Shown: piece after piece, positions 1 to 64,000 of the stretch
Position numbering within the stretch: position 1 is the stretch's first letter
Layout: every line of letters starts with the position of its first letter
Source of the DNA: Hysterangium stoloniferum
Lineage: Eukaryota; Basidiomycota; Agaricomycetes; Hysterangiales; Hysterangiaceae
Length of the DNA stretch: 64,000 nucleotides
Assembly (NCBI GenBank): GCA_015178975.1
Contig: WHVD01000187.1
Span: 83,492 to 147,491, forward strand
Direction: 5' to 3'
Position numbers and translations under genes: made by a program
The notes under the pieces: model-generated
Seen by the model: the letters and a program-made list of their open reading frames with translations, nothing else
Told to the model about the DNA's origin: nothing
Databases searched by the model: none

Positions 1-3000
1 AACATTTGTTAAACAATACTGTGAAGAGTTCTGCAATGATCGTCTCTGATGAGCCAAGTTGTAATCCTGGCCGTCTTACCACAGGCACACATTACCAATA
101 AGATCCCCATGTTCGACACAACTCTCTTTTGTTTTACCTAATCGCCTTTGTCTTCCGCTGAGCTGTCCCTTTGTTCTCTTACCTCGCGTCACCACCTCCA
201 TTGTCCTTTTGTTTCCCCCTATGTCTCTGATGCCACTCCTTTGTTCTGCCAGATATATTAACACCTGATTAATGTAGTTACAAGCAGAATATTCTACCTG
301 TATCTCTCTCATATTCTAACGACTCGAACAGAGAAAACTTAGTCCTGTCTGTACCGACTATCGCTGGTTTATAAAGACGGATGAGATAGAGCATGTGATA
401 TTATTTTCGTCGCTTTAACTATGGTTATGGATTAGATTAAGCTTTTCCTGTAAATCCCCAAAACCTGGAATACGACCAATGGCTGGGGATCAGGTCAGGA
501 TAATCGGTTTCAGGTACATGATTGGTTCACCTGTCATTTTTTTCAATCACATTTGTGGTGGTGTGATCTGACGAACCAGCATGGGGGCTCCCGTAATATC
601 CACGCTAACCCCGCACCTCCCAAATTCCATACCTTAAATTCGCCATCTATATCTCCGACTAATAGGGCCCTCACATGTCTCCCATAGTTCAATTGAATAT
701 ACTGGGGAAATGATACTTGTCGGCGTAGCCCGCCGCATGTTATATTTCTTAGTTCCTACTTTACACCCGGTCCAAGAAAGGCAGCGCAAAGGTTTAGAAG
801 TGTAAACAAATATTCCCGAAGGCTGGGATAGATTAAAATAGGCTAACAAAAGAGCTCATTGTCTTATGTTCCTACTCCATGAAGCACATTTTTTCGCATA
901 GAGTGCAATCAAATGTGTCTGAAGGTTCTTGTGACAATAGCTGATTAGTGCTCGCCTAGCTCGATATTATCGCAATAAAACCCCGGGAACCACTCAGACG
1001 TCTTAGAATCAGGTAGGTAAGAGTGGGAAATGCATGCAATGGCGAGATCGTTATAAATTGGTTAATTCCGCGAGCGTTTTCAAGGGCAAGGACATTCCGA
1101 CTACAGCTCATCAAGACGGAGAACAAGTCATGGAAGAAGTAGGATAGTCCTATGCGATTTAAGATCATCTGGGTACAAATAAACTCCCTGTACCTATTGT
1201 GCAGATATTAATAAATGCGGGATTTTACACCCAAAAGCCTCATAACTACAAGTGACGAACAATTGTTCGATAATGCCGCCGTAAAATGTTGCAATAATGG
1301 TTCTGAAGGGTACACAAAAAAATGTGCATATTAATAAATAGGCCGCTGGATTACGGAAAGCTTGAAAAAGTAGTTGATGAGGTGCATGGGCATACAGGTG
1401 CGCCAACGCCTTCAACTCCCTCATGGTCCCACGTTCCGCCTTCGCAACCTTCTCGTCATTAAAAAACAAACTGCCTTCATCCGCACCACCACCTCCCATT
1501 TCGATCCGTATATGGGCGATGTAGTGCCCAGAACGCGCGGGCCGCCCTTTGTGCGACATGAACCTGGGAAGATGGTATCTGGCTGGGAGCCATTTTGACC
1601 GAAACGTAGTATTCATGGCAGGCTGGGACAGACCCATATTCGAACGTCGTAATTGCGATGTAAACTTTGATCTCAATGTATTTTCCGCAATACATTGGAT
1701 TAAATTAAATATTCGTCATATGGAAACCAAATAGGCGAATACTCCTATCATTGGTTCTTTGACTCTAATGAAAAGTACCATGAAGTACCTAGTGACATAT
1801 GGCGGTGTAGCGCATAGGTCAGTTGTCCTTTGGCTATTCGAGACTCTAAGAAACCTGCTGGTTCGGTTAGCGATGGAGATGAGCCTGAGCTGGAAACTAC
1901 TGATATCTTTCGCCTGCCGTCGACCAGGAGCTGCAGTCTATGTAGTGCAACTTAGTGCGGTATCATGTAGGTGACAGCGATGATCTGATCGTGGGTCCCG
2001 GCTCCGGATGCGGGGAAGAATGTGCAGGAGGTACTGTATCAGGGGTGAAGCTGCGTGAATGCACAGGGGACGTGTTTGGCGAAGATGCTGTTGAGGACAC
2101 ATGTCCGCGGTGTGATGCGGGGGTTGTGGCGGACAGGTGAGTTTTAATCTTCGTCGATATATGTCCCGACCTGCACATTTTGCGACTTTCCCTGATCTTG
2201 CTCCTTTTTTCCTGCAGGCCTCCCCCATCAAACTACTTAATCATGGCGTACCTATTTTGGACTAGCACCCTCCTTCGGACTCGAACCGGGTCTGACTCCG
2301 CTTCAGGATGGTGATTGTGGTGAACGTTCATTGGCAGTGGCATCGGGGAGGGATGAACGAGGGGATCACCGTCGATGTCATTGGAGTGCTGGCGAGGGCG
2401 TGGAGACGAGAATCAGCAGACGGGAAATATGTGCGAAGGTGTGATTTCCGGCCTGAGAGGATTCCGCCATTTTGGCATCTGACGGTCATTACAGGACACG
2501 TGGAGCTGGTTGGTGCAGGAAAGGCGTCGGTTAAAAAGGATAGGTGGCATTTGCAGAAGGGTGGAGGGGTGAACATTGATTGATTGGAGGTTGGATACCA
2601 TGTAGTAGCTGTTTCCGAGATTGTTTATTTCGGTCAGTCCTGCAGGGAAGACATGATCGCAAACACTACACGAGTATGACGTACCGCAGTGTGACAAGGC
2701 CAGTACCTCACTGTCGTCACGAATTCATACATATCATTCCTCTTCTCTTCAACAGTAGCAAGGTTCCTAACCGGCGCTCCGATTCTGCTCCATCACCAAT
2801 GCCACCAATGCAATAATAAAAGCTTCCAGTTCATACTCCCATGGCCACAGAACCAAAACAACCACCCTACTCACGGGTTCGGGTTCCAGCATGCTCTTCA
2901 CATTCAGACCACACAGATCCCCAAGCCTACAATAAAGCAGTTGCCCATGCATCATCGTTGCATGGTCCCCAGCACACTCTGCATCAGTGCACGGGAGGCA

Positions 3001-4000
3001 CACGTCGATGCCTTTCGGTAGATCCTAGTAGATCGCATGGTTAGCACGTAAGGATAATAAGTGGAACTTCACATCGATTGGAAAAAAAAGGAGAACATAC
3101 TTTTTGTCAAATAATTCTTCTGATTCGTCTCCGTGAAAATACTCTACAAGATGAGGACTAGGGATGCGAGAAAGTCGGCAAAAAAAGACGTAGGACGCAC
3201 ATGTCACACCGTGTCACACAGGTAAAGGTTAGTCCGGAGAATTACTTTTTTGTTTATGTATTTTCGAATGTTAGTATTCACATAAAGTGGACATATTCTG
3301 TTATTACATCGTCTGCTTACAATTGAATTATGGGAAAAGTCTATAGAGTTTCAGTATATACAGAGTTTTACATCTCAAGAGTCATACAGCTAGACATGGT
3401 GGGAAAATGTTCGATTGTTTGGTTTGATCGTGGCTGAGTTCCGAGTTTAGTCCCCCTCCCATATGCACCTAGGTAGCTGTAAATAAGTTACCGACCTTAT
3501 TCAAGAGGTTAATTCTATTAAATATGGACAACATCGACGCTCACCGGTCTCCCCCAAATACCGTTTCCGGCCACACAGCGTCATTTATCCAACTGGGCTC
3601 CGGATCATAAGAAGCGCGCAACTGTACGTCCAGGACAAGTTCCCCAGAAGGGCCAGAAATATAACCTGGATAAATAGCTTCAAACAGGAATAAGTGTTAA
3701 AATTTGAGGGTTTGTAATACGCTTGACTCGGTTTGGGTACAAAGAATGTGTTGCAAAGGTATGAGTATAGTACAAGTACCTAGTTTAAGTACCTACTACT
3801 GGTAATACTATACCCAGTTACCCATCAATCACATGCTACATTGTTCACAAACCCAAAAAATCTAATACTCCTTCTCGAACAATGTAGTCTTCGTATAGAA
3901 ATATTCACACTAAATGACTAAGAGAACATGCTCAGTCAGTGTAGTTGTAATCATTGAGTTTCAGAATCAATGATTCTGGCATGATTTCGGTCTGAGTCCA
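1..4000. other. Non-repetitive stretch without recognisable gene
   Basis: No open frame here shows a domain I recognise. Around 1.86-2.14 kb there is G-rich, coding-like sequence ending at a GT-start site followed by a pyrimidine tract and CAG near 2.22 kb, which could be an exon-intron pair. The frames around it are short and the translated Cys-containing stretch (about 1990-2140) is not diagnostic. From 3.25 to 4.0 kb I see only AT-rich sequence. It may contain a decayed or heavily spliced host gene. Confidence 0.35.
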
Positions 4001-4004
4001 GTTA

Positions 4005-4350
4005 TGCAATGCTTTTCGGCAAGGTGCACATAAGTTCAAGTTCGAGTTCGATGCAGCACACACTTTTCAACAAGGCATGGCCAACAATTCAATTCAGTTC
4101 GGTGCACACTGTTCAACAAGGTGTGGCTGATGGTTTGGGTCAGGTTCGATGCATGCTGTTCAACAAGGCATGGCTGACAGTTCAGTTCGATGTGTGATGC
4201 TTTTCAATGAGGCGTCCACAATTTTGGTTCGGGTTCAGTGTGTGACACTTTTGATGCTTTTCAACAGGGTGTCCACAGGTTTGGGTTCAGCACAGCACAC
4301 ACTTTTCAATGAGGCATGGTGGCATATCAGTTCAGGTTTGGTCAACTTTG
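4005..4350. repeat. Degenerate minisatellite, about 45-55 bp unit
   Basis: About seven imperfect units share the core TTCAACAAGGCATGGC (variants TTCAATGAGGCGTCC, TTCAACAGGGTGTCC) followed by a TTCAGTTCG/GGTTCAG stretch and GTGCACAC or similar. Unit length drifts, so frames through it are not coding. It abuts the truncated end of the Helitron Rep relic on the opposite strand. Confidence 0.7.
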
Positions 4351-5045
4351 TAGCATGTCCATGCCATCAAAGATAACTGACTGTTGATTCTCTAAATGTA
4401 CAGGGAGAGCTATAACAGCAGGAATTTGAGTATGTATCTCATTTTCCAAAAGTCTCCAAAAGGCTTCACTGACATGGTGGGCATGAATATATTGTTGAAT
4501 TTCATTCTTGTTCTTTCCAAACTCCATTGTTGTATGATCATGTCCTTGTATATATACTTGTGAATATATTTAATAGAGCAAATATTAAAAGTCATCTCAA
4601 CATTGATATGACATTCCAGAATGAGAAGAAGGGCAGCACAGTAAGGGACAACATGTCAATTGTCTAGCTCATGACCTCTGACTTTATGTTTTCTACCATC
4701 ATTTCTATGGCTGTACTTTGAATAGCCATCTGTACTTATACTTGTAGATTCATGAAAGGGCTTTGGAAAATGCTTTGTACATTTGTTATCTTTGATACAT
4801 TTTTCACCACATACATGAGTCATGAGCTCAGATACCAACTTGTAAAGCAGCTTTGGTTGCTCCTCTTGATCTGAAAACTCTGCAGATATCATAGAATCAA
4901 CTTCTGCAGGAGTCCAAAGCTTTGCCCCCTCTTCAAACCATATGAGCAAATGTATATGAGGGAGTCCACACTTCTGAAATTCAATGGTATGGACATAGGC
5001 AACTGTTTTGACAAGGTAATTTTCCTTCATAATGAGCTGAAGCAA
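4342..5045 (-). pseudogene. Helitron Rep (HUH) domain relic
   Basis: Reverse-strand remnant of a Helitron replication initiator. The segment 5045-4656 reads as the Helitron-like N domain. It has the HUH metal-binding motif in GLPHIHLLIWF, then CGEKC and KHFPKPF, which are typical of Helitron Rep proteins. After one stop near 4656 the frame continues to a tyrosine motif, YIHKYIYKG-like (about 4560), and then EAFWRLLE and PVHLENQQSVIFD through 4342, with a frame change near 4530. Family knowledge: this domain nicks and joins single-stranded DNA in rolling-circle transposition and is normally followed by a PIF1 helicase, which is absent here. About 235 codons remain of a protein usually well over 1000 residues. 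It is a dead fragment; no Helitron ends (5'-TC, CTRR-3' hairpin) were located. Confidence 0.85.
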
Positions 5046-5239
5046 GTATGCCTGTTTTCAATGCAAAAACATGTGACACTATATCTGGGTGATCAGCTTC
5101 AGTTTTTATGACTCAGAAAAGACACTCACAGACCCACCAAGGAGAATTAACTTATATGATTAGAATCAGAATAAGTCAGTTTTCATATATTAGTGAACTG
5201 AAGCCTTTTATCATTATCATTGCATACAGTATGTGTGCC

Positions 5240-5678
5240 CTTTTTCAGCTTGATCACTTGATATAAGGTAATCAATGACTCAGTTAATAATCACTGCATG
5301 TCATTTTTGGGACTGGGATGTCAGTTTACTTCCATTTCAGCCACCCAGCATATTTTACTTCCACTCTCAGCCATCCTGGACATATTTTCTACTCAAGTGA
5401 CCAGACCTTCAAGTCATAAGAGGATTCAAATGGCATCATTTTGGAGCATTGGAAACTTCTAGAAGTTTCCTAATTACTTATTTAAATATTACTAAGCAAC
5501 AAAACTATCTACATACATATGTATAAAAGGAGGCCTAAATATTGAATAAACAACAATCTTACTACTATCAACAGCACAGCTCAGAAGCACAATCTTCTTC
5601 ATACTAAAGGACAGAATAATAGCCTTAGTGTGAAATTATCTAACTGCAAGCACCTACACTTGCAGAATCTGATCTAAC
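5240..5678 (+). repeat. Family E LTR fragment (copy 3)
   Basis: Matches the better-preserved family E LTR at 14146 and the copy at 45867. The shared promoter-like block is TATAAAAGGAGGCCTAAAT, followed by CTACTATCAACAGCAC and CTAACTGCAAGCACCTACAC. The 5' part is missing. A copia element is inserted at the right edge (5684), just after the shared block. Confidence 0.75.
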
Positions 5679-5683
5679 AAAGG

Positions 5684-5812
5684 TGTTAGAGTACATTGTA
5701 TTGCAAGCCATTGATGTATTTTATCTCAACGCTTGGCTATTTCGTACTTTACAGTAGCTTGGTCATCATAAATAAACTTTGTCCATTTTCACTATTATGT
5801 CAACATCGAACA
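5684..5812 (+). repeat. Left LTR of copia element
   Basis: 129 bp, TG...CA ends, about 90 percent identical by eye to 8193-8321. Confidence 0.88.
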
Positions 5813-6218
5813 GGTTATGCGCCCTGCCCCGTTGCTTTTAAAAGTCACACTAATACTATCTCATCATCTTATGTCTAATATCAATGCCTTACTTGCAAGT
5901 ATCCCAAAACTCTCAGATGATAACTACCACAAATGGAAGTTTTCATTGTCAATGGTTTTGCAGCATGCTGGATCATGGAGTGTTGTTAATGGTGGAACAA
6001 AGGCACCTAAGGATGAGAATAGCAAGGAGTATTTGGATTGGGTAAAGCATTCAGAGCATGGTTACATGGCAATTGGATTGATAATTGCGTCGGGTCAACA
6101 ATTGTATATTCAGGATTGCACCACTGGACCAGAGGCATGGCAAGCACTTGTGAAAATCTATCAGGCAAATAATTGGGCCAATCGGATTTCGTTGAAATGA
6201 CAGCTCTATATGTACCAG

Positions 6219-6718
6219 TGTAATGTATTATTACTATTTAGCATACATGTAAACTCTTTTTACTTGAGTTAAGTAGTGTAGCTTGAGAAAGGAGAGTTAA
6301 AGTCAAATTAATCTGTATGTAGGAGTTTTGTCAATTAAATCAGTATCCACTTTTATTCAACTACATGCCCATGTCCCTTTTCCGAGGAGAAAGCTCAACT
6401 CAAGGAAACAAGACGGTCAACAGATTGGCAAGGAGAGTACTCAATGTAAGCACAATGTGTGGACCTAGTAGGCAAGTGTAGCTAAATGAGCAAGTGATGT
6501 GATATTGAATGATATTCTAAATACATGATTTGAGCCTGTATTTATACTAGTCCAGGATCCTGCTTACTAAGTAATGTGACTAGGAGAATGAGTCAGAATT
6601 TCCCATACTTGACTCATAAGTGTATTTCAAAGTCATCCAACCAGCTATGACTATGTATCTGAGTCATAGCTCTGATCATAACTCATTGCATAGTCATATT
6701 GATATGACTCACCAATGA
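6219..6718. mobile_element. Unidentified insertion in copia gag
   Basis: The copia gag reads into this block at its left edge and resumes at its right edge, so about 500 bp were inserted. The block is AT-rich with several GAGTCA/TGACTC words between 6590 and 6720. I could not find convincing termini or a target duplication. Confidence 0.45.
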
Positions 6719-6751
6719 GTCTTGGCTCTGGAATTTGGTGCAGTAGCAACC

Positions 6752-7550
6752 TGTTAGGATACACACACAGGCCGGGTCTCCGGAGAAATCCGGTAGGACT
6801 TGGCTTCAGCTTATAGGCTGCGCCCTCGCTAGATCGTGTTGTCCAATTTCAAACAGACGGACGGGAATCCCGGGGAGTCTGGGTGGGGTTCATGAGTTGT
6901 AGGTCGTAGGTCGGAGGTCGTGGGTCGTGAGTTGAGAGAGATAGATGCGTCAGAGCCCATGGGCTCTGACTAGTGCGAGCGGTCTGATAAGAGTAGGGTT
7001 TTAGAGTGGAAAATATATTAGATTACTGGGGGGAATCTAAGCTAATTTTCTGACTGGATTGTATGTACAACATCTGCCAGTTTATATAGACCATGGAGTG
7101 AATAACATACCAAATCCAGTAATGATGAAACGAAACTAACAGAACATAAAACGGGAAATGTAAACACCAAATTTGGTGTTAGGAATGGGACGGAACGGAG
7201 CGGAGTCCGAATCATGACAAAGCATAACCCATAACGGGAAACAGAGTGGGAGTGGAGTCCTAAATTGTGACAGGTCATTTGACCAAAATGGGAATGGGGT
7301 TCGAGTAGAGCAGTGACGGGATTCTGAGTGGGGACCAGTGACTGATGCGTGGGACGAAGACGGACATAGACAGAGACGGAGTCCAGGGGAAGTCCGGTTA
7401 CTGATATGTGTCGTAATGAGGTCGAACGTAATGAGTCTTGATGTAATGGAGTCCGGGCGGGAAATCCTATAAACAGACGATTGGTGCTTGTAGCGTGTGG
7501 GGGCATATGGGTTAGTGCCCGGAGTCCGGCGGGATTGTCTGGTCGTAACA
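6752..7550 (-). mobile_element. Family B solo LTR (copy 1), TSD CAAC(C/T)
   Basis: Starts TGTTAGGATACACACAC and ends GGTCGTAACA, the reverse complement of the family B chromoviral LTR. Flanks are CAACC (6747-6751) and CAACT (7551-7555), a 5-bp duplication with one change. It contains the TATA region (TATATAGACC inverted) and the AACACCAAATTTGGTGTT palindrome. It sits inside the copia gag. Confidence 0.9.
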
Positions 7551-8192
7551 CAACTGCTCTTATGCAGCGTGTGGGATCACTTACCGTCGAAGAAATTTCC
7601 ACAGCACTAGTAGAAGAAGAAAGCCATCTAAAAGGGTGGAAAGAAAATAAAAGTCAAATTGCCATGAAAATGAAAGTCAACTCACCAAATGTGCAATAGC
7701 CAAAGAATTGCTATAGATGCAATGGCAAAGGTCACATTGCATGTTTTTGTCCCATGCTGAGGCCGGTTGTTTCATCTTCAAGTGGATTACCTACCGAAAA
7801 CCAGGAGATCCCCACTGATAGCACAGGGATGAGTGCTTATATTTTGCACACTTGAAATCATCACATGGACTAGGAGTTGCACATAGGGCTCCAAGGTCCA
7901 GCATTTGTTTGTAATCTGGGAGGTTGGGGGAATGCGTTCTAGGAGCGAGGATGCTCTGAGGTTTGGTTCAATGCCAAATGTACCAGACAGATATTGCGTC
8001 TAGTGGGTGCAGTGGGTTTCTCAAAAATTTCAAGTGGATTCTGTCCCTAGTGGGCACAGCGGGTTTTCGTGTCAATTTTCAGATGGATTTTGTGTTGAGT
8101 GGGCACAATATTTTTGTGTGTTAAAATTGTTTATTTCTCATTTTTCGTGTGTATGGACTTACTGCGCACCTCAACAACTTGCAAAGTGGGCA

Positions 8193-8321
8193 TGTTAGAG
8201 TACATTGTATTGCAAGCCGTTGACACATTTTATCTCAACACTCGGCTATTTCGTACTTTACCCTAGCTTAGTCATTGTAAATAAACTTCGTCCATTTTCG
8301 CTATAACGTCAACATCGAACA
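8193..8321 (+). repeat. Right LTR of copia element
   Basis: Partner of 5684-5812; followed by TSD AAAGG. Confidence 0.88.
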
Positions 8322-8326
8322 AAAGG

Positions 8327-8870
8327 ATAATAAATTGGTGTGAGAAATTAGGAAGGTAATTTGATAGTATCCTGCGGGTGCATGATTCAAGGAGTGTGAA
8401 TATGCCTGTGTCACAAAGAAGGGATGACGTATGGTATATCCCAAGGACAGCCCCAAGGCTATATCTGGAAATTAGCTCTCTGTCTTCCTGCGCCGTAGAG
8501 TAATCGTGATTAGTTCCTCGCCAGACGCCATTAAAGCGCAGTTAGGGAGAGTTAATTTCCATATATAGCATTGTGGCCGTGCTCGCACGGATACACAGCG
8601 TTTCATCCCTTCCCGTCACCGGAGCATTTCCGAGTTCTTGAGCGCTAGATTTCAGGGTAATGTAGCTCTTCTATTAGTTGGGAAGTCATATCTCTATGTA
8701 TAAATGCAGTGAATGCTATTCATGGCGGTGCTTATCTGCTACTGCTTCGTGGCTATTTCTAACTGAAATATCCTGGTTCGATTCTTTCAAGAATTTTAAC
8801 GAGTAACCCCTTTCAATAATTCTCTAATTAATATATAGGCGTACTTTCATCACGTCCTTTACCAACCGTC
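8327..8870. other. Intergenic region upstream of the hydrolase gene
   Basis: No repeat or open frame recognised. The short TA-rich motif TTCCATATATAGCATTG near 8560 could serve as a core promoter for the gene starting near 8.87 kb, but nothing proves it. An upstream non-coding or first exon is possible because the start of the gene is unresolved. Confidence 0.3.
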
Positions 8871-8873
8871 TAG

Positions 8874-10596
8874 ATGTCAACTTTCCTGTCGACATTCCTG
8901 TCTCATCGACCTATCATATACCCCGACGGACAGATTTCGGATTGAGAGAGCTTACGAGTGGAAGGGAGACTGCCACCGTTGAGTAAGTGGATACTTGCCT
9001 TATCACGCACGGTCGTCGCCGACCTCCTCACAGTATCGTTGCTATTCACGGCCTCAATGGACACCGGGAGGCGTCGTTCACTGCAGATAATGGTGTCCTT
9101 TGGCTTCGTGATCTCTTGCCAGAGGCGTTTCCTTCAGCCAGAATCCTTACCTGCGGGTATGATGCACGCACCCGCGGCCCGAATAGATCACAACAGACTA
9201 CGAGTGATATGTCTGTGAATTTCGTGGCCAACTTGTCTGGATTCAGATTATCTAATAGGACGAATGTTCGTGGTTCGAAACATTTTACTGTATTTTCGGA
9301 TAAATGTTGTGATCCAGGACCGGCCGCTGATATTTATTGCCCACAGCTTTGGTGGAATCATATTGAAAAATGTCGGTGGAACCATACAATGATCATTGTC
9401 CTGACTCACGCTCGTTAGGCACTTATTCATGCGAGCTCGGCTCATAATGAACATCTTCCCCATCACAAGGCAATTGAAACGTCAACATATGGTGTAATTT
9501 TCATGGGTACTCCTCATCAGGGTGTCAACCTCCTTGAATGGGCTCAGTCATGCTCTGATGGTCGATCACTTGGGTCTCTACAAGATGACCCCTTACTTAA
9601 AACTTTGTCCCTCTATTCGGGAGCATTGCAAACACAATTGTCACAGTATGATCCCATTAGTTCCCGGTTTGAGACCGTATTTTTCTATGAATTGTATGGT
9701 ACACATTATGTGAGTCCAGTCACCATCTACATTTCTTTCCGACGTATGATTTACTTAACTCCTGATAGTGTGTCCCAGAGTTCTCGGCCAAAGTCCCTGG
9801 GGATGTTAATACTGAATCCATCGGTATATACAAGACCCATATTGAAATGGTAAAGTTTCCGTCGAAGAAGGATGCAGACTATAACAATATAGTTTACCAA
9901 TTGCGACGGATGGTCAGCGGAGTCCTTGAGGGAAGGCAAGTTTCTCAGGGCGGAGAGGGAATCGAAATTCATGAACGTGTACGCCCGTTCTGTCATCTTA
10001 AAGATAATACGCGTGGGCTCAGCAATGATACAGGATTTGCTGGACAGAAAAAACTTCCACTTGTCTCGCGTCTTATCGGTTGTGGATCATGATCATTATG
10101 AGAAGCCAGGGAATAATCGGATTTCCTTTTGCTGGAGTGTTTCACTCTGTGAGGCAATGGATGAAACTAACGGGAAGTCGGTATTGATCAAAATGTACGA
10201 AGGCGGGCCATCCTCGAGGGCCGTGAGGCGCAATAGCGTATGAGTCCCATTTTCATTTATTCTGTTTAAAAATATTTGAAATATAACACACTTTCCATAT
10301 AGTTCAAACACGACCTCAAGTACTATCGAGACGTCTGGTAAGAACGCTACACTTTAAATGTCCCAAGTAGCCCAATGACATTTACGTTCAGGAACCCCGT
10401 TATTGCCAATTTCTTTGGCAGCAGCAGTGCAGAAAACCACGCACTTTTCCAGGTTTTCCGTAATCCAGGCCATAACCCTGAGGATGCATCCAATTGGCTC
10501 AATCGTACTAGATCATCCGATACGAGAGAAACAATTTTAGGGCTATACAACATGGTGAATGAAATTACTCACGAGATTTGCAAGCTAACACGATAA
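8874..10596 (+). CDS. Multi-exon fungal NLR-type alpha/beta hydrolase protein
   Basis: Spliced host gene. I see eight exons: to 8982, 9034-9265, 9318-9371, 9419-9709, 9769-9976, 10023-10237, 10303-10337 and 10392-10596. All introns are GT-AG, 46-65 bp, and several have a CTGAC or similar branch site. The joined protein reads TATVDIVAIHGLNGHRE, then DRPLIFIAHSFGGIILKN (nucleophile Ser in AHSFG), STYGVIFMGTPHQG, and THIEMVKFPSKKDADY with the late His region. This is the serine-esterase/lipase-like fold placed at the N-terminus of many fungal NLR (STAND) proteins. Instead of NB-ARC it continues into a segment with GKSVLIKMYEGGPSSR that resembles the glycine-loop/lysine start of kinase-like domains (weak). 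The start is unresolved: ATG 8874 is in another frame from the TDFGLREL exon, so there is an upstream exon or a frameshift. Likely role, inferred: nonself or stress signalling. Confidence 0.72.
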
Positions 10597-10599
10597 AAT

Positions 10600-11090
10600 T
10601 TAGAGGGATTCTTTTAATGTGAGTTATTTTGATGTCTTCTCTGCTGAAAGTGTTTATGTGATGTCAGGCATTGTCTAAATTCTGTGCAAATAACGAAATT
10701 TCTATTCAGCAACTTGTTCGTCAAATCCACCCACTTCTGATGTTCAAGAAATAATTCCGTCTATCCAGTTTTTAGGCCCCGGCAATTCAATTGTCACTTC
10801 CACTGACTTTCCTGTCAATCCCTTTTGTAGAAAGCTTGTGTATACCGGAACACTATACAGTCACTCCAGGGAATGGGCCCCTGATATTGGTGGCTGTGCA
10901 CCTGAGTTCAATCCATCATCACCAGATTTCCTCGTAGAGTTATTTAGGTCCGCTGTGGGTGCATGGTGCCTCAACACCAGTCCTTCAGATGCGTTAATGG
11001 ATCAACAACTTCAAAGCTCATGTCCCAATCATCAACTGGCTAACGAACTACTGGAATCCGGGTTTCTTGGATGCATTCCTACATGATTAG
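10600..11090 (+). CDS. Possible further exons of the hydrolase gene or a small hypothetical gene
   Basis: After the stop at 10594-10596 an open stretch (about 10770-11086) encodes FLGPGNSIVTSTDFP, then an 82-residue reading frame from the Met at 10838 to 11086 ending LESGFLGCIPT. A GTGAGT...CAG pair at about 10618-10668 looks like an intron. It may be the 3' end of the preceding gene, cut off by a frame error, or a separate gene. I recognise no domain. The Ty3 relic begins immediately downstream. Confidence 0.3.
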
Positions 11091-11563
11091 GGATGGAGAG
11101 ATGAGCCTTACAGCTTTGGGGGGTATGGGTGTCCAGGAGTTTTCAGAGTGAATGAGATTGGCAATTATGACTGCCCACGATGAAATCCTCGTGGCTAGGG
11201 TGAAGCAAACAAGGCAGGCCAATCGACATCAGTGATCTGTTGATTTCAGGGTCAATGATCTCGTATATTTATCTACAAAGAACTTATGGTTGCCGAAGCA
11301 TCACACATGAAAGTTATTGCCTAAGTATATTGGACAATTCAGGATCATTTGTGAACTCGAGCCGGGGGCCACTTACGAACTGGAACTTTCCCCCGAGTTA
11401 AAGAAACAAGGGATTAACTCTTCATTTCATGTGTCCTTTTTGCATATCCACATCCCAAATGACGATCGTCTATTTCCTGGCAGGCAGCTGAAACAGATTC
11501 CAGGGTTTGGTCAATCATCCATGGAGTGGGTCATGGATACGATTGTGGCTTACACTGGGAAAG

Positions 11564-13435
11564 TGTCAGGAACTGGAAAACCCGCCGGCCTCCGGGCCCC
11601 CGGACCCCATCCTACATGCTCCCAGCCCTCTATATTGTATAGTAACAACTGGAGTTCCCACCGGAGCCTGCACGTCAACTTGTTTATGCCTGACCCTCTG
11701 TAAGCACCCCACCTGTCTGCACTAACCCTCTGTCTTGTACACCAGTCCTCCTCCAGACTCCGGACTCCACCCTACATACACCCGACACTCTGTGTCTTAT
11801 GTACCAGTCACCGGACTCCGACCGGACTCCTGGAACCCCTCTAACAGAGCATAGAACCCTGCTCCTGTTATGATCTGTCTCTGCGTCTCACACACCAGTC
11901 TCACACACCAGTCATTGGAAAACCCACCGGACTCCGCTGGACCTCCTGCACATCATGTTACGACCGGACAATCCCGCCGGACTCCGGACACTAACCCGTA
12001 CGCCCCCACGCGCTACAAGCACCAATCGTCTGTTTATAGGATTTCCCGCCCGGACTCCGTTACGTCAAGACTCGTTACGTTCGACCTCATTACGACACAT
12101 ATCAGTCACCGGACTTCCCCCGGACTCCATCTCTGTCTATGTCCGTCTTTGTCCCACGCATCAGTCACAGGATCCCGCTGAGAATCCCGTCACCGCTCTA
12201 ATCGAGCCCCGTTCCCGTTTTAGTCAAATGACCTGTCACGATTTAGGACTCCGCTCCCGCTCCATTTCCTGTTATGGGTTATGCTTTGTCATGATTCGGA
12301 CTCCGCTCCATTCTGTCCCGTTCCTAACACCAAACTTGGTGTTTACATTTCCCATTTTATGTTTTGTTAGTTTTGTTTTGCCATTACTGGATTTGGTATG
12401 TTATTCACTCCATGGTCTATATAAACTGGCAGACGTTGTACATACAATCCAGTCAGAAAATTAGCTTAGATTCCCCCCAGTAATCTAATATATTTTCCGC
12501 CCTAAAACCCTACTCTTATCAGACAGCTCACACTAGTTGGAGCCCACAGGCTCCGGCGCATCTATCTCTCTCAACGATCTCGACCCACAACCTACGACCT
12601 ACGACCTACGACCCACGAACCCCACCCGGACTCCCCGGGATTCCCGTCCGCCTGTTCGAAATTGGACAACATGATCTAGCAAGGGCACAGCCTATAAGCT
12701 GAAGCCAAGTCCTACCGGATATCCTGCGGGTTTCCCCGGAGACCCGCCCTGTGTGTGTATCCTAACACATCAAGCCTGTCTATACCCGACACTATCTTGT
12801 GCACCAAGTCACCGGACTCCGACCAGACTTCTGGAACCCCTCTAACTGAGCCCCGCTCCAGTTATGGTCTAATGACCTGTCATGATTCATTCTCCACTCC
12901 TGTTCCATTCCATCCCTAATTCCCAGTTTAGTATTTACTTGTTTTGTTTTATGTTTAATAGTTCTGCCTCTCATTAATACTGGATTTGGTATTATTACAT
13001 TTCACAGTCTATATAAGTCTGCTATATTCATGTACTTAGAATCCAGTTTAAATCTTGAACTAGTTTTCCCCCGAACAAGTTTGACCCGTCTCTGCTCCTC
13101 TTGTCTGTCTGCACGCTCAATTCCCGGAACTCCCATGGGAACTCCGGAATCTATATCTCCTTGCATACATTCTGTCAGTTTGAAATATGGACGCCTGAAT
13201 GAGTGTACGAGGGCGCAGCCTATAAGCTGAAGCCAAGTCCATCTCAGTCGTACCCATTCTCTGGTAACTATTCTGATACCACACTCCCTTGTACTACTAA
13301 TATTCCCAGAAACTCCCCAGACCTATTACCCGGGGAGTCCATGGGACTATTACCCGGAAAGTGTGTGTTCGGAATATAGTTACCAGAGAAACCTCTGCAG
13401 GACTATCCATGGAGCTTTGTTCCAGAAACTTAACA
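11564..13435 (+). mobile_element. Solo LTR (family F, about 1055 bp) with TSD GAAAG, carrying a nested LTR
   Basis: Starts TGTCAGGAACTGG and ends GAAACTTAACA. It is flanked by GAAAG at 11559-11563 and at 13436-13440. Removing the nested copy (11956-12767 plus 5 bp) leaves about 1055 bp. It shares with family B the ACCGGACTCCGACC-type words, a TCTATATAAGTC core promoter (about 13008) and GCAGCCTATAAGCTGAAGCCAAGTCC near the right end, so it is a diverged relative of LTR B. Confidence 0.9.
11956..12767 (+). mobile_element. Family B solo LTR (copy 2), TSD CATCA
   Basis: 812 bp, TGTTACGACCGGACA to GTGTATCCTAACA, flanked by CATCA at 11951-11955 and 12768-12772. This is the least decayed copy and the best reference for the family. 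It has repeated CGGACTCC words in U3, the AACACCAAACTTGGTGTT palindrome (about 12330), TATATAAACTGG (about 12418), and the conserved end with GCACAGCCTATAAGCTG. Confidence 0.95.
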
Positions 13436-13869
13436 GAAAGGCACTGATCCTTGTTTGAGGTTGTGTGGAATACCAGGCAAAATACTTGGCTTCCATATAG
13501 AGATGTGCAGCACTTGCAGCCATTGCAGGCATACCTGGAGGCTGTTGATGTTACAAATGTACAATCATTGAAAAAGGGGTCCGGGTGATCCATCGATCCC
13601 ACACGGAGGGGTCAGCGAGCTGAAGAGAATGATCAGTTGTCAGTGTCTTACCTGTCAAGCACACAGTGTTTACTGTGTATTTATGTTGGATCAGCTGCAC
13701 CTATCGATTCTCCTTCCTCCTTTCGTGGTCCCACCATGTCTACCAAGGATGGCCAGACACAGATTGCTTCAGAGTTCTTCACTGTGACTTTCCTGCGAGT
13801 GTGAGTGCGACTGTGGGTGAATTCACATCACTCCCCTTCCCCATGGCTGCCAACAGGAATTGAAATGAA

Positions 13870-14145
13870 AACTCTGTACTAGAAAAATCACAGAATGGCT
13901 GCAATGCACATCATTAGTGAAACCCCTGGTGAGGATACCCAGCAGTGGGTTGAAATTGGAATATTGATGTGTGCGAATACACGGAACGGCATGACCTGGG
14001 TGTTGGGAATTCACCACAAGATAGTATAAGGATTTAAAGCTGATATATATCTCTGGCTGGTATAAAAATGGAAAAATCAGATAAACACTAAACCTACACC
14101 TTAGAGTCTAGAGTCTAAGCCACTCACATTGTATAAGTGAAAGAG
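13870..14145. other. Short stretch between Ty3 relic and LTR E
   Basis: Weak resemblance to the far C-terminal part of the family A pol (AATGGCTGCAATGCACATC), otherwise featureless. Confidence 0.3.
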
Positions 14146-15500
14146 TGTGATGTATCCAGTTGATTTTCACAAATTTTCCCTTAATTTTCCCGAATTTATT
14201 TCAATTTATTTCCATTTATTTTATTTTATTTATTATTCCAAGAATTAGGCTGTTTCCTTTTAACTTCGAATACTCAAAGCTTCGAATGACATCACATTAT
14301 GTAATCGAAGCCTAGAGCGGTCGAAATATAAATATAATAAAGCCGGGTTATCTAATTTCGAGAGGCCGGGTTTTTTATTATATTATATTACTGCATATAT
14401 GCGCATTTTTTCGGCTCTATCACGTGATATTACGTAATCATCGACTCGACGACGCGTCTTCAAGTTGACGCGTGCCGTTTCCACAGCCGAGCGGCCGGTT
14501 TCATCCAAATTCGGCCCTGGAAGCTATTTTGCTTCCATCCTCGGCCATCTCGGACATATCTTCTGACTCAACCGGTTCGGATCTTCGGTTCGGATCTTCG
14601 AGTCGGGTGATAGCTATGACATCATAGCGGAATTATAGAAACTTTTAGAAGCTTCTAATAATTTCCTAATTAGTTATTTAGATATTATTAAGCAAAAATC
14701 TCTACATGTATAAAAGGAGGCCTAAATCACTGAATAAAACAATCTACTTTACTACTATCAACAGCACCAGCTCAAAGCTTATCTAATCATCCTAAGGCCA
14801 AAAATAGCCTTAGTCTGATATCTAACTGCAAGCACCTACACTTGCAGCATCTTGAACTCTTTCTCTTGAACTTAGCTAATTCATCTAAGTTCCCTCAGCT
14901 TCCCGGAAAACCTTTAGGCTTACTAATCACTTAAGTAAATCTAAATTCTCATTACTGAAATCCCTGCCCGTTTAGGTTATTCAAGAGCCCATTTTAACAG
15001 CACAGTTCATCGATCTTTAAACAAACGCTTGGATATTCAACCCTCGGACAATCTCTCTATTTATAAATTATTTAACAGCTTGTTAAATCTTTATAAATAG
15101 TAAACTAAAAGGCTACAAGAAAGCGAAGGCTTACGACAAGTTTCTGCCAACTTATTGTGCATACATTCAGCTCCCGAAACCTTTATTCTCAAAGAGAACT
15201 TAACTTTTGTAGAGCACGTCACTACAAGTTCATCTGAATTTGTCAAGAGACCAAACAAATATTGACTTTAGTTGTTTAAGCTTAATAGCGCAGCTAATTA
15301 ATCTATCAGTATTTAAATTACTGGACCTTTATTTGTTTATTTCTTGAATCCCTTGCCGTGTCAACATTTGTTAATTATTTGAGAGAGTAAATAGCCGGAT
15401 ACCTTACAAAGAGGTACAAGGCTACAGCAAACTAGAACCTTGCAGGTGTCGTTCTGACTTGATAGTCTGATCTATCAGCCAGGTACTCCCAACTTAATCA
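14146..15500 (+). mobile_element. Family E LTR (copy 1), right end uncertain
   Basis: Starts TGTGATGTATCC after AAGAG (14141-14145). AAGAG follows CA twice downstream: after 15500 (AACTTAATCA|AAGAG) and after about 15408 (CCTTACA|AAGAG). The LTR therefore ends at one of these if it is a solo copy. It contains TATAAAGCCGGGTTATC, TATAAAAGGAGGCC and a CTAACTGCAAGCACC block shared with 5.24-5.68 kb and 45.87-48.15 kb. Confidence 0.65.
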
Positions 15501-15501
15501 A

Positions 15502-15759
15502 AGAGGAAGCTATAAAGGGAAGAAAAAGAGACAGCTATCTAAGAGAAAGGATAGTACCTTTCCAAAGCAAGAGATTCCCAAAACTCTTACAAAAGTGTGG
15601 AATAACTGGAAAGAGACAATCCTCAATAACACTGGGTGAATACAGAAACTGTCAGAGTGTCACCAAAAAACATAGTGTGATTTGGCTCAGGAATTGCAGA
15701 GGTTGACTATCAAGGATCAAACAATTTTCAAACTCCGACATTGAATCTCACTCTGTGGG
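15502..15759. other. Open stretch left of Ty3 family A
   Basis: An open frame without ATG (15502-15705) encodes a Lys/Arg-rich peptide of about 67 residues with no recognised similarity. It could be host sequence or the internal start of the family E element. Confidence 0.25.
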
Positions 15760-16026
15760 TGTAATGGGAGCAGACCTGGTGGTGGACTTGGCACAGAGCA
15801 GTCTACCACCATTGTCTCAGGAGGGTAGATAATTTTCTGATCATTACACTGTTTCATTTCTATTATCTGTAATTAGGGGGTTTAGTCTACGAATGCAAGC
15901 ATAAATAGGCAAACCCCCACTAGTTACGGTAGTCTTTTTCGAATTGGAGCCTCTTCCTACTCTGTGTGTTCCTCTTTGTAAGAGCTCAACTGAAGGATTA
16001 CCCTATCTCCAAAGCCGAGCCTTACA
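15760..16026 (+). repeat. Family A 5' LTR
   Basis: 267 bp, TGTAATGGGAGCAGACC to CCGAGCCTTACA. The CATAAATAGGC motif (about 15900) is the probable TATA region. Confidence 0.85.
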
Positions 16027-16156
16027 CTTTTTGAGCATTTTCTCTTGAATTTCGTATTCTTTTATATTTTCTACTAGTGGACTGATCACCCACTAGGTTT
16101 TAACAATAACATATGTGCACACAACCAAATCAAATACATCCCATTCCTGCCATAAT

Positions 16157-16943
16157 GTCCGAGATTAATCAACCTGTCACTCACTGAGGCACAATCTGAA
16201 GTGCAATCCCCATGCGGAGCAAGAGAAGTGTTCAAAAAATGGTGGTAGTTGATGAGTTGAACGATCTGGCCATTGCATAAGTGAGTAGTACTTCTTTGCC
16301 TCTGAATGCCATGGGCCCCAAGCCAATCCTCCCTTCACACCAGGGGGGAGAGGACCATGATACCGAGATGGAAGAGGTATCGACAATAACCTCTGATTCC
16401 TCGATGGCCATGTCTGGTGGAAATGACCATGTTCCCAGTAGTGAAGCCTAAAATGAATCATTGAAAGTGGGAGAGAGACAGCTCCTTTTCCCCTTATGAA
16501 TGAATACCTCCGTACTCAGGTTACTCTCCATAATTGGATGTACCAGTATAACCCATTGTATCATGAAGAGCTAGCTGCCCCTCAAAAGACCTTCTGGAGG
16601 AAGCATCTCAAGGAGAAACCTCTCATCTGCCCAGAGTCGCTTTTCTTTCCAGAGTGGTTCGAAATGGAGAGCAGTGGTGATGACAATGAAAGAAAGGAGG
16701 GAACGGCCAAGAGTATGGCACTTGAGTACAGCCAGGCCACTAAGCTTAGATGGTCCAATTGTTCAAAGACTGATGAAGATCAGCTTGGGCCACTACCAGA
16801 AACATGGACCTTATGCTGGAAGAACAATTAGAGGGTCAGAGAGTTCAGTAACCTTTCCCCATGTCTTCCTAAATCTAAGCACCATTGTCATTGAGGTGGA
16901 GGAAAATGCACCTATGACAACCGAAACCACATCTTCTATGTTA
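16157..16943 (+). pseudogene. Family A gag, N-terminal part
   Basis: Begins at an ATG (MSEINQPVTH) 130 bp after the LTR. Several stops follow, then a clean frame from 16496 (MNEYLRTQVTLHNWMY, CPESLFFPEWFEMESSGDD) to the Tc1-B insertion. The Trp/Tyr-rich motif before an acidic stretch fits the N-terminal region of agaricomycete Ty3 Gag as I remember it; this is not diagnostic alone. Confidence 0.5.
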
Positions 16944-16987
16944 CAGTGACTCAAAAAACCCTTCCAATGTTTGGTACTTCAGATGTA

Positions 16988-18572
16988 CAGTAGGCAACAA
17001 AACCCTTACAATGTTTTGTACTTTTTGAAAGACATGGCTATTCCTCCAGAAATAAATTCTGTAAAATGCCGAAAATATTATGTAATATACTTCAACATCA
17101 TACCCTCCAGAAATGCACAGCCACAAGGCACCACATCATTATTTGGTAAGTCCACATCACACACAAACCAATAGCTCATTGTAAGGGTTTTGTTGCACAC
17201 ATTTTTAAAGTTCAAAATGGGTCCTAGTCACATGACTTTGTTTATAAAGTTCAACAAAGTCATGTGACCACTCTTCCTCAATGTATATAAGATGAAAGCA
17301 ACCAGTTGGAATCCCACAATCACCCTATTCACAATGAAAAAGCTCTCCTCCAGCCAAATCCAACATGTTCTTACTCTACTTGACTCTGGCATTTCTGGAG
17401 CTCAAATATGTTACCAAACTCATCTCAGCAGTGCCACCATCAGTCGTATTTGCTCTGACCTCCCCAAATGCTCTGGTGGCCATCCTACAAAGCTTACCAC
17501 AGCCAATATTGCCTATGCTAGAAGAATAATTTGTATGGGGAAGGTTGATAATGCCACACAGGCAACCAAGAAACTTATAGACATCATCAACACTCCTATT
17601 ACTTCACAAACAGTGTGTCACCACCTCAAAACCATAGGCATGAGGGCTGTGGTAAAGAGAAAAAGGCCACTTCTCAAACCTCATCATCGGAAATCTTGAT
17701 TGGAGTTTGCAGAAAGGCATTTGGAATGGACCCTGTAGGACTGGAAGAGGGTCATATGGTCTGATGAGACTAAGATTAATAGGCTGGGATCAGATGGAAG
17801 GAAATATGTGGGGAAAAATGTGGGTGAGGGGTTAAATGATAGGTTAGTAGAGGGAACAGTCAAGTTTGGAGGAGAAAACCTGATGATGTGGGAATGCATG
17901 GGCTGGGATGGGTTTTGCAACCAAAATTGATGGGAGGATGGATGCTGAGCTTTATGTGGAGATCCTGGATGATGAACTCCAGCAAACCCTCCAATATTAC
18001 AACAAAACAGTGGCTGACATTGTGTTTCAACAAGACAATGACCCCAAACACACCAGCAAAAAGGCCCAGAAATGGTTCACTGACCATGATGTTACAGTCC
18101 TCAAGTGGCCTGCACAATCTCCTGACATGAATCCTATTGAACATCTGTGGAATCATGTCAAAAAGAAGCTGGGGGAGTATGAACAGCCTGCAAATAGTGT
18201 TCATGAACTGTGGGAGAGGGTGCAGAAGGTGTGGGAAGAGATTCCAAAGGAGGAGTGTCAGAAGCATATTGAGAGTATGCCTAGAAGACTTGCAGCAGTG
18301 ATTAGAGCAAAGGGGGGCCATACTAAATACTAATTTCTTGTAATAATAGTCTCAAAATAGTGTGCAACAAAACCCTTACAATGAGCTATTGGTTTGTGTG
18401 TGATGTGGACTTACCAAATAAGGACATAGTGCCTTGTGGCTGTGCATTTCTGGAAGGTATGATGTTGAAGTATATTACATAATATTTTCAGCAATTTACA
18501 GAATTTATTTCTGGAGGAATAGCCATGTCTTTTGAAAAGTGCAAAACATTGTAAGGGTTTTGTTGCCTACTG
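16988..18572 (+). mobile_element. Tc1-type transposon family A (copy 1), 1585 bp
   Basis: Ends CAGTAGGCAACAAAACCCTT and inverse, with TA on both sides (16986-16987, 18573-18574). The TIRs are about 210 bp. It is inserted in the left TIR of the Tc1-B element. Sequence is nearly identical to the copy at 41991, so the family moved recently. Confidence 0.93.
17292..18333 (+). pseudogene. DD34E transposase, Tc1-A copy 1
   Basis: Begins with a helix-turn-helix region (SSSQIQHVLTLLDSG, GGHPTKLT) and runs to HHRKS, where TGA replaces CAA of the sister copy (17697-17699). The second half has the first catalytic Asp in IWSDETKINRL, the second in FQQDNDPKHTS and the Glu in MNPIEHLWN, with 34 residues between the last two. 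It ends at GGHTKY. A 5-bp deletion near 17907 (GGATGGG, versus GGATGGGGTTGGG in copy 2) shifts the frame. The protein would cut and paste the element by binding its TIRs in the nucleus. Inactive copy. Confidence 0.9.
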
Positions 18573-19196
18573 TATATCCTTGATAACTCAGAGGATAAAA
18601 ATGCAGGAATATCAAAGGTATTTGTGAGCATGCTCTATCATATATAGATTGTGGAAATACTACAAATATATATATACAGGAGACTCATTGGAAGGGTTTT
18701 TTGGCTGGCAGCCTTGATGACTATAAATGCTTATAGTCATGTGACCTTGTTGATTGTTCACCTCCAACTGGGTCCTATCAACAAAATCACATGATGTCAC
18801 ATGATGTCACATGACCACATTGTGCTGGAGTATAAATACATGGCCTTTAGCAACTAGCAATGTCCCAATTCCCAAAATGTGCACTTTGTCTCTTGCCAGC
18901 CAGAATCATATCCTCTCACTGCTTGATGCTGGCTATACAGCTAGCCACATTGCAGCTCCTACTGGTTATGGAATTGGCACAGTCTTTAGACTTTACTCCA
19001 AGCATTGTTATCATCTCTCTAAGTCTATTGGTGGTCACCCCTCCAAGCTTTCCCCTACCAATATTCACTATGCAAAGCATCTCATCAGCTCTGGGAAGGC
19101 TGACACTGCCTTTGATGTGGCCAAAGCTCTTAAGAATGTCACCAACCAGTCCATCTGTACCCAAACTGTGTGCAATAGTCTCAATATGGTTGGGGG

Positions 19197-19400
19197 TGCC
19201 TCAATAACCCTTCCAATGTTTGGTACTTCAGATTTACATCCCTGATAACTCAGAGAATAAAAATGCGAAAAATATCAAAGATATTTGTGAATATGCTCTA
19301 TCATATCTATATTATGGAAATACAGTGCAATTATATAAGCTCCAAATATGGAAATACTACAAATATTTATATATAGGAGACTCATTGGAAGGGACTTTTT
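19197..19400. repeat. Internal TIR copy inside Tc1-B transposase
   Basis: Repeats the outer TIR: AACCCTTCCAATGTTTGG, TACTTCAGATTTACATCCC, GATAACTCAGAG, and at its right edge GACTCATTGGAAGGGACT. The same segment occupies the same position in copy 2 (46793-46995). Confidence 0.88.
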
Positions 19401-19782
19401 GTGAGGTTTGGAGATGGATTTGTGTTATTATGGGGCTACATGCTGTGGGAAGGACCTGAGTATTCTTTCAAGATAGATGAGAGGATGGATGGGTACCTTT
19501 ATCTCAAGATTATGGAGGAGAATCTTCAAGCCAGCCTCAGCTATTATGGAAAATATGTGGGTAATGTCATCTTTTAGCAAGATCATGACCCTGAACACAC
19601 CTGCAAGAAGGCCCAGACTTTGTTTCAAGATAATGATTTTAATGACCTCCCATGGCCAGCACAGTTTCCAGACCTCAACCCCATTTAATACTTGTGGGAT
19701 CATAAAAAGAAGAGGCTAAGGGAGACTGGAGTTGTGGGAGAGGGTGGAGGAGGAGTGGAACAAGATTGATGTAGAGGTGTGT

Positions 19783-20673
19783 TGTTAGGATACACACACA
19801 GGCCAGGTCTCCGGAGAAACCCACGGGATATCCGGTAGGACTTGGCTTCAGCTTATAGGCTGCGCCCTCGCTAGATCGTATTGTCCAATTTCAAACAGGC
19901 AGACGGGAATCCCAGGGAGTCCGGGCAGGTTCGTGAGTTGTAAGTTGTAGGTCGGAGGTCGTGGGTTGTGAGTCGAGATAGTTGAGAGAGATAGATGCGC
20001 CGGAGCCCATGGGCTCCAACTAGTGTGAGCGGTCTGATGAGAGTAGGGTTTTAGAGCGGAAAATATATTAGATTACTGGGGGGAATCTAAGCTAATTTTC
20101 TGACTGGATTGTATATACAACATCTGCCAGTTTATATAGACCGTGGAATGCATGACATACCGAATCCAGTAATAATGAGACGAAACGAGCAAAACATAAA
20201 ATGGGAATAGTAAACACCAAATTTGGTGTTAGGAATGGGACAGAATGGAGCGGAGTCCGAATCGTGACAAAGCATAACCCATAACGGGAAACGGAGCGGG
20301 AGCGGAGTCCTAAATCGTGACAGGTCATTTGACTAAAACGGGAACGGGGCTCAAGTAGAGCAGTGACGGGATTCTGAGTGGGGACCGGTGACTGATGCGT
20401 GGGACGAAGATGGAGAACGGGGCTCGAGTAGAGCGGTGACGGGATTCTGAGCGGGGACCGGTGACTGATGCGTGGGACGAAGACGGACATAGACAGAGAC
20501 GGAGTCCGGGGGAAGTCCAGTTACTGATTTGTGTTGTAATGTGGTCAAACGTAACGAGTCTTGACGTAACGGAGTCCGGGCGGGAAATTCTATAAACAGA
20601 CGATTGGTGCTTGTAGCGCGTGGGGGCGTACGGGTTAGTGCCCGGAGTCCAGCAGGATTGTCTGGTCGTAACA
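19783..20673 (-). mobile_element. Family B solo LTR (copy 3), TSD TGTGT
   Basis: 891 bp in reverse orientation, flanked by TGTGT (19778-19782, 20674-20678). It is longer than its sisters because a 73-bp segment (20342-20414) is duplicated in tandem (20415-20487). It splits the last part of the Tc1-B transposase. Confidence 0.94.
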
Positions 20674-20995
20674 TGTGTCAGAATTTGATGGAGAGTATGC
20701 CTAGAAGGGTTGCAGGTATGTTGAAGGCAAAGGACAGCCATACTAAGTACTGAATATTAGTAGTTTTGTGGGTCAGAGTTGTCAGCCAAAAAACCCTTCC
20801 AATGAGTCTCCTGTATATATATATTTGTAGTATTTCCATATTTGGAGCTTTTGCAATGGTATTGTATTTCAACAATCTAGATATGATAGAGCATATTCAC
20901 AAATATTCTTGAAATTTCTGAAATTTTCTCCTCTGAGTTATCAAGGATATACATCTGAAGTACCAAACATTGGAAGGGTTTTTTGAGTCACTGTA

Positions 20996-22215
20996 GAACC
21001 TGCAATTGCAGATGGATCTAAAAAGTAGTTGCCGATGCCGTCCAACAAAGGGAAGGGAAGAATGGAAGGTGAATGTCCCTTAAAGAACCTGCACAAAGGG
21101 AGTGAAATGCAAAATAGTCAGCCGCAAAAAGAGCAGAAACCCAAGACAGTTACTAGCCGTTATGTACAGAAGTCCTCACAAGTGCCAGAGGGGGTACTTT
21201 GCAGTAGGAGGGCAACAGAAATTCGGACCACCATCCGATTCAAGTAGCCCATCTAGTAGTGATGGATCAGATGATTCAGCCAGTAGTACTTCCACTGATT
21301 TGGAAATCAGTAGAAGGAGCACAGAGTCACTGGATTCAGGATCGGTCAGAAGAGTTACTGGGAGCCATTCTGAGACAGGGAAGAAGAAGTGTGGAAAGAA
21401 AAACTCACCGAGCTCTACACAAATAAGACACGAAAAGCACAAACAGTCAAAGGATGATGCTAAATGGACTAAAAAACTGTTAGCTGGAGTCAAAACGAAG
21501 CAGGCTGTGATATATAATGGCATAGCTGAAATTGACATTATTGAAGCCTTCATCTACACATTTGATCTCTGGGCAGAGATCAATGGGTTAGATCACAAGT
21601 GGGCGGTGAAATTGATTATATACTTCCTTGATGGAAAAGCAAACTCCTATATGAAGCATGTAGCTTTGAGCAAATGGAAATGGACCTTGAAGGCCATGTA
21701 TGATGGCCTATTTGATTATTGCTTTCCTGCTGATTATAAGGTGCATCTTCAAAAGCAACTTACATCCACCAGGCAGGGTAGAAAGTGTTTTTGTGATCTT
21801 GCATGAGATGTGGAAAATAATGCAAGGAGGTTTCCTGACATCCATGAGTGACAACTAAAGCAAATTGTGTGGGATGGGGCATATGACTATATTAAAAGAA
21901 ATGGTTAGATAATGGACTCAATCCTGACAATACATCATGGAAGAAACTTATCAAAACTGCTACCCAGTTTGAGGCAGCACAAGAATTTTGGATGGCAGAA
22001 AAAGGGAGAAGGGAAAATGCATTGTCCAGAGTGAGTCAGATCGGGCAGAAGGCTGATAGCCAAGGGGCAAGAAATTACCAGTCCAAGCCATCTGGATTGG
22101 GAAGTACCACTCTTGAACCACATCCTAAGTGAAGTCAGAGTGAGATGAATCAACTTCGAGCAGAGGGGTGATGTTTCTCCTGCAAGAATGAGGGTCACGA
22201 ATCTGCAACTGCCCC
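20996..22215 (+). pseudogene. Family A gag, central and C-terminal part
   Basis: Continues after Tc1-B. The clean frame 21102-21806 has a Ser-rich linker (PPSDSSSPSSSDGSDDS) and then the Ty3 Gag (retrotransposon gag) core: VIYNGIAEIDIIEAFIYTF, DLWAEINGLDHKWAVKL, WTLKAMYDGLFDYCFPADY. Stops follow, then a decayed zinc knuckle at about 22168-22200 (CFSCKNEGHES). Gag forms the particle and binds RNA. Non-functional. Confidence 0.75.
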
Positions 22216-22248
22216 TGTGGGAAGTTTGTGTTGGGATCAAAAAAGGGG

Positions 22249-23737
22249 GTAACTGTGTCTGCTGGATCTGTCCAAGTAAAATGACTTACCAACTTAGAGA
22301 GAAAGAAAGAGCGGTGTAAGTTCGTTACTAGGAAAAGACCTAATAACCTGCGTGCAACGGTCAAGTCTTTATGACGGTCACTGACACAGTCGTTCTTGAA
22401 ACCAGTCTATAACCAAACACACTCGGAGCGAGAGGCTAGAGATCGGACCTTGGATGACGTAAACGAAGATGATATCAAAAGGCTGACGTAAGCCTAATGT
22501 CGAGGAGTGTAGAACTTCAACAATAAGAGACACTACAGTATCCCTTACTGGCCGTAGGAGTGAGACTGAGAGTAAGACTTAAGAGATTGTCCTTAAGAAT
22601 GAGCTTCGAAATGAGATACAACGAAATTGCTTGTTCAATAGTGGGCAAAAGAGAGGCCCTTATATACATGAGAGAGCACAGGTCAAATCAAACATCTACA
22701 AACAACGACACAATAACGATGCGATATGGTGTGAGTCATCTCTGAGTCATCACAATAGGAGTGTTAGTAAAGCTGTGAACAAAAATAGGGGGAGGCTGCG
22801 CTGAACAATAAGAGAATGACAAACAAAAGATGAGATCAGACATGTGATACGGATAAATGGGGAAACACAATAGAACAATAGGGGAAGTGAGTCAGACAAT
22901 AGGGATGATGGAGTAATAGAAGTGATGGCTGATGAAACATCGATGACATGAGTCAGAAACACAAGAATCCCACGATAATGCGTCACCCTCAAATGCTATG
23001 CTTGATTTCGAAATCTTGACAATATTACCAATCGATGAACCGAGATTGGACGTATTGTGTTCCTAGTTTTGCAGTATAAGGAGGGGACACAATCAATCAC
23101 CATTTAGAACCAGGTGGTGAGTAGGCTCCACAACCACGCAAGGAACACGAATCGACGACGACCTCGACGAGGCTCTACTTGACTTCCCTCTGGAACCGGG
23201 GTCCTAAATAACTTGGGTCCTCTGTGATCTCCTACTGGAGTGAACGTTGCCATGTAATAGATTCCCGATGACGGTGGGGAACAGTCCTGGTGGAACACTC
23301 GATCGAATCGATAGTGGAGGATTTCGGAGGAGCCATCATAGTGCTCTATACGAATGAAGACAGGATCGTCTGGAGCATATGGGAGTCGAATACCTTGTCG
23401 ACGGAGGAAACGATGGTATTTCTTGGAGGAGCATTGGTGGGCTGGTAGGGGCTTGGAAATGATGTCTGAGGATGAGGAGAAGCGAGACGTTATTGGCTGG
23501 AGTTCTATTTGGGAGTGAAGAGTCGGTTTCGAGTAGGAACTGAGGGTTACTTTGGAGGATGATGCAGTGTTGAACATGATGGAGTTTTGGTCGTCTGTTT
23601 GATGAAACTGATTTGGCTGTGTAGAAGTCGTCTTGAGTGCCAAAGTATATATAAGAATTTGTGCTTGTGACGTGACTTGAAACTTTTGCCATATTAGTCT
23701 CTTTCCGATTGAACTCTCTACAGCGGGCAGAGTTACA
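22249..23737 (-). mobile_element. Reverse-strand insertion, LTR-like, unknown family
   Basis: The family A reading stops near 22.2 kb and resumes near 23.7 kb. The block has matching inverted ends GTAACTGTG and CAGAGTTAC. On the reverse strand there is a TATATAAGGGCC core promoter (about 22660) followed by a pyrimidine-rich leader, as in an LTR. No target duplication was found, so the exact ends are inferred. Confidence 0.5.
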
Positions 23738-23754
23738 ACTACATATGGCCTCAT
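23104..23754 (-). CDS. Hypothetical 216-residue frame in the reverse insertion
   Basis: Uninterrupted frame with a Ser/Thr/Gln-rich N-terminal half and a structured-looking half (KKYHRFLRRQGIRLPYAPDD, RIEHYDGSSEILHYRFD), ending in an Arg-rich and hydrophobic tail. I recognise no domain. The Met lies just outside the presumed element end. It could be element-encoded, a captured host exon, or chance. Confidence 0.3.
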   Translation of the reverse strand: MRPYVVVTLPAVESSIGKRLIWQKFQVTSQAQILIYTLALKTTSTQPNQFHQTDDQNSIMFNTASSSKVTLSSYSKPTLHSQIELQPITSRFSSSSDIISKPLPAHQCSSKKYHRFLRRQGIRLPYAPDDPVFIRIEHYDGSSEILHYRFDRVFHQDCSPPSSGIYYMATFTPVGDHRGPKLFRTPVPEGSQVEPRRGRRRFVFLAWLWSLLTTWF

Positions 23755-25647
23755 TCGTGATTAGGGATGAGGAGAGACAACAGGAGTTTAATAACTTACA
23801 TGATCAAATTTATGCTGCCTGCCTGCAGAGGGAAATCACAGAATATTTCGGGCCAGATACTGCAATCACTGAGGGACAAAATCTGCTGAAGTCGCACATG
23901 ATGTGTGCGACGGGATGCAAAACGTCAATTTGGCGATATGGGAATGAATGATAAAAGGTGTGCAAACGGAGTGATGCCTTACACGAATAAGGGCTTGCAC
24001 GAACTGCCTCCAGGGTCCAAAATGAAAAATACAGTGAAAGACAAAGCAGCACAAATGTGTGAAGGTCCGGCAGTCTGACAATGAAAGAAAAAAAAGAGCA
24101 GCCTGCAGTGAAAAATGCATAGCAGCGAAACCATGCGGTGGTCTGAAGTTTGAAAATATTTCACATGAAACAACTATAATTCTCCTTCCCTGGTTTCTTG
24201 AGAAATGTCTTCAATCCACTGGAGGATAAGCAAGGTGATATCGATGTGGAATAATGAACAATGAAGGAAATGGAAATTGTGGCTGTAAGAAAATATATAA
24301 AAAAAGCCTAGTGGCAGACAATAAAGTCAATGCACTCCCAGTGGTTAAAAACACACCAAACAGTCTAAAATAGACCAAAAAGATCCTGTGGAGCCCTTCC
24401 CATGAGAACCGATGAACTGCAGAGTCGAAGGTATTGCCCCAGAGCCCTTCCTGTGTGAATACTGCGACTTCTAAGCCCTTTAATATGGCTGCCTACTCCT
24501 GCAAGTTCACTGTATTGCCCCAGAGCCCTTCCTGTGCAAATACTGCGGCTTCTATGCCCTTCTATATGGCCACCTAAAAGGATACGATGAGTAACTACTT
24601 GAAGGAACAAAAATGCATGGCGATGAATCCGAATGATAAGTCAGTGGGCCCATAACCTGTTAGAATTAGAGCACAGGTATGTGTCAGTACATCATGGATG
24701 CGAACAAAAAGCGGTAGTATTAGTAAGCAACTGTACAGTATTTACTTATTGAAGTACAAGTTTTATTAACAAGACAAATGCAAGATTATTATACTTCAAC
24801 AATACATTGGGTATGTGAAATCATGGATCACTTACAACCCCATTTATATATGGTGATTATGAAACAAGCCCTCTTTAGTGGTGACTGGGAAATGGTGCAA
24901 GTCGTTAGCACTGCTATCCCAATGGCAGGGGGGGCTACGCAATGGGAAACAATGGAGGATGAGGACCCACCAAGGTCAGATGGAACTAGTCTAATGCAGC
25001 ATCTTATCAAAGCCCTGAAGGAGTACTTTCCACCAGAAAAAGTGCTGCAGGAGGGGATTAATCCTGACGTCTGGTTTAGGGTACATGCAGAAGAGTCGGG
25101 ACTTTGGATATGGGATGAGAATTACATTGACCTACCTCTGTTTATGCCCTGGTCAGTGTTCAGGCTGAATGAGGACATGGATGATAAAATAGAGGCTGTC
25201 TATGAGGAACACATACCTGGTTTCTCTGAAGATATATCTGCACTTCGAAGGTATTGTCAAGAGGCAATGTCCAATATTCTGGATCTCCATTTCCGAGTCT
25301 ACTATAAGAGAAGTGTCTTTAATAACACAAATGGAGTGGAGCAACAGCGATTTATCATCTGATTCACTGCAGGATTGTATCAGATTCGTGACTGGGAGTT
25401 ATCAGTAACTTACTTGGTTACAAAGGACCATCTCCAACATGATGAATGGACAGTGCCACATCGTGGCCAAGCGAGAAATACCAGAGGACTTGTCAGGGGC
25501 AGTTGTGTTTGTAAATGCTGCTCATATGCCTAAGAAAAAGATGTTGGGAAATAGGAAGAAGAGTCAGTTGCAAAATGAAGGGGTTGAAATGGTCCAGCAT
25601 ACCTCAATGCAACCAAAAGACTTTACTCATTGCCTGCCGAAACCTGT
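23738..25647 (+). pseudogene. Family A pol linker before protease
   Basis: Frame 23709-23948 contains ASFVIRDEERQQEFNNLHDQ and EITEYFGPD, which look like the segment between Gag and protease in agaricomycete Ty3 elements (family memory, not proof). After an unexplained stretch (23.95-24.77 kb) a clean 194-codon frame (24778-25362) encodes an acidic region with HIPGFSEDISALRRYCQE. Remnants up to MQPKDFTHCLPKPV then lead into the protease, interrupted by the deleted LTR B. Confidence 0.5.
23950..24777. other. Unassigned block with a 95-bp imperfect duplication
   Basis: Probably another insertion, because family A coding stops and resumes around it. Two imperfect direct repeats centred on GTATTGCCCCAGAGCCCTTCC (about 24431 and 24514) are visible. 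The right end (24715-24775) resembles 51068-51125, hinting at a dispersed repeat. Confidence 0.35.
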
Positions 25648-25903
25648 TGTTATGACCGGAATTCCCACCGGACTCCGATGCATCTATCTCTCTTATTTAT
25701 CTCAACTCCCGACCTCTCAACCCATGACCTCTGACCTACGACCCCTCGACCCACGAACCCAACCCAGACTCCCTGGGATTCCTGTCTGCCTGTCTGAAAT
25801 TGCACCACACGATCTCGCGAGGGTGCAGCCTATAAGATGAAGCCAAGTCCTACCAGATATCCCACAGTTTTCTCTGGAAACCCGCTGTGTACGTACCCTA
25901 ACA
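25648..25903 (+). mobile_element. Internally deleted family B solo LTR (copy 4), TSD CCTGT
   Basis: Only 256 bp. It keeps the first part (TGTTATGACCGGA...CACCGGACTCC) and the last about 220 bp (GCATCTATCTCTC to CCCTAACA) of the 812-bp LTR. It is flanked by perfect CCTGT (25643-25647, 25904-25908). The missing middle includes the TATA region. Confidence 0.9.
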
Positions 25904-28229
25904 CCTGTGGTCATTGAGGCATTCATTAATGAACAACTGGTGAAAGCTCTAATTGATAGTGGATCACTTGCAGACTTCATGTTGATGACATTAGTCAATC
26001 AGCTGCAGGTAGTCAAGGATCCACTAGTAAATCCACTTACTATCCAGTTGGCTGTTCACGGATCACAGTCAAAAATCAATTATTCAGCGACTGCTCAGTT
26101 TGCATATCAGAACATCAATTGTACTTGGCGTTTTGATGTTGATAACCTCGATTCATACAACTTGATATTAGGGACTCCGTTCATATTTCGACATCAAGTT
26201 ATGATGTGGTTGAATCCTACAAGGGTCAACATCGGGTCACCTCTACCACTCCCCATGGAAGGAGATACCATTGGACTCTCCGTTCTGCAGTAGCGGAAGT
26301 TTTTGACCATGAGTTAGAGAGGTTAAGGGCAGATTTATGTGCTGAAGCAGCTGACCTTGACCCAGACACTGCATCAACAGCACTGCCTCCATTATGGGCT
26401 GTTAATCATACCATTCCAATCATTGATGATGCCAAAGCTTACTTATGGAGACCATCCACATCCAAATGTCTTGAAGAAATGAGGGAGCTATGGCATGAAA
26501 AAAAAACCATGTATATCAAGAATGGGAGGTGGAGAGTGGCCACAGGAACAAATGTATGTCTGATGCTCATTATTCCTAAACCTCCAAAGGCTGATGGCAC
26601 TTTGTGAATATACACAGTAGTGGATAATCGTGAGCAGAATGCTAACACATATAAGCTGGCTACCCCCTTGCCAGATATTGAAGCCATTCTACAAAATGTT
26701 GTGTATCATAAGTATCACAGTTTGATAGATGGGAAGGATTCTTATGAGCAGATCTGAGTGGTTCCTGAGCATTTCCACTGGGCTTTGTTCACCTCTCCTG
26801 ATGGCACTATGGAAAGTCTAATGTTACAAATTGGGGATTGCAATGGTCCTTCTACCTACCAGACATTGATGAACCACATATTTGCACCGTACATTTGCAT
26901 CTTCATGGATGTATACTTGGACGATATTGTCATATATTCCGACTCCATCAGTGATCATGTGAAGCATCTATGCACTGTGTTTACAGTGCTCTGTCAGGAA
27001 AAATTATATCTTGCTGTCAACAAGATACACTTTTTTGCTTCAGAGTTACAAGTCTTAGGGCATGTGATTAACAATAAAGGTATAAAAATAGACCAACATA
27101 AAGTTGACACAGTGGGCAACTGGAAGATCCCGACAAATAAGCAACTTCTGGATGGATTTTTGGGAGCAGTGGGATATCTCGCTAACAACTGTGAGGGAGT
27201 TTGAATCCTAATGGCTATGTTAGCAGCCCAGACAGGAGTAAACAGGCAGTGGTGTTGGGGTGCACTGAGCAGCATGCCTTTGAAGACATCAAGCATATTG
27301 TTCAGGCCCATCATGACAGCTATAGAATTGCATTGGACTACTCACCAGGTCACCAAACCATTAATTTGGTGACAGACACTTGTTTAACAGGTGCAAGCAG
27401 CATTCTCAGTCAAGGTGAAGATCTTAGCACTGCTGCAGTCACATCATTCTGGTCAGGGAAGTTCAACTTGGCTCAACAATACTATCCTGTTCATAAACAG
27501 GAGTTGTTGGCTATTGTGGAATCATTGAAACGATTTCGGTCACAACTGTTGGGGGTAAAATTTCAAATCTGTACTGACCATAAGGGGAGAGAATATATAC
27601 TTACGCAGAAGAACCTGTCTCCAAGGCAGACACATTGGCTGGATCTTCTAAATGAATTCCACTTTGAGATTCACTATATCCCTGGAATGTCAAATACTTT
27701 TGCTGATGCTCTATCAATAATTATAGCAATGAGCCTGTGGGCACCATTAAGGCTGAATCCAAGTATGTAGCTGACATTCCAGGGATGGAGGAGGATGCAT
27801 GGGGGATGCACTATGTTTCAGGGATACCTGGCTTCAACAGTGTGTCAACACCACTGTATACAGGGTCAGCAGCTGTAGTGTTAAAGGAAGCAACAAGATG
27901 CTCATGTAGGTTGGTCACTCAAACACGACCATCATATGCAACACTTGCAGGGTTGGGAGCAAGTAGGCAGACACGTATCAAGTGATCAGGACAGACAATG
28001 GAAAACACGCATGAGGGTCATACTAAATCGTTGGGATCACCCCCAGAACATCCATCACAAGAGGAGAGGAGAAAAACATCAAATAAGTCTGGTCATCAAG
28101 ATTACCTTGGACGGTGATCTTCACAATTGATAATGGAGAGTGGGTTACAGGAGGTTCAACAGGAGTTTCCATCAGATTTTCCATTAGCAGAAATTCTATT
28201 GGAGGGCCACCCAGGAATGGATGTCCCAG
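25904..28229 (+). pseudogene. Family A protease, RT and RNase H
   Basis: Protease: ALIDSGSLADFM with the active-site DSG, then NLILGTPF (25907-26290). RT: the N-terminal part through PIIDDAKAYLWRPS, with PKPPKADGTL then a stop at 26605. The palm motif VYLDDIVIYSDS is at 26914-26949, and the thumb region VLGHVINNKGIKID follows. RNase H: LVTDTCLTGASSILSQ, HKQELLAIVESLKRF, CTDHKGREYI, IPGMSNTFADALS up to about 27720. The N-terminal edge of integrase follows up to the LTR D insertion. Stops at 26605 and 26756 and one frame change near 27202 inactivate it. Reverse transcription would occur in Gag particles. Confidence 0.88.
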
Positions 28230-28878
28230 TGTGAAGAGTGGTGGAAGTTCTAACCGTTCTATATATGAAGAATATCCACCGTTTAGGTATGACATGAAGA
28301 TATATTGACTGTCTAAGTCTAATACAGACCAAATGGGTATTGACTACTTAGTTCAATACGGTTGAGTGAAATAGCTATCTAAAGTAGAGTAGAGAGCTAA
28401 AACAAATAAAGGGAATTGACCGTTAAGTACGATTCCGAATGACTGCTTGAGTGTAGAAGAGAGTAATGAGAGAGTCAAATAATAGATAATAGAGTAGTGC
28501 GGATGTAGTCTGTGCGAGTTGAGATATAGATGGAGTTTTGACTGGTACAGTTCGAAAATCTGATTGCGTAGATAGTTAAAGCCCATCTGTGATGGTCAAG
28601 ACAATACCCCAATCACAACTTACAGGACACTAACTGGTGTCTGGGTAAGTTGTGGTTGTGGGGTAAAAAGTGTCTGAGTTCTAACTACGGGCACTAGAAT
28701 ACATAAGTCTGGCGTGTATGTGCCCACAAGAGTCCATGTACTGCATACATAGGTTGTAGGTTGTCGAACTAAATATAAGTGTATAATAAAATAGAGAGAA
28801 AGTAGAAATAATGATGGAAATATAGTATGGGCTCATCCAGACTATATTTCCTGAATGTATTTCACCGTACCTCTCACA
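28230..28878 (+). mobile_element. Family D solo LTR, 649 bp, TSD CCCAG
   Basis: TGTGAAGAGTGGTGG to CACCGTACCTCTCACA, flanked by CCCAG at 28225-28229 and 28879-28883. A partial reverse copy lies at about 60996-61166. It interrupts the integrase region of family A. Confidence 0.88.
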
Positions 28879-28883
28879 CCCAG

Positions 28884-29927
28884 AAGCCCTACGATGACAG
28901 TATGGATCAGATGGTTTCTTCTCCAGGATATGGGCAATGCTGCTGGAGTATAAGGGTTTTACATCACAGGACAGCCTTCTGTTTTTGAATCTGGATGGTG
29001 TCAAACTGTTTTGCATCCCTGACATTACCATCAGGAATCGACAGGTGCAGGAAATGGTTTCTTGTATGCTGTTAGGATATGTACAGGGCGGGTCTCCGGA
29101 GAAACCCATGTGATATCCAGTAGGACTTGGCTTCAGCTTATAGGCTGCACCCTCGCTAAATTGTGTTGTACAATTTCAGACAGGCAGACAGGAATCCCGG
29201 GGAGTCTGGGTGGGGGTCGTGGGTTGAGGGGTCATAGGTCGTAGGTCGTAGGTTGTGAGTCGAGATAGGTGAGAGATAGATGTGCTGGAGCCTGTGGGCT
29301 CTGACTAGTGTGAGCGGTATAATTCAAGTAGGAGTTTAGAGCAGAACATGTATTAGATTACTGGGGGGAATCTAAGCCGATTTTCTGACTGGATTGTATG
29401 GACAACATCTGCCAGTTTAAATAGACCATGGAGTGAATGTCAGACCGAATCCAATAATGATGAAATGAAATGAGCAAAACATAAAATGGGAATAGTAAAC
29501 ACCAAATTGGTGTTAGGAATGGGATGGAATGGAGCGGAGTCCGAATAGTGACAAATAATAAACCATAACGGGAAACGGAGTGGAAGCAGAGTCCGAATCA
29601 TGACAGGTCATTTGACTAAAACAGGAACAGGGCTCTGTTAGAGAGGTGACGGGTTTTACAAGTGGGGTCCGGTGACTGACGCACGGGATGAGGTCAGAAA
29701 TAGACAGAGATGGAGTCCGGTGGGTTTTCGGGTGACTGAAACACAATGTAACAAAGATGAACGTAGACAAGTCTGATGTATGGACTCCAGTGGGAATTCT
29801 GGTGAACTGATAATGGGTGCATATAGGGCGCGGGTGCATATAAGTTAGTGCCTGGAGTGTGGGCAGGATTTCCAGTCGTAACATATGCCCATTCAATTTT
29901 GGCTCAGCTAGGGGCAAGGAAACCTGC
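28884..29927 (+). pseudogene. Family A integrase N-terminal zinc domain, split
   Basis: Reads SQDSLLFLNLDGVKLFCIPD up to 29069, then AHSILAQLGARKPA across the two LTR B insertions, then ATYLQTNVWWSS and CKSCSMC from 36145. Joined, this gives the HHCC zinc-binding domain of Ty3 integrase. Only 39 bp of family A remain between the two inserts (29889-29927). Confidence 0.75.
29070..29883 (-). mobile_element. Family B solo LTR (copy 5), TSD TATGC
   Basis: 814 bp reverse copy, flanked by TATGC (29065-29069 and 29884-29888). Many C/T and G/A differences from copy 2. Confidence 0.93.
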
Positions 29928-30735
29928 TGTTACGACTGGACAATCCCGCCGGACTCCGGGCACTAACCCATACTCCCCCACACCCCACATGCACCAAATG
30001 TCTGTTTATAGGATTTCCCGCCCAGACTCCATACATCAAGACTCATTATGTTCGACCTCATTATGACACATATCAGTCACCGGACTTCCCCCGGACTCCA
30101 TCTATGTCTATGTCCATCTTCGTCCCACGCATCAGTCACCAGACCCCGCTCAGAATCCCATCACCGCTCTAATCGAGCCCCGTTCCCGTTTTAGTCAAAT
30201 GACCTGTCACAATTTAGGACTCCACTCCCACTCCGTTTCCCATTATGGGTTATGCTTTGTCACGATTCGGACTCCGCTCCATTCCTAACACCAAACTTGG
30301 TGTTTATTATTCCCGTTTCATGTTTTGATCATTTCATCTCATTATTACTGGATTCAGTATGACATTTACTCCACAGTCTATTTAAACTGGCAGATGTTGT
30401 ACATACAATCCAGTCAGAAAATTAGCTTAGATTCCCCCCCAGTAATCTAATCCATTTTCCGCTCTAAACCCTTGCTTGATTCACACCGCTCACACTAGTC
30501 GGAGCCCATGGGCTCCGGCACATCTATCTCTCTCATCTATCTCGACTCATGACCCACAACCCCTGACCTATGACCTACGACCCACAAACCCTGCCCGGAT
30601 TCCCCAGCATTCCCGTCCGCCTGTTCAAAATTGGACAACACGATCTAGTGAGGGCGCAGCCTATAAGCTGAAGCCAAGTCCTACCGGATACCCTGCGGGT
30701 TTCTCCAGAGACCCGCCCTGTGTGTGTACCTAACA
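29928..30735 (+). repeat. Family B 5' LTR
   Basis: 808 bp. Compared with the 3' LTR (35326-36144) nearly all differences in the first 250 bp are C/T or G/A, many in CpG context. Confidence 0.93.
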
Positions 30736-30835
30736 GTATTTTCTGACTATAAGCTGAAGCCAAGTCCTACCGGATATCCTGCGGGTTTCTCCGGAGACCC
30801 GCCCTGTGTGTGTATCCTAACAGTATTTTCTGACT
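30736..30835 (+). repeat. Duplicated LTR end and primer-site region
   Basis: GTATTTTCTGAC follows the LTR at 30736. The last about 76 bp of the LTR (ATAAGCTGAAGCC to TATCCTAACA) are then repeated, followed again by GTATTTTCTGAC and TAACACTCGCAGATTG. A similar GTATTTTCTGATC...TTGCAGATTG follows the related LTR at 61714, so this is the conserved start of the internal region and the likely primer-binding area. Confidence 0.75.
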
Positions 30836-30858
30836 AACACTCGCAGATTGTTTTCATT

Positions 30859-32134
30859 ATGCCACCAAGAAGAAATACACACGCACAGGCATCATTACCT
30901 GGACCGTCGACTCTTCATTCCCCGTTAACTCTGTATACCAGCAAGACGCTTGCGAACCAGTCAGAATCCACGGAAGAAGCCCGTATCGAAGAAGTCCTGG
31001 AAAACCAGGATGACTCCGAGCATGAGGACGAATCCATGGCCCCCAACAAGGGAAAAGGTGTCGAAAATCCTCCACCTGTTCAATGACCAACATTTGGGGG
31101 ATCCTACTTCTGAGTTTTTAGCAGGCACTATAGATAAATTTATGACGCACCTGCTCAAAGAATGAAAGAAAAAGGAACAAGAACCTCCACGGTCAAAAGT
31201 CAATGCTCCGGAACCCTTCACGGGTTCCAACCCAAACAAGCTCTCTACTTTCCTCATGCAATGTCACTTCAATTTCCGCGATCGATCCACTGCATTCTCC
31301 ACGGACTCCCAAAAAGTCAACTATGCACTCTCATATTTGTCGGGATCCGCGTTGAGATGGTTTGAACCGGCTTTTAGTGGAATTTCTGAGGAAGAGCCAC
31401 TTTGGCTCGAAGATTGGGATGCTTTTGTTGAGGAGCTTGAAACCAACTTTGGCCCATATGACCCGACAGGAGAAGCTGAGAATAGTCTCCCAAATCTTTG
31501 TATGAAGGACATGCAGTGCATCACGGAATACATCGTCCAATTCAACAATCTTGCAGCTCGTTGTCAGTGGGGCAATCCAGCTCTCCGCCACCAATTCTAT
31601 GCCGGTCTGCCATCCCACCTTAAAGACGAAGTCTCGAAAGGAGAAGATGGCAAGCCAAAAACCCTGTCTCATATGCACCTCAAGGCTCAAAACGCGGATG
31701 CACGTTATTGGGAATCTCACACAGAAGTTGCCCACGAGACCTCTGCGGACAAAGTGAACAAGTCCACAGCCAATAAAAACAACAACAATTCATCAACCAG
31801 CAACCAGAACTCCACGCAATCGGACAAGAAGAATGATGAAAAGTCTTCAAACAACAACAACAACAAGAACAAGGACAATAACAAGGGTCAACAGTCCAGC
31901 AAGCAAGCCGGAAAACCTGACCTCTCAGGCAAATTTGGACCCAATGGCAAATTGACCCCACAGGAAAGACAACGTCGTATGGACAACAACCTCTGTCTAT
32001 TGTGCGGGAAACCCGGTCATCGAGTCCCGGAATGTCTGCTGGCAAAAGCAAACTCTTCAAAGGGTCAAACAGCCAAGGCCTCCACGGAAACCCCGTCAAA
32101 GGACAAACCGGCTTTCAACTCGAAAAAAGAGTAA
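30859..32134 (+). pseudogene. Family B gag with leader frame
   Basis: Leader frame from ATG 30859 (MPPRRNTHAQASLP) ends at 31086 and the body continues one base forward. A single TGA at 31163-31165 sits where CGA would give KERKKKEQE, a CpG transition. The Gag core reads NAPEPFTGSNPNKLSTFL, QKVNYALSYLSGSALRWFEP, LEDWDAFVEELETNFGPYD. After a long Asn/Lys/Ser-rich spacer comes the CCHC knuckle [14 protein letters not shown] (about 31999-32040). The frame ends NSKKE at 32134 and overlaps pol in the -1 frame at an A6 tract. Gag assembles particles and binds RNA. Apart from the frame shift and one stop it is well preserved. Confidence 0.85.
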
Positions 32135-33963
32135 GCAACCCCACGGACTCCACACAGGTTGGGGGTTGCATTGCCTCTCCACGCATTAAAGAGTTTACCC
32201 GCCTCAGCGCATCCGCTCTTTCACATTCTGATTCATTTTTTGTTAAACTTATGTCTAATATGATCCCAAAATTCATTTTTTCAGCTCTCATAGATTCAGG
32301 CTCGACCCATTGTTCTTTAGATACAAAATTCACGCAAAAAAATTCTTCATCAACTTATTCGATAAATCCTGTCGGCCTCTGCCTCTTTGATGGCACAAGT
32401 AATTCGGTTGTTACCCAAGCTTGTGGTTTATCCATCTGTTTCCTGTGTGGAACATCTCAATTGGTCACTTTCTATGTGACCCAGTTAGACTCAAGTTGCT
32501 CGGTGGTCCTAGGACATAACTGGCTTACCCGCTACAATCCATTGATTGACTGGATAGCTAACAGTATAACATTCCGGACTCCCGTGGCAGCCAAGGAAAC
32601 TGCGCCTGTCTTGGCCTCCACGGCACCTGCAGTCTCGAGGACTCCTGTGATCCCTACGGCACCCTTGGCTTCCCCGGAACCCACGGCACCTCTGGCCATT
32701 TCTCTGATTAATGCTGCAGCTTTTATTAGGGCTTCAAAGATGGATGGGTCCCAGGCGTTCACTATCAACCTAAAAATTGATGAAGAAACTGGACGTTTTT
32801 CAACCCCGGTATCCAAATCTGAGCAAGCCGCTGACCTAGAAGGTGTTCTGGAGAAACATCATGACTTCGCGGATGTTTTTAGCAAGCGGAAAGCTGACTG
32901 GCTTCCACCTCACAGAGAATTCGACTTGAAAATCAATCTCGAAGATGGCGCTCAGCCACCCCTAGGACATATTTACCCGCACTCGTCCACAGAACCTTCC
33001 ACGATCTGCGATTTCCTGGATGAACATTTGTCCATAGGCTTTATCCCACCCTCAAAGTCTCCTTTTGGAGCACCTGTTCTGTTTGTCAGAAAAAAGGATG
33101 GATCCCTTAGACTATGCGTTGATTTCAGAGGCCTCAATGCTGTCACCAAAAAGGATAAATATGGACAAACTGAATGCATCAATCAGACATTGGAACAATA
33201 CCTCCGCGTATATTGCAACTACCAACAGGACAATTGGAAATCCTTGTTACCACTTGCAGAGTTTGCTTACAACAATGCACCTTCGGCCACTACTGGTGTT
33301 TCCCCGTTCTTTGCAAATAAAGGATATAATCCAAATATTACAGTACATCCAGAACGAAATCTCACCTCTGCTCACCCTCAAGAGTTCACTGTGGACCTCC
33401 ACGAGCTCCATGAGGAACTCCGGACTGCAATAAAGTCCGCCCAAGAGCAATACCAACTTTCAGAGGACAGACACCAGATCCTGCCACCCAACTTCAAGAT
33501 TGGCGACCATGTTTATGTCAAAGCTCAATTCTTCCGGACTACCTGTCCATCAAAAAAGCTTGCTGAAAAATATTTAGGTCCGTTTGAAATTATCACACAA
33601 GTAGGTTCAGTCTCTTGGACTCTACGGCTTCCGGATAGCATGTGCGCGGTACACCCAGTATTTCATGTTTCTATGTTAGAACCTTGTACTGCTAACACTA
33701 TCCTGGATCGCGTGCAATCTCCGCCTCCTCTGGTCATCATTGATGGAGAACCTGAGTTTGAAATCTCACAGATTTTAGATTCAAAAATTGACAAGCATCA
33801 ACGCACTTGTAAACTGCTTTACTTGGTCAAGTGGGTGGGTTACGAGGGCACCAATGAAGAAACCTCATGGATTTTGGCCACAGAACTTGGTAATGCCATG
33901 GAAATCATTACTGACTTTCATACAGCTTACCCACTCAAACCTGGACCATTACTGTCTCTCTGA
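32002..33963 (+). CDS. Family B pol: protease, RT start fused in frame to integrase end and chromodomain
   Basis: One uninterrupted 653-codon frame. Protease: [15 protein letters not shown] (about 32280) and [19 protein letters not shown] start: [61 protein letters not shown] to about 33157. It jumps directly into [14 protein letters not shown] of the integrase, so the YLDD palm, RNase H and most of the integrase core are absent without loss of frame. Then [34 protein letters not shown], and a chromodomain: [31 protein letters not shown]. The product cannot reverse transcribe but could still provide protease and a chromatin-reading module. Compare the intact order at 55.3-57.7 kb. Confidence 0.9.
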
Positions 33964-34154
33964 CCGCACTCCGTGGACCCCGTGTTACGTTTGGACTCAT
34001 TTTCATTATTCGCTGTTGCCCTATGTCTCTCTTTGCTTTTACAGGTTCTCACATGATTCTTCAAGTCCTTAAGCAGTTTTCCCGTGGACTTTGACTTTTA
34101 TACTTTTCACACTTCACTTTTATGATTCAAATTATTTTTATTCTATGTTACTCT

Positions 34155-35115
34155 TCAGTCTACATTTATGGGACTGTGTTTTTTCCCCACCTCCTCAGCT
34201 ACCTCCTCAGGAAGCTCCGCGACCTCTGCGGCAACCTTATCCTCATCCAACCCGGCATCCTCGGAACTCCCGACTTGCGGCTCTTCATACACATAGCCGC
34301 CATACTCCACCAGGAACTTCCAAACCTCCCCGTGGAGTCCAGACAGTTCCTTTGCCACCACTATGCAGACCTTGTTGCTCTTCCAGAGCAACTCATTTTG
34401 GGCCTCTATGCCCTCGGCGATCCATCCCAGGACCTCGTCCAACCTGGAAAACCCATCTGACCCGCTGATGTCCCATGCCCCAGACCCCACGGCCTGCTCG
34501 TGAACAAGTGAGCACCTCACTTTGAGGTGTGCACATTGGAAGCAGCCTGGACCCCAGCCGGATTTTCGGTTGCATTCAGTGTTCCGGTCATTACAACCAG
34601 AACACTGCAGGTCGTTCTGTGTGGGTAGGTGGACTGGCACTGCCTTCCTTGCTTTCTGTTGATACGGTTAGTTCCACAGTATTTCCCATGGACCCATTGC
34701 TTACCTTTTGGGGGCTCTCCGGCTCCCCCTCAGACTCCGACTTGACCTCTGTCACCTTGTTCTGAAAATAACAAGTCAGTGATAAAAAAACGACAAGTCA
34801 AAGATTGGGACTTACCTTTCCCGTGACAATTGCGGCTCTGTCCACAGCCACCTGTGCCTTCTCCGCAGCAGCCTGTGCAGCCTCCTCATCCTTCTTCCTC
34901 TGCCTCTCAGCCTCCTCCACGGCCAATGCCGCCTGGTACTCTCTGTCTAACTCCTCCTCAGCCTCCCTGGCCTCCCTCTCTGCTTCTTCATGAAGTTGGC
35001 GCTGCTCTTCTCGCTGCACCAAAAGTTGGGCCATGCTCCAAGGCACCTGATATGGAGTGCCCATGGAGGGCCTGGCGGTTGGCATTGCCTGTCTTAATGT
35101 TGGCTTTGGTCCCAT
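34155..35115 (-). CDS. Antisense three-exon gene in family B: coiled coil plus Zn2Cys6-like cluster, 285 aa
   Basis: Reverse strand between pol and the 3' LTR. Exon 1 35115-34816 (100 codons), intron 34815-34762 (54 bp, GTAAGT...CTGAC...CAG), exon 2 34761-34705 (19 codons), intron 34704-34656 (49 bp, GTAAGC...CTAAC...CAG), exon 3 34655-34155. All junctions are phase 0 and the joined frame is open. Exon 1 encodes a Glu/Ala/Arg-rich coiled coil (LVQREEQRQLHEEAEREARE). Exon 2 is acidic. Exon 3 has Cys with spacing C-X2-C-X6-C-X9-C-X2-C-X6-C (CSGC, TEC, CFQC, RCSL), matching the fungal Zn(II)2Cys6 pattern, then an acidic tail (EDKVAAEVAELPEEVAEEVG). A TATATAAAAA box lies 60 bp upstream. A homologue with the same introns is in family C. 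Function unknown; DNA binding is inferred. Confidence 0.8.
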
Positions 35116-35167
35116 TTTTTTCGATGATGGGGGTAATAAAGAAGAAGAAATTTGTATTTTTTCAAAT

Positions 35168-35177
35168 TTTTATATAG
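35168..35177 (-). promoter_or_regulatory. TATA box of the family B antisense gene
   Basis: Reverse strand TATATAAAAA, about 53-62 bp upstream of the ATG at 35115, followed by a pyrimidine-rich leader with TTCTTCTTCTTT. Confidence 0.6.
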
Positions 35178-35325
35178 GCTCATCCGTTTGAACCTTACCT
35201 TCCAGATCACATGACTCTTTGACACATACATGTAACTGATATGGCTTTTGACACATGCGCGTAGCCGACAAGAACCTTATCTAGGCCTAGAGCCTCTTTG
35301 GGACTTCGGCATAAAGGGAGGGTAC

Positions 35326-36144
35326 TGTTACGACCAGACAATCCCGCCAGACTCTGGGCACTGACCCGTACTCCCCCACGCCCCACACACACCAAATGTC
35401 TGTTTATAGGATTTCCCGCCCGGACTCTGTACGTCAAGACTCATTACGTTCGACCTCATTACGACACATATCAGTCACCGGACTTCCCCTGGACTCCATC
35501 TCTGTCTATGTCCGTCTTTGTCCCACACATCAGTCACCAGACCCCGCTCAGAATCCTGTCACTGCTCTAATTGAGCCCCATTCCCATTTTAGTCAAATGA
35601 CATGTCACGATTTAGGACTCCGCTCCCACTCCGTTTCCCATTATGGGTTATGCTTTGTCATGATTTGGACTCCACTCCATTCCGTCCCGTTCCTAACACC
35701 AAACTTGGTGTTTATTATTCCCGTTTCATGTTTTTCTCATTTCATCTCATTATTACTGGATTCGGTATGACATTTACTCCACAGTCTATTTAAACTGGCA
35801 GATGTTGTACATACAATCCAGTCAGAAAATTAGCTTAGATTCCCCCCCAGTAATCTAATCCATTTTCCGCTCTAAACCCTTGCTTGATTCACACTGCTCG
35901 CACTAGTCGGAGCCCATAGGCTCCAGCACATCTATCTCTCTCAACTATCTCGACTCACGACCCATGACCCCCGACCTACAACCTACAACCCACGAACCCT
36001 GCCCGGATTCCCCGGCATTCCCGTCCACCTGTTTGAAATTGGACAACACGATCTAGCGAGGGCGCAGCCTATAAGCTGAAGCCAATTCCTACTGGATATC
36101 CCGCGGGTTTCTCCAGAGACCCACCCTGTGTGTGTATCCTAACC
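35326..36144 (+). repeat. Family B 3' LTR
   Basis: 819 bp, preceded by the purine tract and followed by TSD CCTGC. Confidence 0.93.
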
Positions 36145-36565
36145 CCTGCCACCTACCTGCAAACCAATGTGTGGTGGTCATCATTAACCAAGGATGTCAA
36201 ATCATTTTGCAAGTCATGCAGCATGTGTGTAACTTCGAAATCTGATACCCAGAAACTGCAGGGACATCTTTGCTCATTGGAAGTGCCATCACAGCCATGG
36301 GAGGCAATTGGAATCAATTTTGTAGGAGCCTTGCCAGTGTCCAAGAATTGCCCGGGGGAGTTTGATAGCATCTGCATTATTATTCACCATTTAAATTGCA
36401 TGGTCTACTTGATTCTGGCATGCAGCAATTATACTGCTATTCAAATGGCCAAGGTGATATTCAAGCATGTCCACAAATTGCATGGGCTGCCAGTCAAAAT
36501 CATTAGCAATTGAGATTTGCTGTTTACAAGTATTTTTTGGAGAGAGCTTCATTGGTTGATAGGAG
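36145..36565 (+). pseudogene. Family A integrase, rest of zinc domain and start of core
   Basis: CKSCSMCVTSK (zinc ligands), QPWEAIGINFVGALPVS (first catalytic Asp region; the usual D is replaced by N in GINF), CIIIHHLNCMVYLI, KVIFKHVHKLHGLPVKIIS, with N-TGA at the position of the second catalytic Asp (SDRD in relatives). After HWLIGVELQN the core is deleted and joined to the pol tail. Inactive. Confidence 0.82.
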
Positions 36566-37564
36566 TTGAATTGCAGAATTAACCCAACTTTTCATGCTTC
36601 ATTGCTTCTTATCCACATTCCAAATGATGATTGTCTCTTCCCAGGGAGGCAGTTGAGGCAGATTCCTGGCTTTGGTAGTCAGCCTCGTGAGTGGGCAGTT
36701 GAGAAGATTCTTGCTCATTTGGGCAAGGGCCTCAATGCTTTCTTTGAGGTTTTGTGGAACACCGGAGACACTACCTGGTTGCCATATCAAGATGTTCAGC
36801 ATGTCCAGCCATTGCTTACCTGGAGGCAGTAGGTGTTACAAGTTCTCAATCATTGCACAGGGGCCAAGGGTGGCTCTCTAATCAAATTGAAGTTGCCAAG
36901 ATATCTTTGAGCTCGGAGTGTCATCAGGAAGTGTCTTACATATCAAGCGCTGAAGGCTTGCCTTCTATTTATGTATGTTGGTTCAGCTGTCCCAATCGCT
37001 GTGCAAGAATCACCCACTATGGATGCTCAGGATTATCCAATGCAAGTATGCACAGAGTTTCTGATGACTACAATGGCTGCCATTCACAATAGTGCTCTTC
37101 GAGGCATCCAGGTGGCATGGGACTTGCATATGGAGCAGTTCAAGACTATGCAGCATGAACTTCTCGACGCACAGCAGAAGAATAACATACCGCAACCCAA
37201 ATCTACAGTCAACCCTCGTGCAAGGGAACGGACCCATGCATGGAGGGAGAGACAACAACCTGCATTGCTGATAGACAGGTTGTCTCCACAGCTGGATGTA
37301 CCAGGGAGCCTACCATCATGGCACCAAACACAGGCCTCAAGTACTATCCATTGCCAGAGAAGGAGGTGGCAGCGGGGTACTTCCATGCCATTGGCATTGT
37401 CTCCATTGCACCGCCTTGAAACTCTGCCTGGGAAGGGCATGCCAGTCCTAAATCCTCTGCAGGTTGATCGTGGTCAACAGGAGAAGATGGACCTTGATGG
37501 CAGTTACGTGAGTGACGACTTAGATGAGCTGGAGCAAGGGGTGTTGGAATTGCATCATTGAACC
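36566..37564 (+). pseudogene. Family A pol tail with chromo-like region
   Basis: INPTFHASLLLIHIPNDD, LFPGRQLRQIPGFG, then TTWLPYQDVQHVQPLLTW, an aromatic-rich pattern like a diverged chromo fold. The frame breaks near 36830. A 196-codon open frame (36971-37561) then encodes a Gln/Arg-rich tail ending in an acidic DLDELEQGVLELHH. Colinear with the relic at 11.3-13.8 kb, so the tail is a genuine part of this family. Confidence 0.7.
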
Positions 37565-37609
37565 AGCCTGCTGCTAATTGCACACTGCGTTGCAGCGTGG
37601 GAGGATGGG

Positions 37610-37886
37610 TGTAATGGGAGCAGACCTGGTAGCAGACTTGGCACAGAGCGGTCTACCGCCATTGTCTCAGGAGGTAAAGAGAGGGTAGATAATTTTCTGA
37701 TCATTACACTGTTTCATATCTATTATCTGTCATTAGGGGGTTTAGTCTACGAATGCAAGCATAAATAGGCAAACCCCCACTAGTTACGGTAGTCTTTTTC
37801 GAATTGGAGCCTATTCCTGCTCTGTGCGTTCCTCTTCGTAAGAGCTCAACTGAAGGATTACACTATCTCCAAAGCCGAACCTTACA
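37610..37886 (+). repeat. Family A 3' LTR
   Basis: 277 bp, preceded by the purine tract GTGGGAGGATGGG. A 10-bp insertion (GTAAAGAGAG region, about 37674) distinguishes it from the 5' LTR. Confidence 0.85.
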
Positions 37887-38204
37887 GTGCCGCGCACTGC
37901 TGTGAGGGGTGCTGCGAAAAGTAGACAATTGCCGCGAATATACATTTTGGCTTCAAACTAAAACATAGCTATATTTGAAATGGTAATACTCAAAATACCA
38001 GTTTAAAATGATATATTCTCTTAAAAAGGGGGCTAATTCACAATTTTACACATTAAAACAGTCTTAAAGTAAATTAGCAGAGCCTCAGTAGGCAGATTGA
38101 TATGGTATGAAGAATATATACAAACAATATCCATTTCTTACTAGTCAAGTGCATTTAAGGGTATCTTGAGGTGTTTGCGGCAGTCGCGACACCCTGCGCG
38201 GCAC
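37887..38204. mobile_element. MITE-like element with GTGCCGCGCA ends
   Basis: 318 bp bounded by GTGCCGCGCACTGC and GCGACACCCTGCGCGGCAC, inverted over 10-11 bp, with an AT-rich interior that encodes nothing. It sits exactly at the family A LTR end, so its own target duplication cannot be read. Confidence 0.6.
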
Positions 38205-39151
38205 TTTCCCATAGCCCCCTCGCAGACCCAGTGGTCTTCATCCTCGTAATCTGCTAACCAATCGTCAACTAAGAACCTACTTCGTACGACCACCAGATGC
38301 ACATCTGCTGAAGAAGAAAGCTTCGTTTTTCACCACCTGACTTATTTCTCTTAAAGACACAACACTGCTTTGGCACTCTGTAAGACTAGTATCTGCTGCA
38401 GGTGCAGACAGACACTAGAATGAGTGATGGGGAATAAAACCACTACTGTATTGAAATCCACATGTACATAATATATACTAATGGAGAACAATAGGATGTA
38501 AACACAATAGGATGTGGACTACAATAGGATGTGGACTACAATGGAGTGGGTAAAAATGGAGACTCAATATTACCAAATCACAGTGTAGGGAGTCTCACTC
38601 CCTTACAACTCATCGACACCCACATTATTGAACCAATTCCTCGGATCAATGACCGGGAACTGGTTATCTATACTCAGCCTTCCTCAGCGATCCATTTACT
38701 TTTATGATGAGACAATAGATGGTCTAGGATGCATTGCGGGCCTTCTGGATGCCAGTCCTTTGGGCGAGTGTCAGCAGTACTACAGCGGTAGGCCCCGAAT
38801 CCCTACTCGATAAATGGGCAACGTTGTGCCATAAAGCATTCTCAGAATATACGAATCCACAATCTATAGAAAGTAAATGTATTGTGAAAAGAGGTGTTAT
38901 AGTGAGGATCCCGCTAACATTTGGACTCATAAGGCAATCGCAAAAACCTATGGCATGACCAAGTGGTTACAAAAAGCGACTCCTGAGGCCCAAGAGCGTG
39001 ACAAGGCCATGTTCCGCTTATGGCTGATAATCAACTCGCTTGAGAGCATTGCTGAGCACCTGAGATGCTGTGGATTGGATGGTTGAATATGAATCAGAGG
39101 AGAGTTAACTGCGAGACGCGCAATGAGACCCCAATTGGAGTGGTGAAGCTT
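38205..39151. other. Unassigned region with short 19-bp repeats and broken coding-like frames
   Basis: About 38492-38550 has three imperfect repeats of ACAATAGGATGTGGACT. Frames from 38734 to 39086 contain SLLDKWATLCHKAFSEYTN and, one frame over, DPANIWTHKAIAKTYGMTKW and RDKAMFRLWLIINSLESIAEHL, which look protein-like but unplaced. Possibly a decayed host gene. Confidence 0.35.
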
Positions 39152-39156
39152 GATAC

Positions 39157-39529
39157 TCTTGAGGAACAAAGACACCGCACATATGGATATATGGATCTGG
39201 GTCGACTGTTACCAGGATCAAGTGAACAATGGTAACAAAGGTACAAAAATAGCACACCCTTTGTTGTGCTGTTATTCCCCCTGTTCCCATGTCTCACCTC
39301 TGTGTCACTCATCTACCTATTGTTCGTCTTTCATATATATATCGTGCAGATACCATAGTTTTACCTCAGTCCATTGTACTATCATACGAGACTGAGGTAA
39401 GCTAATCTTCTTCTATATCGACTGACTCTTATATTAATCACACATGTATTAGATATATTCTAGGTACTTAGTTAGTCCGTTGTACTATCATATGAGACTG
39501 AGATATATTCTAGGGATTTATTTTTAACA
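39157..39529 (+). mobile_element. Copia-type solo LTR (family G copy 1), TSD GATAC
   Basis: 373 bp ending TTTTTAACA, flanked by GATAC (39152-39156 and 39530-39534). The first bases read TCTTGAGGAA where the sister has TGTTGGAAT. It contains two copies of a stem-loop word (CTCAGTCC...GAGACTGAG at about 39364-39393 and a variant near 39474-39502). Confidence 0.82.
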
Positions 39530-39534
39530 GATAC

Positions 39535-40140
39535 TTCCAAAATCATGATATGCGTATGCGTAGCAAAGGAATAGGTTACAATTGAATGCGTGTCTTTATA
39601 ACACAAGGACTAAACGAATGGTGCGTGATTTTTAAGCAGCAGAGGACTAGCAGCCATTGGGTAATAGTCGACATTGACTTTGACCAGCTTCATAGCTCTT
39701 TCAAGAAACTGGTATCATAATTACACGCAGCTGAAATCAAGAATTAGCTTTCAGTAGGTTAGATGTAGGTTAGCTTCAAGTGTTCTTTTTGTTACAATAT
39801 ACACAAGCTATTCAGTACCAGATAAAGACAGCGGGAAAGAGGCAAAAAGAACAGAGAGGTACGAGGGGCTCCTTGTGCTACAAAAAATAGTACTTTCCGT
39901 CAGTAGTACATCTTCAGTTCTGCGAGGTATAAATTGCAAGGGTAATGAAGTCAGTTGCGTCCAGATAGTCTGTAGAACGATCAGTAACGGATAGAATAAA
40001 GCACGATGACTTCTTACAAAATAATTCTAGGAATGAGACTGAATGACAAATATGTTGGTTGGACACATTGGCTAACGGCTAAGTACAAACGAGAGTTCGT
40101 GACAGTGAATTAAGTGACCAACAACTGACACTTTTATCGC
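39535..40140. other. No feature recognised
   Basis: AT-rich, no repeats or frames of note. Confidence 0.3.
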
Positions 40141-40834
40141 TGCAAGGAATTGATATCCGTTCTGACTGGTATTGAAGGATGCGCCAATCCGTGTTTTCCT
40201 GATGCTCTTGCCGGGTGGAAGTTTGTTGAGAGCAATAAACTAGCTCTTGATGCAATTCTTCATACTGTCTATGACACTAATACTTGGAACCAGTCATTCA
40301 CGGAGGGACAATGCGTGACTACCAGATTCAGGGGCTGAACTGGATGGTATCGCTGCATCATAACGGTCTTAACGGTATTCTGGCAGACGAGATGGGTCTT
40401 GGAAAAACCCTTCAAACTGTCTCCTTTTTGGCTTACCTCAAGCACTACCAAGATATGCCCGGACCGCATCTTATCGTGGTCCCAAAGAGTACATTGCAAA
40501 ACTGGGCGCGAGAGTTTGCAAAATGGGCACCCGACTTTGAAGTTGTAGTTCTGACTGGTACCAGAGAAGAAAGGGTCCGTGTACTGTATTCATGGACGTT
40601 TGTCACAGCCACTGACTAGACGACCTGTAGGCGGAGAGTGTTGCTTCACGGCTACTGCCTCAGAAATTCGAAGTTTGTATCACCTCTTATGAGATGTGTC
40701 TCCGAGAGAAGAACGTATTCAAGAAGTTTTCCTTTTCATACATCGTGATCGACGAAGCCCACCGGATTAAAAATGTCGACTCTATTCTCTCCCAGATTGT
40801 GCGCATATTCATTTCCCGTGGTCGAAAAATACAT
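40141..40834 (+). pseudogene. ISWI-type chromatin remodeller ATPase fragment
   Basis: Homologous to the N-terminal half of the SNF2 ATPase of [24 protein letters not shown], Walker [13 protein letters not shown], then [14 protein letters not shown] and [11 protein letters not shown] to 40574. An intron follows at 40575-40630 (56 bp, CTGAC branch, phase 0). Exon 2 has [30 protein letters not shown] (DEAH box) and [11 protein letters not shown] up to about 40824. Similarity then stops abruptly; motifs III-VI, HAND, SANT and SLIDE are missing. One base is lost near 40308 between QSFTEG and TMRDY, and the frame before it (40150-40305) is not recognisably ISWI. ISWI slides nucleosomes. This is a truncated copy, perhaps made by recombination or element capture. 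Confidence 0.85.
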
Positions 40835-40904
40835 GTTGTTCACCAAACCGGAGGGAAGAGAAAGAAGAGGGCCGAGGAGGTCTACATTATACTTCAATGA
40901 TATA

Positions 40905-41870
40905 GCGTGGTTTCCACCACTATATATCTCTTATTTCAAAACATGCTTGACCCAATCCCAATATTCACCTCCCCCTCTCCTTCCAAGGGTCTCATTACAC
41001 TTAGCTGATGTTCCCCCACAGTGATGCGGTTGATATTTACATGATCTCCAAGAGTCCCATGTTCTTAAATTGAGTCTTTGACTGTGATGCAACGTACTAA
41101 CCACAAAAGTGAGTGATGATGTGAAAGCCATGCGGCTATGACAGCGCCCATTACCAAATGCAGTTTGGTGGGAATAGGGATGGAGACTGGAAATGAAATA
41201 GGTAATTAAATGAAAGGAGACAGATGATGGTGAGCAGAATGATGATATATCAGATTGAGATGATGAATGTTCTTGCCTAGATGTGGCATAGGAATACAAT
41301 TGGAATCAGTATAAATTGACATGCACAATATCCCGATGTCTGTTAGATGTGTGAATGCATTATATGTCTGGAGTGACAGGAAAGTTAAGGGATTGTCACC
41401 AGATTGGTGAAAGTGAGGAGAAGAAAAACAGGGCCATGTCAAAGATCCCATGACAACTTGCCAAACACCCAACATTGCTATCTGATAATTGTGGCTATGT
41501 CGGAGAGCCTGGTACCAACAGATTAAAGTGCCTCAGACTAATGAGAAAGAGACATTTTAAATGCTGTACATAAGACTGCAGCCTCCATTGGGATCCGTAA
41601 AATTGTTTGTAGTAGCTTCCGTGGGACATAGTGGAGGCTGGGTGGTCAGACACTCTGGAAGGTGATGGCAGCCATGGAAAAATAGCATTGAGAATCTGGT
41701 TTCAAAGTATAATGAAGTATCAGAGTTTAACCAGATAGTACGAGTATATTTTGATGGGGGCGTAAATGGAGTTTGATCACCATGAAAGCATATGACAGTT
41801 TCCGATGTGATGGCTTGAACGATAACTTGAATCATCGATAGGTGGCAATAACCTTGGGGACCGTCGGGTT
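40905..41870. other. No feature recognised
   Basis: Mixed sequence with only short frames on either strand. It abuts the chromoviral relic at 41.88 kb. Confidence 0.3.
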
Positions 41871-41990
41871 GTGACATGCTCATAACACAAGCTTGCAATT
41901 TATCCATCCAGTTCCCATGTGGAACATCTCAATTGGTCACTTTCTATGTGACCCAGTTAGACTCAAGTTGCTTGGTTATCCTAGGACATA

Positions 41991-43580
41991 CAGTAGGCAA
42001 CAAAACCCTTACAATGTTTTGTACTTTTCGAAAGACATGGCTATTCCTCCAGAAATAAATTCTGTAAAATGCCGAAAGTATTATGTAATATACTTCAACA
42101 TCATACCTTCCAGAAATGCACAGCCACAAGGCACCACATCCTTATTTGGTAAGTCCACATCACATGCAAACCAATAGCTCATTGTAAGGGTTTTGTTGCA
42201 CACATTTTTAAAGTTCAAAATAGGTCCTAGTCACATGACTTCATTTATAAAGTTCAACAAAGTCATGTGACCACTCTTCCTCAATGTATATAAGGTGAAA
42301 GCAACCAGTTGGAATCCCACAATCACCCTACTCACAATGAAAAAGCTCTCCTCCAGCCAAATCCAACATGTTCTTACTCTACTTGACTCTGGCATTTCTG
42401 GAGCTCAAATATGTTACCAAACTCATCTCAGCAGTGCCACCATCAGTTGTATTCACTCTGAGCATCACCCTGACCTCCCAAATGCTCTGGTGGCTGTCCT
42501 ACAAAGCTTACCATAGCCAATATTGCCTATACTAGAAGAATAATTTGCATGGGGAAGGTTGATAATGCCACACAGGCAACCAAGAAACTTATAGACATCA
42601 TCAACACTCCTATTACTTCACAAACAGTGCATTGTCACCTCAAAACCATAGGCATTAGGGCTGTGGTAAAGAGAAAAAGGCCACTTCTCAAACCTCATCA
42701 TCAGAAATCTCAATTGGAGTTTGCAGAAAGGTATTTGGAATGGACCCTGGAGGACTGGAAGAGGGTCATATGGTCTGATGAGACTAAGATTAATAGGCTG
42801 GAATCAGATGGAAGGAAATATGTGTGGAAAAATGTGGGTGAGGGGTTAAATGATAGGTTAGTAGAGGGAACAGTCAAGTTTGGAGGAGGAAACCTGATGA
42901 TGTGGGGATGCATGGGCTGGGATGGGGTTGGGTTTGCAACCAAAATTGATGGGAGGATGGATGCTGAGCTTTATGTGGAGATCCTGGATGATGAACTCCA
43001 GCAAACCCTCAAATATTACAACAAAACAGTGGCTGACATTGTATTTCAACAAGACAATGACCCCAAACACACCAGCAAAAAGGCCCAGAAATGGTTCACT
43101 GACCATGATGTTACAGTCCTCAAGTGGCCTGCACAATCTCCTGACATGAATCTTATTGAACATCTGTGGAATCATGTCAAAAAGAAGCTGGGGAGTATGA
43201 ACAGCCTGTTCATGAACTGTGGGAGAGGGGCAGAAGGTGTGGGAAGAGATTCCAAAGGAGGAGTGTCAGAAGCTTATTGGGAGTATGCCTAGAAGACTTG
43301 CAGCAGTGATTAGAGCAAAGGGGGGCCATACTAAATACTAATTTCTTGTAATAATAGTCTCAAAATAGTGTGCAACAAAACCCTTACGATGAGCTATTGG
43401 TTTGTGTGTGATGTGGACTTACCAAATAAGGACATGGTGCCTTGTGGCTGTGCATTTCTGGAAGGTATGATGTTGAAGTATATTACATAATATTTTCAGC
43501 AATTTACAGAATTTATTTCTGTAGGAATAGCCATGTCTTTCAAAAAGTGCAAAACATTGTAAGGGTTTTGTTGCCTACTG
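41991..43580 (+). mobile_element. Tc1-type transposon family A (copy 2), 1590 bp
   Basis: Same ends as copy 1, TA at 41989-41990 and 43581-43582. The target is the GGACATAACTGG of the chromoviral protease (VLGHNWL), which is restored when the element and one TA are removed. Confidence 0.94.
42295..43342 (+). pseudogene. DD34E transposase, Tc1-A copy 2
   Basis: The N-terminal part (SSSQIQHVLTLLDSGIS) breaks near 42516 where a few bases differ from copy 1. The 247-codon frame from 42549 carries GKVDNATQATKKLIDI, RVIWSDETKINRLESDGRKY (first Asp), GGNLMMWGCMGWDGVGFATK, FQQDNDPKHTS (second Asp) and NLIEHLWNH (Glu). The frame shifts near 43190 and the true end GGHTKY is at 43325-43342. Close to intact; all three catalytic residues are present. 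Confidence 0.9.
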
Positions 43581-45170
43581 TAACTGGCTTACCTGATGCA
43601 ATCTGTTGATTGACTGGGTAGAAAACAGTATAACCTTCTGGACACCTGTGGTGTCTGAGATAACTGTACCCAACACAGCCTCCACAGCACCCATGGCCTT
43701 CCTAGCATCTGTGGCCTCAGTGGCCCCTGTGATCCCTATGGCACTCATGGCTTCTCCAAAACCCATGGAACCTCCATCTATTTCTCTTATTAATGCTGCA
43801 GCATTTATTAGGGCAACAAAAATGGATGGATCCCAGGTGTTCACTATCAATTTGAAAATTGATGAAGCAACTGGTTGTTTTTCAACTCCAGCATCTGAGC
43901 AAACCACTGATCTAGAATGTGTCCTGGAGAAATATCATGATTTCGCAGATGTTTTCAGTAAGCAAAAAGCTGACTGGCTTCTGCCCCACAGAGAGTATGA
44001 CTTAAAAATCTACCTCAATGAAGGTGCCCAGCCACCCCTTGGACATATTTACCCACTTTCCTCCACAGAACTTCTGCAATCTGGGAGTTCCTGGATGAAT
44101 ATTTATCCATAGGTTTTATCAGACCCTCAAAGTCTCCTTTTGGAGCACCTGTTCTGTTTGTCAAGAAAAAGGATGGATCCCTCAAACTATGTGTTGATTT
44201 CAGAGGACTCAATGCTGTCACCAAAAAGGATAAGTATCCACTCCCACTTATATCTGACCTGCGTGATGCCCCACAGAATGTCCAGATTTATATGAAAATA
44301 GACCCTAAACACACCTACCATTTGGTCTGGATCTCTGCAGGAGACGAGTGGAAAACCACTTTCAGAACCCGTTATAGGGCCTTTGAGTGGTTGGTGATGC
44401 CCTTTGGACTCACCAATGCTCTGTCTGTTTTTCAATGTTTTATTAATGATATTTCTCTGACATGCTTGATGTATGTGTCATTGTTTACTTGGATGACATT
44501 CTTATCTACTCTGAGGACCCACAGTACATAACAAACAAGTCCATGAAGTTCTCCAGAGACTCAGACAACATGGTTTATTCAGAATGGTAAAAAATGTACT
44601 TTTGACACAGACTCCATGGAATATCTAGGTTTCATAATGGGACCTGGTGGATTCCGCATGGATGAAGCCAAAGTACAAGTCATCAAAGATTGGCCAGAAC
44701 CAAAGACATACAGTCTTTCCTCAGCTTTACCAATTTTTACTGACAGTTTATCTGGGGGTATTCTGAAAGCACGGTCCCCCTTACTTGTCTTACATGCAAG
44801 GATACTCCATGGAATTTTAATGATAAGTGTCAAAAAGCTTTTAATCTTTAAAAGATTCTTTTTCTTCAGCTCCAATTCTGTCACATTGGAAACCAGACTT
44901 TCTGCTCATTGTTGAAACAGATGCCTCAGACAATGCACTTGGAGCCATTCTGTCTATCCAGGACTCCAACGGAGAAGTTCACCCTGTGGCTTTTCTGTCC
45001 CAGACTTTCACCAGAGCAGAGCTCAATTATGACATTCATGCCAAGGAACTCCTAGCAATTTTTTCAGCTTTCAAAACATGGTGACACTATTTGGAAGGCT
45101 CGGGAATTCTGATTGACATTGTAAGAGATCATAAGAACCTGGAATACATGCTTTTCTTTGGTTTAGCAAA

Positions 45171-45590
45171 TAAAATTGAGTTCACAGATGAACTAACTTC
45201 CACATTGGATGGTGATTGCACAGATAAACATGGATTATCAATTGCCAATGAGCTCATGCACTTGCATTTTAGCACCAAGCTTCAATGCTTGTCTCCAGGG
45301 CATTGAGGATGGATATCCACACATATTTGGCTTTCCTGGCAGCATGAGATGTTAGAATATGAATAATCATCAATAAGAATGACCTCATACCTTTTATTGA
45401 TCACCATGCTGACCAAATAACCCCTCTCATCTTGATCCTCACCACCTTTATCATTCAAGGCACACTGTCTGCCTTCTTTGCCATTTTAATTGGCCTCATC
45501 AAAAGCATGTCTCACAGGAAGCTTATGACCGTGGCAAGATTTATGTCATGAAGGCTGTACATCATGTTAAGATGTGTGCAGAGCTTAGCA
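45171..45590. other. Unassigned coding-like stretch
   Basis: Frames encode TDELTSTLDGDCTDKHGLS and NELMHLHFSTKLQCLSPGH, then broken pieces with DHHADQ-like and YDRGKIYVMKA-like content. Probably part of another element; not identified. Confidence 0.35.
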
Positions 45591-45593
45591 AAG

Positions 45594-45850
45594 GGTTTCC
45601 GGAGAATCCCACAGATAATCCAGTAGGACTTGGCTTCAGCTTATAGGCTACACCCTCTTGATATTATAGCATCCAATTTCAAACAGGCGGACAAGAAACC
45701 CAGGGAGTCCCAGTGTAGTTGATAGGTCAAGATATCAGTTGGGAAGCCCATGGGCTCTGATGAGGTTGATAGCAAGCATTGTGATATGAGAGGTGGGGAT
45801 GGAGCAGGGACCAGTCAGAAAGCCCACAGGCTCTGATGAGGTTGATAGTG
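45594..45850 (-). repeat. Family B-like LTR fragment
   Basis: Reverse copy of the LTR end: TAGGACTTGGCTTCAGCTTA, TAGGCTACACCCTC, CAATTTCAAACAGGCGGACA, and GGGAGTCC. Diverged and truncated at both sides. Confidence 0.75.
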
Positions 45851-46107
45851 TTGTGAGATGGGGATGTGTGATGTATCTAGTATATCTTCATGAATTTACC
45901 CTTAATTTTCCAGGATTTATTTCTATTTATTTTATTCTGTTTTATTTTATTTATTATTCAAAGAATATGGGTATTTCCTTTTAACTTTGCATACTCAAGG
46001 CTTCAAATGATGTCACATTATGTAATCTAAGCCTAGAGCAGTTGAAATATAATTATAATAAAGCCGGGTTATCTAATTTTGGGCAGCCAGGTTTTTATTA
46101 CATTATA

Positions 46108-47692
46108 CAGTGACTCAAAAAACCCTTCGCATGTTTCACCCTTCAGACTTATATCCCTGATAACTCAAAGAATAAAAATGCAAGAATATCAAGAATATTT
46201 GTGAATATGCACTATCATATTTAGATTATGGAGGTATGATTCCATTACATACACTCCAAATATGGAAATATTACAAATATCATACAAGAGACTCATGTGA
46301 AGGGTTTTTTTGCTGGCAACTTTGATGACTGTAATGCTTACAGTCATGTGACCTTGTTGATTGTTTACCTCCAATTGGGTCATATTAACAAAATCATGTG
46401 ATGTCACATGACCATGTTGTACTGGAGTATAAATATATGGTCTTTAGCAACCAGCAATGCTCCAATTCCCAAAATGCACACTTTGACACTTGCCAGCCAG
46501 AATCATATCCTCTCATTGCTTGATGTTAGCCATTCAGCTAGCCACATTGCAGCTTTTACTGGTCATAGCATTTTCACAGTCTCTAAGCTTCACTCTAAGC
46601 ATTGTTCTCATCTCTCTAAGTCCATTGGTGGTCATCCCTCAAAGCTTTCTCCTACCAACATTCATTATGCACAGCACCTCATCAGCTCTGGGAAGGCTGA
46701 CACTGCTGTTGATGTGGCCAAAGCTCTTAGGAGTGTCACCAACCAGTTCATCTGCACCCAAACTGTGTACAATAGTCTTAATATGGTTAGGAATGTCTCA
46801 ATAACCCTTCTAATGTTTGGTACTTCAGATTTACATCCCTGATAACTCAGAGAATAAAAATGCAAAAATATCAAAGATATTTGTGAATATGCTCTATCAT
46901 ATCTATATTATGGAAATACAGTGCCATTACATAAGCTCCAAATATGAAAATACTACAAATATGTATATATAGGAGACTTATTGGAAGGGATTTTTTGTGA
47001 GGTTTGGAGAAGGATTTGTGATGTTATGGGCTACATGCTGTGGGAAGGACCTGGGTATTCTTTCAAGATAGATGAGAGGATGGATGGGGACCTTTATCTT
47101 AAGATTATAGAGATGGACCTTCAAGCCAGCTTCAGCTATTATAGAAAATATGTGGGTGATGTCATCTTTCAGCAAGATCATGACCTTGAACATACCTGCA
47201 AGAAGGCCCAGACTTGGTTTCAAGATAATGATTTCAATGTTCTCACATGGCCAGCACAGTATCCAGACCTCAACCCCATCGAACACTTGTGGGACTATGA
47301 AAAGAGGAGGCTAAGGGATACTGGTGTTGTGGGAGAGGGTGGAGGAGGAGTGGAACAAGATTGATGCAGAGGTGTGTCAGAATTTGATTGAGAGTATGCC
47401 TAGGAGGGTTGTAGCTGTGTTGAAGGCAAAGGGTGGCTATACTAAGTACTAAATATAAGTAGTTTTGTGGGTCAGAGTGGTCAGCAAAAAAACCCTTCAC
47501 ATGACCCTCTTGTATATAAATATTTGTAATATTTCCATATTTGGAGTTTATGTAATGGCATCATACTTCCATATTCTAGATATGATAGAGAATATTCACA
47601 AATATCTTTGATATTTTTGCATTTTTATTCTTTGAGTTATCAGGGATATAAGTCTGAAGGGTGAAACATGTGAAGGGTTTTTTGAGTCACTG
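46108..47692 (+). mobile_element. Tc1-type transposon family B (copy 2), 1585 bp
   Basis: CAGTGACTCAAAAAACCCTT and inverse, TA at 46106-46107 and 47693-47694. TIRs about 205 bp, each with an inner inverted copy (CATGTGAAGGGTTTTTT near 46293; AAAAAACCCTTCACATG near 47487). The terminal bases CCTTCGCATGTTTCACCC differ from copy 1 (CCTTCCAATGTTTGGTAC), so the two copies have diverged TIRs but the same internal structure. Confidence 0.93.
46457..47451 (+). pseudogene. Tc1-B transposase, copy 2, core replaced by TIR copy
   Basis: Helix-turn-helix part SQNHILSLLDVSHSASHIA, GGHPSKLSPTNIHYAQHL, NSLNMVRN. A TIR-like segment (46793-46995) follows, then a frame with GYMLWEGPGYSFKIDERMDG, FQQDHDLEHTCKKAQTWF (second Asp), YPDLNPIEHLWDY (Glu), and, after a frame change, IESMPRRVVAVLKAKGGYTKY. 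The first catalytic Asp block (WSDETK in relatives) is absent, so it is inactive, but the second half is otherwise open. Confidence 0.87.
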
Positions 47693-48150
47693 TATTGCTA
47701 GATATATGCGCATTATTATTGCGCAATCACGTGACATCACGTGACAACGACGTGATGACATGGTCACAAATCATTGCGAATAGTTTTTGCAGCTGCCCAG
47801 CTGGGTTTATTTCTGTTTCGGCCACCTGGCCTAATTTTCTTCCACTTTTGGCCATCCCGGACTTCTTTTCTGACTTGACCGGCTCGGATCTTCAAGTCAG
47901 GTGAGGAGTATGATATCATAGTGGAATTATGGAAACTTCTTAGAAGCTTCTAAAAGTTTCCTAATTAGTTATTTAGATATTATTAAGCAGAACTCTCTAC
48001 ATGTATAAAAGGAGGCCTAAATCTTGAATAAAATCAACTTTACTTTACTACTATCAACAGCACCAGCTCATAAGGTTATGTAATCAAAATAGCCTTAGTC
48101 TGATATACTAACTGCAAGCACCTACACTTTCAGAATCTTGAACTCTTTGT

Positions 48151-48930
48151 CAGAACTGTTGAACTTTGAAAAAAAGACGTCATGTACCTGAATATGTTCC
48201 GGGACCCTTGCCTGATGCACCCGTGCCAGAGATAGACGCGTCATACATGGACCATGGACTCGCGTGGCCCAGATGGAAGAGGGATTTGGTTAGCCCGAGG
48301 AGAGGGTGAGGGGGTCAGACATGGTGATGAAGAGTCGGAATGGGAGGATAGTTTCACACGGGCAGAACGATTGCTAGGATGTGCGCTCGAATGGAGGGTA
48401 CATTGCAGATGATCGTGCCTGACGTCATGGTCAAGGAGATGGAGGGTCCCCACAGCGGTAGTTTCCTCTTTGCGCTGTTTTAGACAGTGTGCAGTGTCTT
48501 CATATCCTGCTATGATGTATGTCCCAATTGAACCTGAGTGCAGAGACAGACATAGATACCCGCCAGTTTTGTTAAGCACGTGCACTAGACTACGACCGCG
48601 ATTTGCAGGGCGACTTTCCTTGCTAGGTGGCGTATTTGTCCACGGTGTTTCCAACCCATCCATATTCTTCCAACACTGAGATGCAACATGAGTGGGATAC
48701 GAGTACTGTTCCCGTGAAGAGAGTGGCAATCATACATAGCAGGGACTGAGAAGCACTTGTGAGATGTGCAGAATATGGGAAACTATCGGGACGGTGGTCA
48801 AGCACAGCCAACAGAATTGAGGTGTAGGATGACAGATAAGACTGGAACTGGGGAAGAAAATAGCACGCTGAAATGCAGAACATGCCAACGGTGGGGTCAT
48901 GGTTGAGTATGGGTCAGGATGTGGATGGTA
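48151..48930. other. Unassigned region with a 162-codon reverse frame
   Basis: The reverse frame 48729-48241 has no recognised domain and unremarkable composition. It may be chance or a piece of a spliced gene. Confidence 0.3.
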
Positions 48931-48938
48931 GCACTCAC

Positions 48939-49033
48939 GCCTTGGTAGCTCAATTGGTAGAGCGTCAGACTCTTACGGTCCCTCTGACTGGGTAAGAGTC
49001 TTGAGGTTGCGGGTTTGATTCCCGTCTGAGGCA
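48939..49033 (+). tRNA. tRNA-Lys(CUU)-like, intron-containing, degenerate (copy 1)
   Basis: Acceptor GCCTTGG pairs with CTGAGGC (two G-U) followed by A. The D arm GCTC...GAGC and T stem GCGGG/CCCGT are present. The anticodon region TCAGACTCTTA has CTT at 48972-48974. The following intron of about 22 nt contains GTAAGAG, complementary to CTCTTAC, which is the anticodon-intron helix of nuclear pre-tRNAs. Defects: T loop TTTGATT instead of TTCGANN, and the 3' anticodon stem reads TCTTG rather than TCTGA. It is probably a pseudogene or the head of a tRNA-derived repeat. Confidence 0.7.
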
Positions 49034-49359
49034 ATACTTTTCTCCAATTAAATCACAGACTCCTTCCTACATATATCTCTTTTTCCAAGCGCATGTCATA
49101 TTTTTAAGAATCATGGAACTAGCCATTAAGTCCCAAAATGAATATGCAGAACTATGTAGAAGTTCAAACTTTCATCCCAAGATATATTGACTTAGCCTGA
49201 TGACTTTGTCCTTTTGTCACTGTAAATACTACTACAACAGTAAGATGTAGTCCGACAAATAAGTCTAGAATGGGGGACAGATAGTAGATTCAAAGGCAGA
49301 ACGTAACACCGGAGGTGTCACGGTTCAATATATATTACAATGTGGATGTAATAAGTCAT

Positions 49360-49452
49360 GCCTTGGTAGCTCAGTGGTAGAGCATCAGACTCTTACAGTC
49401 CCTCTGACCGGGTAAGTGTCTAAGGTTGCGGGTTCGAATCCCGTCCGACGCA
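49360..49452 (+). tRNA. tRNA-Lys(CUU)-like, intron-containing, degenerate (copy 2)
   Basis: Same architecture as copy 1, with a proper T loop (GGTTCGAATCCC) and D arm (GCTCAGTGGTAGAGC). The intron again carries GTAAG complementary to the anticodon loop. Defects: one acceptor mismatch (third pair C-C) and the 3' anticodon stem reads TCTAA, one base short of TCTGAA. Confidence 0.7.
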
Positions 49453-49673
49453 ATGTTTTTATCCCATTAAATCACGGACTACTTCCTACATATATTTCTT
49501 TTTTACATGCATATGAAATATTTTTGAGAATTATGGAACTGGCCATTAAGTACCAAACTTGCATATTCAGGCCATAGTCTGAAAGGAAGGCTGATTGCAT
49601 AATCACATGTGATATCTATCATGATGCATGGGGAGGCCGATGTTTCGGGTCTGAGTACTTCTGCAGACAATAG

Positions 49674-49991
49674 TGTTGGAATGTATACATGAACAATGGA
49701 TTCGACGAACGATATCTATTTTTAGAACACGCGATCGTGGATACACGAAATGACACGTCATCCCCTTGTTCCACATATGGTCATCATTCACTGCACGGTA
49801 TTTAAACTATGTAGTCAAACTATCTACACCTCAGTCCGTTATACCCTAATACAAGACTGAGGTGAGTTTGCTCTAAATAACGTCCCTTATTGCTGTATTG
49901 ACAATATGTGTTAGATAAATATTAGGTACATACACTCAGTCCGTTATACCCTAATACGAGACTGAGATAAATATTAGTTGCAATTTTAACA
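49674..49991 (+). mobile_element. Copia-type solo LTR (family G copy 2), TSD AATAG
   Basis: 318 bp, TGTTGGAATGTATAC to GCAATTTTAACA, flanked by AATAG (49669-49673 and 49992-49996). It contains GGTATTTAAACTATG as a probable TATA region and two copies of CTCAGTCCGTTATACCC...GAGACTGAG (about 49832-49862 and 49937-49967). Confidence 0.9.
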
Positions 49992-49996
49992 AATAG

Positions 49997-50700
49997 GATC
50001 TGGGGTATCAGAACAACTGCATCATTTGAGGATTCAATGTACATTCTAGGGGGGGGTCACAACACTCTGCGGGAATACTTTGGTGTGCAGCAGAATATTA
50101 CATATCCTCGACAAGAGCCACACTAGCGACAGCCGTGCTTGCTGAATTCCATAACAATATATGTCTATGTAGCTACAATTCTACCTGAATCCTATCATTA
50201 TTATTCTTTTGAATTCTGGAGATTTTACAGTAACTTGTACATTGCTTACCTTTGGTGGGACAGGAACAAATGAAGATTAGCGTTCCCCCACACAGGCGGT
50301 TGGATGCTGGATGTGACTTGAGGCTCTCGTTTGAAGGGAAACAATAAGGCTGTCAATCTGCAGAGCCAGTATGAGGCTTTGGTTAACACGAGGAGGGACC
50401 AGGTTTATTCAAAAGTTCCAAAGTGATATACATAGTGGTGTCCAAATTGCACCTGGTATCCTTGTTTTAGCTCTCATCTTTTAGCCGAGTTCATAGACTT
50501 CACTACAGTTCCTGCGTGATGTTCGGCAAGTAAAGGAATCCATTGCATCGCTACCATTCTTTCATCCAACCTGCCAGAGGATCAGGCCGTGCTCAAGCCA
50601 AAGAACGAATGAGCCAGAGTTCCAGCAGACTGAGAGGTTGAGTGCTGGGAACAGTCCAAAGCATTGCAGCAAGGTTGAGGACACATGAATTGGAGGAGTC
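49997..50700. other. No feature recognised
   Basis: Contains a G8 run near 50052 and short frames only. Confidence 0.3.
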
Positions 50701-51010
50701 AATGTAGAATAAGATCCACATCATAACACATGTTGCACCACGACACCACCGTTGTTACATTCTGCCTTTGAATCTGCTATCTTTTCCCCCATCCCAGACT
50801 TATTTGTCATACTACACCTTGACTTTGATGTACTAGTATTTGCAGTGAGAAAAGGATAAAGTCATAAGGTTAAGGCAATATATCTTGGGATGCAAACTTT
50901 TAACTTCTATATAGTTCTGCATATGCATGTTTGGTAATGGCTTGTTCCATAATTCTTAAAAATATTTCATGTGCTTGGAAAAAAAGATATATGTAGGAAG
51001 GGAGCCCATG
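50700..51010 (-). repeat. Inverted third copy of the tRNA-associated repeat, without tRNA head
   Basis: Reverse complement matches the downstream block of 49034-49330 (TCCTACATATATC, AAGAATTATGGAAC, ATGCATATGCAGAAC, ATCCCAAGATATATTG, GACAAATAAGTCTGG, GATTCAAAGGCAGAA) and extends to GGTGGTGTC. The position where the tRNA would stand is occupied by unrelated sequence. Confidence 0.75.
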
Positions 51011-51143
51011 ATTTTGAAAAAATACGGTGCAGATGTATATCGGGACATGGTGGACACAAGCAAAGAGTGTGAGTATTACTAAGCAGCTATACAGTAGTTA
51101 CTTATCTATTTACAAAAGAATGCAAGATTACTAATTATATATA

Positions 51144-51608
51144 CAGTGACTCTCAAAACCATTTCAATGTTTGACATTTGCATATTGGCAGACTACTACC
51201 AGGGGAGATAAAATAACAAATAATCTCAAACAAATATAGTATATAGCTAAACATGTGTAGAATCAGTGTCTAAAACATTATTATGTAATATCCATTTTTG
51301 GGTATACTAAAAATAACTTATTCAGGCCTGCTCAGTGAAAAGGTTGTGATGCTGATGATTATGATGCAATATATGCTATATTAACTGGCCAAATCACATG
51401 ATTTTGTTGATTGTATTCAACATGGCCATGTGACCTGTTGATTTATACTCAATTCTGAATTCCTAGCTCTTTTTATTACCAGAAATCCATCATGCACTCC
51501 ATCACACCTGATCAGCAACAATACATTATCTCCCAGCTTGAAGATGGCCATTCCACTCCATACATTGCCTCAATAACTGGTATTTGCATTAGTACTATCT
51601 TGTCAAGG
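51144..51608 (+). mobile_element. Tc1-type transposon family C, 5' part only
   Basis: Starts CAGTGACTCTCAAAACCATTTC after TA. A transposase start at 51492 (MHSITPDQQQYIISQLEDG, TPYIASITGICISTI) resembles the helix-turn-helix of families A and B. It is cut at about 51608 by a reverse LTR B fragment. Confidence 0.75.
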
Positions 51609-51808
51609 GTGCGTACATGGAGGGTTCCCGGAGCAACCTGTGGGAAATCTGGTAGGACTTGGCTTCAGCTTATAGGCTGCACCCTGGCGAGATCGTGTTG
51701 TCAAATTTCAAACAGGCAGATGGGAATCCTGGGGAGTCTGGGCAGGGTTCGTGGGTCGAGAGGTCAGGGAGTCAAGATATGTAGATAGGTTGGAGGTTGA
51801 GTGATATA
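51609..51808 (-). repeat. Family B-like LTR fragment
   Basis: Reverse LTR end with GGTAGGACTTGGCTTCAGCT, TATAGGCTGCACCCTGGCGAG and GGGGAGTCTGGGCAGGG. Cut on the right by the MITE at 51809. Confidence 0.78.
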
Positions 51809-52235
51809 GGAGGATAACCCAAGACTTTAAAATTTATTTATCCACTAAAGTATATATATTTATATTGTTTGTTGTAAAATTAATATTTAATCAAATTCAG
51901 CTTATCAGATAATATTCTGGAGAATAAGGAAATATTAATATTTATCTTGTATCTGACAAAAGTTAGTCAAACAAACATATATAGATTATCCTTTTGGGGA
52001 TAAATTCCACAACATGGATTGGTTGGCCAGATAGTTCTGGTTAACTATAATGTTTGTAGACATTTTAAAAGTCATGGAGATACTAGAGAATGTATTTTAT
52101 CCCAAAGATTAGGTAACAACCCAGATAATCTTGTATAACCATGACATTTGTGCATATTTCAAGGGAGTGTACAAGTCTTAAAGATGAAGTTTTGGGTTAA
52201 TGAAATATAAATCCCTAAAACAAGTAATCATAGCC
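51809..52235 (+). mobile_element. GGAGGAT MITE, left part (copy 1)
   Basis: Aligns with 60070-60688 from GGAGGATAACCCAAGACTTT through TATATATTTATATTG and TTAATATTTATC. Similarity ends exactly where the family C 5' LTR begins (52236), so family C inserted into this MITE. Confidence 0.82.
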
Positions 52236-52779
52236 TGTTACAACCTGTTCCCGGATGTTTCAATATCTGACTTCCGATCTCCAACTATGGAACTTCATAG
52301 TTACCGTATCTTCCACATTCTTCCCTTGTTCCACATTTGGTAATTTGTCCATTGACAAGTATTCACTTGTTTGTCTATTATATTCCCATTTCAGAATATT
52401 GTCTCCCCAATATGTCTTTTTGTATTTCCGTTTTAGAAATACTCCTATTTCTGTCTTATTATTGTCTTAGTTTGTAGTACAGTAACGAGAAGACTTATAT
52501 TAGTTTCCGCAAATTTGTATTTTACCTCAGGTCTGATATCAACTTAGTTTCTTATTCCCTCTTCCATCTTTCTGTATGCTCAATATTTGGAACTCTTTGG
52601 AACTCTGAATATCTGTATCTTCCATTGTAAGTCTCACCTCTGAAATTAAGGACTTTGAGTGTTTGCGTAGAGGTGCAGCACATAAGCTGAAGCCAATGTC
52701 CTGACCCTATCCGATAGTTTCTGACTTTCCGGTGACTTTCTGATAGTTCCAGAATAAGTTTGCAACATGGCACTTAACA
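52236..52779 (+). repeat. Family C 5' LTR
   Basis: TGTTACAACCTGTTCCCGG to GGCACTTAACA, followed by GTATATCAGATCTCAACTCTGCA, the counterpart of the family B primer-site region. Confidence 0.8.
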
Positions 52780-52813
52780 GTATATCAGATCTCAACTCTG
52801 CAACTCACTCATC

Positions 52814-53946
52814 ATGGGTCCCAAATCCAAAGCTGCCGAAGGACCATCTCAACTTCAATCCCCGTTGCAACTTTATACCACCCAAGCCGAAACCCCAAAT
52901 CAGCCAACAACATCAGCTTCCATCGAAGAAGTTACCGAGGAAGTTACAAATGTTGTTTATCAACTCCATTGTGAAATTCGCTGACTATTTGAAATCCACT
53001 GAGGATAGTAAAGAATCATCCTGCACCGGAGTCAAAGAACCTGAACCATTTACCAGCAAGGATCCGAAAAAATTGAAGAATTTCCTTCTCCAATGCTGTT
53101 TCAGTTTCCGTGATCATCCCGCTGCATTCAAATCTGACAGTCGAAAAGTTAATTTTGCACTCTCTTATCTCAAGGATACTGCTCAGGATTGGTTCGAACT
53201 TGGACTATCTGGAATATCCGACGAGACACCAACATGACTTGACGACTGGGATGCATTTGTGGAAGAACTGGAAACTAATTTCGGACCTTACGATCAATCT
53301 GGTAAAGCAGAAAATTAATTAATGACGCTTAAGATGAAGGACAATCAATGAGTTTCTGATTATCTCGTCAGGTTCAATACCCTCACCACACGATGTGGAT
53401 GGCACGATTCCACCCTCAGGCACCATTTCTATATGGGACTTCCATCACACCTTAAAGATGAGATCTGCAAAGATGGGAAGCCAAAAACTCTCCAACTCAT
53501 GCGGATTAAAGCTCAGACATCTGATGCCCATTATTGGGAATGAAAAGCCGAGGTCTCTCGAGAGAACGTGATGGAACATTCTCAGAACAACAAGGTGTTG
53601 ACTAGCAAGTCTTCTGGCAACAACTCAGGCAATAACACTGGCAACACTGGCACTAATACTGGAAAATCAAACTCCGATCGGAAAAAAAGACAAGAAATCC
53701 AACAAGGATAAACAGTCAACTTCTGACAAACCTGACATTTCCCATTTGTTGGGCACCGACGGTAAACTCACCCCGAAGGAGAAACAACAACATATGCACA
53801 ATGACCTCTGCCTTTTCTGCGGGAAAGGCGGACACAAGGTTTCCGACTGTAGTGTTAAATCTAACTCTTCCAAGGCCCATGCGGCAACTTCCACTATGAC
53901 TATGACATATAAGGAAAAACCCACCATGGAGTCGAAAAAAGAGTAA
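52814..53946 (+). pseudogene. Family C gag
   Basis: The leader frame from ATG 52814 (MGPKSKAAEGPSQL) ends at about 52984; the body continues in the +1 frame. Core: EPEPFTSKDPKKLKNFLLQ, RKVNFALSYLKDTAQDWFE, LDDWDAFVEELETNFGPYD, RHHFYMGLPSHLKDEI. A Ser/Asn-rich spacer and the zinc knuckle CLFCGKGGHKVSDC (about 53814-53855) follow; the frame ends MESKKE at 53946. Stops near 53235, 53318 and 53349 inactivate it. Confidence 0.85.
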
Positions 53947-54020
53947 GCAACCCTTCGGAATCTGCACAGACAGAGGGTTGCATTGACTCTCTCCATGTTT
54001 CTGAGATTATCCATCTCAAC

Positions 54021-55360
54021 GTGTCCGCTCTCTCTAATCCCGATTCATTATTTGTAAAAATCGTCTCTGACCTTCTTGGAAATTTAGTGTTCAGAGCTCT
54101 GATAGATTCTGGCTCCACACACTGTTTTGTAGATACCACTTTTGCCACAAAACATAATCTGAAACTCCATTCTGTTCCTGCAATTTCTTTGCATTTGTTT
54201 GACAGCACTAGCAATACAGCAATTTGTTATGACCAGACAATCCCACCAGACTCCAGGCACTAACCCATACGCCCCCATGCCCCACATGCACCAATTGTCT
54301 GTTTATAGGATTTCCCACCCGGACTCCATACATCAAGACTTGTTACATTCGACCTCATTACGACACATATCAGTCACCGGACTTCCCCCGGACTCCGTCT
54401 CTGTCTATGTCCGTCTTCGTCCCATGCATCAGTCACCGGACCCCACTCAGAATCCCGTCACCACTCTAATTGAGCCCCATTCCCGTTTTGGTCAAATGAC
54501 CTGTCACAATTTGGACTCTGCTCCCACTCCATTTCCCGTTATGGGTTATGCTTTGTCACGATTCAGACTCTGCTCTGTTCCATCCCGTTCCTAACACCAA
54601 TTTGGTGTTTACTATTCCCGTTTTATGTTTTGCTCATTTCGTTTCATTATTACTGGATTCGGTATGACATTTACTCCATGGTCTATTTAAACTGGCAGAT
54701 GTTGTACATACAATCCAGTCAGAAAATTAGCTTAGATTCCCCCAGTAATCTAATCCATTTTCTGCTCTAAACCCTTGCTTGATTCACACCACTTGCACTA
54801 GTTGGAGCCCACGGGCTCCGGCGCATCTATCTCTCTCAACTATCTTGACTCATGACCCACAACCTCCAACCTATGACCTACGACCCACGAACCCCACCCA
54901 GGCTCCCCGGGACTCCCATCCACCTGTTCGAAATTGGACAACACGATCTAGCGAGGGCGCAGCCTATAAGCTGAAGCCAAGTCCTACTGGATATCCCATG
55001 GGTTTCTCCGGAGACCCGCCCTGTGTGTGTATCCTAACACAATTACCTAAGCCTGTGACATGTCTATCTGGTTCCCGTGTGGAACATCCCAAATGGTTAC
55101 CCTTTTTCGTAACATAGTTGGACTCTAGCTGTTCAGTAGTTCTTGGATACAACTGGCTCACCCAATATAATCCGTTGATTGACTGGGTATTGGGCAGTAT
55201 TAATTTCTGAATTCCCAACACTTCAGTTCCTCCTGCAGCGTCTCTTCTGGCCAAAGCCTTTTTGGCCTCAACGGCATCTCTGGCTTTTACCGAAACCTCT
55301 GTGCCTTCAAAAATCTCTCTCATCAATGCTTTGGCATTTGTTAGGGCGAGTAAACTCCGC
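54021..55360 (+). pseudogene. Family C protease, split by LTR B copy 7
   Basis: [19 protein letters not shown] (active-site DSG, about 54094) up to 54224. After the LTR it continues WFPCGTSQMVT-like, [17 protein letters not shown] and the Ala-rich spacer ending ISLINALAFVRASKL near 55355, where the RT fingers and palm are missing. One stop near 55210. The protease would process Gag-Pol. Confidence 0.82.
54225..55039 (+). mobile_element. Family B solo LTR (copy 7), TSD CAATT
   Basis: 815 bp, TGTTATGACCAGACAATCC to TATCCTAACA, flanked by CAATT (54220-54224 and 55040-55044). Confidence 0.94.
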
Positions 55361-57700
55361 AAAAACAGTCTTTTTGCCAATGGTAAAAAATGTAACTTTG
55401 ACATGGATTCTATTGAATACTTAGGTTTCATTATCTGACCTGAGGGTCTCCAAATGGATGAAACCAAGGTTCAAGTTGTCCGTGATTGGCCCGAACCACG
55501 GAAAGTCAAGGACATTCAGTCATTTTTAGGTTTTGTCAACTTTTACTGTCATTTTATTTGGAATTACTCGGATATTACAATACTACTTACTCATCTTACC
55601 CGTAAAACTCAACCATGGGTCTTTGACGACAAATGCCGCTCTGCTTTCCAGGCTTTGAAAAATGCTTTCACTTCTGCCCCGATTCTTTCCCATTGGAAAC
55701 CTGATGTTCTGATTATTGTGGAAACCAATGCTTCTGATTATGCAATTGCCGTGATTCTTTCCATCCAAGATTACGACGGTGACATTCATCTGGTCACATT
55801 CCTTTCTCGGACACTGAAAGTGTCCGAACTCAACTACGACATTCATGATAAGGAACTTTTGGTAATTTTTGAAGCCTTCAAACATTGGTGCCATTATCTC
55901 AAAGGTTCCTCAACTCCCATTGATGTTGTTACCGATCACAAAAATATTGAATATTTTTCTACCACTAAACTTTTGACCCGCCAGCAAGCCCACTGGTCCG
56001 AATTCCTTTCTGCTTTCAACATGATTATCCGTTTCCGACCTGGACACCTTGGTGGAAAACAAGATGCCATGACTCGAGGATGGAACGTCTATCCTAAAGA
56101 GGGGGAAAGTAACTACACTGTTGTTAATTCACATAACTTGAAACTGGTTTTTACAATGCAACAACTTTCCGCATCTATTCGAGCGACTTCCCTCTACTAT
56201 CCAATTATGCATAGCATTATGATTATGGACATTGAACAATTACATCAAGATATCCTTTCTGCACTCACTTCCGATCTGGCTCTCAAGCCACACCTAGAAG
56301 TTCCTGATAATCCCGACCAACCCCGATGGTCACAAGACTCTCAAGGTTTTATCCATCTCGATGGACATATCTACGTTCCATATTCCAACAATCTCCGACT
56401 CCGCGTACTTCAGTACAAATGTTATCATCCAATCTCCAGACATTACAGCATTAACGATACTCTTGGTCTAATCTGTAGAGAATATACTTGGCCCAACCTC
56501 CGAGATTTCGTAACCCAGTTCTGTAAGTCATGCACCACCTGCTTACACTCTAAAACCCAGAGGCATAAGCTGTACGGCCTTCTTAAGCAACTCCTGATAC
56601 CAGAAAAACCCTGGAACTCAATTTCCATGGATTATATTGAGCAACTTCTGACGTCTGAAGGCTTTACATCCATTCTAGTTGTTGTGGATTGATTCTCAAA
56701 ACAAGGCATTTTCATACCCACTCATGATACAATCACATGCTTACAATTAGCGGAACTTTTCATTATTCATGTATTTTCCAAACATGGTGTTCTGTCTCAC
56801 GTAACTTCCGATCGAGGCTCCAAGTTTGTCTCCCATTTCTTCCAGGCCCTCAGAAAAGCCCTCAACATGAAATTACACTTCACCTCAGGATATCACCCAG
56901 AAGGTGATGGACAAACAGAATGTGTTAATCAAACATTGGAACAATATCTCCGCATCGATTGCAACTATCAACAGGACAATTGGAAATCCCTTCTTCCGAT
57001 TGCGGAATTCACCTACAATAACTCTCCGAATGCAACTACCGGCATCTCCCCCTTTTTTGCCAACAAAGGCTATAATCCGAATCTCACAGTACATTCCAAA
57101 CGAGATTTGGCTTCTGTCTGTGCTCAAGAATTTATTACCGACCTCGACGAATTACATCAAGAACTTTGGAAAGCTAGTTCTTCCGCCCAGGAATATTACC
57201 AACATTCCGCAGACAAAAACAGGATCCTGCCTCCTAATTTTAAAATTGGTGATCAGGTTTTTGTAAAAGCTCAATTCTTCCGTACCACCCGACCTTCTAA
57301 AAAACTCGCTGAGAAATTCTTAGGCCCTTTTGAAATTATAGCACAACCCAGTTCAATCTCATGGACCCAACTTCCCGATAGTATGCGAGCAGTCCACCCC
57401 ATCTTCCACATGTTAGAACCCTGTGTTCCTAACAAAATCCCGGAACATATTCTACCTCTACCCCCTCCGGTCATCATTGACAGAGAACCTGAATTTGAAG
57501 TTTCTGAAATTTTGGATTCTAAAATTGATAATCACCGATGAACCTGTAAATTGCTCTATTTAGTAAAATGGGCAGGTTATGAAGGTACGGATGAGGAAAC
57601 TTCATGGATATTGGCCACAGAACTTGGACATGCTATGGAAATTGTTACTGACTTCCACACAGCTTATCCGAGCAAACCTGGACCTTTATCCTCACTCTAA
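55361..57700 (+). pseudogene. Family C pol: RT thumb, RNase H, integrase, chromodomain
   Basis: The 412-codon frame 55454-56692 has RDWPEPRKVKDIQSFLGFVN (RT thumb), PDVLIIVETNASDYA (RNase H), [33 protein letters not shown] and the integrase zinc domain (YHPISRHYSINDT, CKSCTTCLH), then SMDYIEQL and a TGA at 56690. The core continues SDRGSKFVSHFF and YHPEGDGQTECVNQ (56867-57541), and the C-terminus has KKLAEKFLGPFEII. A chromodomain follows: EFEVSEILDSKID, stop at 57539, LYLVKWAGYEGTDEETSW. Deletion of the RT palm (YLDD) and the stops make it inactive, but integrase is almost complete. One residue pair is lost near 57365 (SWTQLPDS versus SWTLRLPDS in family B). Confidence 0.9.
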
Positions 57701-57790
57701 CTTTTTCTGTTTTCTTTCTGCTTAGTTTCCAATACTTCCGATATCACACTCATTCTTCAAGATCATGCAAGTCAAAAAATATTATTGCAA

Positions 57791-58845
57791 CTATTTTAAT
57801 GTTTCCGACACCCCAAATCCTCCTTCTGCTTCAACTCCCATATCATCTGCAATCTCCACACTTTCCACCATATCCTGTACTTCTTCATCTTCACTTTCTG
57901 GCCCTTTTCCTGACTCCCACCTTTTCTTGACACATTCCACCAATGGATCATTTGGTTGCTCCCTTGCCTTATCGGAAAACCTCTCGGAAACTGTGATAAT
58001 ACCAATGCTAACCATTACCTTCTCCAGAAATTCATTTTGTCTCTGGAAATTCCGGGTCAATGAACAGAAACCTTTTTCTTGGATATCATTAGGGCATTCC
58101 AATGCATCCCACATTTTCATAAGTTCCATTCCGATAAAAACCAATGCATCGACAGTGTCCTTGAGGAGTTCGACACCCATACTATCCATGTTCGGCACCT
58201 CAGTTTCCGCCATTTTGGCCGCTCCTGAACTTTCCGTGTCGTTAGTTTTATGAGCCTTCTCACCTTTCAGACCCCTCTTTGCAGTGAGAGTGCATGGAAG
58301 TTTGAGAACCACACAGGGATAGCAAGCTCCACCCCATTTTACCTTCTGTTTCCAACACATCATATTCCGAATTGAACATCAATAACACAGACTGTTGTGG
58401 ACAACTTCCATCTGTTCCGGAGCCTTGACCTTTTGTTTCTGTTTCAGAAGTTAATCAACTACCGACCTCTTGCAAATGGCACTTACTTTAGGACTCGAAG
58501 GCCCAGCCTCTCCCTCTCCCTCCACCTCCACGGTGTTTCGCTGTATCCAATAGTTATCAGATGAAACTATGGAAACTTATGGTTAAAACTTACTTTTCCT
58601 TCCCTTATTTCCTTATGTTTTTCCGCCGCCTCAGACTCCCGCTGTTGTCTTTCCGCCTCTTCTTTCTTCTTCTGAACCTCTGCCGTCTTCCATATCCATG
58701 CCTCCTTTTCCACCTTCGCTCGCTCCAACTCCCATTTTTCTGCCTCTTCCACCTCCCGCATCAACACCATTTCCTCCTCCTCTTGTCGTCGCTTCATCTC
58801 CTCCATCCTCTGTCATTTTTGTTGAAGTTCTGTGACCTTCGACAT
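57791..58845 (-). pseudogene. Antisense three-exon gene in family C (homologue of 34155-35115)
   Basis: Exon 1 58845-58594 (84 codons), intron 58593-58541 (53 bp), exon 2 58540-58487 (18 codons), intron 58486-58439 (48 bp), exon 3 58438-57791. The GT-AG introns occupy the same places as in family B: after EGK/TGK and after SPK/PQK. Exon 1: MSKVTELQQK, stop, then a Glu-rich coiled coil (MKRRQEEEEMVLMREVEEAE). Exon 3 keeps the six Cys (C-Y-stop-C, MMC, ACYPC, PCTL; C-X2-C-X6-C-X10-C-X2-C-X6-C) with a TGA inside the first CX2C. A long helical, acidic tail follows (KGPESEDEEVQDMVESVE). Two in-frame stops in 317 codons mean this copy is decayed, but structure and reading frame are conserved. Confidence 0.75.
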
Positions 58846-58965
58846 TTTTTGAAGTACGGCAATTTTGGTGTCTGAATCTTCTGGGGTAGTGTTGAACAAT
58901 GGCCAATGAATCAACATGCAAGTTGTGGATAAAGAAACAAAAACATTAATTCGAATATTTGGAGG

Positions 58966-58973
58966 TTTTTATA
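58966..58973 (-). promoter_or_regulatory. TATA box of the family C antisense gene
   Basis: Reverse strand TATAAAAA about 121-128 bp upstream of the ATG at 58845. Confidence 0.5.
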
Positions 58974-59101
58974 CTCAGGACAGCAGCCGAAACTCTCACC
59001 TCCAGAATTGTGTAAATTTTACAACACATAACAATCAGCTGTCACTTCAATCACTCAGTACCTAATCACCTCTATGGAATTTCAGCCTAACAGGGGAGTA
59101 C

Positions 59102-59439
59102 TGTTACGACCCATTCCCGGATTTTTCAATATCCGACTTCTGATCTCTGACTACAGAACATCATAGTTACCGTATCTTCTGCATTCTTCCCTTGTTCCAC
59201 ATTTGGTAATTTGTCCATTGACAAGTATTCACTTGTTTGTCTATTATATTCCGGTTTCAGAATATTGTCTCCCCGATGTGTCTTTTTGTATTTCCATTTT
59301 AGAAATACTTCTATTTCTGTCTTATTATGGTCTTAGTTTGTAGTACAATAATGAGAAGACTTATATTAGTTTCCACGAATTTGTACTTTACCTCAGATCT
59401 GATATCAGCTTAGTTTCTTATTCCCTCTTCCATCTTTCT
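59102..59439 (+). repeat. Family C 3' LTR, truncated
   Basis: TGTTACGACCCATTCCCGG aligned with the 5' LTR up to CCCTCTTCCATCTTTCT; the last about 210 bp are missing. Confidence 0.85.
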
Positions 59440-60069
59440 CACACCAGCAGCAGGTTCATGAAGCTGAAGCCAGGAAAGCATTTATAGCACGAAAGATTAC
59501 AAAGAATTTTGATACATTATTGTAGGCTCTAGTAGCTCACCAACATATGCATGAACAAATGTCGCTGCATGTATGGGTCCAATCCCCCAGTTCATTAGGT
59601 GTCGCAATAGCAAGTAAGGCAAACATTTGGACATCCCCCTAAGAAAATCAGAAAGTGGATGATCATGTTTGTATTGAAGGATCCTGAGGCAGACTCTGTC
59701 GGAGTCCAGTACATAGATCCGATCATCAAGTCTAATGAAACCATGCTAATCAAGAGACCACTGGGGTTGATCGTGGTCCACGGGATTGTCAAGATGAGCT
59801 GTAGTTATCGGGTCTAGCGGAATTGTCAATAGAATATCTTGATGTAACTTCTCAATATCCATAATGATAATTCCACGGACAATGGGATTGATGATCGTTG
59901 TAACAGATCACAAAAACCTGGAATACTTTTCTACTACAAAACTTTTGACCCGTCGGCAGGCCCACTGGTCTGAATATCTATCTGCCTTCAATATGACTAT
60001 CCATTTTTGATCCGGCCATCTCAGCGGAAAACCTGACGCTTTAACTAGACAATGGGATGTCTATCCTAA
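59440..60069 (+). pseudogene. Rearranged chromoviral pol pieces
   Basis: 59440-59640 is a short open stretch (VHEAEARKAFIARKITKNFD) of unknown origin. 59641-59895 is a reverse-oriented piece of chromoviral pol, duplicating in inverted form the [13 protein letters not shown] segment also found at 60810-60920. From 59896 the direct strand reads RNase H/integrase: [35 protein letters not shown], and stops at the MITE. Confidence 0.7.
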
Positions 60070-60688
60070 GGAGGATAACCCAAAACTTTAAAAATTATTT
60101 ATCCACTAACGTATATATATTTATATTGTTTGTTGTAAAATTAATATTTAATCAAATTCAGTTGATTAGGTATCACTCTGAAGAATGCAAAAATATTAAT
60201 ATTTATCCTATATCTGACAAAATTTAGTCAAACAATCATCTGTAGATTATTCTTTTGGAATAAATTACACAATGGGGATTGGTACCCCAGATAGTTCTGG
60301 TTAACTCTCCAAACCAACTAAATTTAAATTATATGAAATATATTTGAAAGTTTGCTTGTATACAAGAGAATGCATCATAACCCAAAGATTAAGTCATAAT
60401 CCAAATAATCTTCTTTAACCCAAAGATTAAGTCATAACCCAAATAATCTTGTTTAACCCAAATGATCTAGGTTAACCCAAATAATTTAGGTTAACCCAAA
60501 TAATCTTGTGTAACTATGTCATTTGTGTGTATTTTAAAAAGGCATGCATATTTTAAAGATGAAATTTCAGGTAATTAAATATAAACTCATAGAATAAGTT
60601 GTCATGGCCAGAAGCAATAGACTCACTTAGAAAATATGAGGAGTATTCAGTAAAATTTTGTATATTCAATAAAGTGTGACCATCCTCC
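60070..60688 (+). mobile_element. GGAGGAT MITE (copy 2), 619 bp, TSD TAA
   Basis: Terminal GGAGGATAACC and CCATCCTCC are inverted over 7 bp. TAA at 60067-60069 and 60689-60691. Removing it restores the chromoviral VYPKEEG reading. No coding capacity. The 3-bp TAA duplication fits PIF/Harbinger (Tourist-type) MITEs. It includes an internal array of AACCCAAATAATCT words at 60376-60510. Confidence 0.82.
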
Positions 60689-60691
60689 TAA

Positions 60692-60935
60692 AGAGGGGAG
60701 CAATGACTATGCCACGGTAAACCCGCACAACCTGAAACCTATTTTCATGAATCAGCAACTGACCACATCAGTCCGCACAACTTTCCTCGTCCATCCCATT
60801 GTCCATGGAATTATCATTATGGACATTGAGAAGCTACATCAAGATATTCTATTGGCAATTCCGCTAGACCCAATTACTAAAGCACACCTTGACAATCCCA
60901 CAGACCCCGATCAACCCCACGGAAATATGCACATT
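60692..60935 (+). pseudogene. Chromoviral pol piece after the MITE
   Basis: [51 protein letters not shown]; the integrase N-terminal region, ending abruptly. Confidence 0.8.
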
Positions 60936-60995
60936 ACGAGCTGGTTCGAGAAACAACGGTGTCACAATTGTCAGATCCTTTGGCCTTGAATCTTT

Positions 60996-61166
60996 TTAGC
61001 TCTCTATTCTATTTTGAATAGCTAATTCACTCGACCATATTGAACTAAACAGTCAATACATGTTTGGTCTGTATTAGACTTAGATAGTCAATACATCGCC
61101 ATGTCATACCTAAACAGTCTATATTCTTTGTATATAGAATGGTTAGAACATCTACCACTCTTCACA
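60996..61166 (-). repeat. Family D LTR fragment
   Basis: Reverse copy of the first about 170 bp of LTR D (ending CTACCACTCTTCACA); see 28230. Confidence 0.78.
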
Positions 61167-61229
61167 GGGAGGGCTTGTCTGTGAGGGAAAATATAGAATT
61201 AGGGGATGCACAGCTTAAACAGCATTGGG

Positions 61230-61790
61230 ATTAGATATGTAAGTTTTTGATTCTTGGGATTGTATTCAATGGATGCCAATGAACACAGATAAAATCCTTT
61301 TGGTACAGCATCCAGCTCTTACACATTTGCAGCACTTCTCCACAAAGTGAACGATGCACTGGATCCTGCCTGGACATTCCAGAACCCTTTGTTCCCAATC
61401 CATCTTCATCCATTTGTCATCTGGTTAAATTTTACCTTGTTCCCAATTAGTTTTGATGCCTGGTTTTATTTTATTATTGTACTGATATGTCTTTTTGTAT
61501 GTCTAAATTAGTAATATAATAAACTACTATTATATATAGCTAAGTAGTTATTTTTTACCTTGCATATTCTTGGAATCCATGGGTTTCCTGTCTGCTCCTG
61601 TTTGAAATTGGACAATGTGATCTGTGAAGGTGCAGAACCTAAGCTGAAGCTGTGTTCCTTCCTGGAACTTCTGCAGGTTTCCCCCAGAGACCTACACATA
61701 AGTCCCACACTTAAAAGTATTTTCTGATCAAATCTTGCAGATTGTCACCACCATGCCTGCAGGAAAGAAACCATCTGAACAACCAGAGTG
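61230..61790 (+). repeat. Diverged LTR end, primer-site region and gag start of another chromovirus
   Basis: GGACAATGTGATCTGTGAAGG, GCAGAACCTAAGCTGAAGC and GTTTCCCCCAGAGACC match the family B LTR end. Then GTATTTTCTGATC...CTTGCAGATTG and an ATG at 61754 (MPAGKKPSEQPE) like the gag leader. The element is cut off near 61790. The left limit of the LTR is not clear. Confidence 0.6.
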
Positions 61791-63080
61791 TTTTTATTTA
61801 TTTATTATCTTCTTGTTTTTTGCCATGTAGCACTTTCAGTCACAGTGGCACTAAATGTTGCTTCCTAGGTTCCTCAAACCCTTCTGGCTGCTGTACCCAA
61901 ACTTCTTCCTTTATCATCCCATGTACTATAAGTGTACCAGCTTGATATCAAATTGTTGTACATATTGCTTAGTTCTTGGATGTACCCAGAGCTAGTAGAG
62001 TATGAAATGGTTCCCACTTCATTGCTGGTTATTCAACTATTGATGTTTGATACATGTAGTTAGGACAGCTATTTACATATGAATGAACAGTAAAGACTCT
62101 AGTTGCATGCTTTTTCTTAGCTAAATTGGTGAAAGACAATTGTAGCTGTGTATGCACAGTGTGAGGAGTATGCTTTTACCACAGTTTCATTGTGGTAAAA
62201 CACTCCTTTTATTTTATTTATATTTTACACATTTTATTCATATTTTTCTATCGATTGTTTTGTGAACTTTGAAGTATACACTGTCCAGACAGTTTGTGAG
62301 ATAGTAATATGAGTTATGTAGACTGTTCACAATGTTATGTATAAAGAACCACAGGGATGGAACTCCAAAGTATTTATAGAATTGCAATATACAGAGACAA
62401 ATGTTTCCAAATGATGATCATTAGATACACACTATGCAACATTTACATACATACATAGGCAGCAAAGGACTTTTCTGGGTCTTCCACAACATATTGCCCA
62501 AATGAAAGCTAGTACTGACTAGAAGTGGTAAGAGCTACAATAACCACAAGTATGCTAGTAAGCATCATAACTGGCAGATAATCAAAGGGGAAGAAACATA
62601 CTAGGAACATTCTTTTTGATTATATCAAAGATTTCATCACCATCACCATTTCCACAAGAAGTGGTTTTCGGAAATGTGTTCTTCACATTATTTATTAAGG
62701 TCATGGCTGAGGAATCCATATAAGATTGAACACTTTCATCAAAGTCCAAATTTCTTGAAGTATCAAAGAAATGACAGCTGATGGCCACTGCAGCTAAGAA
62801 TGATGTGTTAGAGGATGAAAAGTTGAACAAATAAGTATGAATACCAATGCTAAGCCATATAACCATGCAATAGGAGGAGCCAGAATAAAACTAAGAGGTT
62901 AAATAAAGTAATGGAAACCATTGCCTAAATATCAAAAAGGTTTAGCACACCTCATATATTGGATGTGTTGAGATGGACAGAAAGCATTGTTCAGCATAAT
63001 GATACTGGTGAAATAAAATAATCAGAATGACATAATTGTTCAAAAGATATATAGAAAATAGAAATATTGTGAAAATAAAA
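61791..63080. other. AT-rich region without recognised gene
   Basis: Only short frames. A reverse frame 62866-62582 shows no domain. No repeats seen apart from ATTTATTTA runs. Confidence 0.3.
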
Positions 63081-63084
63081 AGAG

Positions 63085-64000
63085 ATCACATGCAGAAAGA
63101 GAAGCCATGAGGGGGAAAGAGGGCAACAAAAGTCAGAAACTCACATTCTGGGAAGATCATACCGAGAGAAATAAGCCATGAGAGACAGAAAAGGAGGAAA
63201 AAATCAAAAACTCACTTGCTGGGAAGAGCATGCCAAGGAAGATGAGCCATGAGGGGCAGACAAGGAGGAAAAGGTAAGAAGCTCACTTCCTGGGAAGAGC
63301 ATGCCAAAGGAGATGAGCCATGATGTGCAAACAAGGAAGAAAAGGTCAGAAACTCACTTCCTGGGAAGAGCATGCCAAGGAGATGAGCCATGATGGGTAG
63401 ACAAGGAGGAAAAGGTCAGAAACTCACAAGCTGGGAAGAGCATGCCAAGGGAGATAAGCCATGATGTGCAGACAAGGAGGAAAAGGTCAGAAACTCACAG
63501 ACTGGGAAGCGCATGCCAAGGGAGATCAACTGTGATGTCCAGACAAGGAGGAAAAGGTCAGAAACACACAGACTGGGAAGAGCATGCCAAGGGAGATGAG
63601 CCATGATGTGCAAACAAGGAAGAAAAGGTCAGAAACTCACTTGCTAGGAAGAGCATGCCAAGGGAGATGAGCCATGATGTGCAGACAAGGAGGAAAAGGT
63701 CAGAAACTCACTTCCTGGGAAGAGCATGCCAAGGGAGATGAGCCATGATGTGCAGACAAGGAGGAAAAGGTCAGAAACTCACTCGCTGGGAAGAGCATGC
63801 CAAGGGAGATGAGCCATGATGTACAGACAAGGAGGAAAAGGTCAGAAACTCACAGACTGGGAAGCGCATGCCAAGGGAGATCAACTGTGATGTCCAGACA
63901 AGGAGGAAAAGGTCAGAAACACACAGACTGGGAAGAGCATGCCAAGGGAGATGAGCCATGATGTGCAAACAAGGAAGAAAAGGTCAGAAACTCACAGACT
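63085..64000. repeat. 71-bp minisatellite with 355-bp higher-order unit
   Basis: About 13 units of GGGAAGAGCATGCCAAGGGA, GATGAGCCATGATGTGCAGA, CAAGGAGGAAAAGGTCAGAA and ACTCAC-like sequence, period 71 bp, continuing past the window end. A distinctive variant unit (GATCAACTGTGATGTCC) recurs at 63525 and 63881, and 63416-63613 is almost identical to 63771-63968, an offset of 355 bp (5 x 71). Because 71 is not a multiple of 3, open frames in it are not genes. Confidence 0.93.

Follow-up and report, generated by a model that had tools for sequence, protein, structure and literature searches.

A conserved antisense gene with two predicted introns between pol and the 3' LTR of a mushroom chromovirus

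Introns in a retrotransposon are normally lost, and an antisense orientation is a simple way to keep them. The locus analysed here, which lies in a window of 64,000 nucleotides (the whole stretch of DNA under analysis, C98:83492-147491 of the 111-Mb genome of Hysterangium stoloniferum), raises the question of whether a chromovirus can carry an intact spliced gene on the strand opposite to pol and, if so, what that gene might do. Antisense accessory genes of LTR elements are known.

The antisense gene and its host element

The element of interest, a copy of a chromovirus that we call family B, occupies 29928-36144 and carries the following features:

29923-29927: target-site copy CCTGC, before the 5' LTR
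29928..30822, plus strand: 5' LTR of family B, with its end at 30736 or 30822 owing to an 86-bp tandem duplication
31256..33963, plus strand: gag, protease and a pol remnant with SH3-like domain and chromodomain (Pfam Retrotrans_gag, RVP_2, SH3_Tf2-1, Chromo)
34155..34655, minus strand: exon 3, with the six-cysteine motif and the C-terminal part; stop codon at 34157-34155
34656..34704, minus strand: intron 2, 49 nt, GT-AG, with a CTAAC branch-like site
34705..34761, minus strand: exon 2, 57 nt, acidic/serine-rich, flanked by two basic clusters
34762..34815, minus strand: intron 1, 54 nt, GT-AG, with a CTGAC branch-like site
34816..35115, minus strand: exon 1, with the start codon, a charged region that looks helical (coiled-coil-like, by eye) and the first basic cluster
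35167..35176, minus strand: TATA box TATATAAAAA, recognised by sequence
35313..35325, plus strand: polypurine tract AAAGGGAGGGTAC, recognised by sequence and place
35326..36144, plus strand: 3' LTR of family B, then the target-site copy CCTGC at 36145-36149

We classed family B as a chromovirus on its Ty3 gag-pol and on a chromodomain (PF00385) above the Pfam cut-off at the pol C-terminus; Retrotrans_gag and RVP_2 also score above cut-off in the window element, and its gag holds a zinc-knuckle-like motif that is weak and below cut-off. The window copy has lost most of RT-RNase H-IN and should therefore not be autonomous, its pol frame having 680 codons as against exactly 1304 in 17 of 144 scored pol matches (the best 144 of 4210 candidates). 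The visible divergence of its LTRs, described in an earlier sequence-only reading of the locus, was borne out, the two being 91.6% identical over 818 bp. The pol frame of this copy remains open through the deletion of ~620 codons, at about 33150-33165. Directly upstream of the element, an inverted LTR-like remnant at 29083-29723 is 78-92% complementary to its LTRs, and elsewhere in the window we observed a transposase frame of Tc1/mariner type (DDE_3, HTH_Tnp_Tc3_2) at 42549-43292 and a tandem array with a 71-bp period, in about ten overlapping register copies, at 63025-63995.

The antisense gene runs along the minus strand from 35115 to 34155, with three exons, two phase-0 GT-AG introns and 285 codons plus stop; its ATG is at 35115-35113, and TATATAAAAA lies 61 nt before that ATG. 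The sequence-only reading had proposed an ATG, three exons and two canonical short introns at coordinates that proved exact to the base; both junctions fall between codons and leave the joined 285-codon frame open, as it had claimed, the proposed TATA box was found at 35176-35167, and the gene lies where it had been placed, after pol and before the 3' LTR, on the strand opposite to pol. The observation of the gene is confirmed, and the reading of it as an intact spliced antisense gene between a chromovirus pol and 3' LTR is supported by omega and by what the copies have conserved (splice sites, frame and upstream DNA), with 'TATA-driven' as a putative, sequence-based description. The NCBI gene model P0001, which is unplaced among the copies, crosses junction 1 as proposed for the antisense gene, and models P0001 and P0002 each omit part or all of the cysteine module. 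The two splice junctions would mark antisense expression in any strand-specific RNA-seq.

Conservation and codon constraint among family B copies

There are at least 150 family B exon-3 matches (the best 150 of 1286 candidates). We assembled a whole-length set from the best 40 DNA copies of 865 candidates and an exon-3 set of 30 taken from those best 150, and 58 copies were left for analysis after removal of repeats and partial rows. Dropped from the codon and 58-copy analyses were L026, a duplicate of L025, together with L038 and L040, whose 5' part is not homologous and holds no ATG; nine further loci were removed from the 58-copy set as repeats of earlier ones, and for the stop count over 39 copies L026 alone was dropped. 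Copy counts are lower bounds, and the copies were chosen by similarity to the antisense gene, which favours retained sequence and should not itself produce a codon or splice pattern.

The ATG is kept in all 58 copies (38/40 before the two partial rows without ATG were dropped), as are acceptor 1 and acceptor 2, with donor 1 kept in 57 of 58 and donor 2 in 56 of 58. Altogether 229 of 232 splice dinucleotides are kept and 3 are lost, so that a pattern of random stops and lost splice sites in homologous elements, which had been named as refuting the gene, was not seen. The branch sites that had been read as CTGAC and CTAAC are matched across copies by a CTRAY branch-like sequence, in intron 1 of 49 of 58 copies and in intron 2 of all 58. 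In a test of exons 1 and 2 (exon 3 was excluded, with alignment gaps falling inside its stop codon), exon 1 ranges from 285 to 327 nt, yet its length is divisible by three in 52 of 58 copies, and exon 2 measures exactly 57 nt in 55 of them; intron 1, at 48 to 64 nt, follows no multiple-of-three rule in the 58 copies. Of the 58 loci, 57 have a pol match, and in every one of the 57 the gene lies on the opposite strand to it. The distance from gene to pol end is 192-221 nt in 52 loci and 786-948 nt in five, which are probably the five whose pol matches are merely 300-399 nt long.

The pattern of substitution is that of a coding sequence under purifying selection. Pairwise differences among the 58 copies amount to 10% at codon positions 1 and 2 and 24% at position 3 of the antisense gene, to 19% and 29% in the two intron interiors, and to 12% in the 5' leader, 13% in the TATA stretch and 20% after the stop. 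Under a codon model with kappa set to 1 in the gene frame and wrong-frame controls alike, which leaves transition bias outside the model, the antisense gene has an omega of 0.324 (lnL -13900.6 against -14248.7 at omega 1; delta lnL 348), close to the 0.337 of the adjacent pol end (52 rows). Pairwise dN/dS is 0.32 among the closest pairs and 0.20 among the most distant for the antisense gene, and 0.32 and 0.18, respectively, for pol. For the first 37 copies the gene frame gave an omega of 0.320 and the control frames 1.00, 0.96, 1.02 and 1.15, while the reverse frame that shares third positions with the gene gave 0.41. As for coding on the other strand, which we rejected, this latter frame holds 138 stops in 10861 codons and is stop-free in none of 39 copies, and another reverse frame is stop-free in 4 of 39 copies but has an omega of 1.02.

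Four-fold sites outside CpG context differ by 0.189 in the antisense gene (stretch 33964-35115) against 0.053 in the adjacent pol end at 33163-33963 (the same 58 copies), and pairwise distances in the antisense gene are weakly correlated with those in pol (0.20-0.41) and LTR (0.19-0.43). The excess over pol might stem from a higher rate or from lineages that are older and have swapped their pol ends, and an exchange of modules among element lineages could have produced these patterns.

Conservation extends into the DNA upstream of the gene, where the following repeats lie:

35247..35256, minus strand: upstream repeat ATGTGTCAAA, copy 1; conserved in 97% or more of the 58 rows at nine of ten positions and in 90% or more at the remaining one
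35218..35227, minus strand: upstream repeat ATGTGTCAAA, copy 2; conserved in 97% or more of the 58 rows at nine of ten positions and in less than 90% at the last

The best-conserved of 49 sixty-base bins (36140-33201) is 35240-35181, at 0.963, just upstream of the antisense TATA and ahead of every pol bin; the second-best, 34040-33981 (0.947), lies just after the pol stop. The two repeats, 29 bp apart, fall in the bin 35240-35181 and its neighbour and have 18 of their 20 positions kept in at least 97% of the 58 rows. No exact ATGTGTCAAA occurs elsewhere in the window on either strand, LTRs included, and its absence from the LTRs of the window element gives no support to a direct LTR target. 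At the TATA box, the sequence TATATAAAA is present exactly in only 34 of 58 copies. Median distance is 0.08 across 35116-35327. The pol value is about the same, 0.073-0.080, and the intron stretch reaches 0.17 and the first part of the LTR 0.23; since 35116-35327 also precedes the polypurine tract, part of this constraint may serve the sense strand.

Stops number 75 in 11,032 codons of 39 copies. Their main origin is CGA turned TGA, and four codons at which CGA commonly occurs as the alternative account for 54 of the 75, which fits CpG decay after insertion; the CpG observed/expected ratio is 1.0 in six young copies and drops to 0.42 in four that are old. Four of the 40 whole-length copies (L001, L007, L031 and L035) have kept every one of the four splice sites together with a fully open spliced frame, and in L020 the frame is open and donor 2 is lost. 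Among 21 mostly younger copies of the exon-3 set that are not in the whole-length set, 15 encode a full-length spliced protein of 294 codons, and the 210 pairs of these 21 copies include 3 that are identical over the aligned stretch and 28 that exceed 99% identity. Next to 15 of the 17 pol frames of 1304 codons, immediately downstream on the opposite strand, lies an exon-3 match, which is free of stops in 13. One of the 17 sits 613 bases from its contig start and has no room for a whole gene. In another (C2:324577, L079 at C2:325300-327300), an internal deletion of ~0.6 kb has removed the middle of the antisense gene, so that the gene may not be needed in cis. Several young copies lie within ~3 kb of contig ends (for example on C199, C103, C16, C25 and C33), a placement that could come from repeats having broken the assembly or from elements favouring chromosome ends.

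The cysteine module and a relative in a second chromovirus

In the antisense product, a charged N-terminal region is followed by basic clusters around exon 2 and, at residues 137-167, by a module of the form C-x2-C-x6-C-x9-C-x2-C-x6-C, whose six cysteines are kept in 345 of 348 codons across the 58 copies, against a mean conservation of 86%. This spacing falls within the consensus of the Zn2Cys6 (GAL4-type) class. The fungal regulator-like domain that the sequence-only reading had named is thus matched in cysteine spacing and fell short in the profile search, where Pfam Zn_clus scored at best 14.0 bits against a curated cut-off of 21. Zn_clus was the sole Pfam family found for the isolated module (4 of 5 modules matched at E up to 10), and whole antisense proteins matched it in 2 of 3 cases, with a best E of 3.8, below cut-off. 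Pfam recognised no other domain in the protein, and comparison with solved structures gave no significant match (best E 0.64 and 1.4). A regulator domain is therefore suggestive, not established; judged by motif, the basic clusters make a nuclear protein likely, and the module would be expected to bind zinc. Protein-database searches with the family B protein, one of which scored the 8000 candidates with the most words in common with it, gave two Hysterangium proteins and none from another species, and viral contigs gave no match to family B exon 3 and none to the family A IN.

Within the window, a protein search with the family B gene found a weak relative at 58543-58286 (E 6e-6), which belongs to a second chromovirus, family A:

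57791..58845, minus strand: family A relative, exons 58845-58594, 58540-58487 and 58438-57791
58593-58541 and 58486-58439, minus strand: family A introns, both phase 0
58967..58973, minus strand: TATAAAA preceding the family A gene, retained at 7 of 8 loci

As in family B, the gene is antisense and follows the end of pol. The window's family A copy has two in-frame TGA codons, and eight loci were fetched including this one, of which L073 was dropped as not homologous upstream. Of the remaining seven, two have open frames, of 310 and 320 codons. The seven together retain 25 of 28 splice dinucleotides, with all three losses at intron 1, and give an omega of 0.262 (lnL -3102.8 against -3180.5); wrong frames give 1.15 and 0.89. 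At least 150 family A matches exist (the best 150 of 491 candidates), and selection, splicing and promoter of the antisense gene are testable on at least 150 scored copies per family.

Aligning the family B profile with one open family A protein gave an hhalign probability of 97.2 (E 4e-11, 34% identity, 82 columns). Intron 1 lies at the identical aligned residue in the two families and intron 2 within one codon, exon 2 having 19 codons in B and 18 in A, and both share the six-cysteine motif C-x2-C-x6-C-x9/10-C-x2-C-x6-C. The IN stretches of the two families are 72% identical over 213 residues. That introns are common to two families so distant suggests a gene long established in the lineage and not a recent passenger; the simplest reading of the alignments is that it descended with the element from before the A/B split, with transfer between elements a possible alternative.

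Possible roles and comparison with known systems

Introns that appear in RNA as CT-AC are ignored by the spliceosome. The genomic RNA used for reverse transcription would show both introns of the antisense gene in this form, and each new copy would retain them; they may survive retrotransposition because of the antisense orientation. We picture the gene as being transcribed from its own promoter opposite gag-pol, spliced twice and translated into a protein with a charged N-terminus, two basic clusters and a zinc-cluster-like module, which would serve element copies in trans as a nuclear regulator, for instance by setting LTR or antisense-promoter activity or by countering silencing. We judge it slightly better than an even bet that a spliced accessory gene with its own promoter, carried by a recently active retrotransposon lineage, encodes such a nuclear, DNA- or chromatin-binding trans regulator; the regulatory part is a best guess by analogy with Grande gene23 and the HTLV antisense proteins. 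More tentative, and in our estimate rather less probable than not, is a fuller account in which a mushroom chromovirus lineage has long carried a spliced antisense zinc-cluster regulator gene, acquired with its introns. Its product would act in trans on the gene's own promoter and on element activity, and the gene would be a fungal parallel to the spliced antisense regulators that some retroviruses have.

The same spliced protein could instead serve replication or integration, through nuclear import, chromatin tethering or nucleic-acid chaperoning, with a module that binds RNA or protein. This has perhaps the standing of a serious minority view: the gene coexists with long pol frames, and a pair of basic clusters with a CxxC module would suit any nucleic-acid binding, yet such a role is partly filled by the weak, sub-cut-off zinc-knuckle-like motif of gag and by the pol chromodomain. 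The best-conserved bin above the antisense TATA suits independent expression better, an argument tempered by the finding that the whole of 35116-35327 is conserved about as well as pol. Another alternative puts the function in the antisense RNA, which would control copy number by pairing with the genomic RNA and leave the protein secondary. It would draw on the high conservation of the upstream DNA and on the overlap that an antisense transcript must have with the genomic RNA in its 3' part; we think it improbable, since function in RNA only gives no reason for codon constraint, in-frame lengths of exons 1 and 2 or conserved introns.

Nor does a recently captured host gene, carried as a mere passenger, appear any more probable. 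Its introns would indicate acquisition as DNA or unspliced RNA, and zinc-cluster genes do exist in the genome (42 Zn_clus matches), but omega is close to that of pol, the matches listed are mostly element copies with no host copy among them, and two families with diverged proteins and common introns make the association look old. That a decayed repeat shows an open frame and splice motifs by chance, an idea that might be entertained for a window copy that is a deleted, aged insertion, we reject with near certainty: 0 of 2000 dinucleotide shuffles of the joined antisense CDS stay open, the structure is conserved across 58 copies, and omega is 0.324.

The nuclear trans regulator that we favour has parallels in plants. 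Antisense accessory ORFs are described for the Ty3 elements Grande of maize (gene23), RIRE2 of rice, Retand of Silene (TRP28) and PvRetro13, between pol and the 3' LTR and in most copies of a family, and Grande gene23 is reported to be transcribed from its own upstream promoter and to yield a nuclear product, in the relevant passages of PMC7264820 and PMC11963269. The family B gene resembles these in being antisense, between pol and the 3' LTR and conserved in many copies; it differs in that those are plant families whose domains are TRP28 or SMC and not the six-cysteine module found here, and Retand, unlike family B, is a non-chromovirus. The word 'intron' is absent from the main text of both papers, and the review among them calls, in a passage on such genes, for examination of antisense and spliced transcripts (PMC7264820). 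The HTLV proteins HBZ and APH-2, in the account given by part of PMC3185765, come from spliced antisense mRNA of the 3' end of the integrated element, are nuclear and lower or block activation of viral sense transcription. These genes start inside the 3' LTR, and HBZ has a bZIP domain; the putative TATA of the family B gene is internal to the element, at 150 bp from the LTR, and the domain of the family B protein is a different one. We treat the HTLV genes as an analogue, with no homology implied. The Zn2Cys6 factors share the six-cysteine spacing, with the family B module below the Pfam cut-off.

A fungal parallel is brtn of the Boty-like elements of Botrytis cinerea, described in passages of PMC7264820 and PMC8365987 as an extra antisense gene between pol and the 3' LTR, in an element for which a chromodomain (CHROMO) is named in part of PMC4227169. 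It is thus likewise an antisense gene at the same place in a fungal chromodomain element, a likeness by description and not by sequence, in a host that is an ascomycete. The sequence-only reading had called a spliced antisense gene of this kind undescribed, and in the literature searched (titles and the starts of abstracts, with few subscription papers) we found no spliced antisense gene in a fungal LTR element; the claim has to be narrowed, as antisense genes without further specification are known, fungal brtn among them. Antisense accessory genes are therefore an established feature of LTR elements, and what appears new here is the spliced form in a fungal element, together with its relative in family A.
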